Source: Lentisphaeria bacterium (GTDB lineage Bacteria; Verrucomicrobiota; Lentisphaeria; Victivallales; Victivallaceae). Taken from it: DNA of 40,846 bases. Made by a program: the position numbers and the translations under genes. The stretch spans positions 1-40,846 of the forward strand of contig JAFVZG010000081.1 in the NCBI GenBank assembly GCA_017508285.1. The letters are read 5' to 3'. The notes below the pieces were generated by a model, which saw only the letters and a program-made list of their open reading frames with translations, searched no databases and was not told the DNA's origin. Numbering within the stretch: position 1 is the stretch's first letter; the number at the start of each line of letters is the position of its first letter. Below, piece by piece: positions 1 to 40,846 of this stretch.

Positions 1-29
1 GTCATAAGTCAAATTTGTTCTACCTCCAC

Positions 30-110
30 CATGATTTTCCAAGCCGCTTGAAAAGCGGCTTTTTTTTGTGCCTTGAAAAGGCACAAAACTGCGAAGCAGG
101 GAAAATCATG
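30..110. repeat. Multibranched hairpin cluster with GAA triloops
   Basis: An outer stem, CATGATTTTCC (30-40) with GGAAAATCATG (100-110), is a perfect 11-base complement. It encloses three perfect hairpins laid nearly end to end. AAGCCGCTT/AAGCGGCTT is at 41-61, TTTTGTGCCTT/AAGGCACAAAA at 64-88, and CTGC/GCAG at 89-99. All three have the loop GAA on the plus strand (TTC on the minus strand). A fourth hairpin with loop AAA follows at 121-135. The first hairpin plus T-run (41-67) could act as a rightward terminator. The whole clover-like design suggests a dispersed structured repeat or a small structured RNA. No family is recognised. Confidence 0.6.
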
Positions 111-320
111 CCACGGCGTAATCTGCAAAGCAGATGAAGTCGGACAGCTGTGATTTGCGGACAAGGGACGCATGACCATTGCGTAAAATTTTACATAAAC
201 ACACAATCGAGTGACTTTTTTGTTGCCTTTTTTCGCCTCATCGACGGTTTGTGATATAAGTTCATAATGATTTCTCGCTTGAAATTTCCGGCAGTTGATA
301 GATTTTTGATTCGGCGTTTT

Positions 321-413
321 ATGGACTTGATGGAGAGGATGGACAAAATGGACTTTCCGGCATTATTGTGTAAAGCAGTCCATTGTGTCCATTTAGTCCA
401 TGTCGTCCGTTGA
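321..413. repeat. Inverted pair of 9-nt tandem repeats
   Basis: The left arm (321-356) is four 9-base units, each beginning ATGGA (for example ATGGACTTG and ATGGACAAA). The right arm (376-413) is about four 9-base units containing the complementary GTCCAT. Reverse-complementing the right arm and aligning it to the left matches about 25 of 34 positions, with a perfect terminal block AATGGACT/AGTCCATT next to the ~22-base loop. Both arms can therefore fold into one long imperfect hairpin. Because the unit length is a multiple of three, it creates spurious repetitive open frames on both strands. No gene or terminator role is evident. Confidence 0.6.
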
Positions 414-544
414 AAACTCTTTTTACGCACTTGACAACAGGTGAATTCCACTCTTTTTCAATTCCGTATTTCAAATTTTTATGTTTTTCGCCTGTTTCTG
501 TCACAAACCGTTGATGAACTTAAAAAAGTATCTCCCGGAATATT

Positions 545-574
545 TTTGACTTTTGCTATTGTATATTTATACAA
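545..574 (+). promoter_or_regulatory. Candidate promoter with overlapping dyad
   Basis: TTGACT (546-551) stands 16 bases before TATACA (568-573). The perfect dyad TTGTATA-TT-TATACAA (559-574) overlaps the putative -10. It would drive transcription rightwards, antisense to the 3' end of the ABC transporter gene. No plus-strand gene follows, so this is either an antisense promoter, a relic, or chance. The direct repeat TTGTCAC occurs at 581-587 and 600-606. Confidence 0.25.
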
Positions 575-583
575 ACGGAGTTG

Positions 584-2248
584 TCACAGGAAAATTTTGT
601 TGTCACAATAGTCGAGGGTGGATTCCCGGTGGGATATGACGATCAGCGTGATTTCTCCCTTGAGGTTCTGCAGAACCTGCAAGAATGCGTTTTCCGTTTC
701 CTTATCCAATGCGCTGGTGGCTTCATCGAGAATAAGCAGTCTGCTCTGCCGGTAAAGGGCGCGGGCAATGCCTATCCTCTGCCGCTGACCGCCGGAAATA
801 TTACCGGCAGCACTCAACTTCATTTCCGGTGAAAATTCTTCCAATCCGGCAAGTTTCAGAGCCTCTTTTACTTTTGCTTCATCAATTTTTTCTTCTCCGA
901 ATGCCACATTTTCAGCAACAGTCGCTTCCAGTAAAAAGATATTTTGCGGTACGATGCTTATCTGTTTGCGCCACGCCGGAAGATTGTCGTAAATCGATAT
1001 TCCTCCTGCGGTGATGCTTCCCGACTCCGGAACCAGCAGCCCGGTCAGCAAATCTACAAGGGTGCTTTTGCCTTTCCCGGAACGCCCCGCTATGGCGGTT
1101 GAGGAAAGCGGCTTGATAACCAGTGAAAAGTTCTCAAAGATCTTTTTATCTTTCTCATATCCGAAAGATACTCCGGCGATTTCTATATTTTTACCGGCAT
1201 CCGGGATATTTTCTGTGACCGGGAGCGGAGCGCATTTGAATTTCTGCAGAATATTGCAGACATCATTCAGCAGAGGGCGGCTTTGCCGGATCAATGTCAG
1301 GTTGTAGTGACTGCGGCTGAGGGCAGGGAGTATCCTGCCGATCACTGCAGTGAGAACGGCAAAAGTCAGCATGATCTCGGTCTTTTCCACTTGCATTATC
1401 AGCATGATGACAAAGACACCGCTTGCCAGCAGAACTGAAGCAGATTCCAGTGAAAGCCGCGGTATTTGACCGAGGGTGTAAAGCTGCCGGGAAAGATCAT
1501 TCATTCCGGCGTAAGCCGCATCGAACCTTTCGGAAAAAAACTTTTCTGCTCCGGCATATTTGATACTCTTTTCTCCGGCGATACCGGCTTGCCGTAAGAT
1601 GTTTTCTTCAATGCTGGCTGCAAGAAATTTTTTGCCGCATTTGCGGTTCGCCCGCTTGGTAATGAATGACACTGCCGCCGCACAGATAACGATAAAAGCA
1701 ATGCCGCAAATCGAGACCGCCGGGAAAATGATCACCGCCGCGACCGTCAATGCGATTATCACCAGAATATCGGCAAGGATCTGCATCAACGGCATCAGTA
1801 TCACATGCGTAAGATCATATACCCGTTGAAAAGTGTTGAAACAGTAATCCTGTGACAGTGAGGAAAACTGCAGGTGATCGGAATACAGGTAGAGCCGGTA
1901 AAGTCTGCAGGAAAGTTCATGCCGTTTGGCAAAGATGAATTTTGCCTGAATCTTTACAATAAGGTAAGCAATGATATTTTTCCCCGCCAGCAGTAAGCCG
2001 ATAAAGAGGATCGCTGCGGCGATCAGATGTTCATCGGAAAGTCCGGGCATAATATTTTTTATCAGTGAAAATGCTTTTTGTCCGGCACTGCTTTCCGGCG
2101 AGAGAAATGCCGTCGCAGCTCCCAGTAAAATACCTATGCCCGCCAGTTCCAAAAGGGCGGAAAACGCCACCGCCAGAGTTATCAATAAAAAACGGTATTT
2201 GTCGCGCGGAGAAAAGAGCCAGCGCAGTTGATCGGCAAAAGAATCCAT
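584..2248 (-). CDS. ABC transporter, fused permease and ATPase
   Basis: A 554-residue ABC exporter half-molecule. About six hydrophobic segments lie in residues 20-310, followed by a nucleotide-binding domain. Visible motifs are Walker A GRSGKGKST (about 388-396), a Q-loop glutamine near 435, signature SGGQ (485-488), Walker B LLILDEATS (about 504-512) and the switch histidine H540. The N-terminal half resembles the MsbA/PglK type of lipid or lipid-linked sugar exporter, but the substrate cannot be read from sequence. It probably acts as a homodimer in the inner membrane. The C-terminus stops nine residues after the CDN of the usual 'DRIxVLxxG' strand, shorter than in most relatives. GAGGAA lies 4 bases before the ATG. 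The gene is divergent from cysS and monocistronic as far as can be seen. Confidence 0.88.
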   Translation of the reverse strand: MDSFADQLRWLFSPRDKYRFLLITLAVAFSALLELAGIGILLGAATAFLSPESSAGQKAFSLIKNIMPGLSDEHLIAAAILFIGLLLAGKNIIAYLIVKIQAKFIFAKRHELSCRLYRLYLYSDHLQFSSLSQDYCFNTFQRVYDLTHVILMPLMQILADILVIIALTVAAVIIFPAVSICGIAFIVICAAAVSFITKRANRKCGKKFLAASIEENILRQAGIAGEKSIKYAGAEKFFSERFDAAYAGMNDLSRQLYTLGQIPRLSLESASVLLASGVFVIMLIMQVEKTEIMLTFAVLTAVIGRILPALSRSHYNLTLIRQSRPLLNDVCNILQKFKCAPLPVTENIPDAGKNIEIAGVSFGYEKDKKIFENFSLVIKPLSSTAIAGRSGKGKSTLVDLLTGLLVPESGSITAGGISIYDNLPAWRKQISIVPQNIFLLEATVAENVAFGEEKIDEAKVKEALKLAGLEEFSPEMKLSAAGNISGGQRQRIGIARALYRQSRLLILDEATSALDKETENAFLQVLQNLKGEITLIVISHRESTLDYCDNKIFL

Positions 2249-2280
2249 TTACTTCCTCAAAAAATAGTGATATTTATAAT

Positions 2281-2309
2281 AATATAAAGCCGGAGTTGCC
2301 GCTTTGCAA
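2281..2309 (-). promoter_or_regulatory. Promoter of ABC transporter gene
   Basis: On the minus strand TTGCAA (2304-2309) is followed after 17 bases by TATATT (2281-2286), about 30 bases before the start codon. Its -35 lies one base from the -35 of the divergent cysS promoter, so the two are back to back. Confidence 0.6.
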
Positions 2310-2310
2310 G

Positions 2311-2339
2311 TTGAAAAAATCACTCAGACAGATTACATT
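2311..2339 (+). promoter_or_regulatory. Promoter of cysS
   Basis: TTGAAA (2311-2316), 17 bases, TACATT (2334-2339). The cysS start lies about 37 bases downstream of the -10. The -35 elements of the divergent ABC gene and cysS almost touch. Confidence 0.5.
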
Positions 2340-2376
2340 ATAGGCGAAACCGGAAAATTAACATTGGAGAATAAAA

Positions 2377-3789
2377 ATGGAATTGCGTTTTTTTAACACT
2401 TTGGAGCGGCGGCAGATGGAATTCAAGGCATTGGATTCGCTCTCTGCCAAAATGTATACCTGCGGGCCAACTGTTTACAACTTCGCTCATATCGGCAACT
2501 TCCGTGCCTATGTATTTGAGGATATTTTGCGGCGCACCCTTGAGTTTTTCGGTTACTCAGTAACTCAGGTGATGAATCTGACCGATGTGGATGACAAAAC
2601 CATCCGCGATTCCCGCAAAGAGGGTTTGCCGCTGCGGGAATTCACCGCCCGTTACAAACAGGCATTTTTTGAGGATATCAAACTGCTTAAAATCGAACCG
2701 GCAGAGGTCTATCCGGCGGCGACCGACCATATTCCGGAAATGATCGCTCTGATCCAGACCCTGATGGATAAAGGCTTTGCTTATCAGGCACAGGATAAAT
2801 GCATTTATTTCTCCATTGATAAGTGCAAGGATTACGGCAAACTTGCCCGGATCGACCGGGAAAATCAGCGCGATGGAGTGCGTATATCCACCGATGAATA
2901 CGCTAAAGATGCCGTGGGCGACTTCGCCCTCTGGAAGGCGTGGGATGAGGCTGACGGGGATGTTTTCTGGGATAGTCCCTGGGGAAAGGGCCGACCGGGA
3001 TGGCATATCGAATGCAGTGCAATGTCGATGAAGTATCTGGGAGAATCCTTCGATATCCATACCGGCGGCGTGGATAATATGTTCCCTCACCATGAGGATG
3101 AGATCGCTCAGAGCGAAAGTGCCACCGGTAAAAAATGGGTCAACTACTGGCTCCATTGCGAACACCTGATGGTCGACGGTACCAAAATGTCCAAAAGTCT
3201 GGGCAACTTTTATACCTTGCGTGATCTGCAATCCAAAGGATGGAGCGGCAGAGAGATCCGCTGGGTGCTGGTCGGTGCCCATTACCGCAAAAAACTCAAT
3301 TTTACTCTGGATGCGCTCGCTCAGGCGCGGGAAACTCTGGCTAAATTTGATTCGCTTTTTGACCGTTTGCGTGCCGTCGATGCTCCCGGCGACGGCAGTG
3401 AGGTGAAAGAATTGACGGCTGCTGCCGGAGAAAATTTTGCTTCTGCGATGGCCGATGATCTTAATATCGCTCCGGCTCTGGCGGCGGCATTCGATCTTAT
3501 GCGGGGAGCCAACCGCTTGATGGATGAGAAAAAACTCTCCGCATCCGGTGCTCAGGCGATTTTGGCAGCATTCCGCAGTTTTGACCGGATCATTGCCTGC
3601 TTTGAAGTGGATGCGGTGCGGGAAAGTGCCGCGATCCCGGAAGAGGTGACTGCGCTCGCCGAGGCACGGGCAGAGGCGCGCAAAGCGAAAAACTTCGCCG
3701 AAAGTGACCGGTTGCGCGATGAATTGGGGAAACTCGGTTATGCGGTCAAGGATATTCCCGGCGGAAGTTGGGAGTTGAAAAAACTTTGA
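2377..3789 (+). CDS. cysS: Cysteinyl-tRNA synthetase
   Basis: Charges tRNA-Cys with cysteine in the cytoplasm. The 470-residue length is normal for the family. The class I signature HIGN is at 38-41 and KMSKS at 270-274. The zinc ligands expected for CysRS are all present: C29, C213 (in ECSAMS), H238 and E242 (in HHEDE). The C-terminal helical anticodon-binding part (about 310-470) is complete. GGAG lies 7 bases before the ATG. It has its own promoter and no co-oriented partner upstream. The antisense strand contains a 436-codon open frame that is a composition artefact. Confidence 0.97.
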   Translation: MELRFFNTLERRQMEFKALDSLSAKMYTCGPTVYNFAHIGNFRAYVFEDILRRTLEFFGYSVTQVMNLTDVDDKTIRDSRKEGLPLREFTARYKQAFFEDIKLLKIEPAEVYPAATDHIPEMIALIQTLMDKGFAYQAQDKCIYFSIDKCKDYGKLARIDRENQRDGVRISTDEYAKDAVGDFALWKAWDEADGDVFWDSPWGKGRPGWHIECSAMSMKYLGESFDIHTGGVDNMFPHHEDEIAQSESATGKKWVNYWLHCEHLMVDGTKMSKSLGNFYTLRDLQSKGWSGREIRWVLVGAHYRKKLNFTLDALAQARETLAKFDSLFDRLRAVDAPGDGSEVKELTAAAGENFASAMADDLNIAPALAAAFDLMRGANRLMDEKKLSASGAQAILAAFRSFDRIIACFEVDAVRESAAIPEEVTALAEARAEARKAKNFAESDRLRDELGKLGYAVKDIPGGSWELKKL

Positions 3790-3821
3790 TGCTGAACGCA
3801 AAAAATTTTTTCTGAAACAGT

Positions 3822-3850
3822 TTGCATAGTTGTGATAACGGATATATATT
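3822..3850 (+). promoter_or_regulatory. Promoter of Ser/Thr kinase gene
   Basis: TTGCAT (3822-3827), 17 bases, TATATT (3845-3850). It lies in the 114-base gap between cysS and the kinase gene, suggesting that the kinase has its own transcription start. Confidence 0.5.
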
Positions 3851-3858
3851 AATGCCAT

Positions 3859-3877
3859 GCGGGGCATTCTGTCCCGC
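3859..3877 (+). other. Hairpin in kinase 5' leader
   Basis: GCGGGGC (3859-3865) pairs with GTCCCGC (3871-3877), including one G-U, around the loop ATTCT. It falls at the start of the predicted kinase leader. No T-run follows, so it is not an obvious terminator. Confidence 0.35.
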
Positions 3878-3903
3878 AGATATCGGTGTGATGTGGTGAA
3901 TGG

Positions 3904-4917
3904 ATGTCTGATTTTGATAAAACAATTGTAATTGATCCTTCTATGGAGGTTCCGGATTACGGTAATTGTCCGGTGTGCAATTCTTCCATGCAGGCTGATC
4001 CGTCATCGCCCGGTGCGTTGCGTTGTCCGGTGTGCAATTTCGTGCAGAAGCCGAAAAGTATCATCGCTCCCGGTTATACTGTTACCAATAGCGTTAACGC
4101 CAATCAGTATCGTATCCTTTCCAATTTGAGCAGCGGCGGATTCGGCGATATTTTTATCTGTCACCCGATCGGTGATGTATCGCTGCGCTATGTGCTGAAA
4201 GTTTTGAAAAATGCTACTGCCAACAACAGTAAACGCTTTCGCCGGGAAGCCGAAATAATTGCTTCCATCGAGGATGAGGATCGCATTGTCAAAGTTCTGG
4301 ATTTCTGGGAAGACGGCAGTGAGATGTTCATCGTTATGGAATACATTGACGGAATGAACCTCAAGCAGGTGATGAGCGAATACGATGTGGATGAGAAAAC
4401 GGTGTTGCAGGTGGCAAGAGAGACCGCCGTCGCACTGCAGCACATCTGGGAGCGTTATTCGATCATTCACCGGGATATCAAACCGGAAAATATCATGCTC
4501 GATAAGCAGTGGAGTTTGAAAATACTGGATTTCGGGTTATCCAAACAGTGCGTTGAAGATGGCGGTTCGGATATTACTATGGCCAACTCCAGTCTGGGAA
4601 CACCCGGATATATGAGCCCGGAACAGTTTACCGATTCCCGCAATGTGGATTTCCGCTCGGATATTTTCTCTCTGGGTGCAACGATGTTTTATCTGCTGAC
4701 CGGCAAAAGTCCTTCCGGCGGGGATTCACTGGATCAAATCTATAACGACACTTTGACCAATGCTCCGCCGCCGGCATCTAAACTGGAAGGCAAGTGCTCA
4801 ACCGGATGCATCAATCTGATCCAATGGATGATGCAGAAAAATCCCGATGACCGCATGGGGTCATATATGGAACTTCTGGATGAGATAGACCAGCTGCTCT
4901 ATTCCATGCCGGATTGA
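3904..4917 (+). CDS. Soluble Ser/Thr protein kinase with N-terminal zinc ribbon
   Basis: A 337-residue Hanks-type kinase. The N-terminus holds two CPVCN knuckles (C22/C25 and C41/C44), a likely four-cysteine zinc ribbon. The kinase domain spans about 69-333: a glycine-rich loop (SSGGFGD, 76-82), lysine K99, alphaC glutamate E115, HRDIKPEN (189-196), DFG (209-211) and an SPE motif (238-240) in place of APE. All catalytic residues are present, so it should be active. No transmembrane segment or extracellular sensor follows, unlike PknB-type receptors, so it should be cytoplasmic. Residues 5-11 (DKTIVID) resemble a phosphothreonine tail that FHA domains read, an inference. The ribosome binding site is weak (GGTG). 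Substrates are unknown and no phosphatase gene is adjacent. Confidence 0.88.
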   Translation: MSDFDKTIVIDPSMEVPDYGNCPVCNSSMQADPSSPGALRCPVCNFVQKPKSIIAPGYTVTNSVNANQYRILSNLSSGGFGDIFICHPIGDVSLRYVLKVLKNATANNSKRFRREAEIIASIEDEDRIVKVLDFWEDGSEMFIVMEYIDGMNLKQVMSEYDVDEKTVLQVARETAVALQHIWERYSIIHRDIKPENIMLDKQWSLKILDFGLSKQCVEDGGSDITMANSSLGTPGYMSPEQFTDSRNVDFRSDIFSLGATMFYLLTGKSPSGGDSLDQIYNDTLTNAPPPASKLEGKCSTGCINLIQWMMQKNPDDRMGSYMELLDEIDQLLYSMPD

Positions 4918-4966
4918 CCGGCATAACTCAAATTACCGGCTGTTGGCAATGTCTTGAAAAAGATAA

Positions 4967-5001
4967 GCGGGGAAAACCTTTTTGATAAAGGCTTTCCCCG
5001 C
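4967..5001. terminator. Bidirectional terminator between convergent genes
   Basis: GCGGGGAAA (4967-4975) pairs with TTTCCCCGC (4993-5001). The stem continues inwards through ACCTTT/AAAGGC-like pairing. It lies between the stop of the kinase gene and the stop of the minus-strand DUF4434 gene. It closely resembles the terminator after glnA (40516-40558). Confidence 0.65.
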
Positions 5002-5026
5002 ATCACTATACAAAGATCACTGCTTG

Positions 5027-5980
5027 TCAGCGGAAGTCTTTTGCTCTGGCAGGAATTCCGTTTTCTTCGCAGTAACGGTCATAGAGACCGCCGGCAGATT
5101 TATACATACTGTTGGGGCTGATGAAGTGTGAAAATTCAAAGGTGATGGCATTTTCGATACCGGCTTCTTCGGCGGCTTTGAGTTTCAGGCGCAATTTTTC
5201 CCATTTTATCGGCAGGAAGTCGATCGGCATATCCCGGTCAAAACTCTCGCTGTTTGTCCAACATTCGATACCGTTTTCATCGCAGAGGCGTTTGTTGATT
5301 TTGAGGAAAGTCGGCAGTAATTCGATTTCCACATGTCCATCCTGAAAAGCGACGATATCCACGACGCCTTTGATACGCGCCATTTGTTCTCTCCAGTGTG
5401 CTTCATGCTCTTCCGGAGCGATGGTGACGCCGAGTTTTTCCATTTTTTCGTTATATGCCTTGGCACCCCGCATCCCCGGAGATATCATGATTTTTGCGCC
5501 CGGCATTCTGGATTTGATGGTCTCAGCCATGGAACGGTAGATGGAGGCGACTTTGGCATTTTTGCCGCCGATCTCCTGAGAAAGATACCAGCCCTTGAAG
5601 GCTTTGCGGTTGCCGTAACGGTCGATGATCTCATTGCAGACTTTGCACATGATTTCGGCATCGGGGGCTGCCTCATATTCCGGGCGCCACCACGGGATGC
5701 CGGAATCATAACTGCCGCAGAAGAAATTCATTCCGTACTTCTCTGCCAGATCGAGGAACATGTCGATCAGGTCGACCGGCGGAGGGAAGCCGTTTTTTTC
5801 TTTCTGGAGGACTTCCGAGGGGAAGGTCATCCAGCGTTTCCAGCCGCAGCGGATCAGAATGACGGTATTGATCCCGAATGCCTTCATGGCGCGGAAGTCG
5901 GCATCCCACTCCTCTTGGCCCCAATTCTGATGGGGAATGTCATGGCTGATCTCATCCAGAAATGTTCCGGTAATACGCAT
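5027..5980 (-). CDS. DUF4434-like TIM-barrel protein
   Basis: A 317-residue protein with the look of the DUF4434 family, a glycoside-hydrolase-like TIM barrel of undetermined activity. Family-like landmarks are the N-terminal TGTFLDE (4-10), INTVILI (37-43), GWYLSQEIGG (130-139), whose glutamate sits where acid/base residues lie in related barrels, and DIVAFQDG later on. There is no signal peptide, so it is probably cytoplasmic. An AAAAGGAG ribosome binding site precedes the ATG. It has its own promoter and is followed by a terminator. Its role is probably in carbohydrate metabolism, but the substrate is not known. The family assignment is from memory of motifs, not a search. Confidence 0.7.
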   Translation of the reverse strand: MRITGTFLDEISHDIPHQNWGQEEWDADFRAMKAFGINTVILIRCGWKRWMTFPSEVLQKEKNGFPPPVDLIDMFLDLAEKYGMNFFCGSYDSGIPWWRPEYEAAPDAEIMCKVCNEIIDRYGNRKAFKGWYLSQEIGGKNAKVASIYRSMAETIKSRMPGAKIMISPGMRGAKAYNEKMEKLGVTIAPEEHEAHWREQMARIKGVVDIVAFQDGHVEIELLPTFLKINKRLCDENGIECWTNSESFDRDMPIDFLPIKWEKLRLKLKAAEEAGIENAITFEFSHFISPNSMYKSAGGLYDRYCEENGIPARAKDFR

Positions 5981-6028
5981 ATATAAACTCCTTTTTTCAT
6001 ACTTTGCCGTTATCGGCGTTGCGGATAT

Positions 6029-6057
6029 AAAATAGTTGCCGCACGCCTTTTATTCAA
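6029..6057 (-). promoter_or_regulatory. Promoter of DUF4434 gene
   Basis: On the minus strand TTGAAT (6052-6057), 17 bases, TATTTT (6029-6034), about 50 bases before the start codon. Confidence 0.5.
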
Positions 6058-6070
6058 CCCGGAAACCGGG
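6058..6070 (-). terminator. Weak hairpin after DUF4349 gene
   Basis: CCCGG (6058-6062), loop AAA, CCGGG (6066-6070). It lies between the stop of the DUF4349 gene and the -35 of the next gene. The minus-strand tail (TTGAATAAAA) is not U-rich enough for a strong intrinsic terminator. It may instead insulate the promoter it abuts. Confidence 0.3.
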
Positions 6071-6108
6071 CTTTTTGGGTAATTTTTCATAATTTACGGT
6101 TTTTTTGC

Positions 6109-7254
6109 TCACCGGGGAATCACCGAAAGAACTTTTTCAATATGTTTTTCAAAAGCCTTTTCCGGACCGTAAAACTCCACGATCCGCAACTCATCCCATC
6201 CCCAGCGGTCGATGGTGATCACTGCCGTATAGTGCATGATGCCTCTGGCGGTATTCTGGATAGCGGTGATTCTGACGGCTTTATTGCCGTTGAAAGTTGC
6301 CGGGAAGCATTTGACATTGTCAAAACAGTGTATTGTTGTCAGAGACCGGCAAACCAGCTGCTGCCAGAATTCGAGGGTGCTGGTATCCGGGATTTTCTCT
6401 TCCCATATCCGCAGGATGCAGTCATCACTGCCGGTGGCGGTGAATCCGTCAACTGTATTGTAACTGCCGGTCACCGGAACCAGATTTTCCGGAAGAGCCA
6501 GACCGAATAAAGGTTTATCTTTCTTGCCCGGTCTGGTTGAAGCCAGATTATGCAGAAACTGGAAGTGGCTTATTGCCTGCGGATTGCCGCCGGGGATCGC
6601 GCCGTGTTCTTCGATGACAGCGATCTCAAAGGTCACATTTGCCACCCGGCTGCGGTTATTCTGCAGCTGAGCTTCGACTCTTTCTATTTCGGTAGTGACC
6701 CGGTTGAGTTCCCTTTCCACCTTGAGGATCTCTTCGACTTTATTGGCTTTTTTCAGTAATTCAGCAAGCCGCTGGCGTAATTTTTTCAGATTTTCCAACC
6801 TGACATCGATATCGGTGATGGTATCGGTCAAATCTTCTGCAGATACCCGGAAATCGCTGAGTTTGCCGACACCCCGGCTTTGTTTCAAAAACGAGTCGGC
6901 TTTTTTGACCGGCACTTTTACGGTCATATTGCCACGGTTGCGGGAAACCAGATATCCGCCCATGGATTCAGCAGCTTTTTTGATTTCATCCATTGCTTTA
7001 TTCCGTTCCTTTACCGTCAGGGTGAAGCCGGAAGTATATGCCATCATCCGGGAACTTTCCTGAAAAAATGCACTGTCTTTTGAGAACGAATTTACCGCTC
7101 CTGAGGCGGCAGCCCGCCTGCTGCTGTGGAGGGATTTCGACTTCGGTGCGGCGGTGTCGTATGCCGCACTTTCCGGGCGGGGGATCTCGCTGTCAATGCC
7201 GGTGCAGCCGCTGAGTATGGCGGAGCAAAACAAACAAAACATGATTTTTTTCAT
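6109..7254 (-). CDS. DUF4349 lipoprotein with extra C-terminal domain
   Basis: The start is placed at 7254, where AGGAG stands 7 bases before an ATG that opens a lipoprotein signal. The frame is open further upstream but without a ribosome binding site. The 381-residue product has a lipobox LSGC with C17 as the acylated residue. A DUF4349-like region (about 70-216) follows: a beta segment (YTSGFTLTV), a MGGYLVSRN strand, and a coiled coil (about 150-200, LENLKKLRQRLAELLKK) ending in a beta strand. Usual DUF4349 proteins end in a transmembrane helix. Here residues 245-381 form a soluble domain of unknown type instead. It is likely an envelope-anchored protein with no assignable function. Confidence 0.8.
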   Translation of the reverse strand: MKKIMFCLFCSAILSGCTGIDSEIPRPESAAYDTAAPKSKSLHSSRRAAASGAVNSFSKDSAFFQESSRMMAYTSGFTLTVKERNKAMDEIKKAAESMGGYLVSRNRGNMTVKVPVKKADSFLKQSRGVGKLSDFRVSAEDLTDTITDIDVRLENLKKLRQRLAELLKKANKVEEILKVERELNRVTTEIERVEAQLQNNRSRVANVTFEIAVIEEHGAIPGGNPQAISHFQFLHNLASTRPGKKDKPLFGLALPENLVPVTGSYNTVDGFTATGSDDCILRIWEEKIPDTSTLEFWQQLVCRSLTTIHCFDNVKCFPATFNGNKAVRITAIQNTARGIMHYTAVITIDRWGWDELRIVEFYGPEKAFEKHIEKVLSVIPR

Positions 7255-7292
7255 TACAGTCTCCTTTCTCTGAAAATTGAATATCCGGTTAT

Positions 7293-7321
7293 ATAATACT
7301 GCATTCGCTTTGAAAATGCAA
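7293..7321 (-). promoter_or_regulatory. Promoter of DUF4349 lipoprotein gene
   Basis: On the minus strand TTGCAT (7316-7321), 17 bases, TATTAT (7293-7298). A dyad TGCATT/AATGCA (7300-7305 and 7315-7320) fills the spacer and overlaps the -35, a possible operator. Confidence 0.55.
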
Positions 7322-7360
7322 TCTCTACGGTAAAAAAAGCGAGAAAAAACTGTTTTCAAC

Positions 7361-7389
7361 TTTACAAAGCACACTTTGTGGTGTATTTT
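7361..7389 (+). promoter_or_regulatory. Promoter of recJ operon with spacer dyad
   Basis: TTTACA (7361-7366), 17 bases, TATTTT (7384-7389). The perfect dyad ACAAAG-CACA-CTTTGT (7364-7379) lies between the two hexamers, a position typical of a repressor operator. No regulator is known. Confidence 0.45.
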
Positions 7390-7421
7390 AATAAGATGAT
7401 AAAAAAGGAATTTTGGAGAAT

Positions 7422-9134
7422 ATGAACACTAAAAACTGGAAACCATTATGTAATGTCCTGCCCCAGGATATTGATCTGATCCAAAGGAAGTATAATCTGC
7501 CGCGGCCGATCGCCGTATATTTCGCTGCCCGCGGCATCAAAGAAGCCGATATCCCCGGATTTCTTGAGCCGCGGCTTGCCAATTTGAGCGATCCCTACCG
7601 TTTCCCCGGCATCCGTGAGGCGTGCGACCGTTTGTGGAAAGCTATTGAGAACCGTGAACCGATACTCATTCACGGTGATTACGATACCGACGGGATCACC
7701 GCCAGTGCGCTGCTGGCACTGGTTCTGCGCCAGAATGGTGCGATCGTCAACTCATTCATCCCCCACCGCTTTGATGACGGTTACGGATTTACTCCGGAAT
7801 CTCTGGAAAAAGCTCTGGAGATGTTCGGCGATTGCGGGGTGCTGGTCACGGTGGATTGCGGTATCACCAGCTGCGATGCGGTGGATGTCGCCCGCAGCAA
7901 GGGTATCGATGTCATCGTTACCGACCATCACGAAGCCGGTGATACTCTGCCGGATGCACTGGCGGTCATCAACCCCAAAGTTTATCCTGAATTGGAAGAT
8001 CTGCAGCTGCTTTCCGGTGCCGGTGCCGCTTTCAAACTTTCCCATGCCTTTATCAAATACGGCAGAGAGAAGAATCTCGGCGGCTTTATGACCCGTCTGG
8101 AAGAGGTTCTGGATTATGTCGCATTGGGTACGGTCGCGGATATCGTGCCGCTGCTCGGTGAGAACCGGATCATGGTCAAATACGGTATTGAAGCCTTGCG
8201 CCGTCAGCTGCGGCCGGGGATACGGGCATTGATCGAGAGTTCCAAACTGCATTCGGATCTTTCTCCTTCGGATATCACATTCCGTCTGGCGCCCCGGATC
8301 AATGCCGCCGGCAGAGTCGGTGATGCCAATGTCGCGCTGCAGCTTTTAGAGAGTGAATGTATCGTCGATGCTCATAACAGTGCGCGTAAACTTGAAGAGT
8401 ATAATCACGACCGTCAGGAGCGTGAACAGGAGATCTATCAGGATGCCTGCGGTCAGATCGAGCGCGGTCTGGCATGGCAGAGTCCTTATTCCCTGCTGGT
8501 TGCCGGCAGAGATTGGCATCAGGGGGTGATCGGTATCGTGGCTTCGCGTCTGGCGCGTGATTACAACCGCCCGACTATTGTGCTGACCATTCAGGATGGC
8601 AGTGCCTACGGTTCAGGCAGAAGTATCGCCAATTTGAATCTGGTGGAAGTGCTTACCAAAAGTTCGCATCTTCTTGAGCGTTACGGCGGGCATCCCATGG
8701 CGGTCGGCATCGGGTTGAAGACGGAAAATATTGCCGCCTTTTACGAGGAGATGGATCGTGAGATCCGTTCTCAGATCGATCCGTCTGAACTTGAGAGTTT
8801 CATCTCTTACGACGGTGAGGCGGAATTGGGCGATCTTACTCCGGAATTTTTCAATTATCTGGAAAAACTTTCACCATTCGGTCACAGCAATCAGAAGCCG
8901 GTCTACCGCTTCAATGATCTGCGGGTGATCCGCAGCGGTTCGGTCGGTCAGGGGCAGCACACCCGGGGGGTGATGCAGAGCCGTACCGGTCAGATCGATT
9001 TTATTGCATTCAACCGTCCGGTATCGGATTTCAGCTACCGCACGCTGGATGTATTGGCGACTCCGCAGCTGAATAAGCGTCAGCCGGATGCTCCTCCGCA
9101 GTTGAATATTATTGATTACCGGGATATTTACTGA
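7422..9134 (+). CDS. recJ: Single-stranded-DNA exonuclease RecJ
   Basis: A 5'-3' single-strand exonuclease of recombination and mismatch repair. The ~570-residue length is normal. DHH-family motifs are DYDTDG (86-91), VDCG (144-147), TDHHE (167-171) and INPK. RINAAGRVGD follows, then a DHHA1 domain with GSGRSI and GGHPMAVG, and a C-terminal OB-like part. The ATG at 7422 is chosen. A TTG at 7413 in frame is an alternative, since GGAG is only 3 bases from the ATG while AAGGA lies further up. It is the first gene of a compact operon with ymdB and hrpA: its TGA stop shares a base with the ymdB ATG, suggesting translational coupling. Confidence 0.95.
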   Translation: MNTKNWKPLCNVLPQDIDLIQRKYNLPRPIAVYFAARGIKEADIPGFLEPRLANLSDPYRFPGIREACDRLWKAIENREPILIHGDYDTDGITASALLALVLRQNGAIVNSFIPHRFDDGYGFTPESLEKALEMFGDCGVLVTVDCGITSCDAVDVARSKGIDVIVTDHHEAGDTLPDALAVINPKVYPELEDLQLLSGAGAAFKLSHAFIKYGREKNLGGFMTRLEEVLDYVALGTVADIVPLLGENRIMVKYGIEALRRQLRPGIRALIESSKLHSDLSPSDITFRLAPRINAAGRVGDANVALQLLESECIVDAHNSARKLEEYNHDRQEREQEIYQDACGQIERGLAWQSPYSLLVAGRDWHQGVIGIVASRLARDYNRPTIVLTIQDGSAYGSGRSIANLNLVEVLTKSSHLLERYGGHPMAVGIGLKTENIAAFYEEMDREIRSQIDPSELESFISYDGEAELGDLTPEFFNYLEKLSPFGHSNQKPVYRFNDLRVIRSGSVGQGQHTRGVMQSRTGQIDFIAFNRPVSDFSYRTLDVLATPQLNKRQPDAPPQLNIIDYRDIY

Positions 9135-9922
9135 TGACACTGATTTTTCTTGGTGATATCGTTGGCAAGGGCGGGCGCAATGCCGTCAAGGCACTGCTGC
9201 CGGAACTGCGCCGGGAATTCAACGCTCAGTTTGCGGTGGTGAATGGCGAAAATTCTGCCGCCGGAAGCGGTATTACCGGCAGTTGCGCCAGAGAATTGCT
9301 TGAGGTCGCGGATGTGGTCACTCTCGGGGATCATGCCTGGGATCAGAAAGGGTTTGAAAATGAGATCAATCTTTTTGACCGGGTCATCCGTCCTGCCAAT
9401 TATTCCGATACCCAGCCGGGAAGAGGTTATGGAGTATTCCGCAATCCCGCCGGCGGCGAAGTGGCGGTGATCGCTCTGCAGGGCAAAGTTTTTATGCGTG
9501 ACAGTGCCTATTGCCCTTTTGAAACCGTGGAAAAGATCCTTGCTTCACTTCCCGCATCGGTAAAAACGGTGCTGGTGGATTTTCACAGTGAGGCTTCCAG
9601 TGAAAAATTGGCGATGGGCTATTTCCTTGACGGCAAAGTTACTGCGGTGATCGGTACTCATACCCATATCCAGACTGCCGATGCCAGGATCCTTGCCAAT
9701 GGTACAGCGGCACTTTCCGATGCCGGAATGTGCGGTGCAGAATACAGTGTGCTGGGCAGAGAGGTCGACGCCGTGCTGAAAAAATTCCGCAGCGGTATGC
9801 CGGTGCGGCTGCCGGTGGTGGAAACCGGTAAGATCCGGGTCGACGGAGCGGCGGTGACTTACGATCATATTACCGGCAGGGCTCTGAAAATAGTGCCTTT
9901 CAGCCGTTATGTCGGGTTGTGA
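9134..9922 (+). CDS. ymdB: YmdB-family metallophosphoesterase
   Basis: A 262-residue TIGR00282/YmdB-type phosphodiesterase. Characterised relatives hydrolyse 2',3'-cyclic nucleotides and influence RNA turnover. Metal-binding motifs are GDIVGKGGR (D8), NGEN (37-40), GDHAWD (65-70), DFHSE (149-153) and GTHTHIQTAD (174-183). The usual GNHxWD motif reads GDHAWD, so the conserved Asn is Asp (D66). The start overlaps the recJ stop by one base and the end overlaps hrpA by 14 bases, so all three are probably co-translated. The association with an RNA helicase agrees with a role in RNA metabolism, an inference. Confidence 0.9.
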   Translation: MTLIFLGDIVGKGGRNAVKALLPELRREFNAQFAVVNGENSAAGSGITGSCARELLEVADVVTLGDHAWDQKGFENEINLFDRVIRPANYSDTQPGRGYGVFRNPAGGEVAVIALQGKVFMRDSAYCPFETVEKILASLPASVKTVLVDFHSEASSEKLAMGYFLDGKVTAVIGTHTHIQTADARILANGTAALSDAGMCGAEYSVLGREVDAVLKKFRSGMPVRLPVVETGKIRVDGAAVTYDHITGRALKIVPFSRYVGL

Positions 9923-12900
9923 TCCGATGACCCCGCCGGAGTTGCGAGCCATTGCCGCGGAAAAGTTCCGCATCGACTATCCCCCGCATTTGCCGGTATC
10001 TGCCAAAGCTCCGGAAATAAAAGCGTTGTGGCAGAAGCACCAGCTGATAATCGTCGGCGGAGAAACCGGTTCCGGGAAGACCACACAATTACCGAAAATC
10101 GCTCTGGAAATGGGGTGCGGCAGAAGAGGTATGATCGGTTGTACCCAGCCCCGGAGGATCGCGGCATCGGCGATGGCGCGCCGTCTGGCGCAGGAATTGC
10201 ATTGTACTTGCGGCAAAGAGGTCGGCAGTACGGTGCGTTTTGAGGATCACACTTCTCCGGAAACGGTTCTGAAGTTTATGACCGACGGTATTTTGCTGGC
10301 GGAATTGCGTCATGATCCACTGTTTTCAGCCTATGATTGTCTGATAATCGATGAAGCGCATGAAAGAACTCTCAATATCGACTTTCTTCTGGGATTGATC
10401 CGCAATATTCTGCCCCGGCGGCCGGATTTGAAAGTGGCGGTATCCAGTGCGACATTGGATATGGCTAAATTCAGCGGATTTTTCGGCAATGCTCCGGTGG
10501 TGGAAGTGGCGGGCAGAAGTTTTCCGGTGGAAGATATCTTTATGCCGCCGTTGGAGGATGAGGAACTTTCCCGTCAGGTGGCAAGGGCAGTTGAGGAGTT
10601 ATCCGGATTTGACCGGCGCGGCGATATACTGGTCTTTCTGCCCGGCGAAAGAGAGATCCGGGAGTGTGCTGAACTTTTACTGGGCAGAAATTATCCGGAT
10701 ACCGAAGTTTTGATGCTTTTTTCCCGCTTGAGTTCAGCTGAGCAGAACCGGGTTTTTCATCCGGGGAAATTCCGCCGGATAATCCTGAGTACCAATGTGG
10801 CTGAAACCTCTCTTACCATACCCCGGATAAAATTCTGTATCGATTCCGGTCTGGCACGGGTCAGCCGTTACAATCCCCGGCGCAGGATCCAGGAGTTGCA
10901 GATCGAGATGATCTCTCAGGCATCTGCCCGTCAGCGGCGGGGGCGGTGCGGCAGAACTGCTGACGGTATTTGTGTGCATCTTTATGCGGAAGAAGATCTT
11001 GCCCGCGCTGAAATGTATACCGATCCGGAAATCAAGCGGACATCGCTTGCCGGAGTTATTTTGCAGATGGCATCTTTGCGTCTGCCGGATATCCGGTGTT
11101 TTCCGTTTATCGATCCGCCGCCGCCGCCATTGATCCGGGAGGGATTTCGCACATTATCGGATATCCGGGCGGTCAATGATGCCGGCAGGATAACCAAAGA
11201 GGGGTTGACGATCTCCCGTCTGCCGGTCGATCCCCATTTGGGGAAGATGCTTCTGGAAGCACAACGGCGCAAAGTTACTGCGGAATTGCTGGTCTTGTGT
11301 GCCGGATTATCCATTCCGGATGTCCGTGAGCGGCCGGTGGAGAAACCCCAGTTGGCAGATCAGGCTCATGCGGCATGGAAGAGTGAAGACTCCGACTATA
11401 TCGGTATTTTGAATTGCTGGAACGCCCTGATTCTTGCCGGTGCATTTGAGAGCAACGGTAATTTGCGCCGTTTCTGCAAAAAGAATTATTTGAATTTCAC
11501 CCGTACCCGCGAGTGGCGCAATCTGGTAATCGATCTGGCAGAGTCGTTGAAAAAAGAGTTTACTTTTGAGATTTTGGAGTTGGCAAATTACCGGCTTATC
11601 CATGAGGCGCTGCTGTGCGGTATTCCCCGTAATATTGCCCATTTTGATAAAGAGACAAGGCTTTATCGTGGAACCGACGGCAAAAAATTTGTGATTTTTC
11701 CCGGCAGCGGTCTGGCAAAACTTAAAAAGATGCCGGAGTGGATAGTCTGTTTTTCACTGGTGGAAACCAGTCGGCTTTTCGGCAGGAATGCCGCCGTGAT
11801 CGAACCGCAATGGCTGGAAAATTGCGCTCCATTCCTTTGCAGCCGCACTTGTGATCAGGAACATTTTGAAGCTCACAGCGGCTTTGTCCGGGCCAGAGAA
11901 AAGGTGATGCTTGGCAGTTTGCTCATCAACAGTGGTAAAATGGTGGATTACGCCCGTTACAATCTGCCGGCGGCAAGGGAGATCTTTATCCGTGAAGGGC
12001 TGCTTGCCGGAGCGGTTTCCGGTTGCCGTGAAGTGGATAAATTCAACCGGATAAAAGCAAAATTGCAGGAGTATGAGGTGCGCTTCCGGAGGATGGATCA
12101 ACTCTATAATGCAGTTGCCGCAGAGGAGTTTTTCCGGAAACATCTGCCGCCGGATGTGGCATCGGTCAAGGCTTTGAAAGAGCTTTTACATTCCGGTAAA
12201 GAAACATGGGAGTTCTCTGAAAAAGATTTTATGCAGGAAGGCAGCGGCTTTGATCCGGCGGATTATCCTGACCGTCTGGAATTCGCCAAATTGAGTTTCC
12301 CTTTGCATTACAAATTTGAACCGGGGGAAAAGGGGGATGGCGCAACGCTTTATGTGCCGGAAAATTCCCTGAATCTTCTGCCGGATCATGCACTGGATTA
12401 TCCGGTGCCGGGATATTATACGGATTTTGCTGAAGTTTTACTGCGGGCATTGCCGAAAGATGTGCGGCGGCAGTTGGGCGGGATCATCCGGTGCGCTGAA
12501 CTTTTTGCCGGGGAATTAAAGAAAAATCCGGTATTGCGGGAAGTTGCTCCCGGTGAAGTTGCGGTGGAATTTCTGCGCGATCTTGCCGGGATCGAGATCA
12601 ATCCGCGCTGTTTTGAGGATGTGGATATGCCGGAGTATCTCCGGTTGAAATTGGGGATATTGAATGACTCCGGCAGATTGAAAAGCGTGGAGTACTCCCT
12701 GCCGTCGCGTCCGGCAAACACATCAAAGGTTTCTGCTTCTCTGCCGGGAGCCGCCAGACATCAGGATCGCAACTGGACACAATGGAAAAGTCAGGAAGGC
12801 ATTATTCCGGAATCAGTGGAATTGCCGCCCGGATCGGGCAGGGTGTTTTATCCGGCATTGAATATCGATCCGGAGAATGGCTCGGTGAATAAAGAGCTGT

Positions 12901-13613
12901 TTATAAAATCCGCTGAAGCCTGCCGCCGTCACCGTGCCGCTGTCGGCAGATTGTTTATGCTCAATAATGCCCAGTTGACCAAAATGGTGCGTAAAGGCAT
13001 CCGGATTTCCAATGATCTGAAGTTGTCTTTACTGTTGAATTTTCCTATGGCGGAATTTGAAAATGAATTACTTATGGCGGCGATCGGGAATGCGGTGGAT
13101 ATCGACCCTGCGCAGGTGCGCTCTGCAGCGGATTTTGAGAAATTCTCTGAAGCACTTCGCGGAAATTGGAGCGATACGCTGGATGAATTATGCGACGGCT
13201 TGGAAAAGTTTACTGCAGAGTATTCGGCGATCCGGCAGTTTTCCCGCCGGGCAGGGGATGCCGGAGAGGATATAAGAAAACATCTGGATCTTCTTTTTGC
13301 TCCCGGTTTTTTGCGGCGTAAAGCCGTTTTTACCGATTACCGCCGTTACTTGCGGGCATTGAAATTGCGTGCCCAGCGCGCCGCCGATGCTCCGGGGAAG
13401 GATTTGCAGAAAGGTGAAGCTCTTTCCCGGTGGGATGAGAGATTTTACGCCGCTTTGGCAACTCTGGATGATCTGACTTCATCAGACGGGTTGTATGAGT
13501 TCTGGGAATTGCTTGAAGAAGCACATATCGCCGTTTACGCCCCTGAGGTCAAAACATCGGTGAAATCTCCGCTTGCCAAATTGCCGGAAGCGTGGGAAAA
13601 ACTCCGGATCTGA
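9909..13613 (+). CDS. hrpA: ATP-dependent RNA helicase HrpA
   Basis: A 1234-residue DEAH-box RNA helicase close to the usual length of bacterial HrpA. Motif I GETGSGKTT is at 51-59, DEAH at 148-151, SATLDMAKF near 190 and motif VI QRRGRCGRT near 340. Helicase-associated and OB-fold regions follow, and a long C-terminal domain of the DUF3418 kind runs from about residue 650 to the end. E. coli HrpA rescues stalled or collided ribosomes. The ATG at 9909 overlaps ymdB. An in-frame ATG at 9927 is just as possible because neither has a clear ribosome binding site. It is the last gene of the recJ operon and converges with the next gene after 9 bases without a terminator. Confidence 0.93.
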   Translation: MSGCDPMTPPELRAIAAEKFRIDYPPHLPVSAKAPEIKALWQKHQLIIVGGETGSGKTTQLPKIALEMGCGRRGMIGCTQPRRIAASAMARRLAQELHCTCGKEVGSTVRFEDHTSPETVLKFMTDGILLAELRHDPLFSAYDCLIIDEAHERTLNIDFLLGLIRNILPRRPDLKVAVSSATLDMAKFSGFFGNAPVVEVAGRSFPVEDIFMPPLEDEELSRQVARAVEELSGFDRRGDILVFLPGEREIRECAELLLGRNYPDTEVLMLFSRLSSAEQNRVFHPGKFRRIILSTNVAETSLTIPRIKFCIDSGLARVSRYNPRRRIQELQIEMISQASARQRRGRCGRTADGICVHLYAEEDLARAEMYTDPEIKRTSLAGVILQMASLRLPDIRCFPFIDPPPPPLIREGFRTLSDIRAVNDAGRITKEGLTISRLPVDPHLGKMLLEAQRRKVTAELLVLCAGLSIPDVRERPVEKPQLADQAHAAWKSEDSDYIGILNCWNALILAGAFESNGNLRRFCKKNYLNFTRTREWRNLVIDLAESLKKEFTFEILELANYRLIHEALLCGIPRNIAHFDKETRLYRGTDGKKFVIFPGSGLAKLKKMPEWIVCFSLVETSRLFGRNAAVIEPQWLENCAPFLCSRTCDQEHFEAHSGFVRAREKVMLGSLLINSGKMVDYARYNLPAAREIFIREGLLAGAVSGCREVDKFNRIKAKLQEYEVRFRRMDQLYNAVAAEEFFRKHLPPDVASVKALKELLHSGKETWEFSEKDFMQEGSGFDPADYPDRLEFAKLSFPLHYKFEPGEKGDGATLYVPENSLNLLPDHALDYPVPGYYTDFAEVLLRALPKDVRRQLGGIIRCAELFAGELKKNPVLREVAPGEVAVEFLRDLAGIEINPRCFEDVDMPEYLRLKLGILNDSGRLKSVEYSLPSRPANTSKVSASLPGAARHQDRNWTQWKSQEGIIPESVELPPGSGRVFYPALNIDPENGSVNKELFIKSAEACRRHRAAVGRLFMLNNAQLTKMVRKGIRISNDLKLSLLLNFPMAEFENELLMAAIGNAVDIDPAQVRSAADFEKFSEALRGNWSDTLDELCDGLEKFTAEYSAIRQFSRRAGDAGEDIRKHLDLLFAPGFLRRKAVFTDYRRYLRALKLRAQRAADAPGKDLQKGEALSRWDERFYAALATLDDLTSSDGLYEFWELLEEAHIAVYAPEVKTSVKSPLAKLPEAWEKLRI

Positions 13614-13622
13614 CCGGAATTA

Positions 13623-14477
13623 TCAGATGAATTCCACCATGACTGCTTCCGGCGGGCAGAATAGCCGGAAGGTGTGTTTGTGTTCGCCAATACCCCGGGA
13701 AACGATCATTTTGAAGTCGGAGTCTTTTCTCGCAAATATCCCCCCGGCAAATTTGCAACGGTAGAAACTGGGGCAGTAAACGGCACCGATCCCCGGTATG
13801 CGGATCTGTCCGCCGTGGGTGTGACCGCAGAATGCCAGAGATATCCCCTGCAAAAAGTTTTTGTGGTCGATGGCGATAACTCCATCCGGAGAGTGCGCAA
13901 GCAGAATATCCATCTTGCCATCCGATTCCGGCAGAGCCGGCAGATTTTTGAAATCAAGCGAACTGATATCCGGCAATCCGGTGATCCGGAAACTGCCGGA
14001 TATGATACTTTCATTGCTCAGCAGTTTGATTTGGTGACCGGCATACGCCCGGCGGAAAAAATCTTTATCAAGCCACCGTTTCCCGGTCTCCCAGTTGCCG
14101 TTTACCGCATAAACTTCCGGAGAGGTGGATGATAATCCGGCAAGCAGTTCCGGCAGACGATCGAGGTATTCTGCATCATCGCAAAGGTCGCCGCCCAGAA
14201 GGAGGATATCGGCATTGAATTCGCTCATCGCCGCTTTGAATTCTGCCAGAAGCCGCTGCTGCCGGGGCGAAGCGTGCCAGTGCCAGTCGGAAACAAAGGC
14301 AATTTTTTTGCCCCGGCACTCCGGTGCTGCGGCAGGGATGACCAGTTTGAAAAGCGTCAGTAAATCCCCCCGTTTACGGCAATGAACCGCTTGGGGAATC
14401 CGGCAGGGGGAGTATCGTTTACTGCGCCGCAGGAATGCCCGTTTCAGGGGGAAATAACGCTCTTCAAAGGTATTCAC
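13623..14477 (-). CDS. Metallophosphoesterase, YkuE/YaeI-like
   Basis: A 284-residue calcineurin-type phosphoesterase. Motifs are SDWHWH (D64, H66), GGDLCDD (D97), GNWE (127-130), AHSPD (H195) and CGHTHGGQ (H219, H221). The GNHD/E motif has Trp129 where the catalytic histidine usually stands. This is known in some relatives but alters the expected acid catalysis. A basic N-terminus and weak hydrophobic stretch (40-50) may contact membranes. Relatives of this group act on lipid phosphates such as UDP-diacylglucosamine, but the substrate here is unknown. The start is a GTG overlapping the GreA-fusion stop by 4 bases (GTGA), so it is translationally coupled to that gene. Confidence 0.8.
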   Translation of the reverse strand: MNTFEERYFPLKRAFLRRSKRYSPCRIPQAVHCRKRGDLLTLFKLVIPAAAPECRGKKIAFVSDWHWHASPRQQRLLAEFKAAMSEFNADILLLGGDLCDDAEYLDRLPELLAGLSSTSPEVYAVNGNWETGKRWLDKDFFRRAYAGHQIKLLSNESIISGSFRITGLPDISSLDFKNLPALPESDGKMDILLAHSPDGVIAIDHKNFLQGISLAFCGHTHGGQIRIPGIGAVYCPSFYRCKFAGGIFARKDSDFKMIVSRGIGEHKHTFRLFCPPEAVMVEFI

Positions 14478-16591
14478 GCATCCAATTCCGCAATTAATTC
14501 AGCCGGGAGTTTGGCGACGGAAAGCAGCTTGCAGGGTTTTCCATCCGCCCCGGTGAAACTGTCACCGACTTTACAATTAAGCAATGCTTTGCCCAGACGG
14601 GTACGGTAAGAGAGGAAGCGTCTTTCCGGATTGCCATCCCATGCTCCGAGGAGGTAATAGGTCTCCTCTCTGCCGTCATCCATCGCCACTTTGACCACCG
14701 AGCCGATGACCGCGGTGTCGGTCACCTCGACCTGACCCATGAGAACGGGTTGGATATTGGCAAGTTCTCTTTCCAATTCACCGCGGCGGCGGCTGAGGTA
14801 GTTGCGCCGTTCTTTAGCGGCATCGAATTCGGAGTTCTCTCTGAAGTCGCCGTGGGCGCGGGCAGTTTTGAGAGCTTCGCGGTTTTCCGGAACATGGATA
14901 TTGATGATGTCATCCAGCTCTTTGATCAAAGCCTGATGGGATTTGACACTGGTGTAAGTCGCTTCAAAGACGGGGGCATCGTTGGATTCATTGTGAGCCG
15001 TACCGGCATCAAGGATCTTTTTGCCGGCACCGCTTTCCAGATACTCCTGGATCTCTTTGGATTGCCGGGCAAGTTTGACCATCAGACTCTGGCGTTCACC
15101 GGCGTTGAGGAAGAGGGCTCCCTGCAGAATTGAACCGAACATCACCGGGTCATCATCCAGCATGGAGATCAAATGGGATTGGAAATCCCAGTTATCCAGA
15201 AGCATCGAGTGCAGTTCCCTTCTGGCGGCAAGATAGGCTTTCGGCGGCTCTTCGGAAGAGAGAATACGCGAAACATTATCCAGATTTACCAGCGAAAGCA
15301 GTTTTTCATCCCGCCGTTTTTTGCGGTTTTTCCAGATCCAGAGCAGCAGATCGGCACCGCATCCGCGATGAGAGGTCAATGAAGAACAGATCGCCTCATT
15401 GGATATATGCGGCCCGATGCAGTTGAGGGCTTTGAGCGGCATCTTCAATGCACAGGCAGCAAGGTATTCCGGCGGGAAGACCTTGGCGGCACCCGCGGAA
15501 AGTTTATCCAGAAGTTTGCTGGCGATTTCTCCCCAGACGGCGAAAGTTGCCAGCGGGGCCGCCGCCGGATCCTGCGGGAAAAATGCCGCTTTGCCGACCA
15601 GAGCATTGAATATGGTCTGCAAACTTTTTTCCGGAGTACGGTCGATGATCATTGCCAACACTTCGGCGACCAGTTTACTGTCACGCTGGGCAGTGGCGAC
15701 GGGGAGTTTTTCAAAGAAAGCACAGAGCGCAGAGATCTCGTCACCGGCAAATTCCGGGGCTTTCTGCTCCAACTCCTGAAGCATCAGCAGCTGGATCTCT
15801 TTCAAACTTCTGCCGTCACAGGCGCGGCGTGAAGCCGGTTTTGCCCCGGCAGCCGGAGAGTCATTTTTGCTTTGCGCCACTCCGATGCTCCAGTAGCGTT
15901 CAAATGCGGCATCATCAAGTTTTCTGGCGCAGCCGTTGCGAGCCATGGATTTGAGCTGTTCCTCGCTGATGGGGGTCTGCCGGCGTTTTTCCACGGTCAG
16001 GCGGAAAAGTGCCGCTGATACCGGAACCGTTGCCGCTACCACCAGCCGGGAAACATCCGGGCCGGATGCGAGAACAACGGCATCTTTGAGCACGATCTCC
16101 AGAGGCACCGCAGCATTGCTCCCCACCTGAGCAAACGGCATCATGGGCAGCGAGGCATTCATCGCATCGATCGTACCGGCAACACCCCAGCGGCGTGAGC
16201 CGGGCAGATAGACGATGGAACCGCTGCGCAGAGCCAGCAATCTTTCGATTTTTCCGGCGATCTCCGCAGGAGTCTGCTTCTCATCTCTTACCCCGGTGGC
16301 TTTGACGACCGGAGCCTGAGCGATGTAAGGCGGCAGCAGAAGTTTTACCGCATTGATCAAGCTCTTGCGGAAAAACGGTTTGCCGGGAATGCCGCACTTG
16401 GCGATATCCATAATGAACTTCGCTTCCGGAGCAGAAAGTTTCCGGTTTTCCCACTCTTCCCAGAGCATTTCCAGTTGTTCGGCACAGTCGTCGTTGGCAT
16501 TGGCGGCGACAGCCGCCTGCAGAGCCGCCAGATTTTCCGGACGGACATTGTCGATGACCGCCAGAATAAGATCTTCCATATTTACAGCCAT
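14474..16591 (-). CDS. greA: Large N-terminal domain fused to GreA-type elongation factor
   Basis: A 705-residue protein. Residues about 550-705 are a complete GreA: a coiled-coil hairpin with ARAHGDFRENSEFDAAKERR, whose tip acidic residues D582 and E585 match those that stimulate transcript cleavage in RNA polymerase, then the FKBP-like globular part (about 616-705, AVIGSVVKVAMDDG). The first ~545 residues are an alpha-helical and beta region of no recognised family. The same arrangement (about 700 residues, GreA at the C-terminus) is known in chlamydiae, supporting a PVC origin. GGGAG lies 8 bases before the ATG. It has its own promoter and is followed in operon by a metallophosphoesterase. 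It probably rescues backtracked polymerase. Confidence 0.85.
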   Translation of the reverse strand: MAVNMEDLILAVIDNVRPENLAALQAAVAANANDDCAEQLEMLWEEWENRKLSAPEAKFIMDIAKCGIPGKPFFRKSLINAVKLLLPPYIAQAPVVKATGVRDEKQTPAEIAGKIERLLALRSGSIVYLPGSRRWGVAGTIDAMNASLPMMPFAQVGSNAAVPLEIVLKDAVVLASGPDVSRLVVAATVPVSAALFRLTVEKRRQTPISEEQLKSMARNGCARKLDDAAFERYWSIGVAQSKNDSPAAGAKPASRRACDGRSLKEIQLLMLQELEQKAPEFAGDEISALCAFFEKLPVATAQRDSKLVAEVLAMIIDRTPEKSLQTIFNALVGKAAFFPQDPAAAPLATFAVWGEIASKLLDKLSAGAAKVFPPEYLAACALKMPLKALNCIGPHISNEAICSSLTSHRGCGADLLLWIWKNRKKRRDEKLLSLVNLDNVSRILSSEEPPKAYLAARRELHSMLLDNWDFQSHLISMLDDDPVMFGSILQGALFLNAGERQSLMVKLARQSKEIQEYLESGAGKKILDAGTAHNESNDAPVFEATYTSVKSHQALIKELDDIINIHVPENREALKTARAHGDFRENSEFDAAKERRNYLSRRRGELERELANIQPVLMGQVEVTDTAVIGSVVKVAMDDGREETYYLLGAWDGNPERRFLSYRTRLGKALLNCKVGDSFTGADGKPCKLLSVAKLPAELIAELDA

Positions 16592-16635
16592 ATGATTTCT
16601 CCCAAATAGTTATTGATATTGCTATACATTATATT

Positions 16636-16664
16636 AATATACCCTGAAAAAGCCGGTTTTACAA
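16636..16664 (-). promoter_or_regulatory. Promoter of GreA-fusion gene
   Basis: On the minus strand TTGTAA (16659-16664), 17 bases, TATATT (16636-16641). The -35 lies inside the hairpin that terminates the upstream hydrolase gene. A second possible -10, TATAAT, follows a few bases downstream. Confidence 0.5.
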
Positions 16665-16667
16665 CCG
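16646..16667 (-). terminator. Terminator of hydrolase/SNF2 operon
   Basis: On the minus strand CGGTT, loop GTAA, AACCG (16667-16654), then GC and five Ts (to 16646). A wider GCCGG/CCGGC pairing is also possible. It overlaps the -35 of the next gene's promoter. Confidence 0.5.
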
Positions 16668-16709
16668 TCTGCCGGCAGTTTTTGCCGGTAAAGATGAGTG
16701 ACGGAGCGG

Positions 16710-17633
16710 TCATTTGCCGGAAATATGCTTTTTTATGGCTTCAAAATTGTTTCTGGCGCACTTTTCGTCATCGAAGAAAAATTTTTTGCCGCTTGGTGAA
16801 GATATCCGGTAACGGGCTGGGTTTTTGCGTTGGGCAAAAATCCAGTTGTCGAATTCTTCTTCAGTTTTGAAAAACAGTTTTTTATCCGGAACGATGGAGT
16901 TTTCAGCGGCGATTTTTTCCAATAGCGGCAAATCGATGTAGGTTTCCGGAATATTGCCGGATAGCGCATCATGCAAGGTTTCCAGATACTTTTTTGCCAG
17001 ATGGATCACGGTCTGACGGAAAGGAGCGGCGGTTTTTTCCGGGATCACGGTAGTTTGCCACACCCGGATATCTTCTTTGGATACCGGCATACGGTATTGG
17101 TGAAAGTGTGCTTTTTTCGCGGGAAGACCGGAGAATCCGAGCGGCAGAGTCTTCTCTTTGCCGATATACAATTTGAGCATATTGTCATCGGGACAAAATA
17201 TATTTATTACCGGCAGTATGGAAACTTTCCGGCAGTTGGCGATATCCCGTTCTGAGATCGTTCCGGCGGTTCCCAGTAAAATGATCTGTTTCAGCCGGAT
17301 CTTTTCTGCGGCAAGAAAGTTGACACAATCCAGCGTGATCCTGCCTCCCAGAGAGTGTCCGATGAGAGTGATCTTTGTCGGATCATCCGATTTGGCGATT
17401 TCCCCGGATAACTCGGCAGCGAAGCCGGTTGCGGAAGATTTCGCATTTGACCACAGGCGGTTGCTTTCCCATTTGCGTACTTTGATCTCTTTGCCGGGGA
17501 AAATTTTATTCAGCATCTTGCAGTGGCTTTGGTAATTTATCCATTCACTGTACCATCCGGGAATGAAGTAAACCTCTTTTGCCGCAAGATTTACCGCCAG
17601 GATAACGGCGGCGGATAAAACGAAAATTTTCAT
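16710..17633 (-). CDS. Exported alpha/beta-hydrolase
   Basis: A 307-residue protein with a probable Sec signal peptide (MKIFVLSAAVILAVNLAAKE, cleavage near residue 18). An alpha/beta-hydrolase fold follows. An early oxyanion region FIPGWYSEW (23-31) leads to the nucleophile elbow GHSLGG (92-97, Ser94). Later acid and histidine residues are less certain (a CPDDN stretch and HFHQY are candidates). The lipase-like elbow suggests ester or amide cleavage in the periplasm, with no substrate indicated. It starts 6 bases after the SNF2 stop, with GGAG inside the last SNF2 codons, so it is co-transcribed with and probably coupled to that gene. The functional link between the two is not obvious. Confidence 0.75.
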   Translation of the reverse strand: MKIFVLSAAVILAVNLAAKEVYFIPGWYSEWINYQSHCKMLNKIFPGKEIKVRKWESNRLWSNAKSSATGFAAELSGEIAKSDDPTKITLIGHSLGGRITLDCVNFLAAEKIRLKQIILLGTAGTISERDIANCRKVSILPVINIFCPDDNMLKLYIGKEKTLPLGFSGLPAKKAHFHQYRMPVSKEDIRVWQTTVIPEKTAAPFRQTVIHLAKKYLETLHDALSGNIPETYIDLPLLEKIAAENSIVPDKKLFFKTEEEFDNWIFAQRKNPARYRISSPSGKKFFFDDEKCARNNFEAIKKHISGK

Positions 17634-17639
17634 AGCCGG

Positions 17640-20600
17640 TCACTCCACCAATTCCCGCAATTCCGCCAGCGGGATGCCGCCTCCGGCAGCCGGATTGGCG
17701 ACCAGTAATTGAAACAATTCCCGCTTTTTCTGTTGAAGCATGAGGACTTTTTCTTCGACAGAATCTTTCATTACCAGTTTGATGGATGAGACCGCCCGGG
17801 TCTGCCCGATCCGGTGGGTGCGGTCGGCTGCCTGCAATTCCACAGCCGGGTTCCACCACGGGTCATAGATGATGACGGTGTCGGCGGCGGTGAGGTTCAA
17901 ACCGGTGCCGCCGGCTTTCAGACTGAGGAGGAAAAGAGGGATATCCGGATCATTATTGAAGCGGTCGACGCGTTCCTGCCGGTCACGGGTGCCGCCGTCA
18001 AGGTATTCAAAAGCGATCTTCTCCTGCTGCAGTTGCGGGATAAGCAATTTCAGCATGGAAGTAAATTGGCTGAAAAGCAGCACCTTGTGTCCGCTGTCAA
18101 TGGTTTCGTGGAGCAATTCAAAAAGCAATTCACTTTTGCCGGAAACATTCTCCTGCCCGGCGGCATCCGGCAGAAGTCCGGGGTGACAGCAGCACTGGCG
18201 CAGTCTCAGAAGCAGGGCGAATAAATCGGCACTGCCGCCGTTGGCAAGAATATGCTGGCTGCTCTCTTTCAGTTTATCGTATATTGCGCGCTGTGCCGGC
18301 GGCATGTCGCAGAAAATGATCCGCTCATTTTTTTCCGGCAGATCAGATGCCACCTCATCTTTGGTGCGCCTTTTGATGAATGGCGCGATCCTGCCGGTGA
18401 ATTCATCCTGCAATTCCGGATCATTGGCGATATTGGCATATCTCCGGCGGAATGCCGGGAGCGTGCCCAGCAATCCCGGTTGAAGAAAATCCATAACGCT
18501 CCATAGGTCGTTGGGAGTATTTTCCAGAGGCGTACCGGTGAGGACTATCCGGTGCATGGCGCGGATGGATTTGCAGTTTTTGGCATTGGTGGAACCGGGG
18601 TTTTTGATATGCTGAGCCTCATCCAGTACCAGAAAACTGAAAAGATATTTTTTCAAAGATGCCTGACAGAGTTTTGCCGCGGTATATGAGAGGATAAGCA
18701 GATCAAAATCTCCTGCTTTCAATACCTTTTCCCTTTCGTTCCCGCTTGGCGCGGCAACCCGGAAGTCGGGTACGAATCTGGCGGCTTCCCGCGCCCAGTT
18801 GACCACCAGCGATGCCGGGCAGACTATCAGTGCCGGTTCTCCGTTTTTACGGATCCGGGATGAGAGCAGAGCCAGTAGTTGAACCGTTTTGCCCAAGCCC
18901 ATTTCATCTGCCAGTATCGGATTGAAACTTCGGTCGGTCAGGTATTGCATGAATGCCACACCCTCTTTCTGGTAGGAGCGCAATTCACCGTGAAAGGTGA
19001 AATTTTCCGCCAGCGGCAATTCACCTGAAACGGCATCGGCAGTCAATAATTCCGGCGGCAGTGCGCCGGGTATCCTGCCGGCTATCGAGCAGAAGCAGGC
19101 AAAGTTTCCCACAGGTACTTCAAAACGGCATGCGGCACTGTCAAGATTGCGGATCAGGGCAGGTGAAGAGCGCATGAATTTGCCAAGTTCCGGTGATATG
19201 CGGCATACTCTGCTGCGGTTGAGCAGATAGTTCAGACGGTCTGCAGCACGGGTGAAAAGTTTTTCCCAGTCGATGATGTTGTCATCGGAGCCCAACTGAT
19301 AATCAATGATATAAGCCTCGGCAGTTTTTCCGGCATAGCGGCATTTGAATGGTATTTCGCGCAAACGGTTGCCGCCATTGGCAAGGATGGATAAACGGCT
19401 GGAAAGAACAACTTTTTCCGGATCGCGCAGGAGTATTTCCGGCATTACCCGGTCGAGGAAAAGTCCGGCTTTTTCTGCTGAATCCACTGTTGCTGAAGCA
19501 TCCGCATCATCGACATCCATGCCGAAAAGAGCAAGGGAATTTTCAAAACTGCGCTCAAATGCGGTATCCCGCTTGAAACAGTTTCTGCCGAATGCTCCGG
19601 TTTTGCCGGTGCGGGCAGCGGCGATGATGGTCTTATTCCCGGCGTGGTAGAGGTAGTCGGTTTTCAAGGTGAATTTACCATCGGTATCAAATCCGCCATC
19701 CAGCAGTAAGCCTGCTTTTTGCATTTCCGGATCGATGCTTCCGGCACTTAATACCGGCAGAGGGAAGCTCTTCAACTCAGCACTGTTGCGGGCAGTCATC
19801 CGGAAAAAACTCCGCAAAAATCCTGCTTCACAATTGCCGCCGATAAAGAAGTATTCATCATCTTTGCCGACCCAGCTGCCGCCTCTTCCGGCGATCAGAC
19901 GCGCCCCCGGCATGGGTAAAACCGCTTCGCCGATGGCAATACCGGGCAGCAGTTGGCCGTTGACTTTTGCCAGCACCGCTTCTGCCCGTTCCGGGCGGAT
20001 GGTGATACGGCTGCCGTTGCGGAAAAAACGGGGAAATCCGGGCAGAGCGTGGAATAATTCTGCCGTCAATTCCGCTCCGAGGGCAATATTGGAGTTATCG
20101 GCACTGCCGTTGAGTGCGAGAAAGCGGATTATCTGCTGATCATGGAGTGAGAAATCTTCATATTTCAGTACAACGCTCAGAGACTTTTCAAAGTACAGCT
20201 GTTTGAGATTGCTGAGATTGCCGGCATACTCTCTGGATGCTCCGTAAAGCCGTGCCTGAAGCAGAAGTATTTTGTATTGATTAGGGGCATGCAGTTGATC
20301 GTCGACCACATTCAGCCGGAGTTTGGCACAATTACGCATGCCGCGGGAAGAGAGCTGCTCAAAACTCTGCAGCAGCAGACCTTTGCTGTATACCGGCGGA
20401 GATTCCGGCGCTTCATTGGAAAGGTGAAATCTGCCGCTGTACAGCAGGAGAGCTATTGCATGGGCGCAAAGAGGAGTATCATGTTTGCAGCTGCATCCGG
20501 CGGAGGTGTTTTCGCCGGTAATGACTTCCACTTCCGCTTCCGGCAGGGGCGGCTCCCGGAAAATCCCGCAGAGGTGTCCGGCGGAATTTCTCCATGCGCC

Positions 20601-20690
20601 GGTCAGATTTTTCTGTTTGAGCAGATTTTTGGCTTTCTTCAAAACATCCGCATTTGACAGCGCAATTAATCTGTCTTCAAAACTTGCCAT
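17640..20690 (-). CDS. SWIM zinc-finger SNF2-family helicase
   Basis: A 1016-residue Swi2/SNF2 ATPase. The SWIM finger CxC...CxH is at C66, C68, C75 and H77. A middle region of about 450 residues follows, as in bacterial SNF2 proteins. The ATPase core has DEMGLGKT near 594-601, DEAQHIKN near 690, GTPLENTPNDLW, then the second lobe with LKAGGTGLNL, DPWWNPAVE and DRTHRIGQT. Such proteins move along duplex DNA and remodel DNA-protein complexes or RNA polymerase. No nuclease or methyltransferase partner is adjacent, so there is no sign of a defence island. The start lacks a clear ribosome binding site. It is the first gene of a two-gene unit with the hydrolase. Confidence 0.93.
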   Translation of the reverse strand: MASFEDRLIALSNADVLKKAKNLLKQKNLTGAWRNSAGHLCGIFREPPLPEAEVEVITGENTSAGCSCKHDTPLCAHAIALLLYSGRFHLSNEAPESPPVYSKGLLLQSFEQLSSRGMRNCAKLRLNVVDDQLHAPNQYKILLLQARLYGASREYAGNLSNLKQLYFEKSLSVVLKYEDFSLHDQQIIRFLALNGSADNSNIALGAELTAELFHALPGFPRFFRNGSRITIRPERAEAVLAKVNGQLLPGIAIGEAVLPMPGARLIAGRGGSWVGKDDEYFFIGGNCEAGFLRSFFRMTARNSAELKSFPLPVLSAGSIDPEMQKAGLLLDGGFDTDGKFTLKTDYLYHAGNKTIIAAARTGKTGAFGRNCFKRDTAFERSFENSLALFGMDVDDADASATVDSAEKAGLFLDRVMPEILLRDPEKVVLSSRLSILANGGNRLREIPFKCRYAGKTAEAYIIDYQLGSDDNIIDWEKLFTRAADRLNYLLNRSRVCRISPELGKFMRSSPALIRNLDSAACRFEVPVGNFACFCSIAGRIPGALPPELLTADAVSGELPLAENFTFHGELRSYQKEGVAFMQYLTDRSFNPILADEMGLGKTVQLLALLSSRIRKNGEPALIVCPASLVVNWAREAARFVPDFRVAAPSGNEREKVLKAGDFDLLILSYTAAKLCQASLKKYLFSFLVLDEAQHIKNPGSTNAKNCKSIRAMHRIVLTGTPLENTPNDLWSVMDFLQPGLLGTLPAFRRRYANIANDPELQDEFTGRIAPFIKRRTKDEVASDLPEKNERIIFCDMPPAQRAIYDKLKESSQHILANGGSADLFALLLRLRQCCCHPGLLPDAAGQENVSGKSELLFELLHETIDSGHKVLLFSQFTSMLKLLIPQLQQEKIAFEYLDGGTRDRQERVDRFNNDPDIPLFLLSLKAGGTGLNLTAADTVIIYDPWWNPAVELQAADRTHRIGQTRAVSSIKLVMKDSVEEKVLMLQQKKRELFQLLVANPAAGGGIPLAELRELVE

Positions 20691-20832
20691 AGTAACTTTT
20701 GTAATCCATTAAAATACTTTGCGTTATAGAAATAAATGCATCTCTTACAGCGCAATTGTTTCTTGTTATAAAAGTATTAACTTATTAATTTAACCCTTTT
20801 TGGCAAATTTTTCAATAGATGACAGATAAAAG

Positions 20833-20861
20833 TTGACAAAAAAGATTAACGGATGTATGTT
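20833..20861 (+). promoter_or_regulatory. Promoter of acyltransferase/AMP-ligase gene
   Basis: TTGACA (20833-20838), 17 bases, TATGTT (20856-20861), giving a leader of about 70 bases. It sits in the 249-base gap to the divergent SNF2 gene. The rest of the gap is AT-rich with only a weak minus-strand candidate (TTAAAT, 17 bases, TATAAC). Confidence 0.6.
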
Positions 20862-20891
20862 ATAGAAAGGACAAATGCCGTCTCAAGATTA

Positions 20892-20918
20892 TGTTTCCGG
20901 ATGAAGCATCCGGGGACA
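20892..20918 (+). other. Leader hairpin upstream of Aas-like gene
   Basis: TGTTTCCGGATG (20892-20903) pairs with CATCCGGGGACA (20907-20918), including two G-U pairs, around the triloop AAG. It lies in the predicted 5' leader, about 22 bases before the first start codon. No T-run follows, so a role in mRNA stability or translation is likelier than termination. Confidence 0.5.
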
Positions 20919-20939
20919 ATGTGAAACAGAAAACAAAAA

Positions 20940-23252
20940 ATGGGGATTTCCATGGCTGAAAAATTGTCAGATATGTGGAGTTGTTTACTGCCGTGGCTGG
21001 CAGAGTGGTATCCGGCGCTGATCGCCGTCATCGTGTTTCTTATTCTCTGTTCGCCGCGGTTGACATTGAAGATCGCAGCATGGATAGTCCGGGTGGTGAT
21101 GTTCCGCCTGCGGGTGGTCGGTAAAGAAAATATGCCCTATTCCGGGCCGATCCTGCTGGTTTCCAACCATGTTTCACTGATCGACCTGCTGATGATCCAA
21201 TCGGTAGTGCGTCAGAGAGTGCGCTTTATGGTGCGTTCCGAGATCGTCAACTTTATTCCGACCCGCTTGATTTTCTGGTATCTCGGCGTGTTGAAAGTTC
21301 CCAGTGCGCGCCGTCCGAAAGAGATGAAGAAATTTTTCGGCGATATTCAGGATCGTCTGCGTGCCGGTGAAACCATCTGTTTCTTTCCGGAAGGAGCCAT
21401 TTCCGGCAGCGGCAATCTGATGCGTTTCCGTTCCGGGGTACAGTCGCTGATTCCTCCGGAAATCCAGGTGACAGTCATGCCGATCCGTCTGGGAATGATC
21501 CACGGCAGATTGACCGGTATCTACAAGAACCGTCTGCGTTTCCATCGTCTGACCCGCTGGCCGGTGGATTTCTCGGTCGCTATCGGTAAACCGATCGACC
21601 CGAATCTGAGTGCGTTCCAGTTGCGCCAGAAGATCTCTGAACTCGGTGCTATTTCTGAAACTCCGCCGCAGCCGGGTGAGCGGCCTATCCATACTGCCTT
21701 TATCTATCATGCCAAACGCCATCTTTTCGGCAAGATATTTTACGATGCCACATCTGACACCTGGTTCGGCAACTTCAAGATGCTGCTTTTGACGATCCTG
21801 CTTTCCAAATTTATCCGCAAGGTCGATAAAGGTACAGCCGGTTACACCGGGGTACTGCTCCCCAATATGCCGATCGCTGCCGGTGTGATGCTGGCGATCC
21901 AGTGTGCCGACCGCACTCCGGCGATCATGAACTTCAGTGCCGGTCAGCCGGTCGCTCTGGAATCCATGCGCCGTGCCGGAGTCAAAACCATCCTTACCAG
22001 CCGCAAATTTCTTGCCAAACTCAAATGGGAGGAATCTGAGGAGATGGTGTTTCTTGAGGATGTGGTGCCGACCATCACCAAAGGTCAGAAAATTCTGGCG
22101 ATTCTGATGATCCTTTTCCTGCCGACCCGTACTCTGGTGCGGAATATCGCTCCTTTGAGCTGCTACAATATGTTCCAGCAGGCGGCATTGCTCTTTTCCA
22201 GCGGTTCCACCGGCAAACCCAAAGCGGTCATGCTTACTCAGCGCAATATCAACTGCGACATCCAGTCATTCATCCGGGTGGTGGATTGGTCGGGCAATGA
22301 CCGGGTCGCCGGCAATTTGCCGATATTCCACTCTTTCGGATTTACGGTATGTTTCGCATTGTCTGCCACGACCGGAACTCCGGTGGCTTATGTTGCCAAT
22401 CCGCTTGATGCCGGTCTGATCGTCAAATCCTGCCGGGAATTCAAGATCACGATCCTTTGCGCCACTCCGACATTTTTGCAGAAATATATGATGAAAGCCA
22501 AGCCGGAAGATTTCAAGACCTTGCGTCTTTGTATCACCGGTGCAGAGAAACTGCGTTCGGAACTTGCTGAGCGTTACCGCAATATGACCGGCAGGGATAT
22601 CGTCGAGGGATTCGGCTGCACCGAATTATCCCCCATTGTTACCATCAACCTCAACAACTCCATCTACACTATGGGAACCAAAAGTGACCATCCGGGAAGT
22701 ATCGGTTGTCCGCTGCCGGGTATTCACGCCCGCATCGTTGACATCAATACCGGCGTGGAATTGCCGCCGGGCAAGGATGGTAAACTGCAGGTGCGTGCCG
22801 GTTCCGTGATGAAAGGTTATCTCAATGATCCGGAACTTACCGCTCAAGTCATCCAGAACAACTACTATGACACCGGTGATATCGGTCACATGGATGAAGA
22901 TGGTTACATCTACATTACCGGCAGAGCCAGCCGTTTCAGCAAGATCGGCGGAGAAATGGTTCCCCACGAAGGCGTGGAAGATGCCATTGCCAAACTGCTT
23001 CACTCCGAAACCAGGGAAGTGGCAGTTGCCGGCCGCAGTGACCGTCTCAAAGGTGAGCGTCTGGTGATATTCCATGTGATCGAGAATATTGATACTGCGG
23101 CGATCATTGCCGGACTCCGTGAAGCCGGTCTGCCCAATATCTGGATCCCCAAGGCGGATGACTTCGTGAAAGTCGATGCCCTGCCTCTGCTCGGCAGCGG
23201 TAAACTTGACCTGATGGGACTCAAAGAGATGGTCAGAAAATTGGAGAATTGA
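20940..23252 (+). CDS. aas: Acyltransferase fused to acyl-ACP/CoA synthetase (Aas-like)
   Basis: A 770-residue bifunctional membrane enzyme. The N-terminal third is a PlsC-type acyltransferase: a membrane segment at about 24-38, NHVSLID with the HX4D pair H77/D82, and FPEG (149-152). The rest is an AMP-forming ligase: SSGSTGKPKAVML (420-432), then YDTGDIG, and near the C-terminus LGSGKLD carrying the catalytic lysine. The domain order is that of E. coli Aas, which re-acylates lysophosphatidylethanolamine using fatty acids activated on ACP. The ATG at 20940 is listed. An ATG at 20952 with GGGGA upstream may be the true start (4 residues shorter). It is separated from recQ by a terminator. Confidence 0.88.
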   Translation: MGISMAEKLSDMWSCLLPWLAEWYPALIAVIVFLILCSPRLTLKIAAWIVRVVMFRLRVVGKENMPYSGPILLVSNHVSLIDLLMIQSVVRQRVRFMVRSEIVNFIPTRLIFWYLGVLKVPSARRPKEMKKFFGDIQDRLRAGETICFFPEGAISGSGNLMRFRSGVQSLIPPEIQVTVMPIRLGMIHGRLTGIYKNRLRFHRLTRWPVDFSVAIGKPIDPNLSAFQLRQKISELGAISETPPQPGERPIHTAFIYHAKRHLFGKIFYDATSDTWFGNFKMLLLTILLSKFIRKVDKGTAGYTGVLLPNMPIAAGVMLAIQCADRTPAIMNFSAGQPVALESMRRAGVKTILTSRKFLAKLKWEESEEMVFLEDVVPTITKGQKILAILMILFLPTRTLVRNIAPLSCYNMFQQAALLFSSGSTGKPKAVMLTQRNINCDIQSFIRVVDWSGNDRVAGNLPIFHSFGFTVCFALSATTGTPVAYVANPLDAGLIVKSCREFKITILCATPTFLQKYMMKAKPEDFKTLRLCITGAEKLRSELAERYRNMTGRDIVEGFGCTELSPIVTINLNNSIYTMGTKSDHPGSIGCPLPGIHARIVDINTGVELPPGKDGKLQVRAGSVMKGYLNDPELTAQVIQNNYYDTGDIGHMDEDGYIYITGRASRFSKIGGEMVPHEGVEDAIAKLLHSETREVAVAGRSDRLKGERLVIFHVIENIDTAAIIAGLREAGLPNIWIPKADDFVKVDALPLLGSGKLDLMGLKEMVRKLEN

Positions 23253-23272
23253 TTTATTCAATATGACTTCGG

Positions 23273-23313
23273 TTGCGCCGTAAAGAGATGTTTGCGGCGC
23301 AATTTTCTTTTTT
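23273..23313 (+). terminator. Terminator hairpin between Aas-like gene and recQ
   Basis: TTGCGCCG (23273-23280) pairs with CGGCGCAA (23295-23302) around a 14-base loop, followed by TTTTCTTTTTT (23303-23313). The recQ ribosome binding site begins two bases after the T-run, so the hairpin could attenuate recQ expression as well as end the upstream transcript. Confidence 0.65.
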
Positions 23314-23327
23314 CAGAGGTATGCAAA

Positions 23328-25337
23328 ATGGATGATATAACCGGCGCATTACAGAAGTATTTCGGCTTTGAGGCATTTCTTGACCACCAGAAACAGGTGG
23401 TGGAGAAGGTGCTAGAGGGGCAGGATGTCTGTGTAGTGATGCCCACCGGAGCCGGTAAATCACTCTGTTATCAACTGCCGGCATTGATGCGCAGCGGATA
23501 TACTCTGGTGGTTTCACCGTTGATCGCGCTGATGTATGATCAGGTGACTGCTTTGTTGAACCGGGGAATTGCGGCGGCGTTTATCAACAGCAGTGTCACA
23601 TTCAGTGAGCAGCTGCTGGCGGCAGAAGGGGCGGCAAAGGGGGAGGTGAAACTTCTCTATGTCGCTCCGGAAAGATTGCAGACCGATTTTTTCCGCCGCT
23701 TCCTGACGGAAAATCCTCCGGATATGCTGGTGGTCGATGAAGCGCATTGTATCAGTGAATGGGGACATGACTTCCGCCCCAGTTACCGCCGTATCGGAGA
23801 AGCCGCGAAAGATGCCGGTATCCGTCAGGTGTGTGCCTTTACCGCGACTGCCACACCGGTGGTTTGCCGGGATATCCGCACTCAGCTGGGCAGAGAAAAT
23901 ATGAGTCTGCTGGTAGCCGGATTCCGGAGACCGAATCTGGCTTTTCAGGTGATCGAGTGCGACGGCGGTAAAGATGCCAAACTTGCCCGTCTGAAAAATA
24001 TCCTGAAAGATAAAAAACCGACATTGATCTATGCTGCCACCCGTCAGGCCGTGGATGAATTGGCAAAAATCCCCGGTGTCACCGGCTATCATGCCGGAAT
24101 GAGTATGGATGTTCGCAATGCGGCTCAGGAATATTTTATGAATGATCCGGCTCCGGTATTGGCGGCGACCAATGCTTTCGGCATGGGGATCGACCGCCCG
24201 GATGTGCGGCGGGTGATCCATTATCAGATATCCGGCTCCGTTGAGGCATATTATCAGGAGGCGGGGCGCGCCGGCAGGGATGGGGAAAGTGCCGAATGTA
24301 TACTGCTTTTCAGTTTTGCCGACCGTTATATCCATAAGTTTCTCATTGAAATGAATAATCCGCCGCCGGAACTGGTCAGGGCGGTTTACCGTGAATTGTA
24401 TTACCGGGCACAGCAGATGGCAGAGCCGGGAGAGATGGAGGTGACTGCGGCGCAATTGGCAGAAAATATTGCCGGAGCGAAAAGTGACGGAGAGATCTCT
24501 GCGGCGTTGGGGATATTGGAAAAATTCGGGTTTATCCGCCGCTCGGCAAAGAAGAGCGGCAATGGCGTGTTGCGTTTTACCGGAGATCACGAAAGATTGA
24601 AGATACTGCATCAGCAGGAAAAAACTCAGCGTTCAAGATTCATCCACCGGGTCATCGGTCATTTCGGCGCGGCAGTTTCAAAAGAGTTTGAGTGCAGTTT
24701 GGATGAGTTATCCGGTATCGCCGGGTTGAGTGTGGAGCAGACCCGCCGGGTGATTTCTGCGCTCAATGGCGATTGTCTGGAGTGGCGCGCGGGATTTTCC
24801 GGCAGGGCGGTGGAGTTGACCGATCATACGGTGATGGAACCTGAATTTGATGACCGGGAGTTGCGCCGCCATCTGGATTACGAGATATTCCGTCTGGATG
24901 AGATGATAAATTATGCCCGCAGTAATCGCTGCCGTCAGGTCGAGTTGATCGAATACTTCGGCGAAAACAGTGATTCATGGCAGTGCGGATGCTGTGACCG
25001 CTGTGTCAAATCTGCCGGATCATCAGCTGCTGTTGCACTGCGGCAGGAAGACAGCCGTATCGCTTTGCGGACAGCTGATCTGCTCAACGGCAGAGTCGGC
25101 ATGGGCAAACTCGGTCAGATATTATGCGGCAGCCGCAGTGCTTCGATCGTGGCAGGCAACTGGCACCGGTCGCCGGGATTCGGTGCGCTGCGCCACTTGA
25201 AAAGTGCCGCAGTTGAGGAACTTCTGCGGCAGCTGCTGGATGCCGGGCTGCTGGAAAAGGTCGACCGCAACGGTTATGCCTGTATCAAATTATCCGGGGC
25301 AGGGCGACGGAAACTGCTGGGCAGCAGCGAATTCTGA
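23328..25337 (+). CDS. recQ: RecQ-family DNA helicase
   Basis: An ATP-dependent 3'-5' DNA helicase of 669 residues. The ATG at 23328 is chosen because AGAGG lies 8 bases upstream. The frame extends to a TTG at 23292 that overlaps the terminator. Motif I TGAGKS (40-45), DEAHCISEWGHDFR (137-150), FTATATP and the motif VI region EAGRAGRDG are intact. The four-cysteine zinc site (near 534-560, NRCRQ then CGCCDRC) is separated from the helicase core by about 170 residues containing winged-helix-like sequence. A winged-helix RQC region follows (near 580-650). There is no HRDC domain. It may be read through from the Aas-like gene. It converges with the next gene, leaving two bases between the stops. 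Confidence 0.93.
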   Translation: MDDITGALQKYFGFEAFLDHQKQVVEKVLEGQDVCVVMPTGAGKSLCYQLPALMRSGYTLVVSPLIALMYDQVTALLNRGIAAAFINSSVTFSEQLLAAEGAAKGEVKLLYVAPERLQTDFFRRFLTENPPDMLVVDEAHCISEWGHDFRPSYRRIGEAAKDAGIRQVCAFTATATPVVCRDIRTQLGRENMSLLVAGFRRPNLAFQVIECDGGKDAKLARLKNILKDKKPTLIYAATRQAVDELAKIPGVTGYHAGMSMDVRNAAQEYFMNDPAPVLAATNAFGMGIDRPDVRRVIHYQISGSVEAYYQEAGRAGRDGESAECILLFSFADRYIHKFLIEMNNPPPELVRAVYRELYYRAQQMAEPGEMEVTAAQLAENIAGAKSDGEISAALGILEKFGFIRRSAKKSGNGVLRFTGDHERLKILHQQEKTQRSRFIHRVIGHFGAAVSKEFECSLDELSGIAGLSVEQTRRVISALNGDCLEWRAGFSGRAVELTDHTVMEPEFDDRELRRHLDYEIFRLDEMINYARSNRCRQVELIEYFGENSDSWQCGCCDRCVKSAGSSAAVALRQEDSRIALRTADLLNGRVGMGKLGQILCGSRSASIVAGNWHRSPGFGALRHLKSAAVEELLRQLLDAGLLEKVDRNGYACIKLSGAGRRKLLGSSEF

Positions 25338-25339
25338 TT

Positions 25340-27598
25340 TTACCACTTGCTGCCGAATGGTACAAAAAAGATGTAACCGCCGGTTTTGCCATCCTCTTTG
25401 CTCAAGCTGAATACCCGCCAGAGAAAACTCCAGCGGGAGTTTTCGCCATCTTTTACCGATGAAATGAATGGAAAGCAGATGGTTTCAGAACGGCTGCCCT
25501 CTTTGCGGTGCCGGTAAAGCAGGTGGAGGATATGGGAGTTTTCCCGGTCGCCTTTTTTCTCTCCTCCGGCAAGGATATGGCAGAAGTGCCAGTTGTAATC
25601 GCCGTTATTATTCTTTTCTTTGCGGAAAAACACTCCGTGGCCGATATCCTCATAATAACGCATTTCGGTATAATTTTCGATCAACTGGCGGCGTGCTTTT
25701 TCTGCGGCAGTTTTACTTTTGAAGGTATCCGGTGAAAGGGGAAAATTCAGCTTTTTTGCCAAATCCAATCCTTTCTCTGTTTCGTTTTTGACGGTGTTTT
25801 CTGTTTTTTTCAGAGATTCTTTCTGCAGTTTCAACTCTTCGTAACGGATAAGTTTTTTCAATTTTTCGATTTTAGTTTTGGTCTGCCAGCGGTCGGTGAG
25901 GGCGGTTTCTCCGGCGATACGGCTGCGAACATTTTCAATATGCTGATAATTTGACGGCAGTTCTGAAAGCAGTTTGCGCAATTTTTCCACGCTTGAAGCA
26001 TCGATATTTTCTTTGGCGATGTTGAAACCGAATTTTCCCCGGTACATCAGACCTCCGGCGATGTAAAGGTCATTCAAAACTGTGCAATCCCACGCTTTTA
26101 CCCGCTGGGTCTCTCTGCTGAATATCCGCTGTTCACTGCGCTCCCGGAGTTTTTCCTGCTGCCAGTAGACCAGAGGTGAGAGGATGGTGGCGGTATTTTG
26201 AGTTTTGGAGCGATGGATAAAAGTCAATAGCGGAATGGAACCGAAGAAACTGCCGGAATCACTGCGGCGATGCCAGGTCATCAGGGCAGGCAGAGCATAG
26301 AATGAATATTCCGGCGTGAAATCATACCAGTAAAAGGGCAAAATTCTGCCGGAATAACTGTTTTCAGTCGGGAACTCATATTTCTGCCACAACTCTTCGA
26401 GAAAAATTTGATAAGTCCGGTTATCCACCACGGTATCCGGCAGAGTTACCGCCGGGTCGAATTTTTTCAATTCATCGATTATCGCCGGTTTCTGCCGGTT
26501 GAAATCATTGCGGTAACTGACCAGATTTTCCAGTTTGCTGAAACTGCGGTAACGGGGTGTTTTTTGGTAAGGCTCCTCCTTTTTGAAGTGTGAAAGCAAT
26601 GGCCATGAGGTGAATTTTTCTGTACTTTTGACGGCGGAAAAGGTAGTGACGGTATCTTTCCGGTAAGTGCCGATGATCGGCCCGGCAATGCTGAATTTAC
26701 GGCTCCGGCTGTCTTTGGCAGAGTCGATGAACATCAGAAAATTGTGCCGGTAACTGTCATCATCGGCAATAGTGCTTTTCCACAAGGGGAAAATACCGTA
26801 ACTTGTTTCGGTTATTTTGGGGAGTCCGGCATAAATTTTCTGACAGAATTTTTCCAGTTCCAGTTGGGATGAAGGGAATTTTTTCTCTCTGCCCATGCGG
26901 TAATACCACTCATTTTTATCCTGCTTCCGGTCAAAGCGGGAATAAAAGAGCCAACTCCATTTGCTTTTGTCGATGCGGGAATTGCGGGTGTAAATGCCGA
27001 ACATAATAAAGAGATCAATCTCTTTTCTCATCCATTGCGCCCCGGTGAATCTGCCGTCTTTATCAAAGGTGTATTCCCACGGCGTATTGTCATACGAGGC
27101 GAAAAACAATGGGGTGTAATACCAGCCGCCGGAGTGTTTTTCCCGCCATTGCCAACTGAGGGGAACCAGACCGAAACCGCTCTTATTCCAACCGAAAAGA
27201 GTAACCCAGCCGTGACCGGCAGTGTTGTTCCATGCTGAAAGGGGAAAGAGTATACTGTAATCATCCCCCTCATGGTTGTAAAACGGCCGGAATGCAAATC
27301 CGTAAGGGTCTTTGTCGATCAATGGCCACAGGATGCTCCAGTAATCATTGGAACGGAAGAAAAATGGCCAGATGTTGACCAGAGTGTCATTCAATCCGGC
27401 AACTTCCACTTTATTGGCGCGGGTCGCAGAGGAGAGATTTTTGCTGACCTGCTGATATTTGCCGGAACGCAGCCGGGCACTTTTGGGGGCAGAGTATTCA
27501 TCAAGAATGCCGCCGGACATCCGGAACATCCTTTCACTGCTGGCGCAGCCGGTCAGAAGCAGAAGGAGAAAATAAAGCAGAAAACGCCGGTTTTTCAT
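25340..27598 (-). CDS. Large aromatic-rich lipoprotein of unknown function
   Basis: The start is set at 27598: a GGGTG ribosome binding site precedes the ATG and a lipoprotein signal follows, while the longer open frame upstream (to 27736) crosses the promoter. The product is 752 residues with lipobox LTGC and acylated C18. The body is rich in Trp, Tyr and Phe. It repeats a short motif of the form aromatic/aliphatic-x-P-L (WPLID, FPLSA, VPLSW, FPLWK, WPLLS, LPFYW, LPALM, IPLLT, SPLVY), suggesting repeated beta strands as in a propeller or barrel. Residues about 530-650 are a charged, helical coiled-coil-like insert. No family is recognised. It is probably attached to the outer membrane. It has its own promoter and no operon partner. 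Confidence 0.75.
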   Translation of the reverse strand: MKNRRFLLYFLLLLLTGCASSERMFRMSGGILDEYSAPKSARLRSGKYQQVSKNLSSATRANKVEVAGLNDTLVNIWPFFFRSNDYWSILWPLIDKDPYGFAFRPFYNHEGDDYSILFPLSAWNNTAGHGWVTLFGWNKSGFGLVPLSWQWREKHSGGWYYTPLFFASYDNTPWEYTFDKDGRFTGAQWMRKEIDLFIMFGIYTRNSRIDKSKWSWLFYSRFDRKQDKNEWYYRMGREKKFPSSQLELEKFCQKIYAGLPKITETSYGIFPLWKSTIADDDSYRHNFLMFIDSAKDSRSRKFSIAGPIIGTYRKDTVTTFSAVKSTEKFTSWPLLSHFKKEEPYQKTPRYRSFSKLENLVSYRNDFNRQKPAIIDELKKFDPAVTLPDTVVDNRTYQIFLEELWQKYEFPTENSYSGRILPFYWYDFTPEYSFYALPALMTWHRRSDSGSFFGSIPLLTFIHRSKTQNTATILSPLVYWQQEKLRERSEQRIFSRETQRVKAWDCTVLNDLYIAGGLMYRGKFGFNIAKENIDASSVEKLRKLLSELPSNYQHIENVRSRIAGETALTDRWQTKTKIEKLKKLIRYEELKLQKESLKKTENTVKNETEKGLDLAKKLNFPLSPDTFKSKTAAEKARRQLIENYTEMRYYEDIGHGVFFRKEKNNNGDYNWHFCHILAGGEKKGDRENSHILHLLYRHRKEGSRSETICFPFISSVKDGENSRWSFLWRVFSLSKEDGKTGGYIFFVPFGSKW

Positions 27599-27646
27599 AA
27601 TACACCCTGTGTGTTGTTTTTCTGATATGAATTTTACGATGCCAGT

Positions 27647-27675
27647 ATTATAGCATGTAAAACGGATATTTTCAA
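27647..27675 (-). promoter_or_regulatory. Promoter of lipoprotein gene
   Basis: On the minus strand TTGAAA (27670-27675), 17 bases, perfect TATAAT (27647-27652), about 49 bases before the chosen start codon. This supports the shorter start of the gene. Confidence 0.7.
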
Positions 27676-27694
27676 GTCGCCGCAGTGCTGCCTC

Positions 27695-27723
27695 TTGTAT
27701 TTGAGTATAAAAAGATGTATATT
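27695..27723 (+). promoter_or_regulatory. Promoter of phosphodiesterase/PHP operon
   Basis: TTGTAT (27695-27700), 17 bases, TATATT (27718-27723). Hexamers and spacing are identical to the glnA promoter at 38921-38949. Confidence 0.6.
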
Positions 27724-27765
27724 TTCTGTGAAACATGACCTGAATAAAAAAAAGAGAGAAATTTT

Positions 27766-28629
27766 ATGAAAAAGCAAGCCGCCGCTGTATTTGAAAAACT
27801 TTTATCTGCTTATGACCGTCACCACTCCATCGGAGATATCACTCCGACATTCTGCCGCCTTTTCGGAATCACTGAACCGGAGTGCTGCGGTGCGCAAGCC
27901 ATTGCCCCGGTGGTGGATCATGCCGCCAAAATTTTCGGTGGTGAGGGCAAGACAGAAAGAGCATTGCTCTTTTGTACCGATGCCATGGGCGATCATCAGC
28001 GGGAACTTTTTCCGGAAGCATTCAATAAAATTGCCAGGGTAGCCGGTTTGAGGATACCGTCGGTTTCGGTCTCTCCCAGTGTTACTCCGGTTTGTTACGG
28101 TACGATCTTTACCGGTACTGCGCCGGTGGTTCACGGGATTTTGAAGTATGAAAAACCGGTATTGACGGTGGAAACGATCTTTGACGTGTTTGCCAAAGCC
28201 GGCAAACGCGTGGCGATCGTGGCGGTGAATGATTGCAGTATTGACCGGATTTTCCGGCAGAGGAATATCGATTACTACTCCTGTCGCAATGATGAAGTTT
28301 CTTTCGCCCGCACAATGGAGATCTTGGAAAGTGACCGTTACGATTTTATCGTCTCTTATATGATCGGTTACGATGCTGCCCAGCACTCTTTCGGCTGTGA
28401 GTCACCGGAGGCAGCCGCGCAGGCGGCATTGGCAGCGGAACGCTTTGAGATCCTGGCGCAGACGATGGATAAATATTGGAAAAACTTCAACCGGGTGCTG
28501 ACATTGGTTCCCGATCACGGCGGACACATGATCGATGAGGTCCATGGCGCACACGGCACTGAATTGGCAGAGGATATGCTGGTCAGTCACTACTACCGGC
28601 TTTTTGAGAAAAGCAGGGAAAGCAAATGA
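27766..28629 (+). CDS. AlkP-superfamily phosphodiesterase/pyrophosphatase-like protein
   Basis: A 287-residue protein whose motifs fit the type I phosphodiesterase/nucleotide pyrophosphatase branch of the alkaline phosphatase superfamily. A first metal aspartate sits in FCTDAMGD (D72). The nucleophile threonine is in PSVTPVCYGTIFTG (T107), followed by the family-like TAPVVHGI. Further metal ligands are in GYDAAQHSFG (D203, H207), VPDHGGH (D250, H251) and GAHG (H263). All expected metal positions are filled, so it should be active. There is no signal peptide, so it should act in the cytoplasm. The stop overlaps the ATG of a PHP phosphoesterase by 4 bases, which suggests sequential dephosphorylation of one substrate, not yet identifiable. 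Confidence 0.82.
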   Translation: MKKQAAAVFEKLLSAYDRHHSIGDITPTFCRLFGITEPECCGAQAIAPVVDHAAKIFGGEGKTERALLFCTDAMGDHQRELFPEAFNKIARVAGLRIPSVSVSPSVTPVCYGTIFTGTAPVVHGILKYEKPVLTVETIFDVFAKAGKRVAIVAVNDCSIDRIFRQRNIDYYSCRNDEVSFARTMEILESDRYDFIVSYMIGYDAAQHSFGCESPEAAAQAALAAERFEILAQTMDKYWKNFNRVLTLVPDHGGHMIDEVHGAHGTELAEDMLVSHYYRLFEKSRESK

Positions 28630-29438
28630 GTAAAGAGTATTGGAAATTGACTTTCCCCGGTGCCGGAAAAACTTACTCACTGCACAATCACTCGGAATTC
28701 AGTGACGGCAGCGGTACGCTCCGGGAGATATGCCTTGCTGCCAAAAGTGCCGGAATAAAAGTATTCGGCTTATCCGATCACTGGGTGGAGCCGCCGGAAG
28801 AGGGGATGGATTCTGAATCATGGGCGATGGATACCGGCAGACTTGATGAGTATACCGGTACTTTGCTGCAGTTGAAGCGGGAATTGGATGATGACCGCTT
28901 CACGCTCAAGATCGGTCTGGAAGTTGATTTCTTTTTTGAGAATATCGATGCGGTATTAAAGCGTCTGGCAGATTATCCATTGGATTACCTGATCGGGTCG
29001 GTGCATTATGCCGGTATCTTTCCGGTGGATTATCAGGCGGCGGATTGGCTGCCTTTAAGCGATGAGGAAAAGAGTGAGATCTGCCGCATTTACTGGGAGA
29101 AATTACTCGGTGCCGCAGAGAGAAAAGAGTTTACATTCCTCGGTCACCTTGACCTGCCTAAAAAATTCGGTCTGATCGATAACGGGGCATATTTTCCGCA
29201 GGCGGTAAAGGTGCTGGATGTGCTTGCCGGTAATGGCGGGGCGATCGAGGTGAATACTGCCGGATTTTTCAAAGAGTGTCATGAGCAGTATCCTGCCATT
29301 GATATCCTCAAAGCCGCTTTCAAACGCAAGATACCGGTGGTGGTAAACGCCGATGCTCATTCGCCTGAACATCTGCAGCGCAATTTTCCGGAAGCATATC
29401 AGATATTGCAGCATGCCGGATATCCGGTAATGGAATAA
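28626..29438 (+). CDS. PHP-domain phosphoesterase, histidinol-phosphatase-like
   Basis: A 270-residue PHP-family protein. The trinuclear metal site is readable: LHNHSEFSDG (H20, H22, D27), SDHW (H52), GLEVD (E99), GSVHY (H127), GHLD (H174) and NADAHS (D243, H245). The length and motif order match histidinol-phosphatase HisJ/HisK, which removes phosphate from L-histidinol phosphate. No other histidine-biosynthesis gene is nearby, and the ATGA overlap with a phosphodiesterase suggests another phosphomonoester. It is the last gene of a two-gene operon and ends before a strong hairpin terminator. Confidence 0.85.
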   Translation: MSKEYWKLTFPGAGKTYSLHNHSEFSDGSGTLREICLAAKSAGIKVFGLSDHWVEPPEEGMDSESWAMDTGRLDEYTGTLLQLKRELDDDRFTLKIGLEVDFFFENIDAVLKRLADYPLDYLIGSVHYAGIFPVDYQAADWLPLSDEEKSEICRIYWEKLLGAAERKEFTFLGHLDLPKKFGLIDNGAYFPQAVKVLDVLAGNGGAIEVNTAGFFKECHEQYPAIDILKAAFKRKIPVVVNADAHSPEHLQRNFPEAYQILQHAGYPVME

Positions 29439-29445
29439 AATCTTG

Positions 29446-29499
29446 TCACCCGGAACCGGGCGGATCGCCTTTGATCCCGGTATCCGGCAGGTGATTTTT
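29446..29499. terminator. Hairpin terminator between convergent genes
   Basis: A long stem with small bulges: TCACC/GGTGA at the base (29446-29450 with 29490-29494), then CGGA/TCCG, ACCG/CGGT and GGATC/GATCC around a GCCTTT loop. TTTTT (29495-29499) follows, giving rightward termination of the PHP gene. The T-run overlaps the stop codon of the opposing glycosyltransferase gene. Confidence 0.6.
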
Positions 29500-30850
29500 A
29501 CTTTCGCTTTCGGGAATGCGGCAGTTTTCTGGTGAGCCAATCGGAGTTTTTCAGCGTAAAAAGCGAGTAGATGCTTATCCATGAAAGTGCCGCTTGAGAA
29601 AAAAATCCGAAAACAAATGCCCAGATCATCTCCCGGAAATTGCGGCGTTTCTGCCAGTATACCGCCGCCGGGATCAGACTGCTTATGAGAGTGGAAATTA
29701 TGATGACCGCCAGACAGAAAGAGATACTTTTCTGACTGAATATGAAAAAGAGTGCCGCCGGTAACATTATCAATGGCAGAATGATATTTATACTGAGCAA
29801 AAACCAATGGATGAAAAGATTCAGTGAGCGTCGGTCAGGCTGTTTCAGTTTGCGTAAAACAAAAGGGGTCATAAGTATATTTTCCCGGATGTCGCTCCTT
29901 GTCCAGCGCAGAAGAGTGCGGCACATCCCGGAATAGTCCGCCGGGAGCGAGGTTTCCGCGCAGGCGGCACTCTGGTATTCGATCCGCCAGTCTGATCTTA
30001 AAAGCAAGGTGGCGATCGCCCGGTCTTCCCCGATTTTTGAGGGAGTTCCGAGAAAAGACTGGTCGAGCCACTCATCAAGAAGCGGCATGATGGCACTTTT
30101 CCGGTAGGCACTCAATGCGCCGGGAGTACAGAAAACATTCCCGAAAAGGCTTTGGGCATTCCGCAATAATCCGCAGTTGAATACCAGCATCACATCAAAG
30201 AGCCTGACCAGAAAATTCTCTGCCTGCCGTTTTTTGTAAATCGCTCCGGCAACTGCACCGGTTTCCGGATGGCAGAATGGTCTCAATAGCAGACGGATGG
30301 TATCTTTTTCCACCACAGAATCGCTGTCAACGGTAACAATAAATTCATTTCCGGCTTGTTTTATTGCGGTGTAAAGAGCGTGCTTTTTTCCGCCGTTGCA
30401 GGGAAGGTCGATAATGGTGATCCTGCCGGGATGGCGGGCAGAACAGTACTGTAAATGATGCAGTGTGTCATCCTGAGAACCGTCATTTACCGCAATGATC
30501 TGCAAATCATTTTCCGGTATATCTGAAGCTAATATGGTTTCCAGAGTGGTGACTACATCTTTTCCCTCGTTGTATGCCGGTATAATTACTGTGCAGGCGG
30601 GAACAACTCCGTTTTTCTCTTTCCAGCGGCAGCTGAAAAATGCGGAGATCAACTGGAAAGCGAAATAAAACAGAGTGAAGATGATCGTGCTGTAAAAGAG
30701 ATATTCTGCTTCCAACGGGCAGTATCGGCTGTTGCTGTCAACTGCTGCGGAAGCTAATTCGGCGATACTCCATACACTTATTGCCAGAAGTGATCCCCAC
30801 AGCATATATTCCCGGCAGACAAGGATTTTTGGTTTTAATGAAAGGTGCAT
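29498..30850 (-). CDS. Membrane-bound family 2 glycosyltransferase
   Basis: A 450-residue processive-type GT2 enzyme. It has an N-terminal hydrophobic segment, a transmembrane helix at about 51-73, a GT-A catalytic domain (about 84-320), then several C-terminal membrane helices (about 340-435). Motifs are VIIPAYNEGKD (88-98), VNDGSQDDT, DSD (175-177) and the acid-base GEDRA (274-278). The product-binding QxxRW motif of hyaluronan, chitin and cellulose synthases appears as TLLRW (312-316), with Thr for Gln. It probably makes or extends an exopolysaccharide, with the sugar unknown. The start at 30850 lacks a good ribosome binding site. An in-frame ATG at 30805 with GGGA upstream is an alternative. 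It is divergent from a LysR regulator. Confidence 0.85.
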   Translation of the reverse strand: MHLSLKPKILVCREYMLWGSLLAISVWSIAELASAAVDSNSRYCPLEAEYLFYSTIIFTLFYFAFQLISAFFSCRWKEKNGVVPACTVIIPAYNEGKDVVTTLETILASDIPENDLQIIAVNDGSQDDTLHHLQYCSARHPGRITIIDLPCNGGKKHALYTAIKQAGNEFIVTVDSDSVVEKDTIRLLLRPFCHPETGAVAGAIYKKRQAENFLVRLFDVMLVFNCGLLRNAQSLFGNVFCTPGALSAYRKSAIMPLLDEWLDQSFLGTPSKIGEDRAIATLLLRSDWRIEYQSAACAETSLPADYSGMCRTLLRWTRSDIRENILMTPFVLRKLKQPDRRSLNLFIHWFLLSINIILPLIMLPAALFFIFSQKSISFCLAVIIISTLISSLIPAAVYWQKRRNFREMIWAFVFGFFSQAALSWISIYSLFTLKNSDWLTRKLPHSRKRK

Positions 30851-30961
30851 TGGTCAACTGTTCTGTAAATTTATTTTCTCCAATTGTTTACAATATATTT
30901 GATTATTCTTGAAAAACAAGTATATTATAACGGCATATATGATTTACAAAAGGCTATTAAA
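30851..30961. promoter_or_regulatory. Divergent promoter region of glycosyltransferase and LysR genes
   Basis: An AT-rich 111-base gap. Rightward, TTTGAT (30898-30903), 17 bases, TATATT (30921-30926) could serve the LysR gene. Leftward, a perfect minus-strand TATAAT (30924-30929) could serve the glycosyltransferase, with only a poor -35 (TTTTGT). The two -10 boxes overlap, so the promoters would compete. CTTG-AAAAA-CAAG (30908-30920) is a dyad of the size expected for a LysR half-site pair and overlaps the rightward spacer, consistent with autoregulation. Confidence 0.45.
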
Positions 30962-31882
30962 ATGACCACTGTTAAGCAACTGAAACACTTTCTGGTATTG
31001 AGTGAGGAGCTTCACTTCGCCAGAGCCGCAGAAAAGTTGGGTATCTCTCAGGCGACCTTGAGCAATGAGATCAAAAAGATGGAGAAACATCTGGGATTTC
31101 AGCTCTTTGACCGTTCCAATAAATGGGAAATATCTATGACTGCCGCCGGAAAAAGTTTTTACCAGCAGGTCGGCAATGTGCCGGAGATACTTGATCAGGC
31201 CAGACAGCATGCTCTTGAGGTTGCCCGCGGCAGAGCCGGGGAGTTGTCGGTAGCGATAGCCTCATTTCTTTATGATTACTTCAATATGGGGTGCGTCTGC
31301 AAAAAGATGCGCCAGCAGTACCCGGATGTGAAGCAGAAAATTTACGATGTGCTGCGTTCCAGTCAGGTCGCTGAATATGTCCGTTCCGGCAAGGCCGATG
31401 CCGGTGTGATGATGGTGCGTGATTGGAAGACTCAGACCATCGGTCTGGAGTGCCGCAAAGTTATTCCGCTGCAGATGCATCTGGCGATCCCTGCCGCCAA
31501 TCCGCTTGCCGGAAAAAGCAAAATAACCTTTGATGATCTTAAAAATATCCACTTTATCATGCCTCCACGGGAAGAGATGCCCTTTATCCGGCACTATTTG
31601 GATGAGTTATTCATGACCAACTGCCGCTGTCTGCCCAATGTGATTTTAGAGGCACTCGGATTTCAGGGGATCAAACAGATGGTGGCAGCCGGTCACGGTA
31701 TCGCTCTATTGCCGCACCATTCGGTTTCCCATTTGCCGTCAGATATCGTTATGCGCAAGCCGCCATTTGAATTGAACCGTGATCTGGTGGTGATAAGAGA
31801 TGAGAATAATCACTCGCAGACGGTCAAAAACTTTATGAATCTCTTTAATTCGGTGGATCCGGGAAACAGTTTTCCGGATTGA
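30962..31882 (+). CDS. LysR-family transcriptional regulator
   Basis: A 306-residue LysR regulator. The ATG at 30962 is chosen because AAAGG lies 9 bases upstream and the family N-terminus starts there. The longer frame from 30884 covers the promoter. The winged helix-turn-helix is in residues 1-60 (HFARAAEKLGISQATLSNEI, 18-37) with the linker helix after it. The effector-binding domain spans about 90-300 (KADAGVMMV, HFIMP, MVAAGHGIALLPHH). The effector is unknown. It is divergent from the glycosyltransferase gene, the classical arrangement for a LysR target, so control of that gene and of itself is the simplest hypothesis. Its stop abuts the recD2 stop with no gap. Confidence 0.92.
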   Translation: MTTVKQLKHFLVLSEELHFARAAEKLGISQATLSNEIKKMEKHLGFQLFDRSNKWEISMTAAGKSFYQQVGNVPEILDQARQHALEVARGRAGELSVAIASFLYDYFNMGCVCKKMRQQYPDVKQKIYDVLRSSQVAEYVRSGKADAGVMMVRDWKTQTIGLECRKVIPLQMHLAIPAANPLAGKSKITFDDLKNIHFIMPPREEMPFIRHYLDELFMTNCRCLPNVILEALGFQGIKQMVAAGHGIALLPHHSVSHLPSDIVMRKPPFELNRDLVVIRDENNHSQTVKNFMNLFNSVDPGNSFPD

Positions 31883-34048
31883 TCACCGATTTTTTGCCGA
31901 TGCAAGGCGTTGGGCGAGGTTGGAAAAGCGTGGACGCTTCCGGGTGTTGCGCACCGCGATCTTTACAGCTTTTTCCGGACCGATGAGGATCAAAAGTTTT
32001 CTGGCACGGGTCATGCCGGTATAGAGCAGATTGCGCTGGAGCATCACAAAGTGCTGAGTAAGTATCGGCATGATGACTACCGGAAATTCGCTGCCTTGTG
32101 ACTTGTGGATGGTGATGGCGTAAGCCAGAGTCAACTGGTTTGCCTCATCGAAACTGTACTCCACAAAACGCTCTTCATCGAAACAGACATGAAACTTTTT
32201 GGCAACATTATCCAGTTTGATGATTTTGCCGAGATCGCCGTTGAAAACACTTTTGTCGTAGTTATTGCTGGTCTGCATCACCCGGTCACCGAGTTTGAAT
32301 ACCGTGCTGCCGAATTGAAATGAGGGAAGATCTTTCCCGCGGAGCAAGTCGGATAATCGCTCATTCAACGCCGCCGTGCCGCACTCTCCCCGGTTCATCG
32401 GGCAGAGCAGCTGGATGTCATTCAACGGGTCAAATTTGAATCTGCCGGGGATGCGTTCTTTGACCAGAGTTTCGATCATAGCGGCAACCGCTTGCGGGTC
32501 ATCCTGACCGATCCAGTAAAAATCTGCAAGAGAGCCATCGGCATCAGTGCGGCTGTTTTGGGGCAGTTGCCCCTGATTGACCCGGTGCGCATTGGTGATT
32601 ATGCCGCTGCCGGAACTTTGCCGGAAAATTTTTGTTAGAGCAGTCACTCCGAAAAAACCGCTTGACATCAAGTCTGTTAATACATTGCCGGGACCTACCG
32701 ACGGAAGCTGATCGGCATCTCCGACCAGTACCAGTGAACAACCGGAGGGGATCGCTGCAAAAAGAGCCGTCGCCAGAATGATATCCAGCATGGATACCTC
32801 ATCTACGATAAGGATATCGCAATCAAGGGGATTACCGGCATTGTGATGAAATTTTGCCGTTGCCGGATCGAACATCAGAAGCCGGTGGAGTGTTTTTGCC
32901 GGCAATCCGCTGCTTTCACTCATCCTTTTTGCCGCGCGTCCGGTAGGGGCGGCAAGGAGAATTTTCAGTTTCGCCTGTTTTGCCCGGCGGACGATTTCTC
33001 CGACAACCGTGGTTTTTCCCACACCGGGCCCCCCGGTGATGATATTCAGCGGGCGGTCACAAAGCATGGATAATGCCTGCTGCTGCAGAGGATCGAGAGT
33101 CAGACCGCTGCCTGGCTGGACTGCGCGCAATTTTCTGCCGGGGAAGGTGGTGGATGCAGCCAGTTTTGCCACCAATTCCGGCAGGAGCAATTCGGCTCTG
33201 GCGGTCGCCGGGGTGTAAATGCACTTATCCATCTCTTTCAAAAGGTGACGGTCAATGGCGGCAGTGATACCGGCAAGAGCCTTCGCGGTGCTTTGACCGG
33301 TCAATTTTGCACTGGCGGCGGCAAGGATATCAACAGGGGCGCAGACATGACCTTCGCCGATCATCTCATTAAGTGAATAGACGGCGGCGGCCTGCATCCT
33401 TTCCGGAGAATCTTCGGCAAAGCCGATCTCCCGGGCGATCGCATCAGCTTTGAGGAAACCGATGCCGTTGACATCCTGAGCCAGACGGTAAGGGTTTTTG
33501 CGTACTACATCTACAGTTTCCTGACCGTATTGTTTGAAAAGTCTGGAACAGTACGCCGGCGTTATTCCCAGTCCCTGCAGATATATAAGATCTTCCCGGC
33601 GGTCTTTTGAACCCCGCCATGCGGCAATGATTTTTTCCACTTTGCCCTTGCCGATCTTCTCCACTTCCAGCAATCTTTTGGGGTAAAGGTCAAGTACTGT
33701 TACTGTTTCCCTGCCGAATTTTTTTACGATGGCGGCGGCGGTTTTCGGGCCGATGCCGGGGATGGCATGCCGGAGAAAACGGGCGATGCCGTCGGTGGTC
33801 GCAGGGGGGATGAGACGGAACTCTTCCACCCGGAATTGTCTGCCGAAGTCGGGGTGATTTTCAAAAGTTCCATCCGCTTCGATGAAAACTCCGGCACTTA
33901 GTCCTGCCAGTGAGCCGACCACCACAAACCGGGTGTCATCTGCTGACTGAAAATTGACGACAGCGAAACCGGTTTCCGGATTTTCAAACCGGATTTTCAT
34001 TATCTCTCCGGTGATTCTGGTTTTGGTAAGAGTTTGCAAGCCGGGCAT
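31883..34048 (-). CDS. recD2: RecD2-type helicase (RecD/TraA family)
   Basis: A 721-residue 5'-3' DNA helicase of the RecD2 type found in bacteria with or without RecBC. The ATG at 34048 is chosen because GGAGGA lies 8-9 bases upstream. The upstream in-frame ATG at 34069 has none. An N-terminal OB-like region (TGEIMKIRFENPETGF, 13-28) precedes helix-hairpin-helix motifs (GIGPKTAAAI, 98-107, and a later set at about 155-200). The helicase core carries GGPGVGKTT (339-347), VDEVSMLD (415-422), GDADQLPSVG (443-452), and C-terminal TIHKSQGSEF and YTGMTRAR. It is the last gene of a minus-strand run behind sugar genes, probably by read-through, and converges on the LysR gene with zero spacing. Confidence 0.94.
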   Translation of the reverse strand: MPGLQTLTKTRITGEIMKIRFENPETGFAVVNFQSADDTRFVVVGSLAGLSAGVFIEADGTFENHPDFGRQFRVEEFRLIPPATTDGIARFLRHAIPGIGPKTAAAIVKKFGRETVTVLDLYPKRLLEVEKIGKGKVEKIIAAWRGSKDRREDLIYLQGLGITPAYCSRLFKQYGQETVDVVRKNPYRLAQDVNGIGFLKADAIAREIGFAEDSPERMQAAAVYSLNEMIGEGHVCAPVDILAAASAKLTGQSTAKALAGITAAIDRHLLKEMDKCIYTPATARAELLLPELVAKLAASTTFPGRKLRAVQPGSGLTLDPLQQQALSMLCDRPLNIITGGPGVGKTTVVGEIVRRAKQAKLKILLAAPTGRAAKRMSESSGLPAKTLHRLLMFDPATAKFHHNAGNPLDCDILIVDEVSMLDIILATALFAAIPSGCSLVLVGDADQLPSVGPGNVLTDLMSSGFFGVTALTKIFRQSSGSGIITNAHRVNQGQLPQNSRTDADGSLADFYWIGQDDPQAVAAMIETLVKERIPGRFKFDPLNDIQLLCPMNRGECGTAALNERLSDLLRGKDLPSFQFGSTVFKLGDRVMQTSNNYDKSVFNGDLGKIIKLDNVAKKFHVCFDEERFVEYSFDEANQLTLAYAITIHKSQGSEFPVVIMPILTQHFVMLQRNLLYTGMTRARKLLILIGPEKAVKIAVRNTRKRPRFSNLAQRLASAKNR

Positions 34049-34087
34049 AAAATTTTCCTCCGCGTACAATATATACCCTTATGGCGG

Positions 34088-34996
34088 TCAGGTCAAACTT
34101 TTTTTCCCGTGAAGCGGCAATTGCGCAAGAATTATTGCCGCAAAGATGATCGCGCAGCCGGTGATTTCCTGCAGAGAGAGTCTTTCATGGAGGAATATCG
34201 CTCCTCCTAATACTCCGAAAACCGACTCCAGACTCATCAGCAAGGTCGCGGTTACCGGGTGGAGATACTTCTGGGCGACCATCTGCAAAGTGAATGCGAT
34301 CGCACTTGAACCTACTCCGCAGAATATCCAGAAGGGCATCGCTCCGGCAATGTCGTCTGTTACCCACGCTTCCCCGGATATCCGGGAGGCTGCCGCTGCC
34401 AGAAAAGTTGCGGTGATAAATTGGATGCACGACAATCTTACACAGTCACATTGAGCGGCATAGCGGTCGATGACCAGAATGTGCATAGAGTATATTACAG
34501 AGCAGATAATGGCAAAAATTTCTCCTTTGCCGATGCTTTCGATCCCGCCGCACAGCAAATATGTTCCGGTCATGGCGATGATCACCGCCAGCCACAAAAC
34601 CGGGGTGGTTTTGCGTTTGAGAAAAATTCCCATCACCGGCACGATAATGATGTAAAGCGCAGTGAGAAATCCGGTTTTCCCGGCGGAAATATACTTCAAA
34701 CTGTATTGTTGGGTAATACTTGCCGCTGAAATTATCACTCCGCACCATAAGCCGCCGGTCAGCAATGCTTTTTTCTCTGCCGCCGAAACTGCCTTGCCCC
34801 AGATGGAAAGATGTTTGTCTTTTATCAGGTCAAAAATCATTATCACCACCAGCAGAGCTGCAACTCCCACCAGTGAACGAAGTGAAGTAAAGAGCATCGG
34901 ATCGACAAATTTCATGCCGCAGCTTTGCGCTGAAAATGCTACCCCCCATAATATCGTCGCCGTGATCATGGCGACACTTCCCCACACGTTTTTCAT
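34088..34996 (-). CDS. EamA/DMT-family membrane transporter
   Basis: A 302-residue integral membrane protein with about ten hydrophobic segments arranged as two EamA repeats. The first starts at MITATILWGVAFSAQS (about 9-24). The second ends with LMSLESVFGVLGGAIFLHERLS (about 255-276), a hallmark of the family, and TGCAIIFAAIILAQ. Drug/metabolite transporters move amino acids, nucleosides, sugars or toxic compounds, and sequence does not tell which. It starts 9 bases after the rhamnosidase stop and precedes recD2 by 39 bases, so it belongs to the sugar operon. Export or import of a sugar metabolite is the contextual guess. Confidence 0.87.
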   Translation of the reverse strand: MKNVWGSVAMITATILWGVAFSAQSCGMKFVDPMLFTSLRSLVGVAALLVVIMIFDLIKDKHLSIWGKAVSAAEKKALLTGGLWCGVIISAASITQQYSLKYISAGKTGFLTALYIIIVPVMGIFLKRKTTPVLWLAVIIAMTGTYLLCGGIESIGKGEIFAIICSVIYSMHILVIDRYAAQCDCVRLSCIQFITATFLAAAASRISGEAWVTDDIAGAMPFWIFCGVGSSAIAFTLQMVAQKYLHPVTATLLMSLESVFGVLGGAIFLHERLSLQEITGCAIIFAAIILAQLPLHGKKSLT

Positions 34997-35005
34997 AAAA
35001 ACACT

Positions 35006-36595
35006 CTACTTTTTCAATTCAAAAATTTGCGGAGTGCTGTTTATTGCGGCAACCGAACCATCCGGCATGGTCAGAGAGACTTTTTTCTTATGGTATTCAA
35101 CGGTTATTCCTCCGTAAAGTGTCGGCTGGCGGTAGCGGAAGAACTCCAGATCCCCCGGATGGGGATCGACGACGAATCTGCTGAAACCGGGAGCGACCGG
35201 ACGGATCCCGGCAAGCCGCCGGGGAATGACATTTGCCGGAGCCGCACCCCAGGCGTGATTCCAATCCTGATTCGGTTTGGCGGCATTGTTCCATGCTTCC
35301 ATTGAGATCGTTGATCCCTGTTTCAGCATCCCCAGCCAACTGCGGTCATTGTCGGCAGTCATCAGGGCGATCGCCGCTTGAGGAGCATTGCAGATAAAGA
35401 GAGCATCCAGCACGAACTGGGCGGCGTAAACACTGCAAGGCATACCTTTAGCGGTGATCATCGACGCCAGACGGGGATAAAGAGAGGTGTCGGCAACTCC
35501 GAATACCACCGGAAACGCCAGAGTGTGGATCGAAGAGTGGGAAGATCCGGCGCAATCCACAAAAATACCATCTTTCATAAGATTGTTACAGATGGCATTT
35601 CTGACCTTCTCCGCAGTAACGGCAAAGGAGTTGTCGTGGTACAAATCTGCCATTGCCCGCAATGCTTCGCAGAGATAGCAGTTTGGTACGGTCATGGGGG
35701 AAGCAAATTCACAGTTGTCTCTTTCCGGCAGCGGCCAGTCGATGATCGTTCTGACGACTTCGCCGTTGCACCGCTCATCGAAGCGTTCCGGAAGCAGAAA
35801 AGAGTCATCCAGTTTACTTAAAAAGACCGATTTTATCAGGGGGGCTTTCCATTTGTCAAGGGCTGAAGAATCCCCGGAGTACAGCAGGTAATCTCTGGTT
35901 ATGACCGGCATCAGCAGACGCCATTCGATCGGCCAGGTCGGATGCTCCAGAAGCCAGTCGATCGTGCGGAAAGCCTTGCGGTAATCGGCATCACAGCAAA
36001 AGTGGCCAAGTTGATTGATATAGGCATCCCCTTCGTATGGCAGCCGTTCCCGGTCGCCGTCGATATAGCACTCAAAAGCATTGGTGGCTTTTATGGAGTA
36101 TTTGCAAAAATCCCAAACCTGATTGAGTTTCTCATCGGATGATTCAAAATCTGCCGCTTCATCATTGAAGCTGCCGAAGTAAGCTTTCCTTGACACTGCT
36201 GTTACCGGGATATCGTCGCCGGATATCTGGATATAGCGGAATGGCATCACCTCATTCTTATCCGGAGAAAGACACTTTTTCAGCGTCGAACTCGGAGCCT
36301 GATGCGGCGGAAAAACCACCTCTAAAGCATACTTCCCGGCAGAATATTTGATTTCGTCCCGGAAATAACGGCGGAAACCGCCCGGTGCCGGATCGACAGA
36401 TCCGGCTTTCAGACATTCTCCAACTTCAATTGTCAACTTTCCTGACCTGACTGCTGCGATCTGCAGGATGACCTGGGCAAATGCCGCTTTGCCGAAGTCA
36501 AAAAGGAGTTGTTCACCGCTGTTTTTTACGGCAGTGGCGCATTCGATCACCGGGCTGCTCATATCACATCCGGAGAAGCGGGTCAGAATTCCCAT
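35006..36595 (-). CDS. GH78-type alpha-L-rhamnosidase, short form
   Basis: A 529-residue glycoside hydrolase with GH78 landmarks: a beta-sandwich part (about 20-140), then the (alpha/alpha)6 barrel with YIDGDRERLPYEGDAYI (177-193), matching the family's acidic catalytic region, SMEAWNN (431-437), NHAWGAAPANVIPRRLAGI (446-464), and a C-terminal beta part ending VDPHPGDL. It lacks the extra N-terminal domains that make many GH78 enzymes about 900 residues long. There is no signal peptide, so it should work in the cytoplasm on imported rhamnosides. The start at 36595 overlaps the upstream isomerase gene by 13 bases. An in-frame ATG at 36562 is possible. Confidence 0.85.
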   Translation of the reverse strand: MGILTRFSGCDMSSPVIECATAVKNSGEQLLFDFGKAAFAQVILQIAAVRSGKLTIEVGECLKAGSVDPAPGGFRRYFRDEIKYSAGKYALEVVFPPHQAPSSTLKKCLSPDKNEVMPFRYIQISGDDIPVTAVSRKAYFGSFNDEAADFESSDEKLNQVWDFCKYSIKATNAFECYIDGDRERLPYEGDAYINQLGHFCCDADYRKAFRTIDWLLEHPTWPIEWRLLMPVITRDYLLYSGDSSALDKWKAPLIKSVFLSKLDDSFLLPERFDERCNGEVVRTIIDWPLPERDNCEFASPMTVPNCYLCEALRAMADLYHDNSFAVTAEKVRNAICNNLMKDGIFVDCAGSSHSSIHTLAFPVVFGVADTSLYPRLASMITAKGMPCSVYAAQFVLDALFICNAPQAAIALMTADNDRSWLGMLKQGSTISMEAWNNAAKPNQDWNHAWGAAPANVIPRRLAGIRPVAPGFSRFVVDPHPGDLEFFRYRQPTLYGGITVEYHKKKVSLTMPDGSVAAINSTPQIFELKK

Positions 36596-37497
36596 CCGCA
36601 GTCGCGGAGAAGTTTCTCGAAGCGTTTGCCGTAAGAAACATAGTTGTTATACATGATGTCAGCTTCACTTTGCTGAGAGTCATCATGGAAGACTACCGCA
36701 AGATGCGGCTCGATGGAAAATCCTCCGTCATAACCTCTTTCCCGCAGATCATTGACGATCGCTCTGACATCGCCCATGCCGTCACCGGCGTAGGTGAAGC
36801 GGCATTTAGGACGGATAAAGGGGTCATCTCCCGGAATTGCCACGCCGTCTTTGATATGGATATAGACGATCTCATCCCGGATCTGGCTGTAAAACTCCCA
36901 TGAACTTTGCAAAGTGTATGGCGGTTCACCGATCCAGCGGTAATTGAAACAGGGGTTGCCGGTGTCGTAGATGAGTTTCAGATTTTCGTGGTTGACATTT
37001 TCCAGAAGTTTCAGCGTATGTTTGTGAGACAATCCACCGTAATTCATGCAGTTTTCATGGCCGTAAACGATACCGTTGTCAGCGCAGATCTCCACCAGCT
37101 GACGGACTTTTTTGAAGATCAGTTTTTCGATTTCCGGAGTATCCGGGCGGGTACCGTCTTTCAAGGGAGCAACGAAACTCATACCGCGCAGCAGTTTGAT
37201 CCCCAGCTTGTGCATTCTGGGGATGGCGGCATTCAATTCATCCAGAGAAGATTGGAAATCTTCCTCTTTGCGCGGATCTTTGCTCCAGTTGGCAATGGCA
37301 CTGCCGAAGCAGTTGATCTTCACGCCAGATTCATCCAGCATGGCGCAGACATTGTCGAATTCCTCATCGGTAAGAGTGGCAAGAGTTTTGCCGTTGATCC
37401 GGCGGGTCTCAATATATTTCCAGCCTAATTCTCTGGTGGCTTTGATTTGAGTGGCGAAGTCGCTGGAAGCTTCATCAGCAAATCCGGTAAGAAACAT
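36583..37497 (-). CDS. Sugar phosphate isomerase/epimerase-family TIM barrel
   Basis: A 304-residue protein of the AP-endonuclease-2-like barrel family that includes xylose isomerase-like and inosose-modifying enzymes. Landmarks are ELGWKYIETRRING (23-36), VKINCFGSAIANW (59-71), IVYGHENCMNYGG, LIYDTGNPCFNY, the metal-binding YIHIKDG, TYAGDGMGD and FSIEPHL. The pattern of His, Glu and Asp residues suggests a divalent-metal site. The sugar substrate cannot be read. AAAGGA lies 8 bases before the ATG. It sits between the oxidoreductase (27 bases upstream) and the rhamnosidase (13-base overlap), so it probably handles the same sugar or its oxidised form. Confidence 0.88.
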   Translation of the reverse strand: MFLTGFADEASSDFATQIKATRELGWKYIETRRINGKTLATLTDEEFDNVCAMLDESGVKINCFGSAIANWSKDPRKEEDFQSSLDELNAAIPRMHKLGIKLLRGMSFVAPLKDGTRPDTPEIEKLIFKKVRQLVEICADNGIVYGHENCMNYGGLSHKHTLKLLENVNHENLKLIYDTGNPCFNYRWIGEPPYTLQSSWEFYSQIRDEIVYIHIKDGVAIPGDDPFIRPKCRFTYAGDGMGDVRAIVNDLRERGYDGGFSIEPHLAVVFHDDSQQSEADIMYNNYVSYGKRFEKLLRDCGWEF

Positions 37498-37524
37498 CTT
37501 TATATCCTTTCTGCGTATGACAAA

Positions 37525-38697
37525 TCAGTAGGTTGAACTCATATTCGCCGCGGCGGCACTCTCTTTGCTCTCCTTTTTGCTGCGGGTGGATGAGGCGATC
37601 AATCCGGCGAGGATCTCTGCGTATTCTGCGCTGTCAATGGGGAGAGTTACCGGTTGTTTTTTCAATCCGCTCATCAGCATGGCATTGCCGAGTTCCAGAC
37701 CGTTGATGCCTTCTTCCACTGGGGCAATGAGTTTTTCACCTTTCAAAATGGCGTTGGCAACATTTTGAACGACGGTGGCATGCTGCGGATGGGGCATATT
37801 GTTGTTGAATGGGATGCTGCACTCCCAAACTTCCGGTCTGGAAAATCCTCTGGTGGCATTTTTGATGTGCGCACTGGTCTCTTCTTCGTTACGGATAAAG
37901 GAGATTTTACCGCCCTCAAGGACGACTCTGCCCTTTTCTGCGGCGATCTCCAAACGGTTGGTTCCCGGAGTTTCGCCGGTGGTGGTGATGAAGTTGCCGA
38001 CGCATCCGTTGGGGTATTCCAGATAAGCATTGACCTCATCTTCCACTTCGATATCGTGGTATTTGCCGATTTTGACCTGAGCGCAGACCATTGAGGGCAT
38101 GCCGAAAAGCCACTGCATCAAATCCAGCTGATGCGGGCATTGATTGAGCAGTACACCGCCGCCTTCTCCTGCCCAGGTGGCGCGCCAATCGCCTGAATCA
38201 TAATAAGCCTGAGTTCTGAACCAGTCGGTAACTATCCAGTTGACCCGGTTGATTTTGCCGAGTTCGCCGTTGTCGATCAGCGATTTGAGTTTTTTGTGAG
38301 CGGGCAGGGTGCGCTGATTGAACATGGCACTGCGGATAAGTTCGGGATGTTTTTTGCAGGCTTCGATCAATCTTTCCGCTTCCGCTTTGTGTACGGAAAT
38401 GGGTTTTTCCACGATGATGTGTCTGCCGTGTTCCATGGCGTCGATAGCGATATCGACATGGAAGTAGTGCGGTACGGCGATCAGAACTGCCTGCACTGCC
38501 TCATTCTGCCACAATTGATTGATATCGGTGTAACACTGTACTTTGCTGCGGATATCGGCGGGAAGGTTGTCAAAAGCCTTTTCTCTGATATCGCATACGG
38601 CGACCAGCTCCACATTGTCAAGTTTCTGCATCATTTGAGCATGGGCATTACCCATGTTGCCCACGCCGACAATTGCAAATCCGACTTTGTTTCCCAT
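37525..38697 (-). CDS. Gfo/Idh/MocA-family oxidoreductase
   Basis: A 390-residue NAD(P)-dependent dehydrogenase. The N-terminal Rossmann fold shows GVGNMGNAH (11-19), the dinucleotide acid CDIR (about 35-38), and the hallmark EKPIS (97-101) with catalytic K98. The C-terminal alpha/beta domain carries QCPHQLDLMQW (186-196), whose H189 is in the usual catalytic position. Relatives oxidise sugars or inositols, often at a ring carbon, and pair with isomerase-type barrels as here. AAGGAT precedes the ATG. It is the first gene of the minus-strand operon, behind the strongest consensus promoter in the window. No signal peptide is present. Confidence 0.92.
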   Translation of the reverse strand: MGNKVGFAIVGVGNMGNAHAQMMQKLDNVELVAVCDIREKAFDNLPADIRSKVQCYTDINQLWQNEAVQAVLIAVPHYFHVDIAIDAMEHGRHIIVEKPISVHKAEAERLIEACKKHPELIRSAMFNQRTLPAHKKLKSLIDNGELGKINRVNWIVTDWFRTQAYYDSGDWRATWAGEGGGVLLNQCPHQLDLMQWLFGMPSMVCAQVKIGKYHDIEVEDEVNAYLEYPNGCVGNFITTTGETPGTNRLEIAAEKGRVVLEGGKISFIRNEEETSAHIKNATRGFSRPEVWECSIPFNNNMPHPQHATVVQNVANAILKGEKLIAPVEEGINGLELGNAMLMSGLKKQPVTLPIDSAEYAEILAGLIASSTRSKKESKESAAAANMSSTY

Positions 38698-38752
38698 GCT
38701 AAAAATCCTTATAAATCATAATGAAAAAGTAATAAGTAAATGCTATTTATTA

Positions 38753-38781
38753 AGTATAACAACATTTGAGGGTTTTGTCAA
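38753..38781 (-). promoter_or_regulatory. Strong promoter of sugar operon
   Basis: On the minus strand a perfect TTGACA (38776-38781), 17 bases, TATACT (38753-38758), giving a leader of about 50 bases before the oxidoreductase start. Direct repeats of TAAGTA occur around 38734 and 38751. No catabolite operator was identified. Confidence 0.75.
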
Positions 38782-38989
38782 ATATTTCTGCGAAAATTAT
38801 CGGCAAAAATTTGTCTGGATGTATCTTTTTGCACTCCGGATATTGCCGGCTTGCTCTCATCATATTCTCTGCCGGAATTTTCCCCGGCCGCTCTTTTTGC
38901 CGGATTTTGCAGAAAATAATTTGTATGAATCTATTTCAAGGGTTATATTATATAAATAACGTTATAAATCTTGAAAGGATAAGAGTATA
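38782..38989. promoter_or_regulatory. glnA upstream region and promoter
   Basis: TTGTAT (38921-38926), 17 bases, TATATT (38944-38949) forms a clear rightward promoter, identical in hexamers and spacing to that at 27695-27723. The -10 lies in the near-perfect dyad TTATAT-T-ATATAA (38943-38955), followed by a palindrome ATAACGTTAT (38956-38965) at the expected transcription start. Both are possible operator sites for nitrogen control. The rest of the gap (38782-38920) shows no gene. Confidence 0.6.
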
Positions 38990-40486
38990 ATGGATAATCT
39001 CAATTACACCAGCCATGATCTGGCAAACCGTATCGGCAAACTGCCGAAAGATTTTACCAAACAGGATATCATTGACTTTATCATCTCAGAGGGTATCCGT
39101 CACATCAATTTTCAGTATCCCGCCGGTGACGGCAGGATCAAAACCTTGAATTTCGTTATCAATGATGCCGCTTATCTGGATGAGATCCTTTCCTGCGGTG
39201 AGCGGGTGGATGGTTCCAGCCTTTTCCCCTTTATTGAAGCGAATAACAGTGACCTCTATGTGGTTCCCCGTTTCCGCACGGCTTACATGGATCCCTTCTG
39301 TGAATTGCCGACGGTCAACTTCCTCTGTTCGTTTTTCAACAAAGACGGCGAACCGCTTTCCAGTTCTCCGGAGTACACTCTGCACAAGGCGTGCGAAGCC
39401 TTCCGCAAGGCTACCGGTATGGAGTTTCAGGCAATGGGCGAATTGGAATACTATGTCATTGCCGAAGATGACGGCTGCTATCCGGCAGTCGATCAGAAGG
39501 GTTACCATGAATCATCTCCCTATGCCAAATTCGGTGAATTCCGTCAGCTTTGCATGAATTACATCGCCCGTACCGGCGGTCAGATCAAATACGGCCACTC
39601 CGAAGTGGGCAACTTTTCTCTGGATGGCAAAATTTACGAGCAGAATGAAATCGAATTCCTGCCGGTAAATGCCGAAGCCGCCGCCGAGCAGCTGCTTATT
39701 GCCAAATGGATCATCCGCAACCTTGCATATCAGAATGGTCTGGATGTTACTTTCGCTCCCAAGATCACTGTCGGCAAAGCCGGTTCCGGTATGCACATCC
39801 ATTTCCGCGTGGTCAAAGACGGTATCAACCAGATGCTCAAAGACGGTGAGTTATCCGATGATGCCAAACGCGCCATCGCCGGTTTGATGGTGTTGGCTCC
39901 TTCCATTACCGCATTCGGCAACACCAATCCCACCAGCTACTTCCGTTTGGTTCCCCATCAGGAAGCTCCCACCAATATCTGCTGGGGCGACCGGAACCGT
40001 TCAGTGCTGGTGCGGGTGCCGCTTGGCTGGACAAGCAAAAAAGATCTCTGCTCTCAGGCGAATCCCGGCGAAAAGTCTGCCGCCTATGATACCAGTCAGA
40101 AACAGACCGTGGAAATGCGTTCTCCGGATGGTTCAGCGGATGTATTTTTGCTGCTTGCCGGTCTGGCAGTGGCTTGCCGCTACGGTTTTGAAACTGCCGA
40201 TGCTCTGGATATCGCGGCAAAGACCTATGTCAATGTCAATATCCATAAAGATGAGAATAAGGCTCTGCTGGATTCTCTCAATGTTCTGCCCGACAGTTGC
40301 GCCGCATCTGCCGATTGTCTGGAAGCCCAGCGTGCCATTTACGAGAAAGACGGTATTTTCTCACCTGCGATGATCGACGGATTGATCGCCGGATTGCGTA
40401 AATTCAATGACCGCACTCTCCGTCAGGATATCGGCAGTGATCAGGCGAAAATTCTGGAACTTGTGGAAAAATACTTCCACTGCTGA
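38990..40486 (+). CDS. glnA: Glutamine synthetase
   Basis: A 498-residue glutamine synthetase (glutamate + ammonia + ATP to glutamine), catalytic region complete. Landmarks are GELEYYV (150-156) with metal glutamates, HSEVG (203-207), EQNEIEF (217-223), GSGMHIHF (265-272), FGNTNPTSYFRLVPHQEAP (309-327), NRSVLVRVP (336-344) and EMRSPDGSAD (375-384). The adenylylation-site motif of enteric GlnA (NLYDLP) is absent, so control is probably by other means. GAAAGGA lies 10 bases before the ATG. It has its own promoter and a strong terminator, so it is monocistronic. No PII or ammonium transporter gene is adjacent. Confidence 0.95.
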   Translation: MDNLNYTSHDLANRIGKLPKDFTKQDIIDFIISEGIRHINFQYPAGDGRIKTLNFVINDAAYLDEILSCGERVDGSSLFPFIEANNSDLYVVPRFRTAYMDPFCELPTVNFLCSFFNKDGEPLSSSPEYTLHKACEAFRKATGMEFQAMGELEYYVIAEDDGCYPAVDQKGYHESSPYAKFGEFRQLCMNYIARTGGQIKYGHSEVGNFSLDGKIYEQNEIEFLPVNAEAAAEQLLIAKWIIRNLAYQNGLDVTFAPKITVGKAGSGMHIHFRVVKDGINQMLKDGELSDDAKRAIAGLMVLAPSITAFGNTNPTSYFRLVPHQEAPTNICWGDRNRSVLVRVPLGWTSKKDLCSQANPGEKSAAYDTSQKQTVEMRSPDGSADVFLLLAGLAVACRYGFETADALDIAAKTYVNVNIHKDENKALLDSLNVLPDSCAASADCLEAQRAIYEKDGIFSPAMIDGLIAGLRKFNDRTLRQDIGSDQAKILELVEKYFHC

Positions 40487-40515
40487 TTTTCTGCTTATCT
40501 GAAAAAACGGTTATG

Positions 40516-40558
40516 CGGGGGAAAGCCTTTTTTTGAAAAAGGTTTTTCCCCGTTTTTT
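40516..40558 (+). terminator. glnA terminator
   Basis: CGGGGGAAAGCC (40516-40527) pairs with GGTTTTTCCCCG (40541-40552), with two G-U pairs and A-T extension into the loop. TTTTTT (40553-40558) follows. It closely resembles the element at 4967-5001. Confidence 0.85.
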
Positions 40559-40588
40559 ATTTAAACTCTAAACTAAAAAGGAGGTTTT

Positions 40589-40732
40589 ATGAGAATTGAG
40601 AAGAAGACGTTGAATGATGCCCTGCGGGTGCTGGGCAAGGTGGTGTGCCAGACTTCACCGGTGGAGCTGTACCGGTCGGTGCGTTTTGTCGGCGATGAGA
40701 ATGGCATCCGGCATTTTTCACACGCTTCATAA
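40589..40732 (+). pseudogene. Short ORF, possible truncated sliding-clamp-like protein
   Basis: AAGGAGG, the best ribosome binding site in the window, stands 4 bases before the ATG. The 47-residue product starts MRIEKKTLNDALRVLGKVV, which resembles the first strand and helix of DNA polymerase III beta subunits. It continues through ELYRSVRFVGDENGI, where a clamp would go on to the next strand. It then runs out within seven residues at a TAA. The sequence after about 40710 has no clamp character in any frame. This looks like a gene head cut off by an insertion or rearrangement. A small intact protein of unknown function is the alternative. The similarity is by eye only. Confidence 0.4.
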
Positions 40733-40846
40733 ATCGGCATATACAGATCGTGATCGGGATAAAGACATCCGGATATTGGCGGCTTCATGAGTCTGCTGGG
40801 TAAATTGGCAAGGATCTATTCCCGGGATTGCTCGGTGAGCAAACAC
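40733..40846. other. Unassigned sequence at window edge
   Basis: No gene can be assigned. On the plus strand an ATG at 40787 opens a 20-codon frame running off the window (MSLLGKLARIYSRD...). On the minus strand a frame enters from the right edge and ends near 40733. Either could be the edge of a mobile or repeated element that interrupts the clamp-like ORF. Confidence 0.3.

Follow-up and report, generated by a model that had tools for sequence, protein, structure and literature searches.

Close to the start of the window, by which we mean the whole stretch of 40,846 nucleotides analysed here, lies a branched palindromic fold. It is probably a copy, itself non-autonomous, of a compact mobile element that has specialised in the 3′ ends of genes for tRNA and tmRNA. 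A broader reading, put forward here only tentatively, is a new class of elements in which a SLX1-like, structure-selective GIY-YIG nuclease would recognise a branched fold (the cloverleaf of the tRNA gene and/or the element's own clover) and install a unit of 300-500 bp precisely behind the CCA of nearly any tRNA or tmRNA gene, where the CA of the host would complete a stem; such units would occur in several phyla and replace earlier occupants. The window corresponds to contig G000:C44 in full, which belongs to a genome bin of 1.87 Mb and 71% completeness, and the closest relatives of this genome are Lentisphaeria MAGs, many of them from herbivore guts.

The clover (30-110, + strand) is closed by an outer stem of 11 bp (30-40/100-110) which begins with CA, ends with TG and encloses three hairpins. 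Hairpin 1 (41-61) has a stem of 9 bp and a GAA loop, and after a TT at 62-63 it is followed by hairpin 2 (64-88; 11 bp with the core GTGCCTT GAA AAGGCAC) and hairpin 3 (89-99; 4 bp, CTGC GAA GCAG). The initial annotation had placed the outer stem at exactly these coordinates, with three hairpins of the same stem lengths inside, and had considered such a cluster unlikely by chance, which our calculations bear out. The RNA fold of positions 1-160 has -63.0 kcal/mol, compared to -39.7 +/- 4.0 kcal/mol for 200 dinucleotide shuffles, none of which is equally stable (z -5.8). Folding as DNA results in a z of -6.2, and perfect stems of at least 8 bp with a loop of 3-6 nt are found at just two other places in the 40.8-kb window. 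The repeated GAA triloop, which had been regarded as a telling feature, turned out to be incidental, as the loops of hairpins 1 and 3 in close relatives are TTC, AAA, CGCA, TCC or TCT while the stems are kept. Hairpin 1 is GC-rich and, together with the T-run behind it (41-67, + strand; AAGCCGCTTGAAAAGCGGCTT TTTTTT), resembles an intrinsic terminator, as it does in Lentisphaeria copies directly behind tRNA genes. This terminator-like hairpin accounts for a part of the element only.

A fourth hairpin with an AAA loop, described earlier, is indeed present (121-126/130-135), but it is merely the core of a longer hairpin (111-144, + strand), here called P, with the sequence CGGC-GTA-ATCTGC-AAA-GCAGAT-GAA-GTCG. 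In the window P consists of the stem CGGC/GTCG, a 3x3 internal loop GTA/GAA, the inner stem ATCTGC/GCAGAT and the loop AAA, and it stands directly behind the closing stem, just as P in the relatives stands directly 3′ of the closing TG. The unit is therefore larger than the formerly proposed 30-135, since its start is the CCA at 29-31, while its second hairpin reaches position 144. By blastn the stretch 109-146 recurs elsewhere in the genus. Across phyla the stems of P vary (CCCTCC/GGAGGG, CCGCC/GGCGG, CGGC/GCCG, CCGCT/AGCGG, CGTC/GACG, TCCGCC/GGCGGA), while the purine-rich internal loop R-N-A/G-N-M is constant and mostly reads GTA/GAA, ATA/GAC or GAA/GAA. Its outer mismatch is either G.A (24) or A.C (19); the inner one, A.G, is found unchanged in 45 out of 50 distinct hairpins. 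Because the stems change and the internal loop is kept, P is under selection for a fold, either as RNA or as single-stranded DNA.

Using blastn against 60 relatives, near full-length copies were found in three other genomes of the genus (G012, G013 and G021; 86-87% identity), together with many partial ones. The possibilities that the clover might be single-copy, might lack conserved stems in relatives or might belong to a coding sequence, which the initial annotation had raised against itself, can thus be set aside: besides the copies, the stems persist in relatives despite sequence change, and the clover is not coding. The search of relatives with a structural model, suggested at the same time, gave matches down to an E of 2e-24. 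Model R1 recovers a narrow subfamily only, clearly in 4 genomes and with weak matches in 2 more. Within this subfamily of only 5 sequences two compensated pairs were counted, a number reached in 81 of 500 shuffles. Because this covariation is too weak to decide, subfamilies were compared with one another instead, with both ends as anchors.

The CA of the CCA junction (29-31, + strand) is the base of the outer stem, and the same junction is found at annotated tRNA and tmRNA ends in relatives. Within the genus, copies start precisely at the CCA terminus of tRNA-Ala and tRNA-Val genes; for G013 and G021 the starting point is the final A of the tRNA-Ala gene (..GCTCCACCA|TGATTTTCC). Structures of the same plan and different sequence follow further tRNA genes of the genus, among them Val-GAC and Ala-GGC in the genome of the window itself, the latter cut by a contig end. 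The outer stem always runs from the CA of CCA to TG (CATGATTTTCC, CATCCTTCGC, CAGTCTTC, CAGGCTTCAC, CAGACTTCC), and the closing stem of the window, 30-40/100-110, likewise starts at the CA. A full-length element has about 300-500 bp, lies directly after the CCA on the strand of the tRNA or tmRNA gene, and shows the order CCA end of the RNA gene, palindrome or clover closing on CA, hairpin P and one GIY-YIG gene. Lentisphaeria copies carry a terminator-like T-run after the first inner hairpin; the inspected copies outside Lentisphaeria are without it.

Further palindromes were observed at tRNA ends. At eight loci (L042, L047, L049, L053, L058, L061, L040 and, in the own genome, L065) a T-run hairpin stands behind the tRNA CCA, with arrays of perfect hairpins after it. 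These arrays, found behind Val, Pro, Phe, His, Ser and Asn tRNAs with the spacers GCTTCA/ACTTCA, represent a second, different palindrome system. A third family with a larger fold and GCAAAAAGCAAGCAAC..GTTGCTTTTTCTTTTTGC arms is located behind tRNA-Pro, tRNA-Asp and tRNA-Glu (L053, L059, L067, L070). In L271, L289, L114 and L144 the complementarity runs beyond the CA into the 3′ strand of the RNA gene itself, as if the end of the RNA gene had been copied inversely (for example CTCCGCCA / TGGCGGAG at the tRNA-Ser of L289).

Downstream of the copies in G012, G013 and G021 an ORF of 79 aa is found, and other types have ORFs of 82-87 aa. All 34 of 34 linked ORFs are GIY-YIG proteins (PF01541). In these 34 proteins from relatives the residues Y17, R27, H31 and E63 are invariant, so that the catalytic residues expected of a homing nuclease are in place. 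The protein of about 80 residues is a solitary catalytic domain without a DNA-binding domain. Its AlphaFold model reaches a pLDDT of 96, and Foldseek finds At-HIGLE and Slx1 as the nearest folds, both of which are nucleases of branched DNA; on the sequence level UPF0213 and SLX1 are nearest. The nuclease is the sole gene of the unit at many unrelated loci, and across these the homology stops at its stop codon. Carriers comprise 16 of 34 genomes of the genus, 28 of 240 Alphaproteobacteria and 81 of 240 genomes from the phylum of the window (Verrucomicrobiota). Because the nuclease profile was seeded from Lentisphaeria, remoter types are undercounted. Among plasmids only three matches were obtained, each under 42% identity, and among phages none. 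On an Azospirillum lipoferum plasmid (L317) a remoter GIY-YIG gene lies between sufB and sufC, therefore the wider family also occupies non-tRNA sites.

For the association with RNA genes, the first scan used the nuclease profile, which is blind to tRNAs, and one genome per species. At 61 of the resulting 80 loci a CCA-ended gene for tRNA-Ala (44), tRNA-Val (5) or tmRNA (12) lies 20-800 nt upstream on the same strand, and an opposite-strand tRNA was found within the flanks of 1 locus out of 80. In ten cases Rfam confirmed the tmRNA, with E values of 1e-53 to 1e-72. We then took the 9-mer starting from the CA of CCA and looked for its reverse complement, with one mismatch at most, between RNA gene and nuclease gene. 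Such an anchored stem exists in 57 of 58 non-redundant cases, compared to 3.3% in dinucleotide shuffles. Pairing in the 16 distinct arm pairs amounts to 96.4%, while re-dealt arms reach 72%, with 87.5% as the highest value of 2000 trials. Another sample, for the most part independent of the first, consisted of the nuclease carriers among the 240 Alphaproteobacteria and 240 Verrucomicrobiota genomes. Here 42 of 52 loci lie behind a same-strand tRNA or tmRNA gene, versus 2 on the opposite strand, and 36 of the 42 have the anchored stem. The targets include tRNAs for 13 amino acids plus tmRNA and have only the CCA in common. In five of the ten remaining loci the contig extends no more than 210 nt upstream. 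A large part of the genomes are draft MAGs, the contigs of which break in these repeats. In total, the nuclease was found at tRNA or tmRNA ends in Verrucomicrobiota, Alphaproteobacteria and Acidobacteria. In the window and the loci, Rfam at gathering score detects only tRNA and tmRNA, and nothing on the element.

Unlike its sister copies L008 and L009, the copy in the window is not preceded by a tRNA or tmRNA gene but by the last 31 nt (1-31, + strand) of a dispersed repeat of about 190 nt, repeat X, inside which the contig starts. Positions 1-32 match G022 and G008 with 100% identity and, with shorter exact matches, also G033, G013 and G021 (blastn). Repeat X was found at seven further loci (L022, L023, L025, L027, L028, L029, L035) and ends ACCTCCACC(A); different clover elements or hairpin arrays sit behind it, as behind tRNAs. 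Seven copies of X were aligned. Neither ARAGORN nor Rfam finds a tRNA or tmRNA in it, and an assignment of X as tRNA, tmRNA or Rfam RNA was rejected. In the window it ends TACCTCCACCA, the last 10 nt of which equal the 3′ end of the Lentisphaeria tmRNA, and the tmRNA genes in L110, L114 and L118 end with ..ACCTCCACCA, as does X. X is possibly an RNA belonging to none of the identified families with a tRNA-like end, or a decoy.

Most of the non-tRNA copies in the genus share ACCTCCACCA, the 3′ end of the Lentisphaeria tmRNA. At these copies it may be a tmRNA tail, 8-10 nt carried along from an earlier host gene, or the sites may imitate the target; copies of X without an element keep CCTCCAC, which favours imitation. 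That elements always take such a stretch of 8-10 nt with them was given up as a general rule, since CCA is all that is common to the copies behind Val, Pro, Ser, Gln and Gly tRNAs.

The region that carries the GIY-YIG gene in full-length relatives corresponds to 145-583 (+ strand), where tblastn detects nothing credible; a GIY-YIG relative was also not found in the available 71% of the own genome. The sister copies L007, L008 and L009 have the gene downstream, and we therefore call the window copy non-autonomous. It has either lost the nuclease gene or never had one. Being located behind a non-tRNA repeat and without nuclease, it is a member of the class by structure only. It combines the TGATTTTCC clover with a CGGC-type P, whereas nuclease-bearing copies of the same clover have the CCCTCC type; judged from this mismatched pairing it may be a chimera. 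At 238-517 the window also contains a MITE-like element. Its terminal inverted repeats of 17 bp match at 16 of 17 positions (TCATCGACGGTTTGTGA / TCACAAACCGTTGATGA), and its end parts (about 228-311 and 428-520) recur many times in the genus with 80-94% identity.

Evidence for mobility comes from the orthologous tRNA-Ala-GGC locus of Rhizobium, which, depending on the species, is empty, filled with type A including a nuclease, or filled with type B, which is unrelated to A and brings a nuclease of its own. In empty sites the CCA is followed by AATCT.. or similar, with 125-186 nt to the next shared block. The 3′ end of the nuclease gene of A survives downstream of B (L241 compared to L236), therefore B displaced A. 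In several Rhizobium genomes pieces of this locus are 20-40 kb apart, presumably because it has been split by islands. The Lentisphaeria loci L094, L098 and L074 contain tandem arrays of truncated units with a period of about 200 bp. At their joints the nuclease gene, near codon 30, is connected to the inside of hairpin 1 via a short GTCTTGC-like shared string, which may be a preferred break point.

We infer homing by a SLX1-like nuclease, including the step from nuclease to movement. In its mode of action the unit would resemble a homing element that has a REP-like folded leader. The GIY-YIG nuclease would cut or nick the end of the RNA gene, and repair would copy the element in by gene conversion similar to homing, without damage to the tRNA. 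The folded leader could serve the nuclease as a branched substrate or could, as RNA, insulate the tRNA transcript, and in Lentisphaeria hairpin 1 with its T-run might act as the terminator of the tRNA. The copy in the window lacks the nuclease, and the repeat in front of it is decoy-like, its end resembling that of tmRNA.

It could be argued that a REP/MITE-like palindrome is moved by an enzyme encoded elsewhere, for example a tRNA-specific site-specific integrase, with the GIY-YIG gene as a passenger. The existence of nuclease-less copies, the window included, would fit, and the separated pieces of the Rhizobium locus are what integrase-made islands would give. However, there is no gene besides the nuclease, the stop codon of which marks the end of the unit at many unrelated loci, and the same unit occurs behind many kinds of tRNA with only CCA in common. 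Island integrases leave a repeat of the tRNA 3′ end, tens of bp long, at the far end, and beyond the stop codons of the junctions inspected no further repeat of a CCA end was noticed. We regard this reading as unlikely. That the palindromes met by chance at a contig end, as the position within 146 nt of the contig start might suggest, has a negligible probability: the copies in other genomes refute it, and neither the z of -5.8 nor the architecture conserved across phyla agrees with it.

Rather improbable, too, is that the structure is a 3′-trailer of the host's tRNA genes, used for termination or processing, and that the GIY-YIG protein takes part in RNA processing. Hairpin 1 and the T-run directly behind tRNAs do look like a terminator, and as RNA the sense strand has a slight advantage in folding (38 of 49 sequences, which are not independent; median 1.5 kcal/mol), but the G-U counts do not differ between the strands and so favour neither. 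A trailer of the host would also hardly explain the patchy distribution of the GIY-YIG gene given above, orthologous loci that are empty, filled or differently filled, or the existence of non-tRNA copies and decayed tandem arrays.

The initial proposal of a structured RNA or a dispersed REP/MITE-like element of no recognised family is supported, since the data show a conserved structure in an element of this kind. A solitary RNA gene or an ordinary REP would not describe the unit, however, and none of the tested families (Rfam, REP/RAYT) fits. Its defining points lay beyond what the initial annotation could see, namely the anchoring at a CCA end of tRNA or tmRNA type, hairpin P, the linked GIY-YIG gene and the occurrence in several phyla. 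With REP/RAYT (TnpA-REP) it shares short palindromes, an associated nuclease and dispersed nuclease-less copies; it differs in being fixed at RNA-gene 3′ ends, in its larger branched fold, and in its linked enzyme, which is GIY-YIG in all cases and not a Y1/HUH transposase. Like MITEs it is small, non-coding and dispersed with terminal inverted repeats, but its inverted repeat is completed by the host CA, the stem covaries between copies, and there is no link to a DDE transposase. At the inspected junctions no target duplication was recognised. GIY-YIG homing endonuclease genes (I-TevI, the free-standing Seg/Mob) are likewise selfish nuclease-centred units with empty and filled alleles and replacement at one site. 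Unlike them, the element has neither intron nor DNA-binding domain but a catalytic domain of about 79 aa alone, many tRNA and tmRNA targets and a folded leader closing on the host CCA, and none was found in phages. Integrative elements at tRNA and tmRNA ends (islands, tyrosine integrases) use the same targets and leave the RNA gene intact, whereas the unit of 300-500 bp has no integrase gene, its targets share CCA only, and no far-end repeat was noticed at the inspected junctions. The SLX1/HIGLE/UPF0213 nucleases, its best relatives in sequence and fold, are housekeeping enzymes, structure-selective repair nucleases or uncharacterised. A survey of GIY-YIG proteins from 2006 mentions prokaryotic Slx1-like proteins, but no association with tRNA ends and no linked palindrome (PMC1564403). 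As Rfam, NCBIfam and open-access full texts yielded no description, the element apparently belongs to no described family, being very small, selfish and undescribed.

Islands and phages classically land in genes for tRNA and tmRNA by means of integrases. If our interpretation is true, a different and much smaller class occupies the same sites with nucleotide precision and without a recognisable transposase or integrase. It would be present in about a third of the sampled Verrucomicrobiota genomes and would therefore matter for tRNA expression, and also for genome assembly, as contigs often end in or near such elements. Furthermore, it would bear on the annotation of many "GIY-YIG nuclease family proteins" and would give solitary GIY-YIG proteins a testable role.
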